A stretch of 64,000 nt of DNA from Clostridium sp. HBUAS56010 (GTDB lineage: Bacteria; Bacillota; Clostridia; Lachnospirales; Lachnospiraceae). This document shows positions 1 through 64,000 of the stretch, in pieces; positions within the stretch are counted from its first letter, which is position 1; each line of letters opens with the position of its first letter. A program made the position numbers and the translations under genes. The stretch lies in NCBI RefSeq assembly GCF_007115105.1, contig NZ_SULJ01000004.1, positions 62,001 through 126,000 of the forward strand, given 5' to 3'. Under the pieces are notes generated by a model. That model ran no database searches. It was not told the DNA's origin and saw only the letters and a program-made list of their open reading frames with translations.

Positions 1-57
1 CAAGTGGTGATTTTACAATTTCATTTCCGGTAAATAATTATCAAATGAACGCTGCTT

Positions 58-579
58 CTATGCCTGTTTCGGTAAAATATCCTTTGCTTCCAGTACTGCA
101 ATCAAAGTTTCTACCTGATCATTAATCTTTCCAAACTCTTTTTTATTCGAATATTCCATACTGGTTACACGGAATGTAAGGTCGTCCAGTTTTCGTGCAG
201 TAATTTCCTGCTTAATCTCCAGAATCTCCATTCGATCAGACAGATTTTTGACATCTGCCTTGAGTCCGCTTACCTCAGTCTTGAGACTCTGGACATCGCC
301 CTTAAGCTCTCCTACTTCTCCTTTGAGACTTTGGAATTCGCCCTTAAGTCCTCCTACTTCCCCTTTAAGACTTTGGAATTCGCCCTTAAGACCTCCTACC
401 TCTCCTTTGAGACTTTGGACATCGCCCTTAAGCTCTCCTACTTCCCCTTTAAGACTTTGGAGTTCGCCCTTAAGCCCTCCTACTTCCCCTTTGAGACTCT
501 GGATATCCTCTTTCAACGGATTAATTTTGTCGTCCATTATCGACGAGATTGCCTGCAAATCCTCTTTGGTCAATGCCAT
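58..579 (-). CDS. coiled-coil protein with 14-residue tandem repeats
   Basis: Hypothetical protein of 173 residues, function unknown. The start at 579 is chosen because GGGAG lies 8 nt upstream; an in-frame ATG at 603 would add 8 residues without a better ribosome binding site. After a short head (MALTKEDLQAIS) the protein is six 14-residue units of the type LKGEVGGLKGELQS (residues about 29-112), then a less regular helical tail with hydrophobic a/d positions. No signal peptide or membrane segment is seen. The regular heptads predict a long parallel coiled coil. The unit number may vary between strains because the DNA repeat is nearly perfect. No neighbour explains its job. Confidence 0.75.
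   Translation of the reverse strand: MALTKEDLQAISSIMDDKINPLKEDIQSLKGEVGGLKGELQSLKGEVGELKGDVQSLKGEVGGLKGEFQSLKGEVGGLKGEFQSLKGEVGELKGDVQSLKTEVSGLKADVKNLSDRMEILEIKQEITARKLDDLTFRVTSMEYSNKKEFGKINDQVETLIAVLEAKDILPKQA
244..495. repeat. 42-bp tandem repeat array inside the coiled-coil gene
   Basis: About six consecutive 42-bp units encode the 14-residue heptad pairs. Units differ at a few third positions and at alternating sites (G/E in GGLKG versus GELKG, EFQS versus DVQS). Neighbouring units with identical protein sequence suggest recent duplication. Confidence 0.85.
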
Positions 580-777
580 ATCATCAACTCCCTTTTCTCG
601 CACACTGCTATATGTGGATTATATCATGGTCAAAGTATAAAGTCTATGGAATTATCAAGGTTCTAAGATCTTCCATATAACCCAAAACTGCCTGGAATCA
701 TCTTCTTTCCTCTTCCAATTATGATATCATAAATATAGCAATAATGCAAACATATGTTCGATATTTTTGCAAAAAAC

Positions 778-805
778 AGACCGGCTTCCCATAAGGTTCC
801 GGTCT
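778..805 (-). terminator. intrinsic terminator of the 81-residue protein gene
   Basis: The stem AGACCGG/CCGGTCT is followed on the minus strand by a T6 run, just after the stop of the gene ending at 812. Confidence 0.75.
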
Positions 806-811
806 ATGTTC

Positions 812-1057
812 TTATTCCGCCTGTGCCTCTGTCTTTGATGAAACAAGCAGTTCCTTCAAATCCATAATAGACATCTCATGCTCGTCCAAAATTGTTGATA
901 CTTCCTTGAATTGCTCTAACTTTATTTTATCCTGAATGTCTTTTTCTCTTTCTCCTAATGTAATCAGACAATCCTTATACTGTTTGATGGATTCCTGCAC
1001 CTCTTTTAATTCTTCTTCCAGTTTTTGAAGCGGTGTCTTTCTTACTCCTCTTGGCAT
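812..1057 (-). CDS. small charged coiled-coil hypothetical protein
   Basis: An 81-residue protein of unknown function. The ribosome binding site AAGGAG sits about 10 nt before the ATG. The sequence begins with a basic patch (MPRGVRKTP) and then forms two charged helices (about residues 10-35 and 40-72) separated by a short turn, as in a helical hairpin. It has no membrane segment or recognisable domain. It stands alone between intergenic stretches and has its own terminator downstream. The basic N terminus could bind nucleic acid, but that is only a guess. Confidence 0.65.
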   Translation of the reverse strand: MPRGVRKTPLQKLEEELKEVQESIKQYKDCLITLGEREKDIQDKIKLEQFKEVSTILDEHEMSIMDLKELLVSSKTEAQAE

Positions 1058-1252
1058 ATTGGTTCTCTCCTTTTCAAGAATTTATTATCAACCATATATT
1101 AAAAAGTATATGCGCAAGAGTTTTTATTTATTACTTTCAAATCTTGTCTGAAACATTTTTTCTTTCAAACATTTTTCGAATATTATAAGTTTAAAACAGA
1201 CCTTCCACTTTTCTTTTGCAGGTTTTTATTCCACTTATAGACCTTATGATTC

Positions 1253-2242
1253 TCATGTTTTTCGATCTGCTGAACCTGCGGCTTTATCTTTCTGCCTGTA
1301 CTCTTTTGGGGACATACTGTAATATCCACGGAATATCCGGTGAAAATAACTGGTGTTGTCATACCCTACTGCCAGTGAAATATCCGTGATAGAAAGCCTG
1401 GTGTTCAAAAGTAAAAAGGAAGCCTGATTTAATCGTTTAATCTGTAAAAGCTGTTTATAAGTTCTTCCAGTCAGTTTCTTAATGGTCCGGCTCAGCCAGT
1501 AAATATTATAGTTTAATAATTCTGCAAGTTGAGTCAGCTCCCCTTCTTTATAATTCTCATCAATAAACTTTAAAACCTGAAAGATGATTTTCTGTTCAAA
1601 CCCTTCATTTGTGTGGCGGATCTTATCCGTATAGTGCATGAGCTGTAGAAATAAAAGTCCCATGGTAATCTGATTTAAGCTTCTTTTATTGGGTTGATCA
1701 TACAAAAGCGTCCAGACCATATTTTCAACCAGATTCTGTACTGGAAGCACGTCTGCCACCTGAAAATGCAGATAGCTGGCATAACGGGGATCGAAACAAA
1801 GACTTCCTACCAGAAACTCTCTTAGAAGATTCTCTTCTTCCCCCATCATCTCAAAAGTGGTATCAAAAAATTCCGGCAGAATAATAAAGTTTACTGCAAT
1901 GTCTTCCTCTCCCGCAGGAAATATCTCCTGGGTTGCATGTTGATTGAGAAAAAGAAGCTCACCTGTTTTTAATATTACCTTTTCCCCGTCGATCAGATGA
2001 GTGGTATGACCTTTGCACATGTAAATAACTTCAATATAATTATGTTTATGTTCTGGAAAATGCACGAACCTGGTATGGGGTCTGATGCGGATCAGCTTTC
2101 CATGCTCCAGCATCTTTTTGCTGTCAATCACCAGATCTCTGCCTTCTGTATAGCGGGTCCGGTCGATCTCAGTCCGCCCGTTTATAATCTCCTTTTCTTC
2201 ATCCGTAATGATTCCCAGACGGTCTATAATCTCCTGGTTCAC
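1253..2242 (-). CDS. AraC-family transcriptional regulator with N-terminal cupin
   Basis: A 329-residue regulator. Residues about 50-135 form a cupin-like sensing domain (H-rich segment FPEHKHNYIEV, then GELLFLNQ), and about 220-320 an AraC double helix-turn-helix ending in the typical YDNTSYFHRIFRGYYSMSPKEYR. Such proteins usually sense a sugar or small metabolite and activate a nearby operon. The start is a GTG with AGGAGG 9 nt upstream. It follows the MORN-repeat membrane protein gene by 15 nt and probably shares its transcript. No transport or catabolic operon adjoins it, so the ligand cannot be inferred. Confidence 0.85.
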   Translation of the reverse strand: MNQEIIDRLGIITDEEKEIINGRTEIDRTRYTEGRDLVIDSKKMLEHGKLIRIRPHTRFVHFPEHKHNYIEVIYMCKGHTTHLIDGEKVILKTGELLFLNQHATQEIFPAGEEDIAVNFIILPEFFDTTFEMMGEEENLLREFLVGSLCFDPRYASYLHFQVADVLPVQNLVENMVWTLLYDQPNKRSLNQITMGLLFLQLMHYTDKIRHTNEGFEQKIIFQVLKFIDENYKEGELTQLAELLNYNIYWLSRTIKKLTGRTYKQLLQIKRLNQASFLLLNTRLSITDISLAVGYDNTSYFHRIFRGYYSMSPKEYRQKDKAAGSADRKT

Positions 2243-2257
2243 CTGGAAAGACCTCCT

Positions 2258-3100
2258 TTATTCAGTCTCAAATCCAATAAAATTTTTCCATCTGTCATCT
2301 TCCAGCTCTTTCTCTGTCAGAGTATAGGCATGGCTCTTTTCTTCGTTTGCCATCAGCTTGTAGGTAACCGTACCTGTCTCATCCTCATCCCTGATCCAGC
2401 GGTCATCCAGCACAATCCGCCCCTCTCTGGTCTGGAATGTCCAGGATGCACTTTCTCCCCCTGCATTGGTACTGGAGTAAACAACATTTCCCTCCATCTG
2501 GTCTTCCAAAAAAACACCTTCTTTGGCACTTAACTGGTTAATATCTTCTGTCACACCGTCATAGTAGTTGTAACCACTGGCTCCGCTCCCGTTCATTCTG
2601 CCATTTTTCCAGATTCCATAAGAATAATCATACCGCTGTCCCTCTTCAAGAGAAATCACCTGTAAAGCAGTGCAGAAGCCACTTGGAAGTCCATCACGAA
2701 ATTCCCCATAAAAAACAGTAGAAGGTTTTAGAAAAACAATGCCTTTAGAAAGAGAATGTCCCTTTTTCAGCACGGCTCCATCATACATAAGAGGGAATTC
2801 TTTCCAGGGAATCTCGTAACTGTTTAATAATCTTGCAGTTCCTTCCAAATCCTTGCTGGCAAAACGCAGCATTAAACTATCTAAAAATTCTTTTTCTTCA
2901 GAAGAAAGAGAGATTTCTCCTTCTGGTTTTGTTTCTAAAGATTCCTTTAAAACAGCAGACTCCTCTATCTTTGATTCTGCTATATTCTTTCTGTTTTCAA
3001 AAACCCATGCTCCCAAAAGCCAAAGCACTAACACTGCCGTCATGCCCAAAGCTGCCATTATGCGGAGGTGATTCTTATTGGTACGATCCAGCCATCTCAT
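2258..3100 (-). CDS. membrane-anchored MORN-repeat-like protein
   Basis: A 280-residue protein with a short basic head, one membrane helix (about residues 13-33) and an outside region. Residues about 125-215 contain three MORN-like units (YGEFRDGLPSGF, YGIWKNGRMNGSG, GVFLEDQMEGNV). MORN repeats form beta-hairpin ladders that often contact lipids or proteins; in bacteria the role is usually unknown. GGGAGG precedes the ATG. The gene lies 15 nt after the MocR-type regulator and 15 nt before the AraC gene, so the three may be one operon. No catalytic motif is visible. Confidence 0.7.
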   Translation of the reverse strand: MRWLDRTNKNHLRIMAALGMTAVLVLWLLGAWVFENRKNIAESKIEESAVLKESLETKPEGEISLSSEEKEFLDSLMLRFASKDLEGTARLLNSYEIPWKEFPLMYDGAVLKKGHSLSKGIVFLKPSTVFYGEFRDGLPSGFCTALQVISLEEGQRYDYSYGIWKNGRMNGSGASGYNYYDGVTEDINQLSAKEGVFLEDQMEGNVVYSSTNAGGESASWTFQTREGRIVLDDRWIRDEDETGTVTYKLMANEEKSHAYTLTEKELEDDRWKNFIGFETE

Positions 3101-3115
3101 AGCTTATTCCTCCCT

Positions 3116-4537
3116 TCACTCACTCAATTCCCAGGCATTATAAAGAAGAGAAAGTCCTTTTATAATCTCCGCTTCCGTAAGGCTGGCAAATCCAAGAACA
3201 ACCGTCGGAGGATATGGGTTATGTTCCTGATGGATAAAATAACCTGACATTCCATAAACCTTAACCCCTGCCTCCCCTGCTTTTTCCACGAGAAACTTTT
3301 CCGTTCTATTTTTTTTATCCGTCAAAAGAAGGTGTAATCCTGCATATTCCCCCTGTATTATAAACTGACTCTCGAATGCTTTCAGTTCCGAAACCAGCAC
3401 ATCATGCTTGGATTTATAGACAGCCCTCATCCGGTTTAAATGCCGTTCATAATGCCCCTCGGCCATGAACTGATTAAGAATCTTCTGGTCAATACGGGAA
3501 ACTGTGGAAGCATAGAAACTCACCTTTTTCCGGTAAAGAGACAATAAAGCATCTGGCAATACCATATAGCTTACCCGAATGGCAGGAGCAATGGATTTTG
3601 AAAATGTTCCGATATAAATCACCCGCTCTTGCTGGTCCATACCCTGGAGAGCGGGAATCGGCTGACCCTTATAGCGGAATTCACTATCGTAATCATCTTC
3701 AATCAGATATCTTCCCTCTTTCTTGTATGCCCATAACAAAAGTTCCTGCCTTCGTTTTACAGGCATAACAATCCCTGTCGGATACTGATGGGAAGGCATG
3801 ACATATGCGGTATCCGCACCGCTTTTTTCCAGAAGTTCCACATTCATTCCCTGGTTATCCATATAAACAGGGACAACATGATAGTTCAGACTGTCAAACA
3901 CCCGGTATGCCTGTTTATAGGTTGGATTCTCCATTGCAATAATCCGGCTATCTGTCAGAATCTGAGACAATAGCATAAGCAGATATTCACTTCCTGCTCC
4001 CACGATGATCTGATCTACAGAACAATTAACTCCCCTGGCAGAATGAAGATAGGTCCGTATTGTCTCCCGAAAGGAAACTTCCCCCTGAGGATCTCCTGTT
4101 AAAAATAATTCCCGGTTATCATCCACCAGCGTATTCTTGGATATCTTTCTCCATGTATTAAAAGGAAATGCACCAAGATCAATTCCCCTTGGGGAAAAGT
4201 CTACTTCATATTCTTTCTTTTTCTCTCTGAAACTTTTCGAAAAAAAAGGGATTTCCTTTTCTCTTTGTTCCTGACCGGTATGAACCAGACCATCAATTTT
4301 TAAAACGTAATATCCTTTATAAGGAACGGCTTCAATATATCCTTCCGACAGCAATTGTTCATAAGCCATCTGAGTGGTACTCCTGCTGATCTTTAAATGC
4401 TCTGCTAAAAGTCGGGTAGATGGAAGACGGGTGGATGGTTTTAAATTACCTTTTTTTATCTCTTCCTTCATATAATTATATATTTGAATGTAATAAGGCA
4501 GACCTGCCTGATTCTTAAGCGGAATCATCAGCTCCAT
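3116..4537 (-). CDS. MocR/GabR-type regulator (GntR HTH fused to aminotransferase fold)
   Basis: A 473-residue PLP-dependent regulator. Residues about 12-78 are a GntR winged helix (LPSTRLLAEHLKISRSTTQMAYEQL); residues about 115-473 are a class I aminotransferase fold with the PLP-binding lysine at K314 in TFSKSIAP and the conserved DDYDSEF at 281-287. Family members use PLP or an amino-compound adduct as effector (PdxR, GabR, TauR). The start at 4537 is taken because AAAGGGGGA precedes it; an upstream ATG at 4600 has no such site. No pdx, gab or tau genes are adjacent, so the target is unknown. Confidence 0.88.
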   Translation of the reverse strand: MELMIPLKNQAGLPYYIQIYNYMKEEIKKGNLKPSTRLPSTRLLAEHLKISRSTTQMAYEQLLSEGYIEAVPYKGYYVLKIDGLVHTGQEQREKEIPFFSKSFREKKKEYEVDFSPRGIDLGAFPFNTWRKISKNTLVDDNRELFLTGDPQGEVSFRETIRTYLHSARGVNCSVDQIIVGAGSEYLLMLLSQILTDSRIIAMENPTYKQAYRVFDSLNYHVVPVYMDNQGMNVELLEKSGADTAYVMPSHQYPTGIVMPVKRRQELLLWAYKKEGRYLIEDDYDSEFRYKGQPIPALQGMDQQERVIYIGTFSKSIAPAIRVSYMVLPDALLSLYRKKVSFYASTVSRIDQKILNQFMAEGHYERHLNRMRAVYKSKHDVLVSELKAFESQFIIQGEYAGLHLLLTDKKNRTEKFLVEKAGEAGVKVYGMSGYFIHQEHNPYPPTVVLGFASLTEAEIIKGLSLLYNAWELSE

Positions 4538-4634
4538 AAAAATCCCCCTTTCTTCATAATAGAAAATGCCACACGTCCTCATTTTGCGGTCATGCAGCAT
4601 CTCTTTATCTGACCGGCACGTCAGCCTGTCACCA

Positions 4635-6308
4635 TTATTTTTTAATTTTAAAAGAACTCTTTAAGGATACAATCCGGTTAAATACCAGATGATCCGGTGT
4701 GCTGTCCTTGCAGTCAATACAGAAAAATCCGTTTCTTACAAACTGGAAGCTGTCATATGCTTTTGCCCCTTCAAACCCAGGTTCCACATAGCAGTTCTTT
4801 ATGATAGTAAGGGAATTTGGATTAATATTCAGACTTCCGTCTTCATTCAGTTTTCCCTTTTCTTCATCTACAATGTTCTCATACAGACGGCATTCTGCCT
4901 GAATCGCTGTAGAAGCAGTTACCCAGTGAATGGTTCCCTTTACCTTTCTTCCCTCAAATCCAGAACCGCTTCTTGTCTCCGGATCATAAGTACAGTGAAC
5001 CACTGTCACATTGCCATCCTCATCCTTTTCACAGCCAGTACAGGTTACAAAATAAGCATTCATCAGACGCACTTCGTTACCCGGGAAAAGACGGAAATAC
5101 TTTTTCACAGGTTCTTCCATAAAATCTTCCCGCTCAATATAAAGTTCTCTGCCAAAAGGTAACTTTCTGGAACCAAGTTCCGGATTCTCCATGTTATTGG
5201 CTGCATCCAGATATTCTATGGTATCTTCCGGATAGTTATCAATCACCAGCTTAATGGGGTCCAGAACCGCCATCATTCTGGGGCGTTTCAGCTTTAAATC
5301 TTCCCGGATACAGTATTCAAGCATGGCGTAATCCACAGAACTATTCGCCTTTGATACTCCTACCAGATCCACAAACATGCGAAGTGCTTCCGGTGTATAC
5401 CCCCTTCTTCTCAGGGCTGCAATGGAAACCAGACGGGGGTCATCCCAGCCATCTACCACCTGGTCTTCTACCAGTTTTTTAATATAACGCTTACCAGTTA
5501 TTACATTGGTCAGATAAAGCTTTGCAAACTCAATCTGGCGCGGAGGATTGGCAAATTCACATTCCTTTACCACCCAGTCATATAACGGTCTGTGATCTTC
5601 AAATTCCAGTGTACAGATGGAATGGGTAATCTCCTCAATCGCATCTTCAATTGGATGAGCGAAATCATACATGGGGTAAATGCACCAATCATCGCCTGTA
5701 TTATGATGGGTCATACGGGCTACCCGGTAGATAACCGGATCACGCATATTAATATTCGGAGAAGCCATGTCAATCTTTGCACGAAGCACTTTCTCTCCAT
5801 CCTGATATCTGCCTTCCTTCATCTCTTCAAAAAGCTTTAAGTTCTCTTCCACGCTCCGGTTCCGGTAAGGACTTTCCTTTCCGGGATTCTTAAAATCTCC
5901 CCGGTATTCCCGGATCTCATCGGCTGTCAAGTCACAGACAAATGCCTTTCCTTTCTTAATTAAAAGAACTGCCCGGTCATACATCTCCTGAAAATAATTG
6001 GACGCAAAGAAAAGGCGGTCTTCAAAATCAGCCCCCAGCCACTTCACATCTTCCATAATGGATTCTACAAATTCTGTCTTCTCTTTTGTGGGGTTTGTAT
6101 CGTCAAAACGGAGGTTGAACTTTCCACCATACTTTTGAGCAAGACCATAGTTAAGCAATATGGATTTTGCATGTCCAATGTGCAGGTAACCGTTTGGTTC
6201 CGGCGGAAACCTGGTCTGTACATGATTGTAAACTCCTTCTGCAAGATCCTTATCTATCTCCTGTTCAATAAAGTTTTTCGAAACCACTTCTTCTTTGATC
6301 TCTTCCAT
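4635..6308 (-). CDS. glnS: glutaminyl-tRNA synthetase
   Basis: Class I aminoacyl-tRNA synthetase of 557 residues that charges tRNA-Gln directly with glutamine in the cytoplasm. [15 protein letters not shown] (HIGH at 43-46) is the ATP-binding motif; [20 protein letters not shown], the [12 protein letters not shown] region and the C-terminal anticodon-binding beta barrels match GlnRS rather than GluRS. The usual KMSKS-type loop (MSKR in E. coli) is replaced by ITGKR at 270-274. Many Firmicutes lack GlnRS and use GatCAB amidation, so this gene is a Clostridia-type acquisition. GGAGG precedes the ATG by about 8 nt. Confidence 0.93.
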
Positions 6309-6382
6309 CTTTCTTCCTCCATGTCAGTACTTCCAATAATACATAATCATACCATACTTCATCCATTTCGAAAAGGGGGGAT

Positions 6383-6658
6383 TTATTTTCTTGCGGCTTC
6401 GTTCCAGATTTCCAACTTTTCTTCATATTGCTGATTGATCCATTCCAATGCCTGCTCTCTTCCTTCTTCTGAAAAAGGAAATGCGCACCTGGTCTTTTGC
6501 TCTTCCGGAGTTGCTTCATAACTATAGGGTTCTGGATATACCGCTGCCAAAAGCTCTTCTCCTTCTTTATTCAGCCGGTAACGCATCCCTTTCATACTTC
6601 CAGTATAGGCTTCCTTTTTAAAAAACTGCAAAGGCACAAATGTATTTGTTTCCAGCAT
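6383..6658 (-). CDS. hypothetical protein, 91 residues
   Basis: A small cytosolic protein of unknown function. AGGAAG precedes the ATG by 9 nt. Sequence features are FVPLQFFKKEAYTGSMKGMRYRL near the start, which reads as a beta hairpin with a glycine-rich turn, and an acidic helical C-terminal half rich in E, Q, W and Y. There is no membrane segment. It lies between glnS and an L,D-transpeptidase gene, with no obvious functional link. The aromatic content and clean start make it a credible gene. Confidence 0.6.
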   Translation of the reverse strand: MLETNTFVPLQFFKKEAYTGSMKGMRYRLNKEGEELLAAVYPEPYSYEATPEEQKTRCAFPFSEEGREQALEWINQQYEEKLEIWNEAARK

Positions 6659-6733
6659 TTTCCATCTTCCTTTCTTCTTTCTCTGGCTTCTATTGGTTTT
6701 ATCGTCTCAATTTCCCTAAAATTAAGAGAAGGA

Positions 6734-6767
6734 CTGCTCATCTGTTTCCAATCAAACAAATGAGCAG
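6734..6767 (-). terminator. terminator after the first L,D-transpeptidase gene
   Basis: The stem CTGCTCAT/ATGAGCAG with an inner GTTT/AAAC extension is followed on the minus strand by a pyrimidine-rich tract. It lies just downstream of the stop at 6783. Confidence 0.65.
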
Positions 6768-6782
6768 CCCATATCTTTATCA

Positions 6783-8471
6783 TTACATTCCCGGACCAAT
6801 CTCCTTCTTTCCAGAACTTTGAGGAACTCCCGGACCAGCCGGGGCCTGGGCAGATGATGTTGGAGTCACTGCAGGCGCAGTGGATTGGGGAGCCGTCGTT
6901 GGTGCAGGGGCAGTTGCTGCCGGTGTGGTTGCTGCCGGTTGCGTCGTCACCGGAGCGGTTGTGGTTGGTGAAGTTGTCTGATCAGGCGCCTTTGTCTCCT
7001 CTGGCTTTCCTGATCCTCCTGTAGAAGTCTTTGCCTCGGTTCCAGGTAAATGGTAACAGAGAACCGGTATTCCGGCATTGATATTTTCAAAAATCGTCTT
7101 CGCCACAGCAGGAGGTAAATTGACACATCCATGAGATCCTCCGGTCTTATAGATGGAACCTCCGAAGCTGCTGCGCCACTTGGCATCATGAAGTCCGATA
7201 TTACCATTAAACGGCATCCAATAAGATACCGGAGTTCTGTAGTTTTCCCCTTTTAAGGTGGCATCCCGCTCTTTATAGGTAAGGGAATATGCCCCCGCCG
7301 GAGTAGACCAGCCTTTGGACTCGTTGCCGGATACAAAATCAGAATCAACAATCAGCTTTCCATCTTTATAAAAATACAGATGCTGTGCTGTCAGATTGAT
7401 CTCTAAATATGTATTACCATAGTCTGTGCTGCCATGGCTGGCTGCTTTCTGTTTATAAACAGGTTCTCTGGTCTGACTGCTGCCGGAACGGATCAGTTGC
7501 GCAAGTTCGTCTGCTTCTGAGCTTTGATTAATCTTCCAGCCATAACTTCCTCCGGTGATTTTCACAGTCTTCCCATAAGAAGTCTTTAAATTCTTTGCTT
7601 TGTATGCCGTATCATACCGGTCAGCCAGTTCCTTTACAAAAGACTTTACTGATCCGCTGTCCAGATACACCTTACCGTTTTCATCCGTTTTGATCCATTT
7701 GGATATTATGTCTCCGCCAAGAACCTTTTTTTCATCACCCATTTTATAGGTAATGGTAGTATTTACATACTGATTCATGGTCTGGACCCTGCTGACAAGT
7801 TCCGGATCATCTGTAGGGATTTGGGGTGAGATATACGCGTTTGCCTCTTCGAGAGAAAGTTCTGGTTTCAGTTCTTTTACTGCTTCAGATATTGCTGTCT
7901 TTGCTTTATTAAGATCCAGTTCTTTTCCCTCTTTGGCAGGTATAATATGATATCCCTGACCAGATCTGTAATCCGAAACAGAAGCATCCATTGCTTTATC
8001 TTCCGCATTTTCTTTCATAAAAGGGAACCCAGACACTGTCTGCTCAAACTTTTCCTCATTATAACGGATCATGGTATTAAGTTCGTATGACTGCGGTTTT
8101 TTTAAGTGCTTTACCCAGGAAAGAGGCTTCTGATCTGCCACCAGTTGTTCTAAGGTTCCGTCAAAAACAGATTCCAGCGCGATATCGCTGCTTTTTAATT
8201 CTTCCCTGTCCCCTCCCCGCAGCTGAATGGTTAATTTGTAATCTCCAATGTTGGTGGAAATCATCTTCTTCACCTCTTCGGGAGACTTTTTTGACACATT
8301 CATCCCGTTGATGGTGGTGTTTGGGAAAAACACATGATTATAAGCTCTTCCCATCTGAACGTATGTAAACGTAGCAATCAGTGCTGCTGCCACAGTTCCG
8401 GTTCCGATCACTGCCCAGCCTTGTAATCCAAAGGATCTCTTCTTTCTGCTACGCTGCTTTTGTTTTTCCAT
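6783..8471 (-). CDS. membrane-anchored L,D-transpeptidase (YkuD) with Pro/Thr/Ala-rich tail
   Basis: A 562-residue cell-wall enzyme. A basic head and one membrane helix (about 15-37) anchor it outside. Residues about 50-340 carry two related alpha/beta units of the type preceding YkuD domains in Clostridia. YkuD spans about 354-474, with H428-D429 and SHGC at 446-449; C449 is the catalytic nucleophile that forms 3-3 peptidoglycan cross-links. Residues 480-562 are a low-complexity Thr/Ala/Pro tail, probably a wall-spanning spacer. A paralogue lies at 13673-15082; both share the order YWMPFNG..G.HDA.WR..FGG.IY. The gene runs divergently from the 8654 gene. Confidence 0.9.
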   Translation of the reverse strand: MEKQKQRSRKKRSFGLQGWAVIGTGTVAAALIATFTYVQMGRAYNHVFFPNTTINGMNVSKKSPEEVKKMISTNIGDYKLTIQLRGGDREELKSSDIALESVFDGTLEQLVADQKPLSWVKHLKKPQSYELNTMIRYNEEKFEQTVSGFPFMKENAEDKAMDASVSDYRSGQGYHIIPAKEGKELDLNKAKTAISEAVKELKPELSLEEANAYISPQIPTDDPELVSRVQTMNQYVNTTITYKMGDEKKVLGGDIISKWIKTDENGKVYLDSGSVKSFVKELADRYDTAYKAKNLKTSYGKTVKITGGSYGWKINQSSEADELAQLIRSGSSQTREPVYKQKAASHGSTDYGNTYLEINLTAQHLYFYKDGKLIVDSDFVSGNESKGWSTPAGAYSLTYKERDATLKGENYRTPVSYWMPFNGNIGLHDAKWRSSFGGSIYKTGGSHGCVNLPPAVAKTIFENINAGIPVLCYHLPGTEAKTSTGGSGKPEETKAPDQTTSPTTTAPVTTQPAATTPAATAPAPTTAPQSTAPAVTPTSSAQAPAGPGVPQSSGKKEIGPGM

Positions 8472-8653
8472 TTATTTCCTACCTCTTTACTAGCCTTTTA
8501 GTTCAGCATTCATTATAACTTAAAAACCAGAAATATGTCTAAATATTTCCGGTATATTTCTTGACGTTTTTATTACGATTTTTATTTAAAATGTCTCACA
8601 ACCGGTTTTCATCTATCATAAAATGAAGGTAAGAACACCCCAAAGGATCCGCT

Positions 8654-9145
8654 ATGACACGTTTTGTCCCTGTTTACGGAACCGTTATTTCCGTCAATCC
8701 ACAAACCTCTTCCCAGTCAGATTCCTGCTCCGTCTTTATCTCGGTTATGAGCGACAATATGGGGGAAGTAAATTTTATTGTTGATGCCGATACTTATGTG
8801 CTGGATCAGCATACCTTTGAAAATGGAGATTCCATTATCGCCATCTATGACACCAACGGACCGGTTCCACTGATCTATCCTCCACAGTTTCATGCCGTTA
8901 TACTGGCAGAAAATGACGATGATTATGAAGCTATGTTCGATTATTTTAATCAGGACCTTTTAAATACAGACCAGACATTAATGCTGAATATTTCAGATAC
9001 AGATGATATCGACATCCTTCTTCCCAACGGACAAATTTTTGTTCAAAATCCCGGAGGACATTATCTGTTTGTCTTATATAAGTATACGACCCGCAGTCTT
9101 CCCCCAATCACCACCCCTGATGAGATCATTGTTTTCTGTCCCTAG
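8654..9145 (+). CDS. hypothetical protein, 163 residues, beta-rich
   Basis: One of only three plus-strand genes in the window. AAAGGA lies 7 nt before the ATG. No family recognised. The N terminus (FVPVYGTVISV) and the alternating hydrophobic pattern suggest a small beta barrel followed by an acidic region rich in Asp (LNISDTDDIDIL). There is no signal peptide or membrane helix. It is divergent from the L,D-transpeptidase gene and shares a bidirectional terminator with the converging NiaR-type operon. The very acidic composition is notable, but the function cannot be inferred. Confidence 0.65.
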   Translation: MTRFVPVYGTVISVNPQTSSQSDSCSVFISVMSDNMGEVNFIVDADTYVLDQHTFENGDSIIAIYDTNGPVPLIYPPQFHAVILAENDDDYEAMFDYFNQDLLNTDQTLMLNISDTDDIDILLPNGQIFVQNPGGHYLFVLYKYTTRSLPPITTPDEIIVFCP

Positions 9146-9165
9146 GAACTGTCCGAAACAAATGA

Positions 9166-9205
9166 AAACACCTGGCTTTACGGTATTCCCAAAAGTCAGG
9201 TGTTT
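9166..9205. terminator. bidirectional terminator between convergent genes
   Basis: The stem AAACACCTG/CAGGTGTTT, with A and T runs on the outside, lies between the stop of the plus-strand gene (9145) and the stop of the NiaR-type gene (9211). Confidence 0.75.
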
Positions 9206-9210
9206 ATAGA

Positions 9211-9735
9211 TTATTCTGCTATGAGATAGCCCAGTTTTTTCAATTCCTGTTCAATCCGGTCTAAATGCCTGTGTGAATCTGCAGCAACCGTATGGTAATG
9301 ACAGCCATTGGTCAGAATCTTTAAGGGCTTGTCCGAAGAATTGTTTAACGTTTCTATAAATTCTTCTGCATCAAGCCGGTTATGAATCATCAGATCCACA
9401 TGGATTTGCCCGTAGACTTCATGCTCAATCATCACATCTAAAAGTCTGCCGCCATAATCTACGATGGCAAAAAGTTCATTTAACGTGTCCTCTGTGGTGT
9501 GACTGACCGGGAATACCCGAACGCAGGGGGCTTTTGTTTCTGTTGATTTATGTCTGATTACATAGCCTTTGTTGGTGGATAGAATCTCCTCCTGCTCCGC
9601 TCGCATCAGTGCCACATCCTGAACCACCACCTGTCTGCTCACTCCCACTCTTTTTGCAAGTTCTGTTCCCGAAACAGGTCCTGCCTCTTTACTCAGTATT
9701 TCTATAATCTTTTTTCTTCGAATTGTTCCATCCAA
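9211..9735 (-). CDS. niaR: NiaR-type repressor (HTH + 3H domain)
   Basis: A 174-residue regulator with an HTH_11 DNA-binding domain (residues about 5-58, TELAKRVGVSRQVVVQDV) and a C-terminal 3H domain (about 72-170). H79, E87, H146 and H148 fall where the metal-binding residues of the structurally known NiaR occur, as I recall them, so ligand sensing is probably intact. Characterised NiaR proteins repress NAD synthesis or niacin uptake when nicotinate is bound. Here the gene is last in an operon with an ECF transporter and a nucleoside phosphorylase, 6 nt after ecfA. That suggests sensing of a pyridine compound imported or released by these genes. Confidence 0.82.
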   Translation of the reverse strand: MDGTIRRKKIIEILSKEAGPVSGTELAKRVGVSRQVVVQDVALMRAEQEEILSTNKGYVIRHKSTETKAPCVRVFPVSHTTEDTLNELFAIVDYGGRLLDVMIEHEVYGQIHVDLMIHNRLDAEEFIETLNNSSDKPLKILTNGCHYHTVAADSHRHLDRIEQELKKLGYLIAE

Positions 9736-9741
9736 TTTATC

Positions 9742-11436
9742 TTATTCCCTGCCTTCTTCTTCCATATCCCGGGGGATTAAAAATATGCCATCATAACCTA
9801 AAAATTCTAATAATTCTGTGGTATGGGGCTGTTCCAATCTTCCCTTTTTTAAAGATTCCTTGTCATAAAAAACAGTTTCCTTTGGTCCATCTGCCATGAT
9901 TGTCCCATGAGCCATAATAATTATCCGCTCGAAATATTCTGCGGTAAAATCCATATCATGAAGGATTGCCAGAACAAATACGTTCTGCTCACTCAGGTTT
10001 CTGATAAGATTCCCAAGCAGTTTTCTTCCATTTGCATCCTGACCAATGGTTGGCTCGTCAAGAATCAAAACCTCTGGTTCCATGGCAAGTACAGAAGCAA
10101 TGGACACCATCTTGCGTTCGGATAAGTCCAGATCATAAGGATTCTCCTCTTCTGTGTGGGACAAACCAGTCATCTCCAGTGCTGCCCTTGCTTTTTTCTT
10201 CGCTTCCTCTTTCTGAAACCCCAGATTCAGAGGCCCCACCATAACTTCCTCTAAAACCCTGGTTTTAAATATCTGATCGTCAGGATTTTGAAATACATAG
10301 CCCACCTTCCCGGAAAGCTGTGCCACTGTTTTTTTTGAAATATCTTCCCCCTTTAGAAAAATCTTTCCTTCCTGCGGTTTTAAAAGCCCTTTTAACAATT
10401 TCACCAGTGTTGTTTTACCTGCCCCATTCTGACCGATGATAGCGGTTGGTTCTGCTCCAAGATTCAGAGAAAGTGACGGAATTACCGGCTTTTTCAAATC
10501 ATAGCCAAATCTTAGATTTTCAATAACAAACCAGTCTTCTCCCTCTTTCATCTCCTGTTTTTTCTTGTGGCTTCTGCCCTTAAGATTCTTTGGAAATCTT
10601 TCCCGGAATGCATCCGTCTGTGCTTTTGTAACCGGATAATTTCTTTTATCTCCCTCCTCCAGATATAAGGAAATTCGTTTACACACTTCCGTATAAACGG
10701 GAGGGCGTACTCCAAAACTCTCTAAGTCCATTCTGGAAAAAATCCGTTCCGGTGTATCAAAATCTACCTGTTTTCCCTGATGCAAAAGCAATATCCGGTC
10801 GCAGTATTCTGCCATTTTTTCCATCTTCTGTTCTACCATAAAAACCGTAATTCCTGTGCTTTTCAACTGTTCTACCATCTGAAATACTTCTTCACTTCCC
10901 ATAGGGTCCAACTGGGAAGTAGGTTCATCTAATACCAGAACTTCCGGCTTCATCGCCAGGATACTGGCAAGTGCCACTCTCTGGATCTGACCTCCGGATA
11001 GATCAAAGGGATTGCTGTTCCTGTGTAGCTCCATATCAAATCTTTTTAAATTCTCTTTCACCCGCTTTAGAATCTCATCTTTTGGAATTCCAAGATTTTG
11101 AAGACCAAATGCAATCTCCTCAAAGACCGTTTCCTTTGCGCCGGAAAGCTGATTAAACGGATTCTGAAACACCAGCCCTACATGACGGCATAACTGGGCA
11201 ATGGGTACTTTGGCTGCCTCCAGTTCTCCAATTCTAATACTTCCCCCATAAGCTCCCCGGAACATGGTGGGAACCAGTCCTGCAAATGACTGACATAAGG
11301 TACTTTTCCCTGCCTTGTTTTCCCCGATAATTCCCACAAACTGTCCCTTTTCCACGGTAAAACTGATTCCATCCAGGGCAAGCTGCTTTGTATGGGGATA
11401 GCGGTATTTCAATTGATTTACTTCTATAAAAGCCAT
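9742..11436 (-). CDS. fused ECF transporter ATPase (EcfA-EcfA' in one chain)
   Basis: A 564-residue protein with two ABC ATPase domains, so both ATPases of an energy-coupling-factor transporter are in one chain. Domain 1 (about 3-245): Walker A GENKAGKST, signature LSGGQIQRVA, Walker B LVLDEPT. Domain 2 (about 300-550): Walker A GQNGAGKTT, a degenerate signature DLSERKMVS, Walker B LILDEPT. Only the first signature is canonical, so the two ATP sites may be unequal. It overlaps the 3' end of ecfT by 13 nt with GGAGG inside that gene, implying coupled translation. It is expected to drive the S component encoded two genes upstream. Confidence 0.9.
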   Translation of the reverse strand: MAFIEVNQLKYRYPHTKQLALDGISFTVEKGQFVGIIGENKAGKSTLCQSFAGLVPTMFRGAYGGSIRIGELEAAKVPIAQLCRHVGLVFQNPFNQLSGAKETVFEEIAFGLQNLGIPKDEILKRVKENLKRFDMELHRNSNPFDLSGGQIQRVALASILAMKPEVLVLDEPTSQLDPMGSEEVFQMVEQLKSTGITVFMVEQKMEKMAEYCDRILLLHQGKQVDFDTPERIFSRMDLESFGVRPPVYTEVCKRISLYLEEGDKRNYPVTKAQTDAFRERFPKNLKGRSHKKKQEMKEGEDWFVIENLRFGYDLKKPVIPSLSLNLGAEPTAIIGQNGAGKTTLVKLLKGLLKPQEGKIFLKGEDISKKTVAQLSGKVGYVFQNPDDQIFKTRVLEEVMVGPLNLGFQKEEAKKKARAALEMTGLSHTEEENPYDLDLSERKMVSIASVLAMEPEVLILDEPTIGQDANGRKLLGNLIRNLSEQNVFVLAILHDMDFTAEYFERIIIMAHGTIMADGPKETVFYDKESLKKGRLEQPHTTELLEFLGYDGIFLIPRDMEEEGRE

Positions 11437-12200
11437 GGTATGATCCTCCAGAGAATTGATAAGAAAAGTAAAATTCCGAAAAAAGCAATAAACTGCCTGT
11501 CAGATCTTCCCAACTTATAGTCCTGCAAAAATGTTTTCTTATGCCTGGAGTCAAATCCCCGTACCTCCAAAGCAATTGCCCGTTCTCTGGTATTGATCAG
11601 AGAACTGTTCACTACCGGGGAAATCAATGGAATAAATGCTTTTGCTCTTACAAACAGACTGCCTTCCGTCTCCATTCCCCGGCTTCTCTGGGCATCCATA
11701 ATCGTACTCATGGTGCTTATCATCTGGGGAATAATTAAGAATACAGAAGAAATCATATATCCAAATTTAGGAGGAAGACCTGCCTGTTCCAGGCAATCCA
11801 CCAAAACGGCAGGTCTGGTGGTCAGAACAAAAACAGCAAATGCCAATAGCATGTTTAAAATGTTAAGCCCGATCCGGGACGCATAAAAGATTCCCTCATC
11901 ATAAAAAACAAGCGGTCCCAGAGTAAAGAGAATCTGTTCGTTATTCTGGTTAAAAAGTCCGTGAATAAGGAAAACCGTCAGAATAATGGGAAAAGCGAAT
12001 GCAATCAGAGGGAAGATCTTTTTTATGATCCTCCCATTCAATGCCAGAATAAGACTGACAGCCAAAGTAAAAGCATACAGCCAAAGTTCTTTACCAAGAA
12101 CCGGAATCAGGATTGAAGACAAAATATAACCTAATTTAGCAAATGGGTGAAGCCTTGTTAAATAAGTATTCTGCTCCACATAGAGACTGATGGTTTTCAT
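11424..12200 (-). CDS. ecfT: ECF transporter transmembrane protein EcfT
   Basis: A 258-residue CbiQ/EcfT-family integral membrane protein with about five to six helices. It couples ATPase motion to the S component. The diagnostic cytoplasmic coupling motifs are visible: AQRSRGMETEG (A-R-G type) near residue 175 and ALEVRGFDSR (A-R-G type) near 215. It lies between the S-component gene (14-nt gap) and the fused ATPase gene (overlap). A dedicated EcfT with its own ATPases suggests a group I ECF system serving one substrate. Confidence 0.9.
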   Translation of the reverse strand: MKTISLYVEQNTYLTRLHPFAKLGYILSSILIPVLGKELWLYAFTLAVSLILALNGRIIKKIFPLIAFAFPIILTVFLIHGLFNQNNEQILFTLGPLVFYDEGIFYASRIGLNILNMLLAFAVFVLTTRPAVLVDCLEQAGLPPKFGYMISSVFLIIPQMISTMSTIMDAQRSRGMETEGSLFVRAKAFIPLISPVVNSSLINTRERAIALEVRGFDSRHKKTFLQDYKLGRSDRQFIAFFGILLFLSILWRIIPWLL

Positions 12201-12214
12201 AATGCCCCTTTCTC

Positions 12215-12817
12215 TTAATCCAGACTTTCTACGTCCTCATTTACTTCATAGAGAGCGGTAAGCTTCTTTGGAAATCCTTTTACAATTGCAAAAACAATGA
12301 GAAGGGTGATGATTTTATCCGGAACATCAACCACTACTTCATCAAGGAACGATCCTAAAAATACAGGAAGTTTGATAGCCTGTGACCATGCAAATACAGC
12401 ATCTCCCCAAATATTACCTGTGGTTCCTCCCCAAAAATAGATATTTAAAGGGGTGGAGATAATAACTGCAGTCATTCCTGCCACGCAGGCCGTTAACATT
12501 GCTCCAGACAGTGTCTTCATATGCCCAAGCCTTGCCATGATTCCAACACCAGCTCCAAGAAAAAGACTTGTCAGCGCATAGACAAGGGTAATGGAATCAC
12601 CTGTAGTAAATCCAAAGATTAAATTGTTGGCAGCCCCACAGATCGCCCCAATGACAGGACCTCCCAGAATTGCACCAATGCAGGTACCAATGGAATCCAG
12701 CCACAAAGGCAGCTTTAATACAGAAGCAAACAACTTTCCTAAATAATTGATACCAATGCAGGCTGGAATCAGAACAAAACAGGCTGCGTTCCATTTCGTT
12801 TTAAATAATTGATTCAT
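12215..12817 (-). CDS. ECF transporter S component, substrate unknown
   Basis: A 200-residue integral membrane protein with about six helices and the ECF S-component style LPLWLDSIGTCIGAILGGP followed by a Gly/Ala-rich helix. S components bind the substrate (vitamins, nucleobase compounds). It overlaps the 3' end of the nucleoside phosphorylase gene by 17 nt, with AAGGAG inside that gene, so synthesis is coupled. With a phosphorylase before it and a NiaR-type regulator behind, a nucleoside such as a pyridine riboside is the most economical guess. The sequence alone cannot tell that from uridine or another nucleoside. Confidence 0.8.
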   Translation of the reverse strand: MNQLFKTKWNAACFVLIPACIGINYLGKLFASVLKLPLWLDSIGTCIGAILGGPVIGAICGAANNLIFGFTTGDSITLVYALTSLFLGAGVGIMARLGHMKTLSGAMLTACVAGMTAVIISTPLNIYFWGGTTGNIWGDAVFAWSQAIKLPVFLGSFLDEVVVDVPDKIITLLIVFAIVKGFPKKLTALYEVNEDVESLD

Positions 12818-13568
12818 CTTTCATTCTCCTTTTTTTATCGACCTGGACAAATGCCAAAAGTGCGGTAAGAATCTCTGCTCCTTCCCCTGCCACCATTGCT
12901 GCATCGCCGTCTGTATAGCGATTAATGTTATCTTCTAAGGATTCCTCATACTCGACAACCGTATTCAAAATAGAGGCTGTCATAATTTTTCTTATCCGTC
13001 CGGCTACAAACAGCGCTGCGGTTTCCATATCAGAGCCAAGAATTCCTTTCTCTGACCAATATGTTCGTATTTCCTCTTCCTGATCCGTGTAAAAACTGTC
13101 ATGGCTTCTGACAATCCCTACCTGGTATCCAAATTGTTTTTCTTCTGCACTTTGTATGCAGGCATTTAATAACTCCGTATCAGGAATTGCCGGATAACAT
13201 AAGTCTGCATATGCGGCTGAGGCACCATCCTGGCGCACCGCACCATTGGCTATAATCAGTTCCCCCAGAGAGATTCCCTTTTGAAGCGCACCGCAGCTTC
13301 CGATCCGGATCATTGCCTTTACACCGATCTTACTTAACTCCTCTACAGCAATGGCTGCAGAAGCTCCTCCGATTCCAGTAGAAACAGCCAGTATGGTGAT
13401 CCCCTGAAATTTCCCTTTTATGCTTCTAAACTCCCTGTTAAAAGCCAGTTCCTCCACATCCTCCAGATAAGAAGCAATCCGGTCAAGCCGGCCGGGATCA
13501 CCCGGAAGCAGTGCATATGAAGCTGCCTGTTTCTCTCCTAACTGAATATGAGGCATGATTTCTGCCAT
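12801..13568 (-). CDS. nucleoside phosphorylase (uridine phosphorylase-like)
   Basis: A 255-residue PNP/UDP-family phosphorylase that splits a nucleoside with phosphate into base and ribose-1-phosphate in the cytoplasm. LLPGDPGRLDRIA is the phosphate-binding start, MIRIGSCGAL the central strand and GSDMETAALFVAG the ribose/base-site motif with the conserved Glu. The start at 13568 has GGGAGGAG 8 nt upstream; a longer frame to 13649 would run through the operator. First gene of the ECF operon. Specificity is open: the MET motif fits uridine or related nucleosides, and the NiaR-type gene raises nicotinamide or nicotinate riboside as a possible substrate. Confidence 0.88.
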   Translation of the reverse strand: MAEIMPHIQLGEKQAASYALLPGDPGRLDRIASYLEDVEELAFNREFRSIKGKFQGITILAVSTGIGGASAAIAVEELSKIGVKAMIRIGSCGALQKGISLGELIIANGAVRQDGASAAYADLCYPAIPDTELLNACIQSAEEKQFGYQVGIVRSHDSFYTDQEEEIRTYWSEKGILGSDMETAALFVAGRIRKIMTASILNTVVEYEESLEDNINRYTDGDAAMVAGEGAEILTALLAFVQVDKKRRMKDESII

Positions 13569-13602
13569 AGATTCTCCTCCCTTGTCCTTTTTTGCTGAAA
13601 TC

Positions 13603-13631
13603 AATGTAACACAAAGAGACTGTCTTGTCAA
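13603..13631 (-). promoter_or_regulatory. sigma-A-like promoter of the phosphorylase-ECF-NiaR operon
   Basis: On the minus strand, TTGACA (13626-13631) and TACATT (13603-13608) are separated by 17 nt and lead into a short leader ending at the ATG (13568). Both elements lie in or beside the left arm of the inverted repeat. Confidence 0.75.
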
Positions 13632-13667
13632 TGAAATAACAGGTGACAAGACAGTCTCTTTGTGTTA
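13607..13667. promoter_or_regulatory. perfect 24-bp inverted repeat overlapping the promoter (candidate operator)
   Basis: The arms 13607-13630 and 13644-13667 are exact reverse complements, separated by 13 nt. Each contains TGTCTTGTCA (or its complement). The left arm covers the -35 box and the spacer, so binding would block polymerase. As RNA it would be a strong hairpin, but no T run follows on either strand, so an operator is favoured over a terminator. The natural candidate ligand is the NiaR-type protein at the end of the operon. Confidence 0.7.
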
Positions 13668-13672
13668 TGAAT

Positions 13673-15082
13673 TTAATTATGGCAGATCACAGGGATTCCG
13701 CTGTAAATCAGATTATATAAATCCTTGGCTTTCTTTGGCGGAAGATTAATACAGCCATGGCTTCCGCTTTTTTGATAAATGGTTCCGCCGAACTTCGCCC
13801 TCCAACTGGCATCATGAAAACCGATTCCGCCATTAAAAGGCATCCAGTAATCCACATGGCTTTCATATTCGTAAGTACCATCCGCCTTTTTAGGCCCCCG
13901 GAGAATCCGGTCTGTCTGCTTATAGTTTAATGTATAGATTCCTTCTGGAGTTATGTAATTCTTTGACACATTACCGGTAACACAAGGTGCATCCCATACC
14001 AGGGTTCCGCCTTTATACATATAGACATGCTGGGCAGCCATATCCACCTCTACAAAAGTATTCCCCCAATCAACATTCCGGTCAGCCGCACCGACTGCAT
14101 ATTTGGGCTCTTTTGTCTGGCTCTGTCCAGTCCGGATTACTGCAATCAGCTCCGGAACTTCTGCCGCCTGGTTAATCCTCCAGCCATAGGCGCTGGTAAG
14201 AGATAAGTCCCTGCCGCTTGTGGTATGGAAATTTCTTGCTCTTCCCGCAGTATCGTACTTGTCCGCCAGCATCTTCACATAAGCACCTGCTTTTTCCGGG
14301 CTTACCTGAATCACTCCGTCGGCAAGTCCTGTGATCCATGAACAGATTTCTTCTCCACCCAGCACTTCGGACTTACTGCCAAAAACGTAAGTAACTTCCA
14401 TCTCCCTTACCCGGTTTAAAGCATCACACTGTGCCTTTATACGTTCGTCGTCCTTCGTAACAGTAATAGTATCATAGCATTGAGATTCTTCCAGGTTTAA
14501 TTCCTTCATCTCCTGACTCAATGCACTTTTTACAGTGCCTTCCAGCTTTCCCTCATTCACACTGTTCCCCTGAACTTCTGAAAGGATGGAAAAGGGTTCT
14601 CCCTGCTTCCAGTCTGACACTCTCGCATTCACAGTAGCTACAATATTGTCTCCGCTTACAAAGGAGAGCCCATGGATCTTATCCTTTAACTTCTGTTCAT
14701 CATAAGTCACTGTACTCTTTAGTCTGTGGCTGTTATCTTCTGCAGGTCCTGCCACTCTGCCGTTCTGATTCTGTTCTTCCAGAACCGCTTTTAACCCATC
14801 GGTTATGACCACCTGGTATCCGATGTCAGAGCCTTTGATTACTTCTGTCTTTCCATCTCTGCCTTTGAGAGTTAAATGATACTCTCTTCCATAAAAACCT
14901 TCTATCTGTATTTTGGCTTCTTCTACTGTCATTCCACCGACAAGAACTCCGTTGACCTTTGTTCCAGGTACAAACTTAGAAGCCTCTTCTCCCAGTGCAG
15001 CCATTGCCCCTGACAGGATAAATAACACTGCCAGAAACATCACTTTTCCTATTGTACGCACATGATTTTGTTTCCTGTTCAT
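13673..15082 (-). CDS. L,D-transpeptidase (YkuD), second paralogue
   Basis: A cell-envelope enzyme of 469 residues from the chosen start (an ATG at 15124 would give 483 but has no ribosome binding site; AAAGGA lies 10 nt before 15082). It has a signal anchor at about 12-30, two alpha/beta units before the catalytic part, and a C-terminal YkuD domain with GFHDASWR and GSHGCINLPP; the Cys is the nucleophile for 3-3 cross-links or linkage of wall proteins. Unlike the paralogue at 6783-8471 it ends just after YkuD and has no Pro/Thr tail. The two genes flank the ECF operon region. Confidence 0.9.
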   Translation of the reverse strand: MNRKQNHVRTIGKVMFLAVLFILSGAMAALGEEASKFVPGTKVNGVLVGGMTVEEAKIQIEGFYGREYHLTLKGRDGKTEVIKGSDIGYQVVITDGLKAVLEEQNQNGRVAGPAEDNSHRLKSTVTYDEQKLKDKIHGLSFVSGDNIVATVNARVSDWKQGEPFSILSEVQGNSVNEGKLEGTVKSALSQEMKELNLEESQCYDTITVTKDDERIKAQCDALNRVREMEVTYVFGSKSEVLGGEEICSWITGLADGVIQVSPEKAGAYVKMLADKYDTAGRARNFHTTSGRDLSLTSAYGWRINQAAEVPELIAVIRTGQSQTKEPKYAVGAADRNVDWGNTFVEVDMAAQHVYMYKGGTLVWDAPCVTGNVSKNYITPEGIYTLNYKQTDRILRGPKKADGTYEYESHVDYWMPFNGGIGFHDASWRAKFGGTIYQKSGSHGCINLPPKKAKDLYNLIYSGIPVICHN

Positions 15083-15188
15083 TTCCTTCAAATCCTTTGC
15101 TGTATTTATGGAAATATCTCCCATACTGTTTAGGGTAACACGATTTTAAAGGAATAACAAGCGTAAAAATCACTTAATTTTTAATCGT

Positions 15189-17267
15189 TTACTCCTCTAA
15201 TAAATTCTGCATACTTCCCAGACTAATTGCCAAAGTAGACAGGTTATGAAGAAGGGCAGACGTGGTGGGAGCAATCATTCCTGCTGCACCCAAAACAATA
15301 AGGCTGGCATTAATTCCAACAATATTCCGGTAATTCTTATGAATACGCTTCATCAGGCTGATGCTTAAAAGTTTTAGTGTGACAATCTCAAAAAGGTTAT
15401 CTGCCGCTATGGTTATATCTGCAATCTCTCTTGCAATCTCCGCTCCGTCACTGATGGCAATTCCAACATCTGCAGCAGATAATGCAGGGGAATCATTGAT
15501 TCCATCTCCCACCATAATCACCCTGTGACCAGCCTCTTTTTCCTTTTCAATAAATCGTGCTTTCTCTTCCGGTAAAACTTCTGAATAATATTCATCCACA
15601 CCAACCCTGGCAGCCACGGCTTTTGCCGTTCGTTCACTGTCTCCGGTCATCATAACTACCTTTTTAATACCAGCTCTCTTTAATGACTCAATCACTGCTT
15701 CCGCCTCTTCCCGCAGAGGATCTTCCACGCAGATTACAGCCGCAAGCTTCTGATCCATGGCAAGATAAAGGTGACTGCAGTCGTCTGGCAGAGTCTCAAA
15801 CTTCTGCTGATCCCCCTCACTGATGATGCAGCCCTCATCTTCAAAAACGAAATGATAGCTTCCAAGGATTATCTTCCTGTTTTCAATAGAAGAAGCAATT
15901 CCATGAGCTACAATGTAATCCACTTTTGTGTGCATCTCCTCGTGTTCCAGTCCCAGATCTCTTGCCGCCTGAACCACTGCTTTTGCCATGGAATGAGGAA
16001 AATGTTCCTCCAGACATGCTGCAATACGAAGCATCTCCTCTTTACTTTCTTCTCCAAAGGTAACCACTTCTTTTACAGTTGGTTTTGCTTTTGTCAGAGT
16101 TCCTGTCTTATCAAAAACCACCACAGACGCATCAGCCACTGCTTCCAGATACTTTCCGCCTTTTACGGTCATATGATACATGGAAGCTTCCCTGATTGCC
16201 GATAAAACAGAAATAGGCATGGCAAGTTTTAATGCACAGGAAAAATCCACCATAAGAACGGACAAGGCTCTTGTAACATTTCTTGTCAGAAGCCAGGTAA
16301 GTCCAGTTCCTAAAAGTGTATATGGAACCAACTGGTCCGCCAGATGGCTCGCCTTGCTCTCAAGAGAGGATTTCAGCTTCTCCGATTCCTCAATCATGGC
16401 AGCAATCTTCTCAAACCTGGTGGAGCCGGAAGCTTCTCTGACTTTGATAAGCAGTTCCCCTTCCTCTAATACAGTTCCTGCATAAACGTATCCGCCTGTT
16501 TCTTTTCTGACTGGAAGAGCTTCGCCTGTTAAAGAAGACTGGTTAACCAGTGCTTCTCCTTGTTCCACTTCACCATCAAAAGGAATGACATTTCCCATGC
16601 GCACCATAACAAGATCAGAGGGTTGAATCACAGAAGCCTCCACAAGCACTTCCTGACCGCCGCTTACAAGCCATACTCTCCCCACATGAAGAGACATACT
16701 TCTCGCCAGATCTCCCACGGATTTTTTATGAGTCCATTCTTCTAAAAGTTCTCCGATTCCAAGCAAAAACATAACAGAACCTGCTGTATCCATCTCTCCC
16801 CGGATCAGGGAAACACCAATGGCAACAGCATCTAATACCGCAACTTCTACTTTCCTTAAAAGAAGACATTTCAGCCCTTTGATAAGATATCTGACTGATT
16901 TTATTCCAACAAAAAAGGTGAGCACAGGAGCTGGCAAAAGGATCTTCCCCGCTGTCCGAAACAACACTTTTGTTATCATCTTTTCCTGATAAAAAGCATT
17001 TAACTCTCTTCCCGAATGTTCTAAGACACCTGCAGGCACCTCTATCTCATGGAAATGATATTGCTGCAGGATCTCTATGATTTCCTCTCTTTCTCCTACA
17101 TAGGAAATCACTGCACCGGCTGTCCGTTCGTATACCTTTGCTGCCGTCACATTCTTCTGCTGATGAAGATAATACAGTAAGGTATCCGCCTCCTTATAAG
17201 TCATCTGCTTCTGAACAAGATGGAGGCGGATCCGTCTTGGTATTTCATGTTTTATTATAAATTTCAC
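15189..17267 (-). CDS. heavy-metal-type P-type ATPase with atypical TM motif
   Basis: A 692-residue P1B-like ATPase. Phosphorylation site DKTGTLT (D386), actuator TGE near 248, hinge GDGINDSPAL and a metal-ATPase membrane topology are clear. The N terminus (1-75) has an HMA-like fold but no CxxC. The membrane motif that is CPC or CPx in copper, zinc and cadmium pumps reads FSCALKLAMP at 342-351, keeping only the second Cys, so the substrate cannot be assigned from it. The start is a GTG with GGAGG 7 nt upstream. The DUF6110 gene precedes it. The iron and Fur/DtxR neighbourhood suggests a transition-metal role. Confidence 0.85.
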   Translation of the reverse strand: MKFIIKHEIPRRIRLHLVQKQMTYKEADTLLYYLHQQKNVTAAKVYERTAGAVISYVGEREEIIEILQQYHFHEIEVPAGVLEHSGRELNAFYQEKMITKVLFRTAGKILLPAPVLTFFVGIKSVRYLIKGLKCLLLRKVEVAVLDAVAIGVSLIRGEMDTAGSVMFLLGIGELLEEWTHKKSVGDLARSMSLHVGRVWLVSGGQEVLVEASVIQPSDLVMVRMGNVIPFDGEVEQGEALVNQSSLTGEALPVRKETGGYVYAGTVLEEGELLIKVREASGSTRFEKIAAMIEESEKLKSSLESKASHLADQLVPYTLLGTGLTWLLTRNVTRALSVLMVDFSCALKLAMPISVLSAIREASMYHMTVKGGKYLEAVADASVVVFDKTGTLTKAKPTVKEVVTFGEESKEEMLRIAACLEEHFPHSMAKAVVQAARDLGLEHEEMHTKVDYIVAHGIASSIENRKIILGSYHFVFEDEGCIISEGDQQKFETLPDDCSHLYLAMDQKLAAVICVEDPLREEAEAVIESLKRAGIKKVVMMTGDSERTAKAVAARVGVDEYYSEVLPEEKARFIEKEKEAGHRVIMVGDGINDSPALSAADVGIAISDGAEIAREIADITIAADNLFEIVTLKLLSISLMKRIHKNYRNIVGINASLIVLGAAGMIAPTTSALLHNLSTLAISLGSMQNLLEE

Positions 17268-17274
17268 GTTTGTT

Positions 17275-17314
17275 CCTCCGTATAGAAAACGGGGCCTCTT
17301 TCTATACGGCCCCG
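17275..17314 (-). promoter_or_regulatory. two mutually exclusive hairpins before the ATPase gene
   Basis: The leader can form an 11-bp hairpin (17278-17288 with 17299-17309) or a GC-only 7-bp hairpin (17290-17296 with 17308-17314); they share bases 17308-17309. The first reaches into the GGAGG ribosome binding site (17275-17279); the second is followed by TTTT on the minus strand. This resembles an attenuator or a translation switch between the DUF6110 and ATPase genes. Confidence 0.5.
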
Positions 17315-17352
17315 CTCTTTTTGCTGCTTTTCTGCTCTGGTTTTTCTACCTG

Positions 17353-17625
17353 TTACGCTTCTGTTTCCTGTAAAGCGTCCTCTAAAACCACTTCTTTTGC
17401 TGCACGTTCCTCATTGATCTGCTTTGCTTCTGCAAGAATATCCTCTGCATTCTCCTGTACTGTGGTTGCAGTCTTCATTACACATTCTTTGGCACGAAGA
17501 ACAGCAGCCGTACAATTCGTATATACCTTTTTTGCGTCCTTACTGGAAAGAACCTTAACACCAGCCGTTCCAAATAAAATACCACCTATAAATATTCCTG
17601 TATTTTTAAGTTTTGATAAATCCCA
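17353..17625 (-). CDS. DUF6110 family small membrane-associated protein
   Basis: A 90-residue protein. The start at 17625 is chosen for AGGAGG 9 nt upstream; an ATG at 17655 would add 10 residues ahead of that site. A short head (MWDLSKLKN) precedes a hydrophobic glycine-rich segment (TGIFIGGILFGTAGVKVL), then an alanine-rich amphipathic helix with two Cys (YTNCTAAVLRAKEC) and an acidic tail. This matches the small proteins commonly found beside P1B-like ATPases in Clostridia. It is first in a two-gene unit with the ATPase and may help its assembly or regulation. Function is not established. Confidence 0.75.
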   Translation of the reverse strand, partial: WDLSKLKNTGIFIGGILFGTAGVKVLSSKDAKKVYTNCTAAVLRAKECVMKTATTVQENAEDILAEAKQINEERAAKEVVLEDALQETEA

Positions 17626-17692
17626 CATCTTATGTATCCTCCTTATTTTTTCCAAAATCTTTATTTTATCTATAATACCAATTCTATTTTAG

Positions 17693-17708
17693 GTTAGTCA
17701 AAGATAAT
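17693..17708. promoter_or_regulatory. degenerate GTTAG-N6 dyad upstream of the DUF6110 gene
   Basis: GTTAG at 17693-17697 is followed after 6 nt by ATAAT, a partial match to the GTTAG-N6-CTAAC dyads near the feo genes. It lies about 70 nt before the start at 17625, a usual operator distance. Weak on its own. Confidence 0.3.
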
Positions 17709-17878
17709 TGTTTTTATTGATAAAATTTATCCATTAATGTCAATCTATGTCATGTTTTGGTGAAATTATACATCCTAATCGCTGTCAATTCCATAAGATC
17801 TGTTCCAGGCGTCATAATCACCCCAACATAAAATCAATTTAATTTTGTAAAGAAGTTCTATAAAATTTCTATAAAATA

Positions 17879-17903
17879 AAAAAAGGCCAGTATGACCTTT
17901 TTT
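17879..17903 (-). terminator. terminator of the Fur-family gene
   Basis: AAAAAGG paired with CCTTTTT around a short loop is followed on the minus strand by a T-rich run. It lies some 50 nt after the stop at 17951. Confidence 0.65.
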
Positions 17904-17920
17904 ATTATAATCTAAAATCA

Positions 17921-17936
17921 GTTAGTTTTGACTAAC
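17921..17936. promoter_or_regulatory. GTTAG-N6-CTAAC dyad
   Basis: A perfect GTTAG/CTAAC inverted repeat with a 6-nt centre lies between the stop of the Fur-family gene and its terminator. The same dyad with the same spacing occurs upstream of feoA. Here its position, about 300 nt upstream of the DUF6110-ATPase unit, is less telling. Confidence 0.4.
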
Positions 17937-17950
17937 CCGAAACCAACGAA

Positions 17951-18442
17951 TTACGAACATTCAATCTGTTCACACTCGCATGGTCTTACAGATATAGATG
18001 AAATCTTCTGATCATCCAAATACCCACATGCAGATAATCCTGCCCTGACCACAGAGTTCCAGTTCTTGGCAGAAAGATGATAGGTCGTTTCATCATCCAG
18101 AATTACGGTACACGCATCTTCCATAGAACAGGTTTCGGAATAGGCAATCTTATACATGTTTTTCCGGCTGATTGCTCCAATCTCTTCTAAAACATTGACC
18201 ATACGATAAACTGTTGCAGCCCCTATACTCTCATCAACTCTGGATGCTTTATAATAAATCTCCTTGCAGCTGGAACATTCATGTTCAAGAATAATATCCA
18301 AAAGTGTAAGGCGCTGTTTTGTTATTCTGCATCCTTTTTCCTTGAGTTTCAAAATAATAAGCTCTTTCTGCATCTTTGATCTGTGATAGCTTCTTGAATC
18401 AGTCACTTTTCTTTTTTCACTGATAATATTGCGTTCTTCCAT
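17951..18442 (-). CDS. divergent Fur-family regulator with Cys-rich tail
   Basis: A 163-residue protein. The N-terminal winged helix is Fur-like (KGCRITKQRLTLLDIIL, then GAATVYRMVNVLEEIGAISR). The C-terminal dimerisation part is shortened and lacks the His-rich and paired CxxC metal sites of classical Fur, Zur and PerR; instead it has scattered Cys and ends in RPCECEQIECS. It may sense metal or redox state through these Cys, or may not bind metal classically. The start at 18442 has GGAGGTG 5 nt upstream. It is downstream of feoB and its accessory, with a terminator of its own. Confidence 0.8.
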   Translation of the reverse strand: MEERNIISEKRKVTDSRSYHRSKMQKELIILKLKEKGCRITKQRLTLLDIILEHECSSCKEIYYKASRVDESIGAATVYRMVNVLEEIGAISRKNMYKIAYSETCSMEDACTVILDDETTYHLSAKNWNSVVRAGLSACGYLDDQKISSISVRPCECEQIECS

Positions 18443-18502
18443 TTGTGCACCTCCATTTTCTGATATGAAAATCAAAACCATTCACCTCTTGGCTAATCAT
18501 GT

Positions 18503-18643
18503 CTAATGGGAACAATGTCCCCCGCAGCTTCCGCATTCTCCTCCGCACTGAATGGATTTACCATTCTTTTTGTCACGGATCATACCTCTTATAATCAATG
18601 CTACCACACCGGTAACAACCAGCAATACTACAACAGTTCCCAT
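18503..18643 (-). CDS. FeoB-associated Cys-rich membrane protein
   Basis: A 46-residue protein with one membrane helix (MGTVVVLLVVTGVVALII), a short basic stretch and a Cys/Gly tail (CGGECGSCGGHCSH). This is the pattern of the small protein encoded after feoB in many Firmicutes, thought to aid ferrous iron transport. AGGAGGT lies 6 nt before the chosen start at 18643. A longer frame to 18724 would run through a hairpin and overlap feoB. It is 61 nt downstream of the feoB stop and so probably cotranscribed. Confidence 0.85.
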   Translation of the reverse strand: MGTVVVLLVVTGVVALIIRGMIRDKKNGKSIQCGGECGSCGGHCSH

Positions 18644-18662
18644 GAGATACCTCCTATATTTC

Positions 18663-18686
18663 GAGCCTGCACATTCATGCAGGCTC
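18663..18686. other. strong hairpin between feoB and its small accessory gene
   Basis: The stem GAGCCTGCA/TGCAGGCTC has a 6-nt loop. The T run follows only on the plus strand, so it is not a clear terminator for feoB; it may act in mRNA processing or stability. Confidence 0.45.
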
Positions 18687-18704
18687 TTTTTCATGTAGTG
18701 TGGC

Positions 18705-20888
18705 TTATTTCGCACCTGCCGCACGTTTTACACTTACTTTTGATGAAGCTGTATCTTTTGCAGGTCTTACTAAAAGATAAATGAATCCCGCAATAAGAAC
18801 AAATGCAACTACTGTAAACACTCCGAAGGTTCCTTCTGTAACCAGCATACCAATCTGATATACACACAGTGATACCACATAGGCAAGAAGTGTCTGATAA
18901 CCAATGGCAAACCAGAACCATCTGATGTTATTCATCTCTCTTTTAATGGCACCCATTGCTGCAAAGCATGGAGCACAAAGAAGATTGAATACCAGGAAGG
19001 AATAAGCCGCCAGAGTTGTCATGCTTCCTGCAAGAGTTCCCCAAATTTCACTTCCATCTTCTGCTACTTCTGCAAATCCGTAAAGAATACCAAAGGTTCC
19101 TACTACGTTCTCTTTTGCTACAAGACCTGTAATCGCTGCAACAGCAGATTTCCAGTCTCCCCAGCCGAGAGGAGCAAAGATCCAACTGAATGTAGTTCCA
19201 ATCGCTGCCAGAATACTATGGTCAAGTTCCATGGTATCTAACAGTCTGAACTGTCCGTCAACCCAGCCGAAGAAGGAAGCAAACCATATAACAATAGTAG
19301 CTAAGAGGATAATGGTTCCTGCCTTTTTAATGAAAGACCAGCCACGTTCCCACATACTTCTTAAAATATTCTCAACTGTAGGCATATGATAAGCGGGAAG
19401 CTCCATAACGAAAGGAGCCGGATCTCCTGCAAACATCTTTGTCTTTTTCAACATAATACCAGAACAGATAATCGCTGCAATGCCTACAAAGTAAGCACTT
19501 GGAGCTACCCATGCTGCACCGCCGAATAAAGCACCTGAGATCAGGGCAATAATTGGAAGCTTGGCTCCGCATGGAATAAATGTGGTTGTCATAATGGTCA
19601 TCTTACGATCACGGTCATTCTCAATGGTACGGGAAGCCATAACACCAGGAACACCGCATCCGCTTCCGATGAGCATCGGAATAAAGGATTTACCGGAAAG
19701 ACCAAATTTACGGAAAATACGGTCCATGATAAATGCAACACGTGCCATATATCCGCAGCTTTCAAGGAAAGCAAGGAATATAAAGAGTACTAACATCTGA
19801 GGTACAAATCCCAGAACTGCACCAACACCAGCAATAATACCGTCAAGAATCAGACCCTGAAGCCAGTCTGCACAGCCTATAGCAGTTAAAATACCCTCTA
19901 CAACAACAGGAACACCAGGAACATCAATTCCAAAGAAGCTGAATCCATCACCGAACACACCATCATTTGCCCAGTCTGTTGCCCATGTACCTACTGTGGT
20001 AACGGATACATAATAAACGAGGAACATAACGGCTGCAAAGATGGGAAGAGCCAGATAACGGTTGGTAACGATCCGGTCAATCTTATCGGACACCGTAAGT
20101 TTTTCCGTTTTATTCCTGGTAAAGCAATCCTTAATGATGGAGGATATATAGACATACCGCTCATTGGTGATAATACTCTCTGTATCATCGTCCATCTCAC
20201 GTTCAATTGTAGCGATCTCATCTGATACATCAGGAACTCTGCTTAACTGGCTTTCAATCTTACTGTCTTTCTCCAGAAGCTTAATGGCAAAGAAACGTCT
20301 CTGTTCTGACGGCACATCGTCTGACAGTTTATCTTCGATGGAATCAAGTACCTGTTCCACTTCTGCCTGAAATTTATGAACCGGAACTGCACCAGATTTA
20401 CTTTTTGCAATTGCAACTGCCTTTTCTGCAGCCTCTTTAATACCATTGCCTTTTAAAGCGGAGATTTCCACCACTTCGCAGCCAAGCTTCTGGCTTAACT
20501 TGCTGATATGTATCTTGTCTCCGTTTTTCTCCACAATATCCATCATATTGACCGCCATGATAACCGGGATGCCCAGTTCCATAAGCTGAGTGGATAAATA
20601 AAGGTTACGCTCAATGTTGGTTCCGTCTACGATATTTAAAATCGCATCAGGACGCTCTTTGATTAAATAATTTCTGGCAACAACTTCTTCCAATGTGTAT
20701 GGAGAAAGGGAATAAATTCCAGGTAGGTCCATGATAATAACATCTTTGTGACCTTTTAACTTTCCTTCTTTTTTCTCCACTGTAACGCCAGGCCAGTTCC
20801 CCACAAACTGGTTTGATCCTGTAAGTGCATTGAATAATGTTGTCTTTCCGCAGTTCGGATTACCTGCTAATGCAATCTTGATTGACAT
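18705..20888 (-). CDS. feoB: ferrous iron transporter FeoB
   Basis: A 727-residue inner-membrane Fe(II) importer. The N-terminal G domain has GNPNCGKTTLFNALTG (G1, from residue 9), DLPGIYSL (G3) and NMMD (G4); a helical GDI region follows to about 260; the remainder is the membrane region with two Gate-like repeats, including GSGCGVPGVMASR and IPCGAKLPI with its Cys. Length and order are normal for the family. It follows two feoA genes (about 70-nt gap containing a dyad) and precedes the small Cys-rich accessory gene. FeoA and the divergent DtxR-like gene imply iron-dependent repression. Confidence 0.95.
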   Translation of the reverse strand: MSIKIALAGNPNCGKTTLFNALTGSNQFVGNWPGVTVEKKEGKLKGHKDVIIMDLPGIYSLSPYTLEEVVARNYLIKERPDAILNIVDGTNIERNLYLSTQLMELGIPVIMAVNMMDIVEKNGDKIHISKLSQKLGCEVVEISALKGNGIKEAAEKAVAIAKSKSGAVPVHKFQAEVEQVLDSIEDKLSDDVPSEQRRFFAIKLLEKDSKIESQLSRVPDVSDEIATIEREMDDDTESIITNERYVYISSIIKDCFTRNKTEKLTVSDKIDRIVTNRYLALPIFAAVMFLVYYVSVTTVGTWATDWANDGVFGDGFSFFGIDVPGVPVVVEGILTAIGCADWLQGLILDGIIAGVGAVLGFVPQMLVLFIFLAFLESCGYMARVAFIMDRIFRKFGLSGKSFIPMLIGSGCGVPGVMASRTIENDRDRKMTIMTTTFIPCGAKLPIIALISGALFGGAAWVAPSAYFVGIAAIICSGIMLKKTKMFAGDPAPFVMELPAYHMPTVENILRSMWERGWSFIKKAGTIILLATIVIWFASFFGWVDGQFRLLDTMELDHSILAAIGTTFSWIFAPLGWGDWKSAVAAITGLVAKENVVGTFGILYGFAEVAEDGSEIWGTLAGSMTTLAAYSFLVFNLLCAPCFAAMGAIKREMNNIRWFWFAIGYQTLLAYVVSLCVYQIGMLVTEGTFGVFTVVAFVLIAGFIYLLVRPAKDTASSKVSVKRAAGAK

Positions 20889-20928
20889 ACTCTACCTCTT
20901 TCTATCTTTTCGCGTTGATTTATCTGAA

Positions 20929-20944
20929 ATTAGTTTTCTCTAAC
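20929..20944. promoter_or_regulatory. dyad ATTAG-N6-CTAAC in the feoA-feoB gap
   Basis: One base off the GTTAG-N6-CTAAC dyads at 17921 and 21461, with the same spacing. It lies 41-56 nt before the feoB start, where a repressor could control an internal promoter. Confidence 0.45.
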
Positions 20945-20960
20945 TCATATGCAAAAAAAA

Positions 20961-21179
20961 TTACTCTACTAAGATCATCTCGGCATCGTCTTTTCGGAGT
21001 GATAATTCATATCCCCTTACAGTCACTTCCACCGGATCACCAAGGGGAGCAACCTTTCTTACGTAGACATCCACGCCTTTTGTAATTCCCATGTCCATGA
21101 TTCTTCTTTTTACCGGACCCTCGCCAGTCAGTTTTGTTACTTTGACTGTCTTCCCGCATGGGATCTCCTTCAATGTCAT
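20961..21179 (-). CDS. feoA: FeoA-domain protein (feoB-proximal)
   Basis: A 72-residue SH3-like FeoA protein. The pattern G-K-T-VKVTKLTG, RRIMDMGITKGVDVYVRKVAPLGDPVEV and RGYELSLRKDDAEMI is typical. FeoA proteins bind FeoB on the cytoplasmic side and support iron uptake. It is second of two adjacent feoA genes (15-nt gap) upstream of feoB. Its MGITKG segment matches the usual family core better than the other copy, so it may be the direct FeoB partner. Confidence 0.92.
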   Translation of the reverse strand: MTLKEIPCGKTVKVTKLTGEGPVKRRIMDMGITKGVDVYVRKVAPLGDPVEVTVRGYELSLRKDDAEMILVE

Positions 21180-21194
21180 CTCTTCTTCCTCCTT

Positions 21195-21410
21195 TTATCC
21201 TACCATTATTTTATTGGCCATATCTTTTCCAATCGCTACTCTGGAATCCTTTACATTAACAATCATGTTTCCACCCATCTCGGAAACAACTGTTACGATT
21301 CCACCTGCAACAAAACCGAGGTTTTCCAAAAAACGTCTTGTCTCTTCTTTCCCGCCGATCTTACGGATCACATTCGGCTCGCCAGCTTTCACCATTGTCA
21401 ACGGCATCAT
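21195..21410 (-). CDS. feoA: FeoA-domain protein, first of two
   Basis: A 71-residue FeoA-domain protein starting the feo operon. It carries RFLENLGFVAGGIVTVVSEMGGNMIVNVKDSRVAIGKDMANKIMV, the variant common in Clostridia where two feoA genes precede feoB. The two copies differ widely, so they are not a recent duplication and may have different partners. The promoter region upstream (21411-21585) is shared with the divergent DtxR-like gene and holds a Fur-box-like sequence and a GTTAG-N6-CTAAC dyad. Confidence 0.92.
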   Translation of the reverse strand: MMPLTMVKAGEPNVIRKIGGKEETRRFLENLGFVAGGIVTVVSEMGGNMIVNVKDSRVAIGKDMANKIMVG

Positions 21411-21435
21411 TCGTCATCTTCTTTCTTTTTTATTG

Positions 21436-21450
21436 ATAATCATTTACATT
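21436..21450. promoter_or_regulatory. Fur-box-like 7-1-7 sequence
   Basis: TGATAAT-C-ATTTACA matches 12 of 14 arm positions of the 7-1-7 Fur box (TGATAAT-N-ATTATCA). It lies 26-40 nt before the feoA start, in the intergenic region shared with the DtxR-like gene. Confidence 0.5.
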
Positions 21451-21460
21451 TCCTGTAGGT

Positions 21461-21476
21461 TAGTATATGCTAACTT
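21461..21476. promoter_or_regulatory. GTTAG-N6-CTAAC dyad in the feo divergent promoter
   Basis: Perfect 5-bp arms around TATATG. It lies 51-66 nt before feoA and 110-125 nt before the DtxR-like gene. It resembles DtxR/IdeR half sites (GGTTAG/CTAACC) but with a wider centre. Likely operator for the neighbouring repressor. Confidence 0.55.
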
Positions 21477-21585
21477 TTGTGAGTTGTCAAGATTTTTAAA
21501 CACTTTTTTCCTGGTATTTTTTATTTGATGTTCTTCGTGCCATATGATATACTAAAAGTATGATTGAATGGAGGTAAAACTTACA

Positions 21586-21945
21586 ATGCGCACCAATGAA
21601 TCATCCGAAAATTATCTGGAGGTTATACTGGTTCTGAGCAAGACCCGGCCTGTTGTCCGCTCTGTGGATGTGGCGGAAGAACTTGGGTTTAAAAAATCCA
21701 GCGTCAGTGTTGCCATGAAGAACCTCCGTGAACGAAACCATATTACCGTTACCAAAGAAGGCTTCATCTATTTAACCGAAGAAGGAAGAAAAATTGCAGA
21801 GATGATTTACGAGCGGCATGAACTTCTCACACAATGGCTGATGGAACTGGGTGTGAGCAAAGAGACTGCCGAGGATGATGCCTGCCGGATTGAACATGTA
21901 ATCAGCAAAGAAAGTTTTGAAGCACTGAAAAAACATATTAACTAG
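21586..21945 (+). CDS. DtxR/MntR-family metal-dependent repressor (short form)
   Basis: A 119-residue winged-helix regulator: TNESSENYLEVILVLSK, VRSVDVAEELGFKKSSVSVAMKNLRERNHI and the helix ERHELLTQWLMELGVSKETAEDDACRIEHVIS are the DtxR/MntR signatures, including the E and H metal ligands of the dimerisation helices. It ends after the dimerisation domain and lacks the SH3-like third domain, as in MntR. The start at 21586 follows GGAGG by 11 nt; an earlier ATG at 21568 overlaps that site. It is divergent from the feo operon and probably represses it with Fe(II) or Mn(II). Confidence 0.9.
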   Translation: MRTNESSENYLEVILVLSKTRPVVRSVDVAEELGFKKSSVSVAMKNLRERNHITVTKEGFIYLTEEGRKIAEMIYERHELLTQWLMELGVSKETAEDDACRIEHVISKESFEALKKHIN

Positions 21946-21960
21946 CATATTAACTATGGC

Positions 21961-21988
21961 GTGTCTGAAACAGGCAGTTTTCAGACAC
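21961..21988 (+). terminator. hairpin directly after the DtxR-like gene
   Basis: The stem GTGTCTGAAA/TTTCAGACAC lies 16 nt after the stop codon. C residues rather than T follow, so it may stabilise the 3' end while the next hairpin terminates. Confidence 0.4.
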
Positions 21989-21993
21989 CCCAT

Positions 21994-22040
21994 AAGAAAA
22001 AGCCATTCCAGGATATCCTGATATGGCTTTTTCTTTTTTT
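21994..22040. terminator. bidirectional terminator between the DtxR-like and M13 peptidase genes
   Basis: A 13-bp stem (from AAGAAAAAGCCAT) with an inner palindrome CAGGATATCCTG is followed by T-rich sequence on the plus strand and T-rich sequence on the minus strand as well. Confidence 0.8.
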
Positions 22041-22045
22041 CCGCT

Positions 22046-24106
22046 TTACCAGATCTTCACTCTCTGCTCTGGCGGAACAAACATCTTATCCTGCTCTTTT
22101 ATTTCAGGATATGCCTGATAGAACGCATCGGTAGCGCCAAGAACTGCATTGACCCGAACCTTTGCAGGGGAATGGACATCTGTGTTTAGTCTTTTTATCA
22201 TCGCTTCCCGAGTATACTTTGATGCCCAGATGGTTGCATACTGCCGGAATAACAGTCTCAAAGCATTCTCATCATCACCGGTAATTGCCGTAATACATGC
22301 CATGGAACCCAGATCTGCAATATTTTCATCAAGGGTCTGTTTTCCATTAACCATACGCCCTTCAACCCCCTCCTGGCGGTCATAGTAAGCCGCAACCTCA
22401 TCTGCCAGTTTTTCAAATCTGGCTCTGTCCTCTTTCGTCCACCATACATGATAGTTTCCATTTTCATCAAACAGGGAACCGGAAGAATCAAATGCGTGAC
22501 TGATCTCATGGGCAATGATCATGCCGATTCCACCAAGGTTGGAAGAAAAATCCGCATCCCTGTCATAAAATGGAGGCTGCAGAATCGCGGCTGGAAACAC
22601 GATCTCATTACCGGTTGGATTATAATAGGCATTGACGGTCTGAGGTGTCATCGCCCATTCTCCTTTATCCACCGGTTTCTTTACCTTCTCTTTCTGGACT
22701 TCATTTTTTGCCTTTACAAGTGAAAGAATATTATCAATCAGGTTTCCATCTTCCTTTGCAGAAAGAACAGAAGCTTTTTTGTAATCATCGGGCCACTGGT
22801 CTGGATACCCAATCTTTAATGTCATATTGTCAAGCTTTTTCAGTGCTGCTGTTTTTGTTTCCTCTCCCATCCAGTCCAGATTATCAATCTGGATCTTGTA
22901 TCCCCTTATAATCTGCTGCACCATGTCTTTCATTGCATTTTTATCAGTTTCTGAAAACTGCTGTTCCACATAAAGCTTTCCAAATTCAAACCCAAGAATA
23001 TCCTGCGTCATTTCACCAGCCAGCTTTTCATTGGTTTTCTTTTCTTTTATACCATTCTGCAGATTATGCCAATCCACATAGCTATCCCTTATTTCCGGAG
23101 TGAGATAAGAACCAAAATCATGAATCAGGCAGAAGACAGAATAATTCTTCAACAGCTCCAAAGATTCTTCTGTCAGATATGTTCCGATTGCTTTCAATTG
23201 CTCTTCCTGACTTACTACATAAGTGCCTGCACCGGAAAGACCTGCTGATTTTAAAAACTGGTCCATGGTATTTCCCGGTAATAACTGGTCCAGTTCTTTT
23301 TCGGTGTAAGGATTGTAGATAAACCCTGGGTCATTTCTCTTACTCAATGGAAGAGCGCTCTTAGCCAGATCCTTCTGTAATGCAAATATATCCTTTGCAG
23401 CCTTTTCTCCTTCTTCTCTGGTCATTCCAGAGTACTCCATGATTTTTCCAATATAAGCTTCATACTTTTTCATCAGTTCTGCCTGGGAACTGTCTTCTAA
23501 GGTTTCTTTTCCCGGTCCCAGATCAGCACCGTTCATGTATAGAGCATACCTGCTGGAATCTTTCATATCTTCTGACCACTGGGGAAGAAGAATACTTCCC
23601 ACACCCAGATCTGAATATATGACTCCTGCTGCCTCCAGATACTCTTCCAGATCTTTTGCTCCCCTGATCTGGTTGATGTAGGGCTGCAGCTTGCCAAATC
23701 CTGCTTTTTCCCTTCCCTCCATATCCAGTGCAGTCAGATAAAGGTCTGCAATCTTTTGCTTAAGGGTTCCAGGCTGCTCCTGATCCCGATTGTCTACGGC
23801 TTCCTTAAGAGTTTTATTAAGAACTTCGTATGCTTCTTTGTCAAGCTCATAAAAATAACTCCAGTTGTTGGAATCCTTTGGAATCTCCTTTTCCCTTAAC
23901 AGTTTTCCATTGACATAATCGTAATAATCGTCCTGCAATTTCACCTCATTTTCTGACTGTTGTGTGGAATGTTCTGCTTTTCCCTCCACATTCACCGGCT
24001 TTGCGGCTGTCTGTTCGGGTTCCGGTTCCGACTTTCCTTTGCAGCCAGACAGTACAAAAGATAGTACGAACACAAGCATCAGACATAATCTGGTTTTCCT
24101 TTTCAT
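22046..24106 (-). CDS. M13-family zinc metallopeptidase lipoprotein (PepO-like)
   Basis: A 686-residue neprilysin/PepO-type endopeptidase, exported and lipid-anchored: signal peptide to about residue 20 with lipobox LSGC, then a Glu-rich linker. The M13 N-terminal helical domain fills about 60-440. The catalytic domain has HEISH at 533-537 (zinc and base) and ENIAD at 594-598 (third zinc ligand and Asp). It probably trims small peptides at the cell surface. The start at 24106 is preceded by AAAGGGGA; an upstream ATG at 24145 would spoil the signal peptide. Single gene with terminators on both sides. Confidence 0.93.
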   Translation of the reverse strand: MKRKTRLCLMLVFVLSFVLSGCKGKSEPEPEQTAAKPVNVEGKAEHSTQQSENEVKLQDDYYDYVNGKLLREKEIPKDSNNWSYFYELDKEAYEVLNKTLKEAVDNRDQEQPGTLKQKIADLYLTALDMEGREKAGFGKLQPYINQIRGAKDLEEYLEAAGVIYSDLGVGSILLPQWSEDMKDSSRYALYMNGADLGPGKETLEDSSQAELMKKYEAYIGKIMEYSGMTREEGEKAAKDIFALQKDLAKSALPLSKRNDPGFIYNPYTEKELDQLLPGNTMDQFLKSAGLSGAGTYVVSQEEQLKAIGTYLTEESLELLKNYSVFCLIHDFGSYLTPEIRDSYVDWHNLQNGIKEKKTNEKLAGEMTQDILGFEFGKLYVEQQFSETDKNAMKDMVQQIIRGYKIQIDNLDWMGEETKTAALKKLDNMTLKIGYPDQWPDDYKKASVLSAKEDGNLIDNILSLVKAKNEVQKEKVKKPVDKGEWAMTPQTVNAYYNPTGNEIVFPAAILQPPFYDRDADFSSNLGGIGMIIAHEISHAFDSSGSLFDENGNYHVWWTKEDRARFEKLADEVAAYYDRQEGVEGRMVNGKQTLDENIADLGSMACITAITGDDENALRLLFRQYATIWASKYTREAMIKRLNTDVHSPAKVRVNAVLGATDAFYQAYPEIKEQDKMFVPPEQRVKIW

Positions 24107-24143
24107 AGGTTCCCCTTTCCCGTCTTTCTTGTTTTTGAAGTCC

Positions 24144-24173
24144 AAAAAAGGAAGTGGATCTCTCCACTTCCTT
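24144..24173 (-). terminator. terminator of the cmk-ispH-S1 operon
   Basis: The stem GGAAGTGGA/TCCACTTCC with a 4-nt loop is followed on the minus strand by TTTTTT, 20 nt after the S1 gene stop at 24194. Confidence 0.85.
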
Positions 24174-24193
24174 ATCCGTCTATCTTATTATGT

Positions 24194-25285
24194 TTAAACT
24201 TCGTCAGAATATACAGGAGAATCTTCTTCGTCCTGGATCTGAAGTGCTTTGATGCTTAAACTGATCTTTCTGTCATCTTCATTAAAATCAACTACTCTTG
24301 CTTCGATCTCCTGACCAATTGCAAGTACATCAGATGGCTTCTCTACATGTTCTCTGGAAATCTGGGAAACATGGAGTAATGCATCAACGCCTGGCTCCAG
24401 TTCAACGAAAGCACCGAAATCAGTCATACGGGCAACTCTGCCGATTACAACATTGCCTACTGCATACTTTTCAGAAGCATCTCTCCAAGGATTTGTCTCA
24501 GGGAACTTTAAACTTAAGGCGATCTTATCACCATTGATATCTTTGATTAAAACGCTTAATTTCTCTCCAGCCTTAAATGCCTTCTTAGGACTTTCTACTC
24601 TGCCCCAGCTCATTTCGGAAATATGGAGTAAACCATCAGCACCGCCAAGATCAATGAATGCACCGAAATCAGTTACATTCTTGATGGTACCTTCTACCAC
24701 ATCGCCAGCATGAATCTTTGCAAATAATTCTTTCTGAAGTTCTGCTCTCTTAGCAACCATAAGCTGCTTTCTGTCGCCGATGATTCTTCTTCTTCTTGGA
24801 TTGAACTCGGTAATAACAAATTCAATCTCCTTATCCGCATATTTGGATAAGTCTTTCTCATAAGAATCAGATACTAAGCTTGCAGGAATAAATACTCTTG
24901 CACCTTCAACAACAACACTTAAGCCGCCGTCGAGAACCTGTGCAACCTTAGCAGTGAGTACTTCGTGGTTTTCGAATGCTTCTTCCAGCTTCTTATTGCC
25001 TCTGTCTGCTGCCAGTCTCTTATAGGATAAAGCAACCTGGCCTTCACCATCGTTAACCTTGATGACTTTGGCTTCCATCTCTTCTCCAACCTGTACAACA
25101 GTTCTGAGATCAAAATTCTGGTCATCCGTGTACTCGTTACGCGGAATGATGCCGTCAGACTTATAACCTATATTCAAGACAATTTCATCTTCTTTTACGT
25201 CGATGACTTTACCAGTGACGATCTCTCCTGTACGTATAGTTTTCAATGATTCTTCTAACATTTGTTCAAAACTTAACTCTGACAT
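24194..25285 (-). CDS. rpsA: ribosomal protein S1-type RNA-binding protein
   Basis: A 363-residue protein with four S1 (OB-fold) RNA-binding domains at about 17-85, 105-172, 192-262 and 277-350; the last two have the canonical VTDFGAFIDLGGADGLLHIS and MTDFGAFVELEPGVDALLH. Four-domain forms are common in Firmicutes and shorter than the six-domain E. coli S1. It probably aids translation initiation or mRNA binding. It overlaps ispH by 20 nt, in the conserved order cmk-ispH-rpsA; in some Clostridia ispH and S1 are even fused, so the overlap fits this history. Confidence 0.92.
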   Translation of the reverse strand: MSELSFEQMLEESLKTIRTGEIVTGKVIDVKEDEIVLNIGYKSDGIIPRNEYTDDQNFDLRTVVQVGEEMEAKVIKVNDGEGQVALSYKRLAADRGNKKLEEAFENHEVLTAKVAQVLDGGLSVVVEGARVFIPASLVSDSYEKDLSKYADKEIEFVITEFNPRRRRIIGDRKQLMVAKRAELQKELFAKIHAGDVVEGTIKNVTDFGAFIDLGGADGLLHISEMSWGRVESPKKAFKAGEKLSVLIKDINGDKIALSLKFPETNPWRDASEKYAVGNVVIGRVARMTDFGAFVELEPGVDALLHVSQISREHVEKPSDVLAIGQEIEARVVDFNEDDRKISLSIKALQIQDEEDSPVYSDEV

Positions 25286-26117
25286 TAGTATGAACCTCCT
25301 CGATAATATGATTCGGGGTTGAAGCCCCGGCTGTAATACCTACGCTGCGCACAGAATTTACACAATCAGGATCTAAATCACCTAGTGTCTGGATATAGTA
25401 AGTATTCTTACATTCCCTTCGGCATATGTCGTACAGCTTCTGGGTATTAGAACTGCTCTTTCCGCCTATGACAATCATGGCATCCACTTCTGAAGCTATC
25501 CGCTTTGCTTCCACCTGTCTTTCCTGTGTTGCATTGCAAATCGTATTTAAAACAAGTATATCATACCTCGTTTCAGAAATTTTTTCAACTAAATCTTGAA
25601 ATTTATTGTAATTAAATGTCGTCTGTGATACAATACACAGCCTTTCACCTTCTGATAACGGTAATGTTTCCACTTGTTCGGGTGTTTCCACCACTAAAGT
25701 ATTGGCATTTCCCCAGCCTTTAATACCCTGCACTTCCGGATGCGTTTCATTGCCGATAATAATAAGGCGTCTTCCATCCTGATTCTGTTCCTGCGCTACC
25801 CTGTGGATCTTCCTCACATAGGGGCAGGTGGCATCAATAATCTCAATGCCGTTTTTTTCCATTATTTCATAAATGTGTCTGCCCACTCCGTGGGACCTTA
25901 TGACAACCACAGCGTCTTTTACCTGTTCTAATTCTTCTTCTGTCTGGATGACGGTTACACCTTTTTCCTCCAGATCTTTTACCACTTCCTCATTATGGAT
26001 AATAGGACCGTAAGTATAAATTGCCTTATCCTTCCGTTCCAACTGCTCATAAACCTGATCCACAGCCCGTTTTACACCAAAACAAAAACCTGCTGACTTT
26101 GCCATCTTCACTTCCAT
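25266..26117 (-). CDS. ispH: 4-hydroxy-3-methylbut-2-enyl diphosphate reductase
   Basis: A 283-residue [4Fe-4S] enzyme of the MEP isoprenoid pathway, which reduces HMBPP to IPP and DMAPP. The three cluster Cys are visible: C12 in AGFCFGVKRA, the Cys of DATCPYVRKIH and that of NTICNATQERQ; the active-site region TAGASTPNHIIEEV closes the protein. Its start overlaps the cmk stop (at 26117) and its end overlaps the S1 gene, so the three are translationally coupled. Confidence 0.95.
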   Translation of the reverse strand: MEVKMAKSAGFCFGVKRAVDQVYEQLERKDKAIYTYGPIIHNEEVVKDLEEKGVTVIQTEEELEQVKDAVVVIRSHGVGRHIYEIMEKNGIEIIDATCPYVRKIHRVAQEQNQDGRRLIIIGNETHPEVQGIKGWGNANTLVVETPEQVETLPLSEGERLCIVSQTTFNYNKFQDLVEKISETRYDILVLNTICNATQERQVEAKRIASEVDAMIVIGGKSSSNTQKLYDICRRECKNTYYIQTLGDLDPDCVNSVRSVGITAGASTPNHIIEEVHTNVRVKF

Positions 26118-26806
26118 TACCGGGATTCCCCCCTTCCTGTCTTTTGACGGAACAACGAAAGGATCTGCTCTTCGACCTGTCTTGCTGTCATGAACGAAGA
26201 ATCCAGTAAAATCGCATCCTCTGCCTGCTTTAAAGGGGAATTCTCCCGGTTCATATCCCGGTTGTCCCGTTCTATAATGTCTTTTTCAATGTCCTCCAGC
26301 GTATACTGGGATTTATTGTTTCTCAACTGGGAATAACGCCTTCTGGCACGGACTTTTGTGCTGGCAGTCAGATAGATCTTAAGATCCGCATCAGGCAGAA
26401 CGCAGGTTCCAATATCCCTGCCATCCATAATGACATTCTCCTGCTTTGCCAGCTTTTGCTGAAGCTCAACCAGTTTTTTGCGCACCGGCAGATAAACAGA
26501 AGTGGCTGATGCCATATCGCTTACCTCCGGTGTCCGGATCAGACCAGAGACGTTCTCTCCGTTTAAGAGCACCTGCTGTTCGCCGTTTTTATAGGCAATG
26601 GTTACGTTCACTTCCTTTGCAGCCCTGGAAACAGCCCCTTCGTCATCTGCGGATATGCCATTTCTTAAAAAGTGAAGTGCCATGGCACGGTACATGGCTC
26701 CGGTATCCACATACACGAATTGCAGTTTTTGGGCAACGGACCTGGCAATCGTGCTTTTTCCCGCTCCTGCAGGTCCATCAATGGCTATATTGTAAACCTT
26801 TGTCAT
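26117..26806 (-). CDS. cmk: cytidylate kinase
   Basis: A 229-residue nucleoside monophosphate kinase that converts CMP and dCMP to the diphosphates. P-loop IDGPAGAGKSTIAR (8-21), VDTGAMYRA substrate site, VIMDGRDIGTCVLPDA and the lid RRRYSQLR are in the right order. The ATG overlaps the stop of the flavoprotein gene (ATGA-type), and the 3' end abuts ispH. Normal length and motifs; no oddities. Confidence 0.95.
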   Translation of the reverse strand: MTKVYNIAIDGPAGAGKSTIARSVAQKLQFVYVDTGAMYRAMALHFLRNGISADDEGAVSRAAKEVNVTIAYKNGEQQVLLNGENVSGLIRTPEVSDMASATSVYLPVRKKLVELQQKLAKQENVIMDGRDIGTCVLPDADLKIYLTASTKVRARRRYSQLRNNKSQYTLEDIEKDIIERDNRDMNRENSPLKQAEDAILLDSSFMTARQVEEQILSLFRQKTGRGESR

Positions 26807-28059
26807 CTTCTGTCTTTCTCCTCTCCCGCAGCATTGCCGGCCGCCCAGCCCGTAGACCAGGCAATCTGTAAATTAAAACCGCCGGTTACCGCATCCAAAT
26901 CCAGCACTTCTCCTGCAAAATAAAGACCGGAAACAAGTTTGGATTCCATGGTGGAAGGATTCACCTCTTTTACCGAAACACCGCCCTGAGTAATAATTGC
27001 CTCCTGGTAGGACCGGAGTCCGCTAAGTGTGAGTGAAAAGCCTTTTGTCAGCTCAATGATTCTCTGCCGTTCTTCTTTTGTAATCTCATTGACTTTTTTT
27101 TCCGGAGGAATCCTGCTGGCATCTATGATGACCGGTACCAGTTTTGCCGGATATAAATGATTCAGGGAATTCTTAAACTGCTTGTTCATGGCTTCTTCAA
27201 AATCCCGTAAAAGTCTGGCATCAAGCTGTTCTTTTGTCAAAGCCGGTTTTAAATCTATAGAAAGGGTAAGGGGTCCTTTTTTCAGTTCCTTTGCCGCATA
27301 ACTGCTGGCACTTAAAAGCACGGGGCCACTGACCCCGTAATGAGTAAAAAGCATCTCCCCAAACTCCCGGTAAATGACCTTTTTTCCTCTCGAAATGGAA
27401 GCTTCTACATTGCGCAGAGACAGTCCCTGAAGTTCCTTGACCACAGGATCTTCTACAACAAAAGGAACCAGTGCAGGAGACAGGGGGGTTACGGTATGTC
27501 CCACTTCTTTTGCCAGTTCATATCCAGCTCCGGTGGACCCGGTTGTCTGATAGGAGAAACCGCCGCAGGCAATAATTACCCCATCGCCGGACACGGCCTC
27601 TTTCTTTCCTCCGCTTTTCACCCTGATGCCTGTTATCCCACCATCTTTTATTACCAGGTCTTCCACTTCACTGCGGTAATGGATCACAACACCAAGTTCC
27701 AAAAGTCTCTGGGTCAGGACACGGATTACATCGGAGGATTTATCGGTAACAGGAAATACCCGGTTGCCCCGCTCTGTTTTTAAGGGGCAGCCAAGCTGTT
27801 CCAGCAGATCCATCATATCAAAATTCGTAAAACCATAAAAACTGCTATATAAAAATTTGGCATTGGTTACAACATTCTGGAACAGTTCTTCCGTATCACA
27901 GGCATTGGTCACATTGCAGCGCCCTTTTCCCGTAATAAAAACTTTTTTGCCAAGCTTTTCATTTTTCTCAAAAATATGGACGGTACTGCCCTTCATGGCT
28001 GCTGCTATACCAGCCAGCATCCCTGCAGCGCCCCCGCCCACAATCAAAACCGTATTCAT
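26803..28059 (-). CDS. FAD-dependent oxidoreductase, HI0933/BaiN-like family
   Basis: A 418-residue flavoprotein. The N-terminal dinucleotide fold VLIVGGGAAGMLAGIAA binds FAD; GKKVFITGKGRCNVTNA, VIIACGGFSYQTTGSTGAGY and the C-terminal GLYFAGEVLDLDAVTGGFNLQIAWSTG are the family hallmarks. Most members have no proven substrate; BaiN of bile-acid-converting Clostridia is one characterised homologue, but the family is universal in Clostridia, so bile-acid activity should not be assumed. The start at 28059 has AGGAGG 7 nt upstream. First gene of the unit flavoprotein-cmk-ispH-rpsA. Confidence 0.88.
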   Translation of the reverse strand: MNTVLIVGGGAAGMLAGIAAAMKGSTVHIFEKNEKLGKKVFITGKGRCNVTNACDTEELFQNVVTNAKFLYSSFYGFTNFDMMDLLEQLGCPLKTERGNRVFPVTDKSSDVIRVLTQRLLELGVVIHYRSEVEDLVIKDGGITGIRVKSGGKKEAVSGDGVIIACGGFSYQTTGSTGAGYELAKEVGHTVTPLSPALVPFVVEDPVVKELQGLSLRNVEASISRGKKVIYREFGEMLFTHYGVSGPVLLSASSYAAKELKKGPLTLSIDLKPALTKEQLDARLLRDFEEAMNKQFKNSLNHLYPAKLVPVIIDASRIPPEKKVNEITKEERQRIIELTKGFSLTLSGLRSYQEAIITQGGVSVKEVNPSTMESKLVSGLYFAGEVLDLDAVTGGFNLQIAWSTGWAAGNAAGEEKDRR

Positions 28060-28125
28060 GCTGTTTCCTCCTGGTTGTTTCACTCCTCTTCTACTTTACA
28101 CGAAAAGAGAGGAAAATACAAGCAG

Positions 28126-29625
28126 TCATGAACTTTTCTTTTTCTCCCGGATCTTTGCTTCCAGAGCTTTTACAACAGTCTTTAATATCCTTAATCTGGC
28201 ATAATACTTACAGTTTCCTTCTACCACAATCCAGGGAGCATGGGTGGTTGAAGTCCGCACCAGCATCTCATTGACTGCTTCTTCGTACTGATCCCATTTC
28301 TCTCTGTTTCTCCAGTCCTCATCCGTAATCTTCCATTGCTTGAAAGGATTTTCCTGCCGGGCAATAAAACGCCGCTCCTGCTCCTCTTTATCAATGTGAA
28401 TCCAGAATTTCAACACAACTGCTCCTGCGTTAGCCATGTGTCTTTCCATCTCGTTGATCTCCTGGTATGCCCGCTTCCATTCCTTCTGGCTGCAGAAGCC
28501 TTCAATCCGCTCTACCAATACCCTGCCGTACCAGGTCCGGTCAAATAAAGCGATGTGGCCTGCTTTTGGAACATGATTCCAGAAACGCCACAGGTAATGA
28601 TGCTCCTGTTCCATGTCATTGGGCGCTGCCGTTGGAAATACTTTATATCCCCTGGGATCAAGATGGCTGGTTAAACGCCTGATGGCACCGCCTTTTCCTG
28701 CTGCATCCCAGCCTTCAAACCCCAGAACCACTGGTATCTTTAACCGGTAGATCTGGCTGTGAAGATGCTCCAGCCTCTTTTGAAGCTGATCAATCTCTTT
28801 TTTATATTCCGATTTTGATATGCTTTTCGACAAATCTATGCCAGAAAGGACATCATTCTGATACTTTTGAAAGGGAACCGGATCAGAGGCTTCTTCATCG
28901 GATTTATAAGGTCTATGTTTTTGCAGTTTCTCTTCCAGGCAGTCCGCCACCTCTGTAATGATCTTAACTGCAGCATAGTGGGGGTCTGTAGCTTCAATAA
29001 TCGTCCAGGGAGCATAGTCGGAATCTGTCTGTTCCAGCATCTCTTCACAGATGGCTAAAAAGCGGTCATATCCTTTATTCCTGCGCCAGTCACTGGCAGA
29101 TACACGCCAACTGGTATCCTTATCTTTCTTAAGCTTCTGAAACCTTTTTTTCTGTTCTTTTTTTGAGATATAGAGAAATAATTTTATCATCACCATACCA
29201 TCATCGGTAAGCTGCCGCTCAAAGGACTGGATATCCTTTAATGCTCCCGGCAATGCTTCCTCCGATATCGTTCCATCAAACCGTTCCATGGTCACCTGCC
29301 GGTACCAGCTTCTGTCAAAAATTGCAATCCGTCCTCTGCCTGGCAGTTTTGTCCAGAAACGCCATAAAAAGGGGTGCATCCGTTCTTCCTTTGTAGATTT
29401 ATCATTGGCATACACATCAAACCCTCTTGGGTCTAATGCCTGTATTAAATGATTGATCTGAGCCCCTTTTCCAGATGCTCCCATGCCTTCAAAAACAACC
29501 ATGACCGGAATATTGGCATCCTTACATTTGCGCTGCAATTGTCCTAGACGCTCCCTCTGCTCTTTGATCTGTTTTTTATAGGCTTCCTTCTCTATGGTTT
29601 TTGACAAATCAATTTTTTCCAGCAT
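28126..29625 (-). CDS. pap: polyphosphate:AMP phosphotransferase (two PPK2 domains)
   Basis: A 499-residue protein with two tandem PPK2 domains, the layout of class II polyphosphate:AMP phosphotransferases that make ADP from AMP and polyphosphate. Domain 1: P-loop GMGASGKG (47-54) and DRSWYRQV. Domain 2: P-loop GWDAAGKG and DRTWYGRVLVER. In two-domain enzymes the C-terminal half is usually the catalytic one, and domain 2 is here the more canonical. Likely role: nucleotide salvage under energy stress. Probably cotranscribed after the aldo/keto reductase gene (23-nt gap). Confidence 0.9.
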   Translation of the reverse strand: MLEKIDLSKTIEKEAYKKQIKEQRERLGQLQRKCKDANIPVMVVFEGMGASGKGAQINHLIQALDPRGFDVYANDKSTKEERMHPFLWRFWTKLPGRGRIAIFDRSWYRQVTMERFDGTISEEALPGALKDIQSFERQLTDDGMVMIKLFLYISKKEQKKRFQKLKKDKDTSWRVSASDWRRNKGYDRFLAICEEMLEQTDSDYAPWTIIEATDPHYAAVKIITEVADCLEEKLQKHRPYKSDEEASDPVPFQKYQNDVLSGIDLSKSISKSEYKKEIDQLQKRLEHLHSQIYRLKIPVVLGFEGWDAAGKGGAIRRLTSHLDPRGYKVFPTAAPNDMEQEHHYLWRFWNHVPKAGHIALFDRTWYGRVLVERIEGFCSQKEWKRAYQEINEMERHMANAGAVVLKFWIHIDKEEQERRFIARQENPFKQWKITDEDWRNREKWDQYEEAVNEMLVRTSTTHAPWIVVEGNCKYYARLRILKTVVKALEAKIREKKKSS

Positions 29626-29648
29626 AAACCGCCCTCCTTGTGTGCGGG

Positions 29649-30770
29649 TCAGGCCTCCAGTTTTTGAAATACTTTTGATACTTCCGGCATAACCTGACTG
29701 ATCTTAATCATCTGAGGGCACTCCTTTTCACAGCGGTGGCACGCCTTACATGCTTCCGCTTTTACAGAAATGGCACGGTAACCCTCTTTTGCTTCTTCCT
29801 CTTTATGTGCGGCTGTCATATTGTAAAGGCTGAAAATATCCGGAATGGGAAGTCCAAAGGGGCAGGGAACGCAGTAACGGCATCCGGTACAGCCTACCAA
29901 TGCCATGGAATCGTATACTTCCTTTGCCTTTTTATAAATCTCCTTTTCCTCTCCGGTTACCATATGGATATGACTGCGGCTGGCATAGACAAGGTTATCT
30001 TCTAACTGTGTCTCTTCGCTCATACCGCTTAAAAGCAGACTTACTTCCGGCTGATCCCACAAAAAGTCAAGGGCATATTCCACACAGGATTTATCTGCTG
30101 GAAATACTTTTTTAACATGATCCGCAGGATTTGCAAGCCTTCCTCCTAAAAGAGGTTCCATAATCACTACGGCAAGACCCTTATCTGCTGCAGCTTTTAA
30201 ACCTTTTGCTCCTGCCTGATGGGTAATATCCACATAATTATACTGGATTTGACAAAAATCCCAGCCGTCATAATATTCTAGGATATCCTGAAATACATCA
30301 TATGAATCATGGAAGGAAAATCCAAGATACCGTATTTTTCCGGATTTTCGTGCTTTTTCCATTTGTTTTACCAGATCCAGCTTCTTTACTTTTTCTTCGA
30401 AACGTTCTCTGCTTAAAGCATGAAGAAGATAGAAATCAATGTGGTCTGTCTGGAGTTTCTCAAGCTGTTCATCCAAAACAGTCTCAAAATCTTCTGGTGT
30501 TTCAAGCTTCCATACCGGACACTTGGTGGCGAGATAGGTCTTATCCCGGTAACCGGATAAAAGTGCTTTTCCTACGACCCGCTCACTTTCTCCCTGGTGA
30601 TAGGGATATGCCGTATCCACATAATTCACCCCTTCATCAATGGCATGCCGGAGCATGGCAATGGCACGTGCTTCATCAATCTGATTATCTTTTGTAACAG
30701 GAAGTCTCATAGCTCCAAACCCCAGTGCTGATACGCTCAATCCTGTCTTTCCAAATTTACGATACTGCAT
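29649..30770 (-). CDS. aldo/keto reductase with C-terminal 4Fe-4S domain
   Basis: A 373-residue protein. The TIM-barrel AKR part (1-270) has GFGAMRLP, the DTAYPYHQGESE segment with the catalytic Tyr, and HIDFYLLHAL. The C-terminal part (about 285-373) carries ferredoxin-like Cys clusters GCTGCRYCVPCPFGLPIP and ACHRCEKECP. This fused class is common in strict anaerobes; substrates are unknown and NADPH dependence is uncertain because the Fe-S domain may supply electrons. Upstream of the PPK2 gene on the same strand. Confidence 0.9.
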   Translation of the reverse strand: MQYRKFGKTGLSVSALGFGAMRLPVTKDNQIDEARAIAMLRHAIDEGVNYVDTAYPYHQGESERVVGKALLSGYRDKTYLATKCPVWKLETPEDFETVLDEQLEKLQTDHIDFYLLHALSRERFEEKVKKLDLVKQMEKARKSGKIRYLGFSFHDSYDVFQDILEYYDGWDFCQIQYNYVDITHQAGAKGLKAAADKGLAVVIMEPLLGGRLANPADHVKKVFPADKSCVEYALDFLWDQPEVSLLLSGMSEETQLEDNLVYASRSHIHMVTGEEKEIYKKAKEVYDSMALVGCTGCRYCVPCPFGLPIPDIFSLYNMTAAHKEEEAKEGYRAISVKAEACKACHRCEKECPQMIKISQVMPEVSKVFQKLEA

Positions 30771-30855
30771 AATTACCTCCGCATGAATGATTTATTTATT
30801 AAGAAGATTGTACCATATTCCTATATGTTTCCAAAGTGTTTTATTCCAAGAAATC

Positions 30856-30900
30856 AAAAAGACAGAAGCAGCGGCACTAAGGCAGCTCTTCTGTCTTTTT
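30856..30900 (-). terminator. terminator of the aspartate kinase gene
   Basis: The 13-bp stem AAAAAGACAGAAG/CTTCTGTCTTTTT directly follows the stop codon at 30902, with A/T runs built into the stem ends. Confidence 0.85.
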
Positions 30901-30901
30901 C

Positions 30902-32221
30902 TTAACTTTCTGTCATAATGAACATGTCATAAATTGCTTTAATGGCTTCTTCAAAATCTGAATTCTTTACCCCGATGATAATGTTGAGTTCACTGGAACC
31001 CTGATCAATCATTTTTACATTCACTCTGGAATGGGCAAGAGCTGAGAAGATTCTTCCAGCAGTCCCTCTGGTCGCTTTCATTCCCCTTCCAACCACTGCG
31101 ATCAGGGCAAGGTCTGATTCCAGTTCAAGAAAGTCCGGTTCCACTGCTCTATGGATTCCTGCAATGACAGACTGCTCAAACTCTTCAAACTCTGACTGAT
31201 GCACAAACACGGTCATAGTGTCAATTCCAGAAGGAATGTGCTCAAAGGAAACACCGAATTTTTCAAATACTTCCAGCACTTTTCTCCCAAAACCAACTTC
31301 CGCATTCATCATGGCTTTTTCAATATTAATGGAACAGAAACCTTTCTTCCCAGCAATTCCGGTAATGGTGTAACTGGGCTTTCTGCAGGTGCTTTCCACA
31401 ATTAAGGTTCCCTGGTCTTCCGGCTTATTGGTATTTCTGATGTTAATCGGAATTCCTTCTTTTCTTACTGGAAATATGGAATCTTCATGAAGCACGCTGG
31501 CTCCCATATAAGCAAGTTCTCTCAGTTCCCTGTATGTAATGGTCTCAATTACTTCCGGGTCTTTGATAATCCGGGGATCAGCCACTAAAAATCCTGACAC
31601 ATCTGTCCAGTTTTCATACATATCCGCATGGATTGCCTTTGCAACGATGGAGCCTGTTACATCAGAACCGCCTCTGGAAAATGTTTTGATGGTTCCATCA
31701 TGTTTTGCACCGTAAAATCCGGGAATAACTGCCTTTTCCACATGTTCCAGCCGTTCTCCCAGTTCCTTATCTGTCAGTTCTGCTTCAAAGTTGCCATCCG
31801 CATCAAAAAAGATCACCTCTGCTGCATCTACAAATTCAAATCCAAGATACTCTGCCATGATAATTCCATTTAAATATTCTCCTCTGGAGGCAGCATAATC
31901 TTTTCCGGCATTCTTAAGAAAATTCTCTTCTATCTTTGTGAATTCGAAATCAAGATTCAAGTTTAACCCAAGTCCGTTTATGATCTCATCATAACGTTCT
32001 TTTATCTTCTCTAAAATCTTTTTATAGCTTTTGCCCTCTGTTGCTGCCTGGTAACACTGATAAAGCAGGTCTGTTACCTTTTCATCTTTGTCATTTCGTT
32101 TCCCAGGGGCAGACGGAACCACATACCGTCTTGCCTTATCAGAACGAATGATGTCGCCCACCTTTTTAAACTGCCTTGCACTGGCTAAAGAACTTCCCCC
32201 GAATTTCACAACTTTTTTCAT
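30902..32221 (-). CDS. aspartate kinase
   Basis: A 439-residue monofunctional aspartokinase, first step from aspartate to lysine, threonine and methionine. VKFGGSSLAS opens the kinase domain; FSRGGSDVTGSIVA and the DPRI region are substrate and ATP motifs. Two ACT domains (about 300-439) with VKMIDQGSSELNIIIGV provide feedback control. Which amino acid inhibits it cannot be told from the sequence. It is a single gene with its own terminator. No other lysine or threonine genes adjoin. Confidence 0.93.
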   Translation of the reverse strand: MKKVVKFGGSSLASARQFKKVGDIIRSDKARRYVVPSAPGKRNDKDEKVTDLLYQCYQAATEGKSYKKILEKIKERYDEIINGLGLNLNLDFEFTKIEENFLKNAGKDYAASRGEYLNGIIMAEYLGFEFVDAAEVIFFDADGNFEAELTDKELGERLEHVEKAVIPGFYGAKHDGTIKTFSRGGSDVTGSIVAKAIHADMYENWTDVSGFLVADPRIIKDPEVIETITYRELRELAYMGASVLHEDSIFPVRKEGIPINIRNTNKPEDQGTLIVESTCRKPSYTITGIAGKKGFCSINIEKAMMNAEVGFGRKVLEVFEKFGVSFEHIPSGIDTMTVFVHQSEFEEFEQSVIAGIHRAVEPDFLELESDLALIAVVGRGMKATRGTAGRIFSALAHSRVNVKMIDQGSSELNIIIGVKNSDFEEAIKAIYDMFIMTES

Positions 32222-32280
32222 AGTGTCTTTCTCCTCTGATACCGGTTTTGTCTGAATATTTAACGGAAATGATAGCTTAA

Positions 32281-32739
32281 TTATAAGCCGCTGTCAAGTG
32301 TTTTTTCAGAGATCCCACTCTCTCCCATTACAGTAATTCCATTCTTTTCTAAAAGCCTGGCAGTCATTCCGCTTCCCGAAATCTTTGTTCCAGTAAATGT
32401 ACCATCGTAAATCACTCCGTGACCGCAGGATGGACTCCTCTCTTTTAATATGGCTCGTTTGCAGTTATAAAGTTCTGCAAGTTTTAAGGTTTCCAAAGCC
32501 CCTTTTTTAAAGCAGCCAGTCACATCTTTGCCTGTCCGGTCCATTACTCGTTCTCCTTGTCTTTCTGCCGGCTCTCTGGGGGTCATCAGACCTCCAAGCT
32601 GTTCCGGGCAGACCGGAATTAAATGATACTCTTTCATCAATGAAACCACAGACTCCGCTCTTCCATTTTTTCCATCATAACGGCAGTTAACACCAAGCAG
32701 ACAGGCGCTTACCAGAATATTCTCCTTTTTTCCCGACAC
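32281..32739 (-). CDS. DUF523 family protein
   Basis: A 152-residue cytosolic protein of the widespread DUF523 family, recognised by ILVSACLLGVNCRYDGKNG, CPEQLGGLMTPREPAE, the GCFKKGA segment and RSPSCGHGVIYDGTF. Three or more conserved Cys hint at metal or Fe-S binding, but no activity is established. It lies between aspartate kinase (same strand) and the divergent flavodiiron protein gene. Normal length; nothing unusual. Confidence 0.9.
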   Translation of the reverse strand: MSGKKENILVSACLLGVNCRYDGKNGRAESVVSLMKEYHLIPVCPEQLGGLMTPREPAERQGERVMDRTGKDVTGCFKKGALETLKLAELYNCKRAILKERSPSCGHGVIYDGTFTGTKISGSGMTARLLEKNGITVMGESGISEKTLDSGL

Positions 32740-32927
32740 TGATTCTGCCCCCTTTCATGAATTCTACTGTACCAAAAAACGAAAAAGTGTTCAATAAATT
32801 TTTATGGATTATTTGCAATCCTCCAGATAATACTGGATATAATTTGGGTCATTTTAAGAAGATAGAGATAAAATTATTCAAAAAGGCTTATAATACCTGT
32901 AAATACACCATTATGCCAGAAAAAACA

Positions 32928-32956
32928 ATGACATTTTTCTTAAAATATAGTATACT
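32928..32956 (+). promoter_or_regulatory. promoter of the flavodiiron protein gene
   Basis: ATGACA (32928-32933) and TATACT (32951-32956) are 17 nt apart, with an A/T-rich upstream region. A leader of about 40 nt follows with AAAGGAAGG before the ATG at 33001. The rest of the 261-bp gap (32740-33000) shows nothing else. Confidence 0.7.
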
Positions 32957-33000
32957 TTTATTGATAGGATAGAACGAACGAAAGAAAGGAAGGCTGCAAC

Positions 33001-34200
33001 ATGTACTGTGTAAAAAAAATCAAAGACGACTTATTCTGGGTTGGGGGAAGTGACCGCCGTCTCGCTCTGTTCGAAAATGCTTACCCGATTCCGAGAGGAA
33101 TTTCTTATAACTCATACCTTTTGCTGGACGAGAAGACTGTTCTTTTTGATACGGTTGACCGGGCAATTACCGGCCAGTTTCTTGAGAATGTGGAAGCGGT
33201 TTTAAACGGAAGAAATCTGGATTACATCATTGTCAATCATATGGAGCCGGATCACTGTGCTACTCTTGGAGACATTGTAAGAAGATATCCGGATGTGAAA
33301 GTCATCTGTAATGCCAAAACTGTCCCCATTATCAATCAGTTCTATGAATTTACCGTTGATTCCAGAGCCATCGTTATAAAAGAAGGGGATTCTTTTAGTT
33401 CCGGCAAGCATAACTTCACCTTTTACCTTGCTCCTATGGTTCACTGGCCTGAGGTTATGGTTACCTACGACACCACTGACAAGATTCTGTTCTCCGCTGA
33501 TGCTTTCGGCACCTTTGGCGCAATGAACGGTAATTTATTCGCCGATGAGGTGAATTTTGAACGTGACTGGCTTGATGATTCCAGACGATACTATTCCAAC
33601 ATTGTAGGAAAGTACGGTCCTTCTACCCAGACACTTTTAAAGAAAGTCACTCCGCTGGATATTCAGATTCTCTGTCCGCTTCATGGCCCGGTATGGCGCT
33701 CTGACATCTGCTGGTATGTTGACAAATACCAGACCTGGAGCAGCTATGTACCAGAAGAAAAAGCGGTTATGATTGCTTATGGCTCTATCTATGGAAATAC
33801 AGAGAATGCAGCCAACATCCTGGCTTCCCGCCTGGGAGAGCTGGGCGTACGAAACATTGCAGTATACGACGTATCCGTAACCCATCCGTCTATACTCATC
33901 GCTGAAGCATTCCGGTGCAGCCATCTGGTCTTCGCTTCTGCAACCTACAATGGAGGGGTATTCAGCAATATGGAACATCTTCTTCAGGATATGAAAGCAC
34001 ATAATGTCCAGAACCGTACGGTCGCTTTGATTGAAAACGGCACCTGGGGAGTTATGGCAGGCAAAAAGATGGCAGAAACAATCTCCCAGATGAAGAATAT
34101 GACCATTCTTGATCAGACGGTAACCATTAAATCCTCTGTAAAAGAAGATCAGCTTACGGAATTAAACGCCTTAGCAGACACCATTGCAAAAAGCTTATAA
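33001..34200 (+). CDS. fprA: flavodiiron protein (FprA-type NO/O2 reductase)
   Basis: A 399-residue cytosolic A-type flavoprotein. The N-terminal metallo-beta-lactamase-like diiron domain has NHMEPDHCATLG (H80, E82, D84), APMVHWPEVM, FSADAFGTFG and CPLHGPVW; the C-terminal flavodoxin domain (about 255-399) has YGSIYGNTENAA for FMN. Family members reduce O2 to water or NO to N2O and protect anaerobes. No rubredoxin is fused, so a separate electron donor is needed. Transcribed alone, opposite to its neighbours, with its own promoter and terminator. Confidence 0.94.
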   Translation: MYCVKKIKDDLFWVGGSDRRLALFENAYPIPRGISYNSYLLLDEKTVLFDTVDRAITGQFLENVEAVLNGRNLDYIIVNHMEPDHCATLGDIVRRYPDVKVICNAKTVPIINQFYEFTVDSRAIVIKEGDSFSSGKHNFTFYLAPMVHWPEVMVTYDTTDKILFSADAFGTFGAMNGNLFADEVNFERDWLDDSRRYYSNIVGKYGPSTQTLLKKVTPLDIQILCPLHGPVWRSDICWYVDKYQTWSSYVPEEKAVMIAYGSIYGNTENAANILASRLGELGVRNIAVYDVSVTHPSILIAEAFRCSHLVFASATYNGGVFSNMEHLLQDMKAHNVQNRTVALIENGTWGVMAGKKMAETISQMKNMTILDQTVTIKSSVKEDQLTELNALADTIAKSL

Positions 34201-34205
34201 TTAAA

Positions 34206-34253
34206 AAAGAGCCGCTGTTAAGCAAGTATATTTACTTGCTGCAGCGGCTCTTT
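34206..34253. terminator. terminator after fprA (bidirectional form)
   Basis: The outer stem AAAGAGCCGCTG/CAGCGGCTCTTT and inner stem AGCAAGT/ACTTGCT sit just after the stop at 34200, with T- and A-rich flanks. Confidence 0.85.
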
Positions 34254-34259
34254 CTGTGT

Positions 34260-34297
34260 AAAGAAAAGGTGCCGGGAAATGCCGGACACCTTTTCTT
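34260..34297 (-). terminator. terminator of the agrD-agrB unit
   Basis: The stem AAAGAAAAGGTG/CACCTTTTCTTT with an inner CGG/CCG overlaps the agrB stop codon region. It is GC-rich in the middle and A/T-rich at the ends. Confidence 0.7.
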
Positions 34298-34869
34298 TAA
34301 TGAAAAAACGGTCTCTTCTTAATTTTACCAAGAATTAAAAGAGGTGCTGCACCACAGACCGCACACCGGAGAAGACTTCCTATAAACTGGAAACCGAAAA
34401 CGGTGAGGGCGATACAGGCAAAATTCACAAGCATAAGAAGCAGCCTGGTTTTCCTTCTGTAGTATTCTACTTCCTTTTCATCTAACTGTTTATTCTCATT
34501 CTCTACCGGACACAAAAAGAAAATCACTGCATCGGACAAGAGAAATGCACTCCACCATATGTACTCGTTTATCCCAATAGAAAACAGGAAAAACAAAAGT
34601 GCCACATAACAACAGGAAAAAAGATAACATCCTGTTTTTGTTCTGGCGTGGTATCCGCCTGCATTTCTTCGTAATGGTATCAGCACACAGCCAATCACAA
34701 TTGCTTCCGGCAGCATATGAAAACAGGCTGCAAGAAGCAGATAGGAAATACAGTGGAGAGATTTTAAAATCAGACACTCCAGACCAAATTGATAGAGTTT
34801 TGCATCCTCTTTTGGGATGATCTGATTGAAAACCAGTCTTTCGATCATGAATTTTTCTAATGAAGCCAT
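34297..34869 (-). CDS. agrB: AgrB-family autoinducer-processing membrane protease
   Basis: A 190-residue integral membrane cysteine endopeptidase that processes and cyclises the AgrD propeptide. The motif LRRNAGGYHARTKTGC carries the catalytic pair H74 and C81, at the same spacing as H77 and C84 of S. aureus AgrB. About five to six hydrophobic helices follow, and KIKKR closes the protein. AgrD lies directly upstream (14-nt gap); the agrB ribosome binding site (AAGG) falls in the agrD end, implying coupled translation. Kinase and regulator lie 3.8-5.8 kb further upstream. Confidence 0.93.
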   Translation of the reverse strand: MASLEKFMIERLVFNQIIPKEDAKLYQFGLECLILKSLHCISYLLLAACFHMLPEAIVIGCVLIPLRRNAGGYHARTKTGCYLFSCCYVALLFFLFSIGINEYIWWSAFLLSDAVIFFLCPVENENKQLDEKEVEYYRRKTRLLLMLVNFACIALTVFGFQFIGSLLRCAVCGAAPLLILGKIKKRPFFH

Positions 34870-34882
34870 GAGTCTGACTGCC

Positions 34883-35029
34883 TTAGAATTTTCTTAACTT
34901 TTTTGCATTCTCAGGTACCTGAGGCTGATAGCCGATGAAGAAACAGGAGCTGTTTACCTCTGTTTTTGCTGATTTTAAAACCACCTTTGATGCGGCTTTT
35001 AAAGATAAGTTTTTTAAATTAAGTTTCAT
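34883..35029 (-). CDS. agrD: AgrD-type cyclic peptide autoinducer precursor
   Basis: A 48-residue propeptide. It has an amphipathic basic leader (MKLNLKNLSLKAASKVVLKS), a core NSSCFFIGYQPQVPE and a charged C-terminal recognition tail NAKKLRKF. The C29-F-F-I-G core followed by Y-Q-P parallels Listeria-type AgrD (C-F-M-F-V followed by Y-E-P), so the likely signal is a five-residue thiolactone ring from C29 to G33 with a short N-terminal tail. AGGAGG lies 8 nt before the ATG. It is immediately upstream of agrB on the same strand. Ring size and tail length are inferred. Confidence 0.9.
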   Translation of the reverse strand: MKLNLKNLSLKAASKVVLKSAKTEVNSSCFFIGYQPQVPENAKKLRKF

Positions 35030-35065
35030 TTTTGTTTCCTCCTTTTTTTGTCTTCCTATTAATAA

Positions 35066-35125
35066 ATTATATGAATCTCAACTTTCATTATGACTAATCG
35101 CAAGTAATTTAACAAATCTTTAACA
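35066..35125 (-). promoter_or_regulatory. candidate AgrA-dependent promoter of agrD-agrB
   Basis: TATAAT (35066-35071 on the minus strand) has no good -35 hexamer 17 nt upstream. Two direct repeats TGTTAAAG (35118-35125) and TGTTAAAT (35107-35114), 11 bp apart, lie about 50-65 nt upstream of the likely start, where LytTR regulators usually bind. The 112-bp gap after ctfB has no terminator, so read-through is also possible. Confidence 0.4.
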
Positions 35126-35141
35126 GAAATGGGATCACCTG

Positions 35142-35798
35142 CTATACTGCCATAAACTTTAAATTAGATGGCACATTTAAATGTGCTTCTGTTGCTCTTT
35201 GGACTTCGTCCACAGATAAACCTGGTGCGATTTCTTTCAGAACCAGACCCTCTCCCGGAACAACGTCAATCACTGCCATATCCGTTACAATGGTCTTTAC
35301 CACTTTAACGGCTGTCAGGGGAAGGCGACAGTGTTTCAGTATTTTGGGTGCTCCGTTTTTGCTTACATGCTCCATGGCAAGAATCACTTTCTTTGCTCCC
35401 ACTACCAGATCCATGGCACCTCCCATTCCCGGCACTTTCTTTCCCGGTATGATCCAGTTTGCCACGTTGCCTTCTTCATCTACCTCTAAGGCACCTAACA
35501 CGGTAACATCTACATGACCGCCCCTTATAATTCCAAAAGACAGGGAGCTGTCAAAAAAACTGGCACCTTTTACGGTTGTCACATAGTTTCCCCCTGCATC
35601 AATGCAGTCCAGGGTTTTATCCTGTTCACCGGCATTGGGACCAACTCCAAGAATTCCATTTTCTGCCTGGAGCATTACATGGACATCCTTTGGAATATAG
35701 TTCGCAACCAGTGTTGGCATTCCCACTCCTAAATTGACTACATCGCCATCCTTTAATTCCTTTGCGATCCTCTTTGCGATAAAATCTCTTTTATTCAT
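35142..35798 (-). CDS. ctfB: 3-oxoacid CoA-transferase subunit B
   Basis: A 218-residue beta subunit of an acetoacetate (butyrate/acetate) CoA-transferase. The catalytic glutamate is E46 in [27 protein letters not shown] and [11 protein letters not shown] are family motifs. With CtfA it moves CoA between acetoacetyl-CoA and acetate or butyrate, giving acetoacetate. It follows ctfA by 4 nt. Together with adc and thl it forms the classical acetone-forming set. It is the last gene before agrD, with no terminator between them. Confidence 0.93.
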
Positions 35799-35802
35799 TC
35801 CC

Positions 35803-36459
35803 TCAGCCCACCTTTACAATTGCGTTCACAAAAATGCCAGGAACATTTACATGGTTAGGATCAATTTCTCCTGCTTTTACATATTCATCAACTTCTGCAA
35901 CAACATAGTCTGCTGCAGTTGCCATTACAATATTAAAGTTGCGGGAAGATCCGTCAATAATTAAGTTTCCTTCTTCATCAGCTTTCTGTGCTTTAATGAA
36001 AGCTACCTCCGCCTTTAAAGGCTCTTCCAGAAGATATTCCTTGTTATTTACTTCAATTTTTCTCTTGCCTTTTTCCACTTCGGTTCCCAGTCCCACTGGT
36101 GTTAAAACACCACCAAGACCAGATCCGCCTGCCCTTATTTTTTCAGCAAGAGTTCCCTGTGGATACAGTTCTATTTTCGCCTCTCCGGTCATTAATAGTC
36201 TTCCTGTTTCAGGATTTGAACCAATGTAAGAAGCCAGAACATGAGTCACTCTTCCACTTTTAACAAGCTGGTAGATGGATAGTTCCTGGGTTCCTGTATC
36301 GTTGGATATAATGGTTAAATCACGGGCAGGATTTGTTTCCAGAAGAGCTTTTACCAGATTTTCCGGATGACCTCCTGCTAAAAATCCGCCTACCATAATC
36401 TTATCCCCGTCTTTCACCCGTTTCACGGATTCAGAGGCTGATACCAGCTTACTTTTCAT
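35803..36459 (-). CDS. ctfA: 3-oxoacid CoA-transferase subunit A
   Basis: A 218-residue alpha subunit with [18 protein letters not shown], the Gly-rich CoA-binding [16 protein letters not shown] and a C-terminal helix region. It pairs with the beta subunit encoded 4 nt downstream. Its ATG overlaps the stop of adc (4-nt overlap), so translation of adc-ctfA-ctfB is coupled. In C. acetobutylicum the order is ctfA-ctfB with adc convergent; here adc leads the same transcript. Confidence 0.93.
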
Positions 36460-37217
36460 CTTTTGTCTCCTCCTTTCTGGTAATCATACAAAACTCTGCC
36501 ATAAGGTAAGGTTAAATCGGCAATTACATGGGTTCCTTCGATGCAGTTTATCACTGGCAGATCTGCCACGGGAGCATTGACATGGGAAACCAGATGCAGT
36601 CTGGCAGGTCCTGACCAGCCGCCTTTCACCACAATGTCCTGAAGTTCATAGGCAATTAACTGTGCGATCAATGGCTTCCCATCTGCATCAGGAATTAATT
36701 TTAAATTGACCTGCATTTTGGATAAACCGGGGAGAATCCTGTCTTTATCCATCTCATGGTATTTAAAAGGCATGGTTCCCATAGCAACCTGCATGTGGTT
36801 ATAAAGCAACGTGCCGGTAAGGGTCTCCGTGTCCTCTACTCTCAGGGACGGAACACCCCATTTTTTTGGAAAACCCCAGATTTCCCTGCCTGCCAGTATG
36901 GCAGGACCGTTATTTAAATACATCTGAGCAGTGAAGTTGCAGGGCACTCCCTGATAAATACAGGGGATGACCACACCGCTTTCTTCGTAAGATCCAAGAC
37001 CTGAGGCATCCGGCATCCGGATCCATTCGTATAAAACCGTATTGCTTCCGTCTGGCTCCAGAGGTTCTGGAACTGCCTGGCTGATTTTAACGGGATCAGA
37101 CTCATAGCGAATGGTAAGATATTCCCGGTTTAAAAAACGGCAGGGGGGCCGTCCATAACTGGCGCTGACTGCCGGCATGGACTGCAGCAAACGTATTTCG
37201 TCTTCTTTCATATTCAT
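36456..37217 (-). CDS. adc: acetoacetate decarboxylase
   Basis: A 253-residue enzyme that decarboxylates acetoacetate to acetone and CO2. The active-site segment GREIWGFPKKWG places the Schiff-base lysine at K118, with K119 beside it as the pKa-lowering neighbour, as in the C. acetobutylicum enzyme. The conserved early Glu region (SYEESGVVIPCIYQG) is present. It starts 24 nt after thl and overlaps ctfA. The complete active site argues for genuine acetone formation rather than a related decarboxylase-like protein. Confidence 0.92.
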   Translation of the reverse strand: MNMKEDEIRLLQSMPAVSASYGRPPCRFLNREYLTIRYESDPVKISQAVPEPLEPDGSNTVLYEWIRMPDASGLGSYEESGVVIPCIYQGVPCNFTAQMYLNNGPAILAGREIWGFPKKWGVPSLRVEDTETLTGTLLYNHMQVAMGTMPFKYHEMDKDRILPGLSKMQVNLKLIPDADGKPLIAQLIAYELQDIVVKGGWSGPARLHLVSHVNAPVADLPVINCIEGTHVIADLTLPYGRVLYDYQKGGDKR

Positions 37218-37241
37218 CTTCCTTTCTGTACATAAATGCTT

Positions 37242-38426
37242 TTAAACCAGTGCATTCTCCACCAGCATGGCAATTCCCATTCCGCCTCCAATACATAGGG
37301 AAGCGATGCCGTAATGAGAAGATCTTCTTGCCATTTCATGAACCAGGGTGACCAGTATTCTTGCACCGCTTGCTCCTAGTGGATGTCCGATTGCGATTGC
37401 ACCTCCGTTGACGTTGACTTTTAAAGGATCAACTCCAAGTTTTTTTGATACGGCTACTGCCTGGGAAGCAAAGGCTTCGTTTAATTCAAAAAGGTCAATA
37501 TCATCAATGGTAAGCTTTTGCTTTTTAAGAAGAGCAGAAACAGCTTTCCATGGTCCCATTCCCATATAAGCCGGATCAACTCCCACTAAGGAATATCCTT
37601 TTATGTACGCCGTTGGAGTCAGACCGTGCTCCTTTACTTTATCTTCTGACATAACAAGCATGGCGGCGGCTCCATCACTGATGGGAGATGCGTTTCCTGC
37701 TGTTACCGTTCCATCCTGTTTGAATACAGTCCTCAGTCTGGACAGTTTATCCAGGGAAGTGTCTGGTCTTACATGTTCGTCCTTTGAAAAAGTGATCTCC
37801 TCTTTTCTGGTTTTCACCGTCACAGGAACAATCTCCTTTTTAAAAACATTTTTCTCGTTTGCCTGCGCTGCTTTTATCTGACTGTGATAAGAGAATTCAT
37901 CCTGCTCTTCTCTGGAAACTTTATATTTTTCCGCAACATTTTCAGCCGTCATTCCCATATGAAAATCATTGATGGCACAGGTTAGACCATCTTCCAGTAA
38001 ACTGTCAACCAATTCCCCATTACCAAGCCGGTATCCGCCTCTTGCTTTCTTTAACAGATAGGGAGCATTGGTCATGCTCTCCATTCCGCCTGCCAAAAGA
38101 ATGCTGCCCTCTTCCGCTAAAATGGTATCGTAAGCCAGTGCTACAGAATGAAGACCAGAACCACATACTGTATTAATCGTAGTTGCAGGTGTTTCAACCG
38201 GAATTTCTGCTTTTATTGCTGCTTGCCTGGCTGGATTTTGACCATTTCCTGCCTGAAGAACATTTCCCAGATAAACTTCATCAATCAGAGACGGGTCCAG
38301 ATTGCTTTTTTCCAGACAGGCTCTTATTACTGCTGACCCTAAATCAATGGCACTTAAAGGTGAAAGTGTACCACGAAAAGAGCCTACAGCCGTCCTCAGG
38401 GGATTGACCAGAGCTACTTTTTTCAT
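37242..38426 (-). CDS. thlA: acetyl-CoA acetyltransferase (thiolase)
   Basis: A thiolase of 394 residues from the chosen start (an ATG two codons earlier is equally open; GGAAGG fits the later one better). The acyl-accepting Cys is in INTVCGSGLHS (about residue 88), the base His in GGAIAIGHPLGASGAR and the second Cys in ASLCIGGGMG. It condenses two acetyl-CoA to acetoacetyl-CoA and so feeds CtfAB and Adc. First gene of the thl-adc-ctfA-ctfB unit. A short leader frame lies upstream, and the agrC terminator separates it from the kinase. Confidence 0.93.
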   Translation of the reverse strand: MKKVALVNPLRTAVGSFRGTLSPLSAIDLGSAVIRACLEKSNLDPSLIDEVYLGNVLQAGNGQNPARQAAIKAEIPVETPATTINTVCGSGLHSVALAYDTILAEEGSILLAGGMESMTNAPYLLKKARGGYRLGNGELVDSLLEDGLTCAINDFHMGMTAENVAEKYKVSREEQDEFSYHSQIKAAQANEKNVFKKEIVPVTVKTRKEEITFSKDEHVRPDTSLDKLSRLRTVFKQDGTVTAGNASPISDGAAAMLVMSEDKVKEHGLTPTAYIKGYSLVGVDPAYMGMGPWKAVSALLKKQKLTIDDIDLFELNEAFASQAVAVSKKLGVDPLKVNVNGGAIAIGHPLGASGARILVTLVHEMARRSSHYGIASLCIGGGMGIAMLVENALV

Positions 38427-38448
38427 AAACATACCTTCCTTTCTTTTC

Positions 38449-38508
38449 TCAGCAATTACTTACTTGTGGTGTTCTAATGTTTCCAAATTTTCTTTGGTAC
38501 ATTTCCAT
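38449..38508 (-). CDS. possible 19-residue leader peptide before thl
   Basis: A short frame starting ATG GAA ATG with AGGAG 7 nt upstream ends in TGA 23 nt before thl. It reads MEMYQRKFGNIRTPQVSNC. There is no signal peptide or AgrD pattern. It may be a translated leader that tunes thl expression, or chance. Confidence 0.25.
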   Translation of the reverse strand: MEMYQRKFGNIRTPQVSNC

Positions 38509-38577
38509 TTTCGTACTCCTGGTTTGTAATTTCAATATCCGCTGCATAACTTACAGATTTTCGTGTATGGGGTACAG

Positions 38578-38613
38578 AAAAAGGGAACCGATCTAAGGAT
38601 CAGCTCCCTTTTT
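38578..38613 (-). terminator. terminator of the agrA-agrC unit
   Basis: The stem AAAAAGGGA/TCCCTTTTT with inner GATC/GATC and a TAAG loop lies 23 nt after the kinase stop codon. It separates agrAC from the thl operon. Confidence 0.85.
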
Positions 38614-38635
38614 TCCTGTAACGGATCATCCATTT

Positions 38636-39946
38636 TTACAGGCTGAATATAATTTTACAGCTAAAAATCTTATTCTCTTCTCCAAGCACCATGCTCCCAT
38701 TATATTTCTTAATGACCTGCTCCACATTCATTAAACCGATTCCATGATTCTTTCCTTTTCGTGACACCGGTTTTCCTGCACACCACTGTCCAATCGGGCT
38801 GGTGCTGTTGCAAAGATTTACTACGATAAAATCATTGTATTTATCCAGCCTCATCTCAATGAAACGGTTTGCAGGAACCAGATCACATGCTTCAATGGCA
38901 TTATCCAGCAGATTGCCAAAGACCGTGGTCACTTCAATCGGTTCCATAAAGCTTAAATCAACAGCGCCGATCTCCAGCCTGAAATCAATGGAATGAAGAT
39001 TTGCAATCTTTCTTTTATCATTTAAAATTACATTTAAAATGGGATTGTTGGTAAATTCTTCTAAAGACAGGGGCATAAGCATCTGGCTGATCTTCTGGGT
39101 GTATGTAATGGCAAGCTCGTCTTCTTTTGACTGATACATGCTTTCAATCATCCTTAAATGCTTATCCACGTCGTGAAAAATCTTCACGGATTCCAGATAT
39201 TTTTCTTCCTGTTCTTCATAAAATTCATATTGGAGCACAGACTGCTGTTCTAAAAGCTTCAGTTTCACTTTTAACTGATTGTTTTCCTCCACAAATCTGG
39301 CAAAATATAAAAAGTACAAATCTGCCAGAAGGATACAGCCCATATTTACCAGAATAAGAATCCGTTCCGTTTTACTGGTTACTTTTGTAATGACTGAAAT
39401 AATCACAGCCAGATTGGCAATGCTGAATCCAATAATAATCAGTTCGATCAGGCACTGGGTTCTGGTAAAGGTAACATTGGAGTCATTCTTCCACACCTTT
39501 ATGATAATCAGATAATAAAAGATCAGAACAAACAATTTGGAAAAGGTCATCTCCATGCTTTCCAGCATAATGGGCTGGACCACCTGAATTCCCAGTTTCC
39601 AGAAGATATAATCCAAAAGTTCCACACCTGCAGTTTCGCATATGGTCAAAATCAGAATGGACATAATGACTTCGATAATCCGATAGATGGATTTTTTATT
39701 TTTATTCTCATACAAAGTCAGATTAACAAGTATCAAAGAAAGCATCCAGATAATAATATTCAAAAAAGGGCTGTTGAGCCAGTTCACCCAAACCACAAAA
39801 ATAAATACGCCCGCCTTCATTAAAAAATATAATAAATTATTATGATACATTCGATCATTTCTCTCTTCGATTATCTGAAAAACAATGACCGTATTGATCA
39901 GACAAGAAATAATTGTTCCGAATATAAAAATAATATAATCTTCCAT
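38636..39946 (-). CDS. agrC: AgrC-like sensor histidine kinase (GHKL type)
   Basis: A 436-residue membrane kinase. About six helices fill residues 5-215 (peptide sensor domain), then a coiled linker (220-250), the phospho-acceptor H258 in KIFHDVDKHL and a GHKL ATPase domain with N-box GNLLDNAIEAC (344-354) and G-box NHGIGLMNVEQVIKKYNG. This is the HPK10/AgrC class that senses AgrD-derived cyclic peptides. It is 8 nt downstream of the LytTR regulator gene. The order is regulator-kinase, and agrD-agrB lie 3.6 kb further on across the acetone genes. Confidence 0.9.
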   Translation of the reverse strand: MEDYIIFIFGTIISCLINTVIVFQIIEERNDRMYHNNLLYFLMKAGVFIFVVWVNWLNSPFLNIIIWMLSLILVNLTLYENKNKKSIYRIIEVIMSILILTICETAGVELLDYIFWKLGIQVVQPIMLESMEMTFSKLFVLIFYYLIIIKVWKNDSNVTFTRTQCLIELIIIGFSIANLAVIISVITKVTSKTERILILVNMGCILLADLYFLYFARFVEENNQLKVKLKLLEQQSVLQYEFYEEQEEKYLESVKIFHDVDKHLRMIESMYQSKEDELAITYTQKISQMLMPLSLEEFTNNPILNVILNDKRKIANLHSIDFRLEIGAVDLSFMEPIEVTTVFGNLLDNAIEACDLVPANRFIEMRLDKYNDFIVVNLCNSTSPIGQWCAGKPVSRKGKNHGIGLMNVEQVIKKYNGSMVLGEENKIFSCKIIFSL

Positions 39947-39954
39947 GGATTCTC

Positions 39955-40698
39955 CTAAATGACGCTTTGTATGTATTTATTTAATTTTTTCCTGAAATCC
40001 ACTGATTTTTTCTGGGAAACAGGAAGTTTATCCAGATTACTCATAAAGACTTCATATCCTTTGATCCTCTTCACATGTTTTAAATTGACTAAAAAACATT
40101 GATGACAGACTTCGAAATTGTATTCTTCCATCTTTTCTGCCAGATCTTTCATTCGGTCTTTAAAAAAGTACTCTTCACGTTCCAGTTTCATTCTAATCCT
40201 TCTGTTGAAATATTCAAAGTAAAAAATGTCATTTACTTCAAAATTCTTTATTCTGGTTTCTACTTTTCCCTGTTTTGTGATTTCTAAAATCTCAAATGTC
40301 ACGATTTCTGACTTTTCATGCTCTTCCTGTATGTACTCCAAAATCTCATCTAATTGTCGATCCATCTTTTCTTTTGTTACCGGTTTCTCCAGATAGGCAA
40401 AGGCATGGACATAATTGACCGCCTGTCTGCAATATTGCCGATAGCTGGTGGTATAGATGACCTTCATATTCCGGTCAGCCTCCCTTATCTTTTGTCCCAC
40501 CTGAATCCCGTTGATTCCCCCAAGAGCGATATCAAGAAAAACCAGATCAAAATGCTCGTGGAACGCCAAAAATTCTTCTCCCGATTCAAAGATACGAATC
40601 TGATATGGAATACTTTTGGACTCCATATATTCTTCTACCAAAGTTTTAATTTTTATAGAATCTTTTTTGGTATCATCACAAATAGCAATAGAAAACAT
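39955..40698 (-). CDS. agrA: AgrA-like LytTR response regulator
   Basis: A 247-residue regulator. The receiver domain (1-120) has D8/D9 and phosphoacceptor D56 in LVFLDIALGG; the LytTR DNA-binding domain (about 145-245) has FYFEYFNRRIRM, CHQCFLVNLKHVKRI and LPVSQKKSVDFRKKLNKYI. LytTR regulators of Agr systems bind paired direct repeats and activate promoters with poor -35 boxes. It heads the agrA-agrC unit. Its expected targets are agrD and possibly the enclosed thl operon. Confidence 0.9.
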   Translation of the reverse strand: MFSIAICDDTKKDSIKIKTLVEEYMESKSIPYQIRIFESGEEFLAFHEHFDLVFLDIALGGINGIQVGQKIREADRNMKVIYTTSYRQYCRQAVNYVHAFAYLEKPVTKEKMDRQLDEILEYIQEEHEKSEIVTFEILEITKQGKVETRIKNFEVNDIFYFEYFNRRIRMKLEREEYFFKDRMKDLAEKMEEYNFEVCHQCFLVNLKHVKRIKGYEVFMSNLDKLPVSQKKSVDFRKKLNKYIQSVI

Positions 40699-40773
40699 TC
40701 CTACCCTCCTGTTATGTCTGGAACTTATTCTCGTGTCTGTTTTCAGTACGGCAAAAAATGATGCCTCTCTTCT

Positions 40774-40782
40774 ATCATAGCA
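40774..40782 (-). promoter_or_regulatory. extended -10 promoter of agrA-agrC
   Basis: TGC directly before TATGAT gives an extended -10 box on the minus strand, 76 nt before the agrA start. No convincing -35 is seen. Confidence 0.5.
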
Positions 40783-40872
40783 CCATTTTTTCCAGAAACT
40801 TAAACATGTATAAAATAACAGTTTTCATGTAATTATTTGCAATGAAAATACAATGAAATGCATTAAAAGCCA

Positions 40873-41625
40873 TTAAAAGCTCTTTATTTCAATTCCTTTT
40901 TGTACCAGTCTTTCCCGTATCCGTTTAACAAATTCCAATGCTTTTTCTCCGTCTCCATGGACGCAGATGGATTCTGCCTCAATGGAAATCTGAGCTCCAT
41001 TCGTGGCAGTCACTGTTCCATTTTCCGCCATGCCAATGGCCTGGCTGACCGCTTTTTCTTCGTCTGTGATCACCGCTCCTTGTTTGCTTCTTGGGACCAG
41101 GGTTCCGTCACTCTCGTATGCCCTGTCTGCAAACACTTCACTGGCACAGGGGATGCCACATCGTCTGGCTGATGCAATCATCTGGCTTCCGCTTAAAGCA
41201 AGAAGAACCAGATCCGGGTCAACATCTGCTATGGCGTGGCAGAGAGCTTCCGCCATTTTCTCATCTCTGGCAGCCATGTTATAAAGAGCACCGTGGGGCT
41301 TTACGTGATAAAGGGGAATGGAAGCACTGTCACAAAATGCTTTCAATGCTCCGATCTGGTAGGTGACACAGGCTTTTACCTCTCTGGGGGAAAGATTCAT
41401 GTTTCTTCTTCCGAAACCGGAAAGATCAGGAAAACCCGGATGGGCACCTGCCCTCACTCCATACTTTTTACAAAGTGCCACAGTCTGCTCCATCACAAGA
41501 GGATCACCTGCATGAAATCCGCAGGCAATATTAGCTGATGTGATCAGCGGAAGGATCTCCTCGTCCCTTCCCAGCCGGTATACGCCAAAACTTTCTCCTA
41601 AATCGCAGTTTAAATCAATGGACAT
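40873..41625 (-). CDS. pxpA: 5-oxoprolinase subunit A (LamB/YcsF family)
   Basis: A 250-residue subunit of the ATP-dependent 5-oxoprolinase PxpABC, which opens pyroglutamate to glutamate. The family start DLNCDLGESFG, the metal-site histidines in ANIACGFHAGDP, GAHPGFPDLSGFGRRNM and PHGALYN are all present. The start at 41625 has GGAGA 8 nt upstream; an ATG 9 nt earlier touches that site. It is the last gene of the 11-gene operon. No clear terminator follows; a CATTAAAAGC direct duplicate lies downstream instead. Confidence 0.93.
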   Translation of the reverse strand: MSIDLNCDLGESFGVYRLGRDEEILPLITSANIACGFHAGDPLVMEQTVALCKKYGVRAGAHPGFPDLSGFGRRNMNLSPREVKACVTYQIGALKAFCDSASIPLYHVKPHGALYNMAARDEKMAEALCHAIADVDPDLVLLALSGSQMIASARRCGIPCASEVFADRAYESDGTLVPRSKQGAVITDEEKAVSQAIGMAENGTVTATNGAQISIEAESICVHGDGEKALEFVKRIRERLVQKGIEIKSF

Positions 41626-41664
41626 ACAGACCATCTCCTTTCTCTATTCTTTGCATTGTTAATC

Positions 41665-42465
41665 CTATTTTAATCTGGAGTTTTTCATGTCTGTAATAAA
41701 CATATGTCCGGGAGCATGGGTGATTGCAAAGGACGGCCGGCTGTTCATGACCACTGCCTGAGGCGTTACACCGCAAGGCCAGAACAAAGGAACTTCCCCT
41801 TCTTTTATTGTGACAGAATCTCCATAGTCCGGGCGGCTGATATCCTTGATCCCAAGGACTTCTGGATAGCCGATCTGTATGGGAGCACCGTGAACCTTTG
41901 GCATTGCTCCTGTGATGGCAACTGCCTCCGGCACCTGATGATGGGGAATTGGTCTCATACTGACCACCATGTTTCCAGAGAACATTCCGGCAGGAACACA
42001 CGGGATATTTGTATTATACATGGGAACATTCACCCCTTCTTCCAACTGCCTTACCGGAATGTCCGCTTCCAAAAGCTCTGCCTCAAACGTAAAACTGCAG
42101 CCAATTAAGAAACTAACCAGTTTTCCTTTTGTCTTCTGGTATTCATCAAAAAGCTCTGATACGTCCGTGGATTCTCTGGTATAAACCCCATCTTCATAAA
42201 TCCGGTATCTGGGAATATCGGTTGTTAAGTCACTGCCCTTTGCTGTCAGGGAAAATGTCCTGCTGCCTGCATCGGATACTTCAAGTAAAGGACAGGACCT
42301 TGGATTTCTCTGACAAAACAAAAGAAAATCATATGCCAGTTTCTCTGGAAGAATAACCAGATTTCCCTGCACATATCCCTTGCACATGCCTGTGGTCGGC
42401 TCCTTTATAATCCCCTTTCTGATCAGGCGCCTTACTTCTTCTGGTTTATAACCTGCCATATCCAT
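41665..42465 (-). CDS. D-glutamate cyclase family protein, DUF1445 half (YcsI-like)
   Basis: A 266-residue protein of the DUF1445 family: PEEVRRLIRKG, GYVQGNLVILPEKLAYDFLLFCQRNPRSCPLLEV, FLIGCSFTFEAELLE and PFFWPCGVTPQAV-type segments (here PLFWPCGVTPQAVV). The mammalian mitochondrial D-glutamate cyclase (DGLUCY), which makes 5-oxo-D-proline from D-glutamate, contains this domain at one end and DUF4392 at the other. Here both are encoded apart, three genes distant, between the Pxp genes. Bacterial DUF1445 genes often cluster with pxpABC. Activity is inferred from family. Confidence 0.88.
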   Translation of the reverse strand: MDMAGYKPEEVRRLIRKGIIKEPTTGMCKGYVQGNLVILPEKLAYDFLLFCQRNPRSCPLLEVSDAGSRTFSLTAKGSDLTTDIPRYRIYEDGVYTRESTDVSELFDEYQKTKGKLVSFLIGCSFTFEAELLEADIPVRQLEEGVNVPMYNTNIPCVPAGMFSGNMVVSMRPIPHHQVPEAVAITGAMPKVHGAPIQIGYPEVLGIKDISRPDYGDSVTIKEGEVPLFWPCGVTPQAVVMNSRPSFAITHAPGHMFITDMKNSRLK

Positions 42466-42497
42466 ATAGATTCCTCCCTTTTCATGGTGATTTTCTG

Positions 42498-43526
42498 TTA
42501 CTGGCTTATCCTGTGCTTTAACTTTTCTTTGAAGCCGAGGAATTTCTCTTCTTCCTTACGCCTTATCTCCACTGCCTTTGCCGGGGAAACAAACTGAAAT
42601 GTCACATGATCTCCTGGCCGCATCTGGGCAAGAGCAGAAACATCGGTGCTGATTACAGTCGCAATCTTGGCATAACTGCCGGTTGTCTGATGATCTGCCA
42701 TCATGACCATTGGAACCCCCGAAGCTGTTATCTGCACAGAGCCTTCCGAAATTCCATCTGAAATAATATCGGCTCCCTGTTTCATTCCAATCAGAGGTCC
42801 TTCCAGTCTGCACGCCATCCGGTCACAATCACTGGAAAGCCGGAAGGGAGACTTTATGAAAGTTTCTTTTCCTTCCCTGGTAAAGGCATCTTCCTGAGGT
42901 CCTTCTACCGCCCTTAAAAGAACATATCCCGTTGCTGCGTAAAAACGGTAAGGAGTCGAAGGTCTTCTGAGCCAGCCTTTCTTTTCGTCAACGGAAAACC
43001 ATGTTTCTCTGCCTTTTAATACTTCCAGAAAAGAGTTCACCTGCTCTGGAGTATTTCCCGTATCCAAATGGTCTAAAGCCTTAAGAGGACGTCCTTTTAA
43101 CCCACCCAGTCCGCATTTTAAGTTGGTGGACCGGCTTCCCATAACAAGAGGAACCTCAATTCCCCCATAAAGTCCCATATAGGTTCTAAGCCCTGATTGG
43201 GCATACTGAAATTTCAGCCGGTCACCTGCCTGGGCTGTTACCATACGATACATGGAAATGGGCTGTCCGTTTAAGGAAGGACGCATATCCGCACCGGTTA
43301 AGGCAAAGATTTCCGGAGAAGTAAAGCAGATCTCCCCACCGAAAAAGGTTAATTCGATTCCGGCGCACTGCTTTGACTCTTCCAGATTGCCTGCAAGCAG
43401 ATTGGCAAGCCTTAAAGAATATTTGTCACATGCTCCGCTTTCCTGAACTCCCTGGCTTTGATATCCGGTTCTTCCCCAGTCCTGTATGGTAGATAAAGAA
43501 CCTGGTGAAACAATCTCCAGCCCCAT
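42498..43526 (-). CDS. pxpC: 5-oxoprolinase subunit C (KipA-like carboxyltransferase family)
   Basis: A 342-residue protein of the biotin-dependent carboxyltransferase-like family: LEIVSPGSLSTIQDWGRTGYQ opens the domain, ALTGADMRPSLNGQ and MVMMADHQTTGSYAKIATVIS follow. No biotin is used in PxpABC; the fold binds the oxoproline-derived intermediate. The start at 43526 follows GAGGTGG; a longer frame to 43583 would run into pxpB. It lies 2 nt after pxpB and 32 nt before the DUF1445 gene. Confidence 0.92.
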   Translation of the reverse strand: MGLEIVSPGSLSTIQDWGRTGYQSQGVQESGACDKYSLRLANLLAGNLEESKQCAGIELTFFGGEICFTSPEIFALTGADMRPSLNGQPISMYRMVTAQAGDRLKFQYAQSGLRTYMGLYGGIEVPLVMGSRSTNLKCGLGGLKGRPLKALDHLDTGNTPEQVNSFLEVLKGRETWFSVDEKKGWLRRPSTPYRFYAATGYVLLRAVEGPQEDAFTREGKETFIKSPFRLSSDCDRMACRLEGPLIGMKQGADIISDGISEGSVQITASGVPMVMMADHQTTGSYAKIATVISTDVSALAQMRPGDHVTFQFVSPAKAVEIRRKEEEKFLGFKEKLKHRISQ

Positions 43527-43528
43527 AT

Positions 43529-44212
43529 TTACCACCTCGCTTCCTTTTCTGCCTGCTGGAACTCTTTGGGACTGATCGGACAAAACCTTATGCTGTCTCC
43601 AGCCTCATAAGGCATCTTAAGCCCATTGTTCCACTGAAAAAGCTTCCATGGAGTTCTTCCGATCAACTGCCAGCCTCCTGGAGAATCCACGGGATAGATT
43701 CCAGTCTGCTCTCCTCCGATTCCCACACTTCCTGCTGGAATTAAGGTTCTCGGCACATTTAACCGGGGAGTCATAATTCTCTCATCCATTCCCCCAAGAT
43801 AGGGAAATCCAGGCAGAAACCCCAGCATATAAATTCTGTAATCTCTGCCGGAATGAATCTCAATGACCTCTTCTTCCTTTAATCCGGCACGCTCCGCCAC
43901 ATAACTTAGATCTGGTCCATATTCTCCTCCATAGCATACGGGAATGGAAATTACGTTTCCAGAAGAACTCTTTTCCTCCCAGACAGCAGGAGAAACGGTT
44001 TTTAAAAATTCAGCAACTGACTCAAAATCAGTGATCAGGGGATCATAATAGACCAATAAAGAACAAAAAGCAGGTACCGTTTCTACAATTCCCTCCATAG
44101 GGAAGGCTGCAATTCTTTGATTCAGCTCCATGACCTTTCGGTTCACTGATTCACTGATGGTTTTTCCCATTTCTGCCAGAACTGCACGATCTCCTACTGC
44201 TTTTATTTTCAT
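43529..44212 (-). CDS. pxpB: 5-oxoprolinase subunit B (KipI-like)
   Basis: A 227-residue protein of the allophanate hydrolase subunit 1/KipI family: IKAVGDRAVLAEMG, the central VCYGGEYGPDLSYVAERAGL and FLPGFPYLGGMDERIMTPR (substrate-site loop), then GSVGIGGEQTGIYPVDSPGGWQLIGRTP. With PxpC it forms the oxoproline-handling core that works with PxpA. The gene follows the DUF4392 gene by 5 nt and precedes pxpC by 2 nt. Confidence 0.93.
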   Translation of the reverse strand: MKIKAVGDRAVLAEMGKTISESVNRKVMELNQRIAAFPMEGIVETVPAFCSLLVYYDPLITDFESVAEFLKTVSPAVWEEKSSSGNVISIPVCYGGEYGPDLSYVAERAGLKEEEVIEIHSGRDYRIYMLGFLPGFPYLGGMDERIMTPRLNVPRTLIPAGSVGIGGEQTGIYPVDSPGGWQLIGRTPWKLFQWNNGLKMPYEAGDSIRFCPISPKEFQQAEKEARW

Positions 44213-44217
44213 GTTCC

Positions 44218-45291
44218 TTATCCCCTTTCTTTAAAAAATCCCTTTTCTATCACTGGCTGAAACCAATGCTCTGAATGATAGGAGCAGCAGACTGCGTAAG
44301 TGGTGCACTGACGCATGAGACTGACAATTCCTGTGTTCAGGGCGATATCAAATCCATCAATTCCAGGAAGAAGAGAACCTGTCATATCTACAAGTCCGCA
44401 CCGGGAAGCGGCACGCATTAACTCTCCTTCCATCTCTTCCCGGTGAAGAATCTCCATATCCCTTTTTAAGTATGCAAGAGCCGCCATCAGGGCATAACAG
44501 CCCCAGTCCGAACAGGTGGCAGTGATCACATGGTCCGCTCTGCTTGCAGCAAGAATTCCGCCTTTGCAGCCGCAGATGCACTCGCCCTTCCCGGTAAAAG
44601 GCACATAGCGGGTAATATGCTCCCCAATGGTTCCCATCCCAATCTCATTGCCCAGATCTCCAATTGCAATGTTTAAAATTCCTTTTTTACGGAGCATCTC
44701 CCATAAAATATCGCTTTTTGCTTCCAGGTCTGAAACATCTTTTCCCACTGCATTGTGATAAATACCATAACAATTGGCACCAGGTGCTTCTACAGATATC
44801 ACTGCAGAAGGCAGAGCTTTTTCCATCAGCCATTCTCCATCAATTTTAGCTCTTAATGAATTTTTTGTAAAGGAAAGGACTCCCATACTGTGAGGAAATT
44901 CTCTTACGGCATCCACATCTTCATAAATATGCAGTCCCACCACTCCGGCACATTTTTTTACAGGTTCCACACATTCCTCAGGGCACACAATAACGGGTTT
45001 TGCCCCAAACGCCAGCACCAGGGATCTTGCTAACAGCAAAGAGCTTACCATTCCATCCATCTCCGGATCTTTGTGGGGAAGTAAGATAAATCCGGTGAGA
45101 ATATAGACCAGATCGCCATCTTTAACCGTTTCACATAACCGTTCTGCTGCTGCCATGGCAAGAGGTTCTCCCATGGCACTCCGGCTTCCTGCATACAGAA
45201 TCCGGCATACCCCATATCCTCTGGGATCAAGATTCATCAGGGCATCCAGATTCTCTGCCACATTCCTTTTTTCCAGTTCTTTTCGATTCAT
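44218..45291 (-). CDS. D-glutamate cyclase C-terminal family protein (DUF4392)
   Basis: A 357-residue protein of the DUF4392 family, the C-terminal part of eukaryotic DGLUCY. Visible hallmarks: the N-terminal NLDPRGYGV, LYILTGFILLPHKDPEMDG-type segment (here VYILTGFILLPH), GGLGNEIGMG-type loop (here GDLGNEIGMG), CKGGILAASRADHVITATCSDWGCYAL and a C-terminal SYHSEHWFQPVIEKG. D-glutamate is the expected substrate together with the DUF1445 protein. The start at 45291 follows GGAGGG by 7 nt. It sits directly downstream of the D-amino-acid aminotransferase gene, which makes D-glutamate. Confidence 0.88.
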   Translation of the reverse strand: MNRKELEKRNVAENLDALMNLDPRGYGVCRILYAGSRSAMGEPLAMAAAERLCETVKDGDLVYILTGFILLPHKDPEMDGMVSSLLLARSLVLAFGAKPVIVCPEECVEPVKKCAGVVGLHIYEDVDAVREFPHSMGVLSFTKNSLRAKIDGEWLMEKALPSAVISVEAPGANCYGIYHNAVGKDVSDLEAKSDILWEMLRKKGILNIAIGDLGNEIGMGTIGEHITRYVPFTGKGECICGCKGGILAASRADHVITATCSDWGCYALMAALAYLKRDMEILHREEMEGELMRAASRCGLVDMTGSLLPGIDGFDIALNTGIVSLMRQCTTYAVCCSYHSEHWFQPVIEKGFFKERG

Positions 45292-45330
45292 ATCATTCCC
45301 TCCGGTATCTTCCATGATTTTCAGTCTCAA

Positions 45331-46188
45331 TCAGTCAAAGAGACTCTCCTTTTCCGTATAAGAAAGATATTCTTTGATCACTTCATCCTGGATCTTTTTT
45401 AAAGTCACCGGATCTTTTCCTCCTGCTGGTACGCCATCAATCTCATTGGCATGCAGGCAGAAGTTAGAAGAAGAGGTTACAATGATTTCATCTGCTTCCA
45501 TTAACTGTGTCAAGGAAAATGCTTCTTCCATTACCTGGATTCCAAGCTTATAACAGGCTGCAATCATATGAGTTTTTGAGATTCCACGCAGAATGAACTG
45601 GTCGTTGGGGTGGGAGTAAAAGACCCCGTCTTTTAAAATGGACACATTGCTGTGAGCACACTCTGTAACCACGTTACCCCTGTGAAAAATAGTTTCATCC
45701 GCCCCGGCTTTCTTTGCCTTCTGAGATGCCATAACGGAAGGAATTAGATTTAAGGTTTTTATGTTGCAATGAAAAAAACGGGTATCTTCCATGGTAATCA
45801 AGGATATGGGAACCTCCGGATCTTTCAACCGGTTCGGACGGATCATGACCCACAGCTTTCCAGTCATCTCGTCACTGTATACATGATTCCGCTCACCAGC
45901 CCCTCTGGTAACCTGCCAGTATACAAAGTGAGTTTCCCCCTCCACCATTTTCAAAAGACTTGTCAATAGCTCTCCAAGCTCCTTCTTTTCCATGGGAATC
46001 TTAATGTCCAGAGCCTTTGCGCTGGAATAAAACCGATCCAGATGATCCTGCAAAAGATAGACTCTGTGATTCCCTCCAACAGTGGCGTCATAAACCCCAT
46101 CTCCAAAGAAATGAACCCGGTCCTGAAATGGGATTAACAATTCCTCCGGTGTTCCAATTGTTCCATCATAATAAGCCAGTTCTTTCAT
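45331..46188 (-). CDS. dat: D-amino-acid aminotransferase (class IV)
   Basis: A 285-residue fold-type IV PLP enzyme. K144 in CNIKTLNLIPSVMASQ is the Schiff-base lysine, E176 in VVTECAHSN contacts the PLP pyridine, and the DRVHFFGDGVYDATV segment matches D-alanine aminotransferase rather than branched-chain enzymes. It converts D-amino acids plus 2-oxoglutarate to 2-oxoacids plus D-glutamate. AGGAGG precedes the ATG. It links the LIV transporter genes to the D-glutamate cyclase genes in one operon, which supports D-glutamate as the central intermediate. Confidence 0.9.
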   Translation of the reverse strand: MKELAYYDGTIGTPEELLIPFQDRVHFFGDGVYDATVGGNHRVYLLQDHLDRFYSSAKALDIKIPMEKKELGELLTSLLKMVEGETHFVYWQVTRGAGERNHVYSDEMTGKLWVMIRPNRLKDPEVPISLITMEDTRFFHCNIKTLNLIPSVMASQKAKKAGADETIFHRGNVVTECAHSNVSILKDGVFYSHPNDQFILRGISKTHMIAACYKLGIQVMEEAFSLTQLMEADEIIVTSSSNFCLHANEIDGVPAGGKDPVTLKKIQDEVIKEYLSYTEKESLFD

Positions 46189-46197
46189 ATGCTCCTC

Positions 46198-46896
46198 CTA
46201 TTGTCCAAGATACGCTTTTTTCACCCGCACATCTTTTAATAAATCACCTGCATTTCCTTCCATGGTGATCTTACCTGTTTCCATGACATATGCACGGTTC
46301 GAAATGGATAATGCCATTTTTGCATTCTGCTCCACTAAAAGAATGGTAATGCCGTTTTTGTTTACCTCTTTGATAATGGAAAAAATCTCTTTTACCAGCA
46401 GGGGAGACAGTCCCATAGAAGGTTCATCCATTAAGATCATCTTTGGTTTTGCCATAAGCGCCCTGCCTACGGCAAGCATCTGCTGCTCGCCGCCTGATAA
46501 GGTTCCTGCAAGCTGTTTTTTCCTCTCTTTTAATCTGGCAAACCGGTCATAAACCTGCATCATGGTGGTTTCCATTCCTCTGGTATCAGTAAATGCTCCC
46601 ATTTCCAGATTTTCCTCCACTGTCATCTGAGGAAAGATGTGCCTTCCTTCCGGAACATGTGCCAGTTTCAGGCAGATGATTTTACTTGGTTCTGTCTTTC
46701 TTAAATCGGTTTCGTCAAAAAGGATTTCCCCCTGATCCGCCTTAATCAATCCGGTAATGGTTCTAAGTATGGTGGTTTTTCCAGCCCCGTTTGCACCAAT
46801 TAAGGATACAATCTCCCCCTCATGTACTTCTAAAGAAACGCCATGTATGGCTTTTACCACCCCATATGACACTTCCAGATCGTTTACTTTAAGCAT
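46198..46896 (-). CDS. livF: LIV-type amino acid ABC transporter ATPase LivF
   Basis: A 232-residue ATPase of a branched-chain-type amino acid importer. Walker A GANGAGKTTILRTITG, signature LSGGEQQMLAVGRALM, Walker B LILMDEPSMGLSP (here MILMDEPS). The start at 46896 has AGGAGG 9 nt upstream and lies 5 nt after livG; a longer frame to 47013 would overlap livG heavily. The gene is 10 nt upstream of dat. Substrate is set by the binding protein, not this subunit. Confidence 0.92.
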   Translation of the reverse strand: MLKVNDLEVSYGVVKAIHGVSLEVHEGEIVSLIGANGAGKTTILRTITGLIKADQGEILFDETDLRKTEPSKIICLKLAHVPEGRHIFPQMTVEENLEMGAFTDTRGMETTMMQVYDRFARLKERKKQLAGTLSGGEQQMLAVGRALMAKPKMILMDEPSMGLSPLLVKEIFSIIKEVNKNGITILLVEQNAKMALSISNRAYVMETGKITMEGNAGDLLKDVRVKKAYLGQ

Positions 46897-46900
46897 CCTG

Positions 46901-47689
46901 TTATTCCTCCTCTTTTCCAAGATAGGCTTCAATGACCCGTTCATTGGCGGCAATCTCTTCTGGAGTTCCAGAAGCAATGGTGGTTCCAAAATCAAGCACC
47001 TTAATCCGCTCACAGATCTTCATAACCAGGCTCATATCATGTTCGATGAGAAGAACAGAAATGCCGAATTCTCTTCGGATATAGTTGATAATCTCCAAAA
47101 GTTCCTCTGTTTCTGTGGGATTCATTCCAGCCGCCGGTTCATCCAGAAGAAGAAGCTTCATATTGGTAGCAAGAGCTCTGGCAATCTCCAGCCGGCGCTG
47201 CTGTCCGTAAGGAAGATTGCCTGCCTGCAAGTCTTCGGTTCCGGTTAAATGGACCATTTCCAAAAGTTCCTTTGCCCGTTTCGTAAGATTTGTTTCCTGC
47301 TCCCAATATTTTGGCGTGCGGAACACTGCATGGAACAGGCTGTAGGCACCTTTCGTGTTCATCGCACATTTAATATTGTCAATTACAGACATTTTCTTGA
47401 ATAACCGAATATTCTGAAATGTTCTGGCAATACCTGCTTCTACAATCTGGTGAGTTTTTTTTCCGTTCATTCTCTCCCCGTTTAAATAAAAGGACCCTTC
47501 CGTAGGACGGTACACTCCGGTGATTAAATTAAAGATGGTGGTCTTTCCTGCACCATTGGGGCCGATCAGACCAACTAATTCCGCTTCTCCGATTTCCAGA
47601 TCAAATCCATTTACTGCCTTTAATCCTCCAAACTGGATTCCCAGATTTTCAGCCAGCAGTACGGGAGTCTTTTTTTCCAACTGTTCCAT
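46901..47689 (-). CDS. livG: LIV-type amino acid ABC transporter ATPase LivG
   Basis: A 262-residue ATPase with Walker A GPNGAGKTTIFNLITG, the LivG-type TFQNIRLFKKMSVIDNI, signature LPYGQQRRLEIARAL and Walker B LLLLDEPAAGMNP. The LPYGQ signature variant is normal for LivG. It partners LivF. It starts 2 nt after livM; all five transporter genes lie in the order binding protein-livH-livM-livG-livF. Confidence 0.93.
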   Translation of the reverse strand: MEQLEKKTPVLLAENLGIQFGGLKAVNGFDLEIGEAELVGLIGPNGAGKTTIFNLITGVYRPTEGSFYLNGERMNGKKTHQIVEAGIARTFQNIRLFKKMSVIDNIKCAMNTKGAYSLFHAVFRTPKYWEQETNLTKRAKELLEMVHLTGTEDLQAGNLPYGQQRRLEIARALATNMKLLLLDEPAAGMNPTETEELLEIINYIRREFGISVLLIEHDMSLVMKICERIKVLDFGTTIASGTPEEIAANERVIEAYLGKEEE

Positions 47690-47691
47690 TT

Positions 47692-48708
47692 TTACCTCCC
47701 TCCCTTTTCTCTGCTCTTATTGGCTTTCAACCCTTTCTTTCCCCCTGTCAGACGTTTCAACAGACGGGTCAGGGAAAATTCCCAGGTTCCAAAGATTCCG
47801 CCTGGCTTAAAGATCATAACGAGCACCAGAACTACGGAGTAAACAAGCATACGGTACTGGGAAAACTGGCGGGTCATCTCAGGCAGAGAGGACAGGAATG
47901 CAGCTCCTATAATTGAACCAGTAAGAGAGCCGGTTCCTCCGATAATTACTTCCGATAACAGTTCCGCAGAGTACATGAAATTAAAATTAGTAGGAATCAT
48001 GGCAGTCATGTAATGCGCGTAAATTCCTCCTCCCACACCTGCAAAAAATGCAGCAACCGTAAAAGTCAGCACTTTATAATAGGTAACATTAATTCCTGAT
48101 GCACTGGCAGCAATGTAGTCTTCCCGGATGGCTTTGACCGTCCTTCCAAACCTGCTTCGTACATACATATACATCACGCCTACACAGATTGCCATAATCC
48201 AGTAACTCCAATAAAAATCAGACAGCTTTAAGATTCCGCTCATGGTCTTTCCGCCTCCTGTAATGGCAAAGTTACAAAAACAGACCCGTATAATCTCCGC
48301 AAATGCCACTGTAACAATGGCAAGATAATCGCCTCGCAGCCGGAGGGCAGGAATACCTACTAAAACTCCGGTAATTCCTGCTGCAATACCGCCTGCCAGA
48401 AGTGCAAGTATAAACAGGGGGAAATCCGGAATTCCTCTTCCTGCAAGAGCATTGGATACAATGGCGGAAGTATAGGCTCCCACAGACACAAAGCCTGCAT
48501 GACCCAAAGAGAATTCTCCCATACACCCTACTACCAGATTCAGGGAAGCAACCATGACAATGGTGTAACAGGCTGTGGTGGCAATCCCTTTCATATACTG
48601 GGTAGAGGCTCCCAGTATTTTGGATTCAAAAAGAAATACAAACAGAAAAAACACTGCCAGCACGCCCAGAATATTAATGATGTAAGAAACTTTATATCGT
48701 CGTTCCAT
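47692..48708 (-). CDS. livM: LIV-type amino acid ABC transporter permease LivM
   Basis: A 338-residue inner-membrane permease with about ten helices and the LivM motif VVGCMGEFSLGHAGFVSVGAY. The start at 48708 follows AGGGGGTG and lies 10 nt after the livH stop; an ATG at 48738 would overlap livH. It pairs with LivH to form the amino-acid channel. The charged C-terminal tail (KRLTGGKKGLKANKSREKGG) is cytoplasmic. Confidence 0.92.
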   Translation of the reverse strand: MERRYKVSYIINILGVLAVFFLFVFLFESKILGASTQYMKGIATTACYTIVMVASLNLVVGCMGEFSLGHAGFVSVGAYTSAIVSNALAGRGIPDFPLFILALLAGGIAAGITGVLVGIPALRLRGDYLAIVTVAFAEIIRVCFCNFAITGGGKTMSGILKLSDFYWSYWIMAICVGVMYMYVRSRFGRTVKAIREDYIAASASGINVTYYKVLTFTVAAFFAGVGGGIYAHYMTAMIPTNFNFMYSAELLSEVIIGGTGSLTGSIIGAAFLSSLPEMTRQFSQYRMLVYSVVLVLVMIFKPGGIFGTWEFSLTRLLKRLTGGKKGLKANKSREKGGR

Positions 48709-48718
48709 GGCCCACCCC

Positions 48719-49609
48719 CTAAACTTTCTCGCCCACATTCTTACCCAGAATGCCAGACGGTTTTACCAAAAGTATAACAATTAAAATTCCATAAGTAATT
48801 GCCTCATACCAGCCAGGTGCAAACAGCTTTACAAATATTTCAATGAGACCTACTAAAATACCGCCTAACATGGCTCCCGGAATGATTCCGATCCCACCAA
48901 GCACTGCTGCAATAAATGCCTTTAATCCCATCATGGAACCCATATCATTGGTTACTCTCGGATATCTGGTGCAGTACATCAGTGCTGCAACCGCTGCCAG
49001 AGTGGAACCAATGGCAAAGGTGATGGTAATGACCTTATTGACGTTAATCCCGGATAAAATGGAGGCATCCACATCCTGGGGAACTGCCCGCATCGCCTTT
49101 CCCATTCTGGTTTTCTTAATAAAAAGCTGCAGCCCTGCCATCATGGCAATTCCTATTCCTATGGTTAAAAGCACATTGAGGGGAAGGGATGCACCCAGTA
49201 TATTCACCGTTGGAAAATCAAAGATCTTCTGGATGTTCTGGGGTTTTGCCCCAAACAGCACCATGGCAAGGTTTTCTAAAAAAAGGCTCATGGCAAGGGC
49301 TGTAATAAGGGCAGACATGGAACCCGCTTTGCGGACCGGCTTATATGCCACAATTTCAACCACAACTCCCACCGACGCACAGACAAGCATTGCCAAAAAG
49401 ACTGACAGCCACGGAGGCATTCCGGCATTTATCATCAAGGGGATGGTATAAAATAAGGTGTATGCTCCAATCATGATAAAATCCCCGTGGGCAAAGTTTA
49501 TCATGCGGATGATTCCATAAACCATGGTATAACCAAGAGCAATCAATGCGTATATGGCTCCCTGATTCAAGCCGTTAATCAGACTCTGGAAAAATAGCGA
49601 AAATGTCAT
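48719..49609 (-). CDS. livH: LIV-type amino acid ABC transporter permease LivH
   Basis: A 296-residue permease with the LivH start LINGLNQGAIYALIALGYTMVYGIIRMINFAHGDF-type pattern and about eight helices. The start at 49609 is preceded by AAAGGA and fits the family; a longer frame to 49675 would run into the upstream hairpin. It follows the binding-protein gene, with a hairpin at 49642-49677 between them that may lower expression of the membrane parts. Confidence 0.92.
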   Translation of the reverse strand: MTFSLFFQSLINGLNQGAIYALIALGYTMVYGIIRMINFAHGDFIMIGAYTLFYTIPLMINAGMPPWLSVFLAMLVCASVGVVVEIVAYKPVRKAGSMSALITALAMSLFLENLAMVLFGAKPQNIQKIFDFPTVNILGASLPLNVLLTIGIGIAMMAGLQLFIKKTRMGKAMRAVPQDVDASILSGINVNKVITITFAIGSTLAAVAALMYCTRYPRVTNDMGSMMGLKAFIAAVLGGIGIIPGAMLGGILVGLIEIFVKLFAPGWYEAITYGILIVILLVKPSGILGKNVGEKV

Positions 49610-49641
49610 AAGGGTTTTTCCTTTCTCTTTCAAAAAGGAAA

Positions 49642-49677
49642 ATGTGCACCAAAGACGCTTCCGCCTTTTTTGCACAT
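49642..49677 (-). other. hairpin between the binding-protein and livH genes
   Basis: The outer stem ATGTGCA/TGCACAT and inner AAAGGCG/CGTCTTT (one G-U pair) are followed by TTTTCC. It probably stabilises the abundant binding-protein message or partly terminates before livH. Confidence 0.55.
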
Positions 49678-49698
49678 CTCCTGATTGTGTTTACTCTG

Positions 49699-50901
49699 TT
49701 ATTTCTTTGTGCCTTCCGGCGAAAGAGTCATGAGCCACTTCACTTTGCCATCTTCATAGGTATTAATGGCCACTGATTTTTCAGGATCTCCATTTTCATC
49801 AATCGTAAAGGTTCCGCCCACTCCGGTAAAGGTCATTCCTGTCATCCCTTTTACCAGAGATGCCGTATCATTTCCGCCCCCATTTTTTGCTGCTTCTATC
49901 AGCATGTAAATAGCATCATAATAAAGGGCTGCACAGGCATTTAAGCTTTCAGAACCATATTTCTCTGTATACTTTGATACGAAGTTTGAAACTTCCGGTG
50001 CCGTATCCTCAGAAGAATAATGATTGGTAAAGTAACAGTTTTCAAATGGTTCTTCAAATCCCTTTGTATCGGCTCCATCCCAGCCGTCGCCTCCCATAAT
50101 CGCACCGTCAAAACCGGAATCTCTTGCTGCACCGACTAAGAGGGGAACTGTATCAAGGAATGCCGGGTAAAACAGAAAATCTGATCCCTTTGCCACAACC
50201 TGGGACGTCTGGGAAGAAAAATCCGTATCTTTGGTGGTACATTCCCCTACATAAACCACTTCAATGCCATTTTCTTCGGCATTTTCTATAAAGGCATCTT
50301 TCAACCCATTGGAATAATCATCGTCCTTTGCATAGATAACAGCGGCTTTCTTCCAGCCCTTTTCCTTGGCAAACTGAGCTGCCATCTTGCCCTGATAGGG
50401 ATCAATGAAGCAATCTCTAAAGATGGTTGGACCTTTTAAGGTAATGTCTTTATTGGTTGCTCCTGTTGCAACCAAAAGCATGTTATCCTTTGATGCCTGT
50501 TCTGCCATTGGCAAGGTTACCGAAGAGAAAAAGCTTCCTACCACCGCATCCGGACTTTCTTTCATCAGACTGTTATAAGCATTAATCGTCTGTTTGGCAT
50601 CGCTGGCATCATCTGCCATCTTTCCCCCGTTGATGATCTCCACCTTATATTCAGAATCACTGGCATTGATCTCTTCCGCCGCCATGGCAATGGCATTTTG
50701 TGCTCCCTCGCCGTAGATGGCAGAGCCTCCGGTTACGGGACCAATAACCCCCACCTTAATGGTCTTTCCATCAGAAGCAGTCTTTGTCTCGGGAACAGCC
50801 CCCTTGCTCACAGAACTTTGCTGGGCTGATGAACCACAGCCAATGAGAAAACTGGCGGATACTACCGCAGTCAGGACAAGAAAACATAATCTTTTTTTCA
50901 T
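49699..50901 (-). CDS. livK: LIV-type amino acid ABC transporter binding lipoprotein
   Basis: A 400-residue periplasmic-binding-fold type I lipoprotein: signal peptide MKKRLCFLVLTAVVSASFLIGCGSS with lipobox Cys at 22, followed by KVGVIGPVTGGSAIYGEGAQNAIAMAAEEIN and the LIV hinge pattern. It delivers an amino acid or peptide to LivHMGF. Binding specificity cannot be read from the sequence; the linked dat and D-glutamate genes suggest a D-amino acid, pyroglutamate or another glutamate-related compound. AGGAGG precedes the ATG by 7 nt. First gene after a structured leader. Confidence 0.92.
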   Translation of the reverse strand: MKKRLCFLVLTAVVSASFLIGCGSSAQQSSVSKGAVPETKTASDGKTIKVGVIGPVTGGSAIYGEGAQNAIAMAAEEINASDSEYKVEIINGGKMADDASDAKQTINAYNSLMKESPDAVVGSFFSSVTLPMAEQASKDNMLLVATGATNKDITLKGPTIFRDCFIDPYQGKMAAQFAKEKGWKKAAVIYAKDDDYSNGLKDAFIENAEENGIEVVYVGECTTKDTDFSSQTSQVVAKGSDFLFYPAFLDTVPLLVGAARDSGFDGAIMGGDGWDGADTKGFEEPFENCYFTNHYSSEDTAPEVSNFVSKYTEKYGSESLNACAALYYDAIYMLIEAAKNGGGNDTASLVKGMTGMTFTGVGGTFTIDENGDPEKSVAINTYEDGKVKWLMTLSPEGTKK

Positions 50902-51097
50902 ATTCGGTTCCTCCTCTTACTTTTCTTCATTCAAACAGTCCGGGAAACAAAAAAGAAGCTTTCCCACAGTAATACAGGGGAAAACTTCCTCGTTCTCCAT
51001 TCAATCCGGGGCTGGCCGAAAAGACCGCCCAAAGACGAAAAGAGCCGCAACCGTAGCTTCACGGTTGAGACTCCTTTGTTCTCTTGTTTGATATGTT
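50902..51097 (-). ncRNA. structured 5' leader, candidate riboswitch/attenuator of the D-glutamate operon
   Basis: The predicted transcript of about 195 nt starts near 51097. Nested helices are CCCAA/TTGGG (51096-51100 with 51028-51032), AAAGGAG/CTCTTTT (51071-51077 with 51038-51044) and AACCGT/ACGGTT (51061-51066 with 51049-51054), then a hairpin GGCGGTC..GGCCAGCC (51010-51029), then the terminator. The closing pair at 51028-51029 is shared with the following hairpin, so they can compete. No consensus I know (T-box, S-box, lysine, glycine, glutamine, guanidine, ZTP, THF) fits. Confidence 0.6.
50949..50988 (-). terminator. intrinsic terminator inside the leader (attenuator)
   Basis: On the minus strand an 11-bp stem (GAAGTTTTCCC paired with GGGAAAGCTTC, one U-G pair) is followed by TTTTTT, about 50 nt before the binding-protein start. 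Position upstream of the coding region suggests conditional termination. Confidence 0.75.
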
Positions 51098-51103
51098 GGG
51101 TGA

Positions 51104-51132
51104 ATTATAGCATCTGTGTTCTCAAAACACAA
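51104..51132 (-). promoter_or_regulatory. promoter of the LIV/D-glutamate/Pxp operon
   Basis: On the minus strand TTGTGT (51127-51132), 17-nt spacer, TATAAT (51104-51109), with TGC directly before the -10 as an extended -10. A strong sigma-A-type promoter. Confidence 0.8.
51115..51131. promoter_or_regulatory. 17-bp imperfect palindrome over the -35 region
   Basis: Arms TGTGTT (51115-51120) and AACACA (51126-51131) lie inside the spacer and -35 box of the promoter. A possible repressor site; the regulator is unknown. Confidence 0.4.
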
Positions 51133-51174
51133 TAGTTTTTTTCAAATCTTCTGATTTTTTATTTTTTTAGCCCA

Positions 51175-52500
51175 TTACCGGATATCGTACTGGTCATTCT
51201 GGCTGTCATTTGGTCCATCAATGGAAATCTCCACATCTTTCCAGTTCATGTGTTTCACTCCCTGAATTCTTCCCAGTTCCTTTGCCTGAATCTTCACATG
51301 GTCAAAGGTAACCTGTTCCATTGGCTTTTCCGGAAATGCGTCAATCTCAAACGCTCTGGAAGGTCCCTGGTAATCCGGCTCATTGACAGACGTTACATTG
51401 CGGATGGTAATATTTTTAACCTTGGGAATTCCCGTCTCTTTTTCTACGTTCTGGGTCAGGGTCTTCCAGTGTTCTGGAATCTCACCTTCATAATCTTCTG
51501 GCAGCCGACAGTAACTATAGGCTGGATGCCAGTTTAAACACATGCTGAAAGGATACTTTACATTAACCATCTCAAGATTCTCCACCAGCACATCCTCAAT
51601 AAGCCCGCCTCTGGTTTTTGCAGATTTCATACGGAAACCGCAGTCCGTATTATGGTATTTCAGATCCCGGATCACAATATTTTTTGCTCCCCCGGAAGTC
51701 TCACTTCCTATGGTGACTCCTGCTCCGGTTAAAATCTCACAATCTCTTATGACCACATCCTCACAGATTCTGTTTACCCGAAGTCCGTCTGCATCCCTGC
51801 CGGATTTGATACAGATGCTGTCATCGTTGCATGCCACTTTGCAGTGCTCCACAACAACATGACGGCAGGAATCAATATCAATCCCATCGGTACTTGGTCC
51901 TTCATTGTCATGAATATAAAGCCCGTTTACATGGACATGCTCTGAATAACATAGATGAATGTTCCAGAAGCCGGAACGAAGGCTTTCAAACCCGGAAAGC
52001 TCAATATCCTGGCTTTCCATCACCACCATATTGCGGACCCTTGCACAGTCGTAATCCACACACCACCGGAGATTCTTTGCATCGTATTCTTTTCTCATTC
52101 CGCCTTTTTGGTCCTGTCCCCAGTACTTGTTCCACCAGTAAGGCCCCTGACCGTCAATCGCACCCTTTCCCGTAACCTTCACATCTTTCTGGCCATTGAT
52201 ATTGAGTATGGCGGCAGGCCAGTCCATCTCAATTCCAGCCACACGGGTGCGGATTACCGGATACCGGCTCTCCTCTGTGGTTCCAAGAAGCACAGCCCCT
52301 TCTTCCATATGAAGTTCCATATGGCTTCCTAAAAATAAAGAACTGGTCAGATAAGTTCCTGCCGGAAGGAGCACCGTTGTCCTCTGACTTTCTGATGCCT
52401 GTGCCGCTGCCGCATCAAAGGCGGTCTGCAGGGCTTTGGTATCCAGTGTTATTCCATCAGCTGCTGCCCCATATTCTTTTACATTAAAAATCAAGTTCAT
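51175..52500 (-). CDS. GH28 family polygalacturonase-like glycosidase
   Basis: A 441-residue right-handed beta-helix enzyme. FNVKEYGAAADGITLDTKALQ is the classic N terminus; STDGIDIDSC (203-212), NDDSICIKSG (225-234) and GVTIGSETSGG (261-271) hold the catalytic Asp residues; the GSE variant in place of GHG is frequent in exo-acting members. There is no signal peptide, so it probably acts inside the cell on imported oligogalacturonides or rhamnogalacturonan fragments. It overlaps the GH105 gene by 17 nt and ends the pectin operon. Confidence 0.9.
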   Translation of the reverse strand: MNLIFNVKEYGAAADGITLDTKALQTAFDAAAAQASESQRTTVLLPAGTYLTSSLFLGSHMELHMEEGAVLLGTTEESRYPVIRTRVAGIEMDWPAAILNINGQKDVKVTGKGAIDGQGPYWWNKYWGQDQKGGMRKEYDAKNLRWCVDYDCARVRNMVVMESQDIELSGFESLRSGFWNIHLCYSEHVHVNGLYIHDNEGPSTDGIDIDSCRHVVVEHCKVACNDDSICIKSGRDADGLRVNRICEDVVIRDCEILTGAGVTIGSETSGGAKNIVIRDLKYHNTDCGFRMKSAKTRGGLIEDVLVENLEMVNVKYPFSMCLNWHPAYSYCRLPEDYEGEIPEHWKTLTQNVEKETGIPKVKNITIRNVTSVNEPDYQGPSRAFEIDAFPEKPMEQVTFDHVKIQAKELGRIQGVKHMNWKDVEISIDGPNDSQNDQYDIR

Positions 52501-54649
52501 CGTAAACCTCCTTCATCTTCTCCACTTCCATTCCTGCAAGCAGGACAATTCCGGTTCCATGGGTATCATTTAAATTCCACCCCAGATCCCTGGCATAATA
52601 TTCTTTGCTGAAGGAATACCCGGACCCTCTGCAGACTCCGTAAATATTGCCCTTCCAGTCAATCGCCTTTAAACAGAGTGCCTCCCAGCCTTTTAAGGCG
52701 GCTTCTTCATAAATTGCTTTCTCTGACAGCCAGCCGCAGCGCACTCCTCTTGCAAAACCATAGATAAACATTGCCGTACAGGAAGTTTCTTCATAGGAAT
52801 CAGGGAATGTAAGAACCTGATGCCACATTCCATCTGCTCCCTGAAGTTTTACATATCCTCCGCACAGCTTTCGAAAGATGGCAAGAACCTCTTCCCTTCC
52901 TTTAAAATCAGCGGGCAAAACAGCTAAAAGTTCCGAAACGGAAAATAGCACCCAGCCATTTCCCCGTCCCCAGGGTACCTTTGTCTGCACCTTATAATGG
53001 GTATCATAGATATGGGACATAATTTCAAGCTCCGGCATGTAAAGATACGAAAAAAAATTCTTCACCTGTTTTACTGCATCCTCCAGGTAGATGGTTTCCC
53101 CGCTTCTTTCATAACACCGGCATAAAAAAGGAATGCTCATATACAGATCGTCTGCCCAGAGAGTCTGATTCATAATGGGCATATAGGAATGATTGCGGTA
53201 AAAAGTACCATCAGGCAGTCTTTGCTGTCTGTTCTGTACAAAATCTGCAATCTGGTCCGCAATCTCATCACCTTTGCCAATCTTTTGATCCTTCATCACC
53301 TCTAAAAGTGCAGAGGCAAAGGAACCGCAGTCATCCAGACTGTCCACGGTAGTAAGCTGGTTATGGAAAGGAGCTGCGCCATAAACCGACTTGTCCCACA
53401 TGCAGTAATCGTAAAATCCGGTGCATTTTCTCATATGACCTGCCACATAGTCAGCCAGACTGTCATCCTTTAACAGTCTGGCAGTCTGGATCAGTCCATA
53501 AAGAGTAACGCCAAGGGGATAATTCCATTCTCCATACAGCACCCCTTCATTAAAAGGACGGATTGCTGTATCCGGCAGATCTGCCAGCCAGAACGCTTCT
53601 CCATCCATGGTTTTTACAGGAATCTGAAATGTCAGAAGGGCTTTTATATCCGGTTCTTCTCCTGCTTCAAAAGGACCGGCATAGAGCCAGGGCAGTTCCT
53701 TTTTTCGTTCCATATTTACAGGACTGAGAAAACAAAGCTCCCCTCCCCCTTCCGCTTTTAAAACCGGAGATACCTCCCAGCCGTAAAATGCAAGAGTATG
53801 ATATCCCCCTGTAAGGTTCAGAGGAATATCATAACTACCAGAAAGCTCCTGTTCTTTTTCCCCATCAACATATAAAACTGCCGGATCTGTTCCTGTTCCC
53901 GAAAGAAAATACGTTCCTTGGGAAGGAATAAACACAGAGGTTACAGACAGAATACGCAGGGACCGGGCATGTGATTGCTCCTTATAAAATATCCGGCTGA
54001 CAGGAGATAAGGACTGCTCCTTGTCCTTCCATTTATTTTGAGGATACCAGGTTATGGGGAAGTCTTCCTCTTTCTCATAAAGATCTGGAATCCGGTATGC
54101 TTTTGATTTCACGGGTCCGCTGTAGATGAAGCCGCTGTAATCTTTGTGCTCTCTGGTTGGACCAAAAAACTGAATCCTTCTGCCTTTATAGGAACTGCTT
54201 CCAATGGTAAATCCACAGCCCAGGGGAGTTGCAATGCACTCAAAAAACAAACTGTTATCCCCTTCCACAAGTTCCAGACAGACATCGGACAACTGGTCCG
54301 GGAAACGTTCCTGTTCGTGGCTGGTGCGAAACGCTGCAATTCCATTGACATAAATGGTCACCGGACCAAACGCACTGAACCGGAAATGAAACGGTCCTTT
54401 TTGAGAAACCCGGAGTCTTGCCCAGGCAAATGCGTAAGACTCCAGTTCTATTTGCGGAAACTTTTCATGAAATTTTATTTCTTCCATATATGTTTCCGAG
54501 ATATGAAAGTTATTTCTGCTTCTTAAATAATACTGAACCGGCACCGGCGGATTGTCAGACACAAACCTGTCTGCAATGGTACGGAGCACGCTCCTGCCAC
54601 TTCCCAGCCGGCAGCCGATGCTTTCCTCCTTAGGAAAATACTCACTCAT
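52484..54649 (-). CDS. GH105-type unsaturated rhamnogalacturonyl hydrolase with N-terminal beta domain
   Basis: A 721-residue protein. The C-terminal part (about 355-721) is an (alpha/alpha)6 barrel of the GH105/GH88 type: YPLGVTLYGLIQTARLL, TTVDSLDDCGSFAS with a catalytic Asp candidate, WADDLYMSIPFLCR, PWGRGNGWVLFSVSELL and DGMWHQVL. It removes unsaturated uronic acid from lyase products. The N-terminal 330 residues look like jelly-roll modules (AFGPVTIYVNGIAAFRTS). No signal peptide, so it is cytoplasmic. The order GH106-like, GH105, GH28 in one operon gives a degradation set for imported fragments. Confidence 0.88.
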   Translation of the reverse strand: MSEYFPKEESIGCRLGSGRSVLRTIADRFVSDNPPVPVQYYLRSRNNFHISETYMEEIKFHEKFPQIELESYAFAWARLRVSQKGPFHFRFSAFGPVTIYVNGIAAFRTSHEQERFPDQLSDVCLELVEGDNSLFFECIATPLGCGFTIGSSSYKGRRIQFFGPTREHKDYSGFIYSGPVKSKAYRIPDLYEKEEDFPITWYPQNKWKDKEQSLSPVSRIFYKEQSHARSLRILSVTSVFIPSQGTYFLSGTGTDPAVLYVDGEKEQELSGSYDIPLNLTGGYHTLAFYGWEVSPVLKAEGGGELCFLSPVNMERKKELPWLYAGPFEAGEEPDIKALLTFQIPVKTMDGEAFWLADLPDTAIRPFNEGVLYGEWNYPLGVTLYGLIQTARLLKDDSLADYVAGHMRKCTGFYDYCMWDKSVYGAAPFHNQLTTVDSLDDCGSFASALLEVMKDQKIGKGDEIADQIADFVQNRQQRLPDGTFYRNHSYMPIMNQTLWADDLYMSIPFLCRCYERSGETIYLEDAVKQVKNFFSYLYMPELEIMSHIYDTHYKVQTKVPWGRGNGWVLFSVSELLAVLPADFKGREEVLAIFRKLCGGYVKLQGADGMWHQVLTFPDSYEETSCTAMFIYGFARGVRCGWLSEKAIYEEAALKGWEALCLKAIDWKGNIYGVCRGSGYSFSKEYYARDLGWNLNDTHGTGIVLLAGMEVEKMKEVYDELDF

Positions 54650-54669
54650 GGGAATCTCCTCTTCTGTCC

Positions 54670-57600
54670 CTATGGGGTTATTGGAACAAGCTTATGAGCT
54701 TCATAATCAAAATAGGTGCCGTCAAGCATGTTGCCCAGGGTGTTGGTGACGGAAACCCTGATCACATTATCTTTTTCTTTGAAACAGGTGCCGGAACACA
54801 GCCACACATAGGGGGTAAACGCTTTTACTCCCAGGCTGGTTCCATTAACAGATACCTGGATACAATCGTATACAGGTGTGTCAAAGCAAAGTCTTACCTC
54901 CACAGCGTCCTCTTCCTTGCTCCATGGTTCCCCTGATAATTCTGAAAGGTCAAAGTTCTTTTCATAATCCATGGTTCCGCTGTAATAAGGAAATCCACTG
55001 CAAAATACCTGATCAGGCTCTCCCTGTTTGGGCATGGCGATGAGCACCGGCTCTTGTAAATGACTTTTTACCCCAAAATCCCCCCACAGATAAAACGGGT
55101 CCCTTAACCCCTCCTCATCTTTTCCAATCTGGGCTGTAATCTCGATCACATTCTCCCCAAGATGGAGCAGAGAGTGGATTTTGGCTGCACGGTTATTCTG
55201 GTCATTGACCCATACCGGGGAAAATGCCTGTTTCTCTAAAAGCGTTCCATTAATCCGGATCTCATGTTCTCCTGCCACTGTTTCCCGGTCCATCAAAAGG
55301 AAAATCTGGTCCGGAAAAACTTCTGCAGTAAATGTAGTCCGATACCAGCAGGTGAGGGGGTAAGAGGGGGTTATTTTTCTTGGTGTACCAAAAGTACCGC
55401 TTAAAGTCAGATGGCTTCCCCTTAAAATCTCCGTATCCCTGCACTGCTCAATAAAGGTCTTCACCTCTGCCTGTTTCCAGTTCTCATGATCTAAAGACAT
55501 GGAAACGTTGGCAAACCTGTACAGATTTTTACCCTGCGGCGTCACATTCCAGGTTCCTTTCATGGGAATCGTAAGAAGTTTTTTTATAGCCTCTTTCCTG
55601 GTTTCCTCTTCCGTCTCTCCAAACGTGATCTTGACCCAGCGGCTCTCATATCCTTCCAGGTTGATAAAACCGTTGCCTTCTGTAAAATCAGCCGGTCTTG
55701 TCATGCCGGTTTCCAGATCAAAAAACTCTGCCTTTTTTATATGCTGTCCGCATCGGATGCCGACTTTCATGGGTTTCTTCCCCTGATTGGCTGTAAATAC
55801 AAACAGATTTCCTTCTCCATCCACTCTGGTACAGCCTGTAAAGTCTTTCTCCGCTCCCGAAACAATCTGTATGGAAGCAGCCTGATCTATATGAGAGCGG
55901 CAAAGCGTTACCAGTTCCTCTTCCTTCTTCTCCTGTGACAGCCGGTAAGTACCTGGCTGTTCAAATAACTGGTTCCATTTCTCTAAAGTAACAGAATCCT
56001 CTTCCTCTTTCTCAATGGAAACCGAAGGGGTCTGCCCCATGGCAATCACACAACCGCCCTGGCTTACAAACTCTTTTAGAATCTCTCTGGCTTCCCGTTC
56101 CATGCAGTGGCATTCCGGTAAAATAAGAACGGTATAAGATGCCCTTCCAATGGTAATGACTCCATTCTTCACAGAAGCTTCTCTTAAAATCTCTGTATCC
56201 AGATGGTCATAATCCAACTGATGGAACAAAAGCGCTTTGCACAAGGAAACCCAGCCCTCTCGGATGGCTTCACATTCCAGCTTCTCATGGGAAGATTCCC
56301 CTTTGTAGTGGAAAGACTGGAACGGATTCCCCAGTCTGGTCCACATGGCTGCTACCGGGTCTAACACCGCAATCTTAATATCTGCTTCTGTATTGGAAAG
56401 TATCATTCCCATTCGCCCGGTATAATCTGCCAGCTTTTTATAATGCTTCCAGTAAGGATTCTGGAGAAACTGGGATGGTGGTGCATCGTGCTTGGTAATA
56501 TCTGCAATGGTATAATAAAAGGCATGGAAATTGTAAAAATTAATTCCGCTGCTTCCCAGCCGGTCAATCATCCATTTGGCATCCTGCATGGTCATAGTCC
56601 AGCCAACACTGTGGAAACTTTCAATCATGGCATATTTTTTATCCAACTGTCTGGCAAGGGAACTGACTGCTTTCGCATTGCTTCTGTAACTTCCTATGTA
56701 TTCATCATAGATCCATTCCAAAGGTTTTCCAAGCTTTTCATGGGCTGTGTCTCCGCCTATGATATCACTGTATCTCTGGGTGCTCATGCGCATGGAAGGC
56801 ACTTCTGTTGCATAAAGCAGCTTATGGCTCTTACACCAGTCCGCCACCTGCTTATGATAGCTTTTCACAAATATCTCATGAACTGTCTGAAAGAAATCAT
56901 ACCGAATCCGGAACGCATCTGGAAATGTCTCATCATGAAGTGCCGGAAGGGAGGATAACAGGGAGTAATGGTTCCTTTTCTCAAATTCTCCAGGCAGAAG
57001 CTTTGACCATGGAATGGGTCCAAGCATCCCCACTTCATCGGAGAACAGCCCCCGTATGCCAGTACCAAACTGACTGCCTGATGCCTTCTCATACCGTTCA
57101 TGGGTTGTCTTTAAAAAGGTTCTGACTGCCTCTGGATTACAGGGATCAAAAAATCCTCCGTAATATTTAAAATCCCCCAACGCCTTTTCCGTATAAATCT
57201 CCAGCCTCCACTCTCCGAAAGGAAGGGTTCCCTTTAAAATCTTTTTGGGCCCATAGGAAAAGAAACGTTTGCTGTTATATCTGGTCAGACCGCTTTCCTG
57301 ATAGATCTTTTCTGTCTGTAGATTGCCTGCCCAGTCGCTGATGTCCATTCCCTGCTTCCAATCTGTTGTGCCGTCCTGGAGCAGGGGATATGCCCTGGCA
57401 TGAAGAATCCGGCTGAAATCCAGTTCTTCCAGGAAGTCTTCTCCCCCTTTTACAAAGACTGACCGGTGCCGGAGCACCCTATGTTCTGCCTCGGGATGCT
57501 CTAAAAGCACCTCCCCGCCGCTCATCCCGCTGGGATAAGGATATTCATCGTAAAGCCAAGCTTCTAATCCCTGACGCTTTGCTTCCTCACAGGCATAATC

Positions 57601-57801
57601 CACCAGTTCAAACCATTCTTTTGACAGATAAGGCAGTGTCATCCCCTGTCTTGCACAGATAAACACGCCGCCCAGCCCCTTTTCCCCCATTTCCTTGATC
57701 TGATGGCTGATCTCCTCTTTTGTCATCTCTCCATTCCAGAACCAGAACGGTTTAATCCGGTACTCTGACGGAGGATTTTGAAACGCTTCCATGAACTCCA
57801 T
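54670..57801 (-). CDS. large GH106-like alpha-L-rhamnosidase family protein
   Basis: A 1043-residue glycosidase. The N terminus (FQNPPSEYRIKPFWFWNGEMTKEEI, then GGVFICARQGMTLPYLSKEWF and YDEYPYPSG) matches the GH106-related family in which alpha-L-rhamnosidase is the known activity; the C terminus has two jelly-roll modules with sugar-binding style (EIRINGTLLEK, CIQVSVNGTSLG). No signal peptide is present, so it is cytosolic. AAGGAG lies 6 nt before the ATG. Rhamnose removal from rhamnogalacturonan oligosaccharides fits the neighbours, but members of this family vary in specificity. Confidence 0.82.
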   Translation of the reverse strand: MEFMEAFQNPPSEYRIKPFWFWNGEMTKEEISHQIKEMGEKGLGGVFICARQGMTLPYLSKEWFELVDYACEEAKRQGLEAWLYDEYPYPSGMSGGEVLLEHPEAEHRVLRHRSVFVKGGEDFLEELDFSRILHARAYPLLQDGTTDWKQGMDISDWAGNLQTEKIYQESGLTRYNSKRFFSYGPKKILKGTLPFGEWRLEIYTEKALGDFKYYGGFFDPCNPEAVRTFLKTTHERYEKASGSQFGTGIRGLFSDEVGMLGPIPWSKLLPGEFEKRNHYSLLSSLPALHDETFPDAFRIRYDFFQTVHEIFVKSYHKQVADWCKSHKLLYATEVPSMRMSTQRYSDIIGGDTAHEKLGKPLEWIYDEYIGSYRSNAKAVSSLARQLDKKYAMIESFHSVGWTMTMQDAKWMIDRLGSSGINFYNFHAFYYTIADITKHDAPPSQFLQNPYWKHYKKLADYTGRMGMILSNTEADIKIAVLDPVAAMWTRLGNPFQSFHYKGESSHEKLECEAIREGWVSLCKALLFHQLDYDHLDTEILREASVKNGVITIGRASYTVLILPECHCMEREAREILKEFVSQGGCVIAMGQTPSVSIEKEEEDSVTLEKWNQLFEQPGTYRLSQEKKEEELVTLCRSHIDQAASIQIVSGAEKDFTGCTRVDGEGNLFVFTANQGKKPMKVGIRCGQHIKKAEFFDLETGMTRPADFTEGNGFINLEGYESRWVKITFGETEEETRKEAIKKLLTIPMKGTWNVTPQGKNLYRFANVSMSLDHENWKQAEVKTFIEQCRDTEILRGSHLTLSGTFGTPRKITPSYPLTCWYRTTFTAEVFPDQIFLLMDRETVAGEHEIRINGTLLEKQAFSPVWVNDQNNRAAKIHSLLHLGENVIEITAQIGKDEEGLRDPFYLWGDFGVKSHLQEPVLIAMPKQGEPDQVFCSGFPYYSGTMDYEKNFDLSELSGEPWSKEEDAVEVRLCFDTPVYDCIQVSVNGTSLGVKAFTPYVWLCSGTCFKEKDNVIRVSVTNTLGNMLDGTYFDYEAHKLVPITP

Positions 57802-57813
57802 ATGCTTCTCCTT

Positions 57814-59352
57814 TTATTTTTTTAATCCCTCGTAAGAGGCATTTACCTGCTCAATTACTTTTTCTCCCCCACTCTTTGACCACAGGTCCCACTGGGATTT
57901 TAACTGTGTTTCATCAATCTGTCCCACAATATACTGGATTCTTGCATCTTCAATAATTTTGTCCAAAGCCACTCCATTTTTAATATATTCCTCTGAGTCT
58001 CCCAGAATACCGGCTGCCGGGTTAGATACGGCATATGCCTCGTTTTCTTCAATGGTTTCCTGCTGTTTTTCGTAAAAAGGAGTTTCATTCAAAGTTACAA
58101 AAGGGTCTGTATTAGGGGCATATTCGGTATAAGAAACCAACTGGTTCATTGCCTGATACTCCTGATTTAATGTGGCATCATGACTTCTGGTAACTCTGCC
58201 GTCTTCGCCAACTGTGTAATGCACATCTTTTAACCCGTAATTAGCTACAGTCATCATGGCTTCATCATTCATCTTATCCAAAAAGTCCAGACATCTGCGG
58301 ACATCTTCCTCGGTCTTTGCCGCTTTTGTAATAACAAAGAATCCCTGACAGCCTAACGTTGCCATTGTCTTTTTATCGGACTGACTGTCTGCCTGAATTG
58401 CTCCCACAAAATCCATCTCTGGTCCACTGATGTTCTGGTTCTGGAAATAATCCATGACCCGGCGTCCATCATCCAGGGCATCTACCATCATACCTGCTTT
58501 CTGAGTCTTTAAATCATCTGCTTTTGTAGCTACATCCCTGGTAGGAAAATCTTTTTTAATCAGCCCTTCTTCGCATAATTTTCGAAACCACTGCAGCGCT
58601 TCTAAATATTCTTCTGTCTGATGAGCCGGAACCAGCTTTCCATCCCGTTCTCCCCAGCCGTTTGGTGCGCCGAACCAGGTTGACATAATATCCAGTGGAA
58701 CGGTTGCCTTTGTAAGAGCCAGACCATAGGTGTCATTTTCTCCATTTCCATCCGGATCATCATAGGTAAAGGCACGAAGCATCTGGTATACGTCGTCAAT
58801 GGTCTGAGGTGCCGAAAGGCCCAATTTATCCGCCCAGTCCTTGCGGTAAGAAAGACCGTTCCGTCCAAGGGCCCGCCCTCTGTATATACCGTAAAGCCTG
58901 CCATTAATCCGGATATTGTCATTTACCACTTCTCTGGAATTCTTTAAGTGAGGATAATCCTTTAAGAAAGGCTCCAGATCCCACAAAGCTCCTGCCCGTG
59001 CCGCATTGATAATGGCGGGGGATTTTGTCTCGGTTGCAATAATCTGGGGCATATCAGCCCCTCCCCCTGCCAGCACAAGATTAAGCTTGTCCTCATATCC
59101 ATCCTTTGGGGTCCACATCACATCAAGACTGACATTTGTATAATCTTCCACCATTTTAACAATCTTCTCTCCATTTTCCCCTTTCATGGGATTGCCAAAA
59201 TGATCGTATGCCATGGCTTTTAAATGGTATCTGCCGTCCTCATCCACGGAACCGGTGACAGTCTTTCCACAACCGGTGATTCCTCCTGCTGTTACAATCA
59301 TTGCAAGGGCAAGTGCCGCCGCCCGTTTTCCATAATTATATCTGCTCTTCAT
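57814..59352 (-). CDS. sugar-binding lipoprotein of an Lpl-type ABC importer
   Basis: A 512-residue solute-binding protein. The signal peptide ends at the lipobox ITGC (Cys at about 28). Features such as HFGNPMKGENGEKIV, LGLSAPQTIDDVYQMLRAF and DPDGNGENDTYGLAL (a calcium-loop-like segment) are typical of the large LplA/YtcQ oligosaccharide-binding family used for oligogalacturonides and similar. It lies between the permease genes (about 50-nt gap) and the glycosidases, so the imported fragment is probably their substrate. Confidence 0.9.
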   Translation of the reverse strand: MKSRYNYGKRAAALALAMIVTAGGITGCGKTVTGSVDEDGRYHLKAMAYDHFGNPMKGENGEKIVKMVEDYTNVSLDVMWTPKDGYEDKLNLVLAGGGADMPQIIATETKSPAIINAARAGALWDLEPFLKDYPHLKNSREVVNDNIRINGRLYGIYRGRALGRNGLSYRKDWADKLGLSAPQTIDDVYQMLRAFTYDDPDGNGENDTYGLALTKATVPLDIMSTWFGAPNGWGERDGKLVPAHQTEEYLEALQWFRKLCEEGLIKKDFPTRDVATKADDLKTQKAGMMVDALDDGRRVMDYFQNQNISGPEMDFVGAIQADSQSDKKTMATLGCQGFFVITKAAKTEEDVRRCLDFLDKMNDEAMMTVANYGLKDVHYTVGEDGRVTRSHDATLNQEYQAMNQLVSYTEYAPNTDPFVTLNETPFYEKQQETIEENEAYAVSNPAAGILGDSEEYIKNGVALDKIIEDARIQYIVGQIDETQLKSQWDLWSKSGGEKVIEQVNASYEGLKK

Positions 59353-59402
59353 TTATTTTCCTCCACAATATTATTTCTGTCAATACACCCGGGGCGGTTT
59401 TC

Positions 59403-60311
59403 TTATCCTTTTACCGCTCCTACCATAACACCCTGCTCAAAATATTTCTGCACAAAGGGATAAACACACAAAATCGGAATGGTTGCAGCTACGGTTGCCG
59501 CCATTTTCACTGCCTGTTCCGGCGGAACCCCTCCGGCACCAAAGTCAATGGCATTTCCATCTGCACTGGCTCCCTGTGCCAGCAGCACAATCTGGCGCAG
59601 AATAATCTGGACCGGAAACTTCCTTGTACTGTTTAAATAGATCAGAGAGTTGAAAAAGTCATTCCAGTGGGACACCGCATAAAATAAACCTACGGAAGCC
59701 AGTGCCGGTTTTGATAAGGGCAGCACGATCTTTGCAAAGATTCCTGCATCCGTACAGCCGTCAATTCTTGCTGCTTCCTCCAGTTCTTCCGGAAGTTCCT
59801 GAAAAAAGTTCTTCACAATAATCAAGTTAAAGGCGCTGACTGCTCCCGGCAGAATCAGTGCCAGATAGCTGTCTAACAGATGCAGACTCTTCACCACCAG
59901 ATAGTTTGGTATCATACCACCGGAAAAGAGCATGGTAACAATGATCACATTTAACACCACATTTCTGCCCCTTAACCAGCTTTTTGACAAAGGATACGCC
60001 AGTGTGGTAGTAAAAAGCATATTTACAAAGGTTCCTGCTATCATTATGAAGAAGGAATTACCAAGTCCCCGGAAAATTCCTCCGTCAGCCAATATGTACT
60101 TGTATGCGTTGGCTGAAAATGTATGGGGAATAATGAAAAAGGACCGTTCCACCAGTTCTTTTTCTGTAGCAAAGGAGCCTGCAATTACATATAGGAAAGG
60201 CAGTATGGTAAATGCACCTGCCAGAATACAGATAACGTAAACCAGAACCATGCCAATGGTTTCTCCGGCACTTTTCTTTTTTCTTCTTGTTCTCTGAAAC
60301 ACTGTCAACAT
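59403..60311 (-). CDS. carbohydrate ABC permease, LplC/YtcP type
   Basis: A 302-residue inner-membrane permease of the MalG/LplC class. Six helices; the EAA-type cytoplasmic loop reads ELEEAARIDGCTDAGIFAKIVLPLSKPAL. It ends with the family tail QKYFEQGVMVGAVKG. The start at 60311 follows AGGAAAAAT; a longer frame to 60353 would overlap the first permease. No ABC ATPase is encoded here, so a shared MsmK-type ATPase elsewhere must energise it. Confidence 0.92.
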   Translation of the reverse strand: MLTVFQRTRRKKKSAGETIGMVLVYVICILAGAFTILPFLYVIAGSFATEKELVERSFFIIPHTFSANAYKYILADGGIFRGLGNSFFIMIAGTFVNMLFTTTLAYPLSKSWLRGRNVVLNVIIVTMLFSGGMIPNYLVVKSLHLLDSYLALILPGAVSAFNLIIVKNFFQELPEELEEAARIDGCTDAGIFAKIVLPLSKPALASVGLFYAVSHWNDFFNSLIYLNSTRKFPVQIILRQIVLLAQGASADGNAIDFGAGGVPPEQAVKMAATVAATIPILCVYPFVQKYFEQGVMVGAVKG

Positions 60312-60328
60312 ATTTTTCCTGCCTTTCT

Positions 60329-61279
60329 TTAATATAAACCGGTTTCCCCGCATTTTTTACAGATCCAGTTGGTGGACAGAACCATAACCGTTGCAACCAC
60401 AGACTTAAACAGTCCGACTGCCGTACTGTAAGAAAATGCCCCCTGTGAGATTCCCAGGGTATAGACATAGGTGTCAAACACTTCTGCTACAGAGGAATTT
60501 AAAGAGTTTTTCATCAGAAAAATCTGTTCAAAACCAGTATTTAAAAGGGTTCCAACCTTTAAAATCAACATAATGATTATGGTGCTTTTAATGGCTGGAA
60601 GGGTAATGTGCCACATCTGTTTCAGTTTTCCCGCACCATCCATCTGAGCCGCTTCATAAAGCTGAGTATCCACTCCGGCAAGTGCCGCTAAAAATATAAT
60701 CATTCCCCAGCCGGTCTCTTTCCAGATATTCTGAATGACAATAATAAAGCGGAAATACTTTGGATCGGATAAGAATTCCGGCTTGTGACCTGTAAGAGCG
60801 AACGCAATCTGGGTAATGGCTCCATTTTCCGTGTTCAGTAATGTAAAGGTCAGACTTGCCACAATTACCATGGAGATAAAGTGGGGTATGTAAATCATGG
60901 TCTGAATGGACTTTTTTACTGCCTTGTTCTTTAATTCATTCAAAAGCAATGCCAGAATAATCGGCATGGGAAAGAAAAAAACAAGGTTAAGAATTGCAAT
61001 GGAAAATGTGTTGACAAAAAGCATCCGGAAATCAGGATTCATAAAAAATGTCCGAAAATGTTCCACTCCTACCCATTGGCTTTTTGCAATCCCAAGATAT
61101 GGGCTGTAATTCTGAAATGAAATCACAAGACCTGCCATTGGAACATATTTGAAAATAATAAAATAAAGAACTCCCGGAAGCATCAGAAGATACATCCATT
61201 TGTGCCTTAGCATGTACGGAAGAAACGACTCTTGTCTCTCCTTTACCGAAACCGTACCAGCACCTTTTATTTTTGCCAT
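60329..61279 (-). CDS. carbohydrate ABC permease, LplB type
   Basis: A 316-residue permease of the MalF/LplB class with six helices, the N-terminal YLLMLPGVLYFIIFKYVPMAGLVISFQNY and the cytoplasmic loop LYEAAQMDGAGKLKQMWHITLPAIKST. First gene of the operon permease-permease-binding protein-glycosidases. It is the usual first subunit of Lpl-type pectin-oligosaccharide importers. Confidence 0.92.
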   Translation of the reverse strand: MAKIKGAGTVSVKERQESFLPYMLRHKWMYLLMLPGVLYFIIFKYVPMAGLVISFQNYSPYLGIAKSQWVGVEHFRTFFMNPDFRMLFVNTFSIAILNLVFFFPMPIILALLLNELKNKAVKKSIQTMIYIPHFISMVIVASLTFTLLNTENGAITQIAFALTGHKPEFLSDPKYFRFIIVIQNIWKETGWGMIIFLAALAGVDTQLYEAAQMDGAGKLKQMWHITLPAIKSTIIIMLILKVGTLLNTGFEQIFLMKNSLNSSVAEVFDTYVYTLGISQGAFSYSTAVGLFKSVVATVMVLSTNWICKKCGETGLY

Positions 61280-61555
61280 AAGCGAACCTCCCTCTTAATT
61301 TTTTGTAACTTGTGTCTGCTTATGGCATCATCTTACCTGATTTCGAATATTTTTCAACAATCATTACATATACATATATTTTACCATATTATCAGATATT
61401 ATTTGTGCACTTTTTATAATTATATCATAATATCGACAAATTTTCTTCGGAAATAATCGGATTATTGCATAGATTCTTTGGAACGTTCTCTTCTTTGATC
61501 AGACTTCCTTTGCTATACTTATGTTTTTATAATCTTTTTTCTCAGAAAAGCATAA
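61280..61555. other. AT-rich control region of the pectin operon
   Basis: The region upstream of the LplB gene is unusually A/T-rich between about 61350 and 61445, with TATAAT at 61419-61424 on the minus strand but no good -35. It is the likely site of activation by the membrane-bound AraC protein encoded upstream; I cannot define its operators. Confidence 0.4.
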
Positions 61556-61590
61556 AAAACCTGGAGGGGAAATCTCCCACTCCAGGTTTT
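61556..61590 (-). terminator. terminator of the AraC sensor-regulator gene
   Basis: The stem AAAACCTGGAG/CTCCAGGTTTT starts at the stop codon and is followed by a T run on the minus strand. Confidence 0.85.
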
Positions 61591-63901
61591 AACCTCTATT
61601 TTGCTTCCGGAACTGCCCCGGAGTAATATCCATATGCTTTTTAAACAGGCGGATAAAATTCTGGGCATTGCTGTAACTTAACTGACTGGCGATTTCCGCC
61701 ACAGAAAGATCTGTTTCCACTAACATTTTCTTGGCAAGTTCCAGTTTCTGCTTTGCAATATAATCCGTAAAGGTAATATCCTTTGTATTCTTTAACACCC
61801 GCCAGATATAACTGGGGTGATATCCAAGCCTTTCCGCACACTCTGCCAGAGTCAAATCCCCTTTTTCTTCTTCAATCAGTCCCATAATCTTTTCCAGAAC
61901 CATCTCAGAACTGCTTTTACGAAACTGCTTCATTCTGGCAATCACAGGCTCGATTACTTTCCCTTCGAAAAAAGCCCGAATGGTCTGGGAATCGTATAGC
62001 TGGTTAAACTCTCCGAAAAGATTATCTTCGCCTTCGGGAAATATATCATGAATGGGAATTCCTGCATCGGCAGGAACTGACAAAATGGCAAGCAAAAAGC
62101 GGTGAAGATAATACTGCTGTTCATAAAGCACCACTCCGCTCTTGTTTAAATCCCGGAGAAATTCATCTGTAATGGCAAATGCCCCATTTTGGTCCGAAGC
62201 ATCCACCGCCTTTTTGATCTCCCCATCCAAAACCAGATTATATCCACTTTTCCCCGTCTTTTGTCCCGCCAGATCTCCATAATAAGTAACAGAGCTGTCT
62301 TCCATGGAGATTCCTTCCGTATCCTCATCCCGGTCAGAATGTTCATTGATCTTTAAGGCTTCAATGCTTTCCTTATAAGCTCTTTCACCACCTGTTGGTT
62401 CCGTAAATATCCGGCTTACTCCCATGTCCACATAACCGCTGCAGGCCTTAGCAGCAAAGATGGAAAGGCAGTTGCGAAGGGCAAGAATCTTTTGTTCCAC
62501 CCGCTGTCTTGTTTCCCCGTCTATCATCATCACAATCGCTCTTGTATGAATAAATGCCGGGAACAGCAAAATATCGTTGATCTCTTCCGGCAGATTCTTT
62601 AACAGAGCCAGATTCAAAGCATCCTGCTCCATCTGTTCCCGCTCTTTTCCGCTTTTCTTGCAAAAAATGACAGAAACCACGCAGAGATTGGGAAGAAATA
62701 AAATCTTTAGCCGTTCCCCAGTCTGCTGGATTTCAGCTTTCGATAAGCTTCCCCGGATCAGGCGAAAGGCAAATAATTCTGCAAGCTGGTTCTTCTGCCG
62801 GTCAATCATATTCATCAGCTCTTCATTGTGATCTGCCAGTGTATGAAGCCCCTGATTAATCAGGGAAAATTCATCGGAGCTGTTCCCAGATTTTCCATTG
62901 GAGGGAACCATATCCGTGATCTGGTTAACCAGATTCTTTACGGGCTGGTAAACATGACGGGTACTGTATACGCTGATTAATCCGCTGACCACCAGCACTA
63001 TCCCAATAATTCCTGCCATGGTTATGGGAATCTGCTTTAACTGCCCGTCTGCCAGTGCCGGATCATATCCTGCAATAAAAGTCCAGCCGCTAATAACCGC
63101 CTGCCGTTTTACAATATCAAAGGAACCTGTTTTTGTATGAATCACAGTTTCCTCGTCCTGTTTCAATTTCTCGGGATGCTGTTCATAATAGTCTGCTACT
63201 TCCTGACTTTCTGAACATACAAGTTTTCCATGATTATCAAATACAACCAGTGCTCCAGTTCCAAGGCTCTTTTTTAACATTCCTTCAAACGCATTCCGGT
63301 TTAAGTTAAACAAAAACGCCGCATCCGTAGTCTCCGTATAGGTTGGAACCTTTACAACAAAGGTGAGATAATTATCATTGACATAATCCGGCTGAATCAA
63401 CTGGCTGCTGTCCTCTTTATTGGTTTGATTGACCCAGAACATCTTTCTTCTGTCTGCATTCAGTTCTTTTATCCACTGGACATTCTTAATCCGGTTAAGG
63501 GGAACCATTCCTTTATTGCTAAGCAGCCAGCCTTTTTTATAATTAATAAAACTATAACCGCTGACATAATTAAGATATACCTCATCACCAATAATTTCAT
63601 CTACAAAATCCCGGACTTTCGGGTAAGGAATATCATAATACTCCTGATTTACAATCTCTCCCGCCAGACTGGAGGAAGCAAGACTTAACAGACTCTGCCT
63701 GACAGAGTCCAATACATTTTCTGCTTTATTTTCCACCTGTAATAAAGCAGTCTCGTTGGACTGCCTGATATTCTTACGCACTGCCATGGTACCGCTGTGA
63801 TATGAATAAATCCCCAGAATCAGAAGAGGAACAATGGCAATTGCCATAAAATAAGCAAAGATTCTCTTCCGATATGTGAAACCCCTTTTTTTATTCCCCA
63901 T
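61589..63901 (-). CDS. membrane-bound AraC-family sensor regulator (YesN-like fusion)
   Basis: A 770-residue one-component regulator. A first helix (about 16-34), an extracellular sensing part of some 240 residues (Cache-like), a second helix (about 295-315) and a HAMP-like segment (RHVYQPVKNLVNQI) are followed by a large cytoplasmic region and a C-terminal AraC double HTH (LTLAECAERLGYHPSYIWRVLKN and LSVAEIASQLSYSNAQNFIRLFKKHMDITPGQFRK). Such proteins sense a sugar outside and activate adjoining polysaccharide genes. It lies just upstream of the pectin ABC-transporter operon, whose activator it probably is. Confidence 0.9.
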   Translation of the reverse strand: MGNKKRGFTYRKRIFAYFMAIAIVPLLILGIYSYHSGTMAVRKNIRQSNETALLQVENKAENVLDSVRQSLLSLASSSLAGEIVNQEYYDIPYPKVRDFVDEIIGDEVYLNYVSGYSFINYKKGWLLSNKGMVPLNRIKNVQWIKELNADRRKMFWVNQTNKEDSSQLIQPDYVNDNYLTFVVKVPTYTETTDAAFLFNLNRNAFEGMLKKSLGTGALVVFDNHGKLVCSESQEVADYYEQHPEKLKQDEETVIHTKTGSFDIVKRQAVISGWTFIAGYDPALADGQLKQIPITMAGIIGIVLVVSGLISVYSTRHVYQPVKNLVNQITDMVPSNGKSGNSSDEFSLINQGLHTLADHNEELMNMIDRQKNQLAELFAFRLIRGSLSKAEIQQTGERLKILFLPNLCVVSVIFCKKSGKEREQMEQDALNLALLKNLPEEINDILLFPAFIHTRAIVMMIDGETRQRVEQKILALRNCLSIFAAKACSGYVDMGVSRIFTEPTGGERAYKESIEALKINEHSDRDEDTEGISMEDSSVTYYGDLAGQKTGKSGYNLVLDGEIKKAVDASDQNGAFAITDEFLRDLNKSGVVLYEQQYYLHRFLLAILSVPADAGIPIHDIFPEGEDNLFGEFNQLYDSQTIRAFFEGKVIEPVIARMKQFRKSSSEMVLEKIMGLIEEEKGDLTLAECAERLGYHPSYIWRVLKNTKDITFTDYIAKQKLELAKKMLVETDLSVAEIASQLSYSNAQNFIRLFKKHMDITPGQFRKQNRG

Positions 63902-63920
63902 AATACCCTCTTTTAAGCAA

Positions 63921-64000
63921 TTAAAGCATCTTGATTACTTCTTCCAGTTGTTGTGCTAACCCCTTTGCCAGTTCAAAATCTTCATTTTTTAAAGCTGTTT
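63921..64000 (-). CDS. C-terminal fragment of an unidentified protein (cut by the window edge)
   Basis: The last 25 residues of a protein are readable on the minus strand (TALKNEDFELAKGLAQQLEEVIKML), with stop TAA at 63921-63923. It is a charged helical end and gives no family. It lies 20 nt before the AraC sensor start and probably shares its transcript. Confidence 0.5.
   Translation of the reverse strand, partial: TALKNEDFELAKGLAQQLEEVIKML

Follow-up and report, generated by a model that had tools for sequence, protein, structure and literature searches.

Organization of the locus

The window analysed here is a stretch of 64,000 nt from Clostridium sp. HBUAS56010 (GCF_007115105.1, NZ_SULJ01000004.1, positions 62,001 to 126,000). 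On its minus strand, from 50901 to 40873, eleven colinear ORFs encode LivKHMGF, a D-amino-acid aminotransferase (D-AAT)-like enzyme, a DUF4392 protein, PxpB, PxpC, a DUF1445 protein and PxpA, in this order (Table 1). The initial annotation had described 11 colinear genes at 40873..50901, and all of the ORFs were found at its coordinates and on its strand. Its gene families were also borne out, since Pfam curated cut-offs were exceeded for 10 of the 11 proteins, LivG being scanned against NCBIfam only. The longest ORFs of livH, livM, livF and the DUF4392 and PxpC genes are over-extended; based on the likely ATG starts (49609, 48708, 46896, 45291 and 43526, respectively), the intergenic gaps range from 2 to 89 bases. 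All five LIV-type components of a HAAT/LIV importer are present, and PxpA, PxpB and PxpC all lie within one operon, PxpC scoring 222.8 bits with the PxpC equivalog model NF045499, below its cut-off of 500. DUF4392, DUF1445 and PxpA occur as single copies in this genome.

Table 1. Features of the operon and its leader in the window (positions of the 64,000-nt stretch)
Feature	Coordinates	Strand	Features or best matches
livK 5' leader, candidate attenuator RNA	50940..51098	-	two tandem hairpins, run of T after the second
livK, amino-acid-type substrate-binding lipoprotein	49699..50901	-	Peripla_BP_6 PF13458, 171.3 bits
livH, permease	48719..49609 (longest ORF from 49675)	-	BPD_transp_2 PF02653, 154 bits
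livM, permease	47692..48708 (longest ORF from 48738)	-	BPD_transp_2 PF02653, 129.8 bits
livG, ATPase	46901..47689	-	best NCBIfam model LivG PRK11300 NF008449, 310.3 bits, below cut-off 362
livF, ATPase	46198..46896 (longest ORF from 47013)	-	ABC_tran PF00005, 114.3 bits; LivF NF008626, 268.7 bits, below cut-off 441
Class IV transaminase, D-amino-acid-transaminase-like	45331..46188	-	Aminotran_4, 134.8 bits
DUF4392 / GLUCM-like_C, subfamily A	44218..45291 (longest ORF from 45330)	-	PF14336, 271.6 bits, cut-off 27.9
PxpB, 5-oxoprolinase subunit	43529..44212	-	CT_C_D, 257.7 bits; TIGR00370, 216 bits, cut-off 145.55
PxpC, 5-oxoprolinase subunit	42498..43526 (longest ORF from 43583)	-	CT_A_B, 273.3 bits; TIGR00724, 277.8 bits, cut-off 230.2
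DUF1445 protein	41665..42465	-	PF07286 'D-Glu_cyclase', 230.1 bits
PxpA, 5-oxoprolinase subunit	40873..41634	-	LamB_YcsF PF03746, 356.9 bits; NF003814, 377 bits, cut-off 226

By sequence, the nearest solved relatives of the transaminase are the D-amino-acid aminotransferases 3daa and 1daa (E 1.3e-45), and its best NCBIfam model is the D-amino-acid transaminase TIGR01121, with 210 bits against a cut-off of 277.45, which it does not reach. As aligned to 3daa, residues Y33, R100, H102, K144 and E176 are conserved in 67/67 aligned sequences; they presumably include the catalytic Lys and the carboxylate-binding Tyr, Arg and His.

Conservation of the cluster among relatives

In 48 of the 59 well-flanked relative loci, D-AAT, DUF1445, PxpA, PxpB and PxpC are all found around DUF4392, and in 53 of the 59 the D-AAT gene is located immediately upstream of it. 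Since so many relatives keep all five partners, the cluster is beyond chance and no local accident, and D-AAT, DUF4392, DUF1445 and PxpABC do form one set, as had been proposed. Other arrangements occur: genome G085 carries D-AAT-PxpB-PxpC-DUF1445-PxpA with a subfamily-B DUF4392 that is 27% identical to that of the window, and the gammaproteobacterium Pseudoalteromonas possesses a shortened version in the order DUF1445-PxpA-DUF4392-class IV transaminase.

Probable metal site of DUF4392

Six acidic residues of DUF4392, E77, D79, E168, D212, E216 and D312 (357-aa numbering), are invariant in 41 sequences, and subfamilies A and B share 22-27% identity. A homologue of the same family, TON_0340 of Thermococcus, is described in PMC5132392 as a Mn-dependent phosphatase, archaeal and 268 aa long; the invariant positions align with the six acidic metal ligands reported there, so that these ligands are common to TON_0340 and the window protein. 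In contrast to this archaeal phosphatase, the window DUF4392 is bacterial and a candidate cyclase, a role against which the phosphatase activity of its homologue counts. The same study detected no archaeal homologue of DUF1445. A DUF4392 and glutamate racemase pair in Rhodobacterales was dropped as support, the partners being arylmalonate-decarboxylase/EutA-like.

DUF1445 and DUF4392 in known systems and across genomes

Among the literature matches listed, no title or abstract opening assigned a bacterial function to DUF1445 or described such an operon. This matches the remark in the initial annotation that the bacterial activity of the split cyclase is little studied; the split arrangement itself, however, has already been catalogued, as Table 1 of PMC12547972 includes 6 homologues of human GLUCM (GLUCM_HUMAN) that are split in gut bacteria. 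Those genes are split likewise, and the available passages of that source give neither pathway nor operon.

The bacterial 5-oxoprolinase PxpABC was reportedly described by Niehaus in 2017. Its three subunits are adjacent in known systems, as they are here, and in our profile-search controls a DUF1445 gene, presumably ycsI, is present in B. subtilis as well, whereas E. coli and C. glutamicum carry PxpA with neither DUF1445 nor DUF4392; the window operon differs from the latter two in its built-in D-glutamate module. Descriptions exist of a 5-oxoprolinase operon in B. subtilis (PMC10448178) and of pxpTABC in C. glutamicum (PMC13274462).

The profile counts pool a phylum sample, a family sample and 12 chosen genomes, giving 260 genomes, among which the same genome might appear twice under different handles, and the chosen 12 are no random sample, having been picked since their DUF4392 locus was cut or without a partner. 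The DUF1445 model matches 40/260 genomes, and PxpA is present in 40/40, many of them without DUF4392. In the phylum sample, PxpA occurs in 26/26 DUF1445 genomes versus 48/149 overall (p 3.5e-16; this and the following p-values overstate independence, the sampled genomes being related to each other). Conversely, among the 33 genomes with DUF4392, DUF1445 was found in 23/24 with PxpA and in 0/9 without it (p 2.6e-7). Two of these nine are probable assembly gaps, and omitting them gives p 3.0e-6; omitting the 12 chosen genomes weakens the association (16/17 vs 0/4, p 8e-4, G045 counted negative). Running counter to the pattern, G063 has DUF4392 and PxpA with no DUF1445 match. G045, which is 84% complete, has no PxpA match; although not counted in the family search, a piece of DUF1445 lies at the end of one of its contigs. 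Since pxpBC is present in both G045 and G110, the genome of locus L088, assembly gaps may account for the genes that they lack.

The initial annotation had treated DUF4392 and DUF1445 as two halves of one cyclase, and the main alternative to our interpretation retains this idea: together they would be a single D-glutamate cyclase, PxpABC would serve ordinary 5-oxo-L-proline salvage, and 5-oxo-D-proline would be excreted or racemised elsewhere. The mammalian D-glutamate cyclase DGLUCY (9030617O03Rik), whose product is 5-oxo-D-proline, indeed holds both domains in one active protein (PMC5339696). Additionally, five free-standing DUF1445-DUF4392 pairs, in 5/26 phylum-sample genomes, share the order of this fusion; PxpA lies beyond 6 kb of DUF1445 in 5/26, and there DUF4392 directly follows DUF1445. 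The window differs from DGLUCY in that the two domains are encoded apart, on either side of PxpB and PxpC, with D-AAT, importer and 5-oxoprolinase attached, and in that its DUF4392 is from a distinct subfamily. Moreover, DUF1445 is found without DUF4392 in 14/26 phylum-sample and 3/8 family-sample genomes, each time with PxpA present, and DUF4392 without a DUF1445 match in 10/33 genomes (at least one of these, G045, through a probable assembly gap), a separation that a joint enzyme should not show; a single cyclase would also leave its product without an L-specific outlet. We consider this alternative rather unlikely. Since the presence of DUF1445 follows that of PxpA in the genome profiles, DUF4392 and DUF1445 look like consecutive enzymes rather than halves of one.

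Beyond the sampled genomes, Paraburkholderia has DUF1445 one gene away from a member of the hydantoinase/oxoprolinase family that is not related to Pxp; an oxoprolinase gene is absent from 4/15 annotated plasmid neighbourhoods of DUF1445 and from 33 kb of Rhizobium sequence that hold DUF1445 and DUF4392. No fusion of DUF1445 with PxpA or DUF4392 was present in the long open frames of 4 genomes.

Conserved residues and fold of DUF1445

Residues C58, C123, H192 and E224 of DUF1445 are conserved in 51/51 sequences. Cofactor-independent racemases use a catalytic acid/base residue pair, often two Cys. The 50 fold matches listed for DUF1445 comprise DUF1445 structures, common alpha/beta arrangements and the NrpR-like 3nek. 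None of these 50 is a known racemase fold, which excludes nothing. The NrpR regulatory domain (3nek, MJ0159) belongs to a repressor and is 10% identical to DUF1445, and the shared fold is no proof of function. The DGLUCY data speak against a racemase role of DUF1445 in the vertebrate fusion, where 5-oxo-D-proline as the product, and as the form mostly excreted by people, gives no sign of racemisation.

Proposed route from D-amino acids to L-glutamate

Two ways of arriving at L-glutamate had been suggested in the initial annotation, namely that PxpABC accepts the D form or that a racemisation step is hidden. The first was rejected as a source of L-glutamate: because opening of the lactam leaves the alpha carbon untouched, D-glutamate would be returned and ATP spent in a futile cycle. 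On chemical reasoning, hidden racemisation is the sole option of the two that gives L-glutamate. Alanine racemase was rejected as the hidden enzyme, since PLP racemases act on a free amino group and 5-oxoproline has none.

A plausible, although still tentative, reading, built on gene content and order, conservation, invariant residues and co-occurrence, is that the operon serves the salvage of D-amino acids, with inversion via the lactam. LivKHMGF would import an amino acid, probably of the D form, D-alanine for instance; in the many relatives without the importer, a clustered alanine racemase could supply D-alanine. The D-AAT-like enzyme, considering its family and active-site residues, would transfer the amino group to 2-oxoglutarate and yield D-glutamate, which DUF4392, as a metal enzyme, may convert to 5-oxo-D-proline without ATP, in analogy to the mammalian fused enzyme. 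By elimination and from its genome profile, DUF1445 is the candidate for converting 5-oxo-D-proline to 5-oxo-L-proline. PxpABC, putatively L-specific, would then form L-glutamate from 5-oxo-L-proline and ATP, the reaction of its family. The ATP step would render the route irreversible and probably keep it apart from the cell-wall glutamate racemase. As a point against the scheme, the genome encodes two Asp/Glu-racemase-family proteins, so a direct path from D-glutamate to L-glutamate probably exists as well.

With somewhat greater doubt, we propose that DUF1445 might adopt an NrpR-like fold and racemise 5-oxoproline, and that with DUF4392 and 5-oxoprolinase it would constitute a D-to-L glutamate inversion route through a lactam, independent of glutamate racemase, in Bacillota and Pseudomonadota. 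If true, a widespread and so far uncharacterised family would gain a function, as a new enzyme class making 5-oxo-D-proline usable, and the two domains of the human mitochondrial enzyme would stand for two separate reactions. Bacteria could also use D-amino acids without disturbing the cell-wall D-glutamate pool. Furthermore, 5-oxo-D-proline, excreted by people, would have a catabolic fate; PMC5339696 cites human excretion as mostly of this enantiomer, and in the limited part of the literature covered no bacterial user of it was met.

A different use of the same genes would be the scavenging of racemic 5-oxoproline, with PxpABC opening both enantiomers, D-AAT converting D-glutamate and pyruvate to 2-oxoglutarate and D-alanine, alanine racemase forming L-alanine, and DUF4392 and DUF1445 acting as regulators or repair enzymes. 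The reactions of D-AAT are reversible, and an alanine racemase gene is located inside or at the end of the cluster in 24/80 loci (4/4 such genes tested exceed the TIGR00492 cut-off). Nevertheless, this scheme requires a promiscuous PxpABC whose step would be reversed by the D-glutamate cyclase of the same operon, and LivK is from an amino-acid-binding family, while 5-oxoproline has no free amino group; we consider it improbable.

Amino-acid supply and the livK leader

In the inversion scheme that we favor, amino acids enter through a supply module, and the attachment of such a module, here the five colinear LIV-type components, to the D-AAT/DUF/PxpABC set had been noted correctly. Across 43 wide D-AAT loci, LIV genes alone occur in 16, alanine racemase alone in 18, both in 1 and neither in 8 (Fisher p 3.7e-5, which overstates independence, the loci being kin to each other). 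Thus, the supply side varies between LIV import and alanine racemase, almost never both. The best solved relative of LivK by sequence is 3td9 (E 8e-44), a match that leaves the ligand unsettled. A reading of the LIV genes as an ordinary importer of branched-chain amino acids, placed by chance or for co-regulation beside a separate 5-oxoproline repair cluster, would agree with the matches of LivK, H, M, G and F to LIV families and with the many clusters without LIV genes, but is very improbable considering their position upstream on the same strand in 17/43 wide D-AAT loci, their near exclusivity with alanine racemase, the gaps of at most 89 bases and a livK leader that scores high in its own genome only there.

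The leader of livK folds with a z-score of -3.55 (50903-51100), and its hairpins are kept in 10 aligned sequences (the window and 9 loci), with 5/34 pairs changed on both sides. In its own genome, the leader model gave 85.2 bits at livK versus 22.7 for the next candidate (150/2435 first-look candidates scored). A known riboswitch was rejected, as no credible Rfam score was obtained, just two microRNA matches far below the cut-offs. Searched against the window and 64/80 loci, model R1 yielded seven weak, suggestive matches (E 0.02 to 0.44), located either upstream of the livK frame or at its start.

An operon around DUF4392 and its conservation

Eleven genes lie in a row on the minus strand, with intergenic gaps of 2 to 89 bases, in the order livK, livH, livM, livG, livF, class IV transaminase, DUF4392 (PF14336), pxpB, pxpC, DUF1445 (PF07286) and pxpA. 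The initial annotation had called the same genes, on the same strand and over the same span, correctly. This set is a real, conserved pathway operon assembled from known families; among the titles and abstract openings listed in our searches we found no description of it, and one unassigned step of its pathway is now open to direct testing. The genome probably belongs to Lachnospiraceae: a genome of the same family (G099), whose locus L003 falls inside the named locus L036, is Mobilisporobacter senegalensis.

Features of the operon and its flanks in the window
Feature	Coordinates	Strand	Position
GH28-type and GH88-type carbohydrate genes, apparently unrelated to the operon	51175-54649	minus	upstream of the operon
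Two tandem terminator-like hairpins, with T-rich sequence after the second	51098-50940	minus	upstream of livK
Eleven-gene operon, livK to pxpA	50901-40873	minus	
LytTR response regulator and GHKL kinase	40698-38636		174 bases after pxpA

A genome-collection scan with patterns from DUF4392 subfamily A, which includes the window protein, gave 324 pattern matches, among them 207 relatives, of which the best 80 were kept and mapped; conservation counts use the 59 loci whose flanks reach at least 2 kb upstream and 5 kb downstream. The closest DUF4392 genes, at 77-80% identity, include records of [Clostridium] aerotolerans, Lacrimispora and Hungatella. The D-amino-acid-transaminase-like gene (D-AAT) lies directly upstream of DUF4392 in 53 of the 59 loci, and D-AAT, DUF1445, PxpA, PxpB and PxpC are all kept around it in 48. 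Among the 11 exceptions, D-AAT is missing in L044, L050, L077 and L091; L063 and L079 have no Pxp genes nearby and L067 neither Pxp genes nor DUF1445, PxpA and DUF1445 being present in all three genomes. L088 and L092 lack local DUF1445 and PxpA, which for L092 lie elsewhere in the genome and for L088 were found neither at the locus nor elsewhere. DUF4392 is without any cluster partners in L056 and L085.

Subfamily-A DUF4392 likewise stands alone at L048 and L049, and neither DUF1445 nor PxpA was found in the genomes of these four lone loci, which suggests that DUF4392 has a job of its own. In three of them it adjoins guaA-, nth-, MATE- and recQ-like genes, labelled by eye. Biotin carrier and biotin carboxylase genes adjoin pxpBC in several clusters (L060:15838-17651, L098:9327-11125), a hint that 5-oxoprolinase may also exist as a variant that depends on biotin. 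At L026:5168-10000, livG-livF-D-AAT occurs in two tandem copies that score identically and are separated by about 2.47 kb; the set was either duplicated recently or doubled in assembly. The LytTR/GHKL pair is also found downstream of the cluster in four near relatives; it may control the operon or be separate from it.

The transaminase and DUF4392

By sequence, the solved structures nearest to the transaminase are D-amino-acid aminotransferases, and residues Y33, R100, H102, K144 and E176 are kept in 67/67 sequences; its score falls below the curated cut-off for the D-amino-acid transaminase family. DUF4392 comprises at least two subfamilies, which share 22-27% identity. Six acidic metal ligands are reported for the Thermococcus homologue TON_0340 (PMC5132392), and these positions are invariant in 41 DUF4392 members of both subfamilies. 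Subfamilies A and B probably do the same job, since in one sampled genome (G085) a cluster of this type carries a subfamily-B gene instead of subfamily A.

Supply modules and the importer's cargo

LIV importer genes lie upstream in many Lacrimispora-, Hungatella- and Gemmiger-type clusters, and alanine racemase is found inside or at the end of many Clostridium and Oscillospiraceae clusters. Among 43 wide loci with D-AAT, 16 carry LIV only, 18 alanine racemase only, one both and eight neither. Either module would supply D-AAT with a D-amino acid, and this alternation is the best, though indirect, clue to the importer's cargo. An Lrp/AsnC regulator stands in front of some alanine-racemase clusters (13/80 loci), and a sodium:alanine-symporter gene, its identity checked for one member, lies near the cluster in four loci. 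Of the 17 wide LIV-type loci, 15 have a cytidylate-kinase-like gene (PF13189; e.g., L035:8353-9012) between livF and D-AAT; the window lacks this gene.

The stereochemical step and a proposed role for DUF1445

Cyclisation of D-glutamate would give 5-oxo-D-proline, whose hydrolysis returns D-glutamate because opening of the lactam cannot alter the alpha carbon; net L-glutamate would require racemisation at the 5-oxoproline or glutamate level. The genes proposed for converting D-amino acids into L-glutamate do belong together, but the route as stated is incomplete. Across the gene families present in three or more of the 80 loci, alanine racemase was the only racemase recognised; it was rejected as the missing inversion step since it needs a free amino group, which 5-oxoproline lacks.

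DUF1445 was found in 8 of 100 genomes of a family sample and 26 of 149 of a phylum sample, always with PxpA, itself present in 18/100 and 48/149 (P = 2.4e-7 and 3.5e-16). The two lie within 6 kb on the same contig in 21 of the 26 phylum-sample genomes, and in each of the remaining five DUF4392 comes after DUF1445 on the same strand; two of the 26 DUF1445 copies, those of G162 and G148, are broken or incomplete. When both samples were pooled with 12 deliberately chosen genomes, 33 carried DUF4392, and the DUF1445 model matched 23/24 of those with PxpA and 0/9 of those without. Two of the nine are doubtful negatives: G045, 84% complete, has a DUF1445 fragment at a contig end and pxpB and pxpC on the same contig, and G110, the L088 genome, has pxpBC. 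Without them the association holds at P = 3.0e-6; in the random samples alone, with G045 counted as negative, it is 16/17 versus 0/4 (P = 8e-4).

The initial annotation had treated DUF4392 and DUF1445 as halves of one cyclase; the absence of DUF4392 from 14 of the 26 DUF1445-bearing phylum-sample genomes speaks against this reading. Because its presence among DUF4392 genomes follows PxpA, DUF1445 has the profile expected of an enzyme linking the cyclase product to 5-oxoprolinase, not of a second cyclase half. However, the mammalian DUF1445-DUF4392 fusion has both domains, yet its product is reported to be 5-oxo-D-proline, and people are cited there as excreting mainly this form (PMC5339696), which counts against a racemase. 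Either the vertebrate domain lost racemase activity or DUF1445 has another role. Since these data oppose a racemase, the full route from D-amino acid to L-glutamate via inversion of 5-oxoproline is a tentative proposal, somewhat short of an even chance, and 5-oxoproline racemase is a slightly more doubtful assignment for DUF1445.

At L099:8916-12627, in a genome without a DUF4392 match, DUF1445 adjoins a RidA-family gene and a D-AAT gene lies close by on the opposite strand; RidA likewise adjoins DUF1445 in Azospirillum (L141).

A candidate attenuator before livK

The region 50903-51100 folds better than 199/200 shuffles, and near relatives with LIV-type clusters share the leader ahead of livK. 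In an alignment of ten sequences, both sides changed in 5 of 34 pairs. Within the 3.95-Mb genome, a covariance model built on the first hairpin had its only strong match here, among 150 scored of 2435 first-look candidates; across the window and 64 loci it gave 12 strong matches, all upstream of livK, 11 of them sequences from which the model was built. Rfam held no family matching this leader, which we consider a candidate attenuator.

DUF1445 and DUF4392 outside Bacillota

From 240 plasmid records with DUF1445, 40 were listed and 16 examined, 15 of them annotated, over 6 or 8 kb on each side. Eleven of the 15 annotated neighbourhoods contain an oxoprolinase-family gene (PxpA in 10), and four have none within those distances. 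The Paraburkholderia neighbourhood encodes a single-chain member of the hydantoinase/oxoprolinase family, 1210 aa long and unrelated to PxpABC; the NCBIfam model that it fits best, though below cut-off, is caprolactamase. Two of the DUF4392 regions examined also hold DUF1445: PxpA lies within 15 kb in one, and the other shows no oxoprolinase in 33 kb. In Pseudoalteromonas, DUF1445, PxpA, DUF4392 and a class IV transaminase are consecutive, with no pxpBC within the stretch examined.

On an Agrobacterium plasmid (L143:3787-7181), a divergent DUF1445 (36% identity) clusters with the dihydropyrimidinase HydA, an SDR and an ABC transporter, a context in which classic clusters have a hydantoin racemase. 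DUF4392 adjoins arylmalonate-decarboxylase/EutA-like genes on two Rhodobacterales plasmids (L124 and L128), whereas Bradyrhizobium and Paraburkholderia (L125 and L127) have one DUF4392 copy on either side of an annotated selenocysteine synthase gene.
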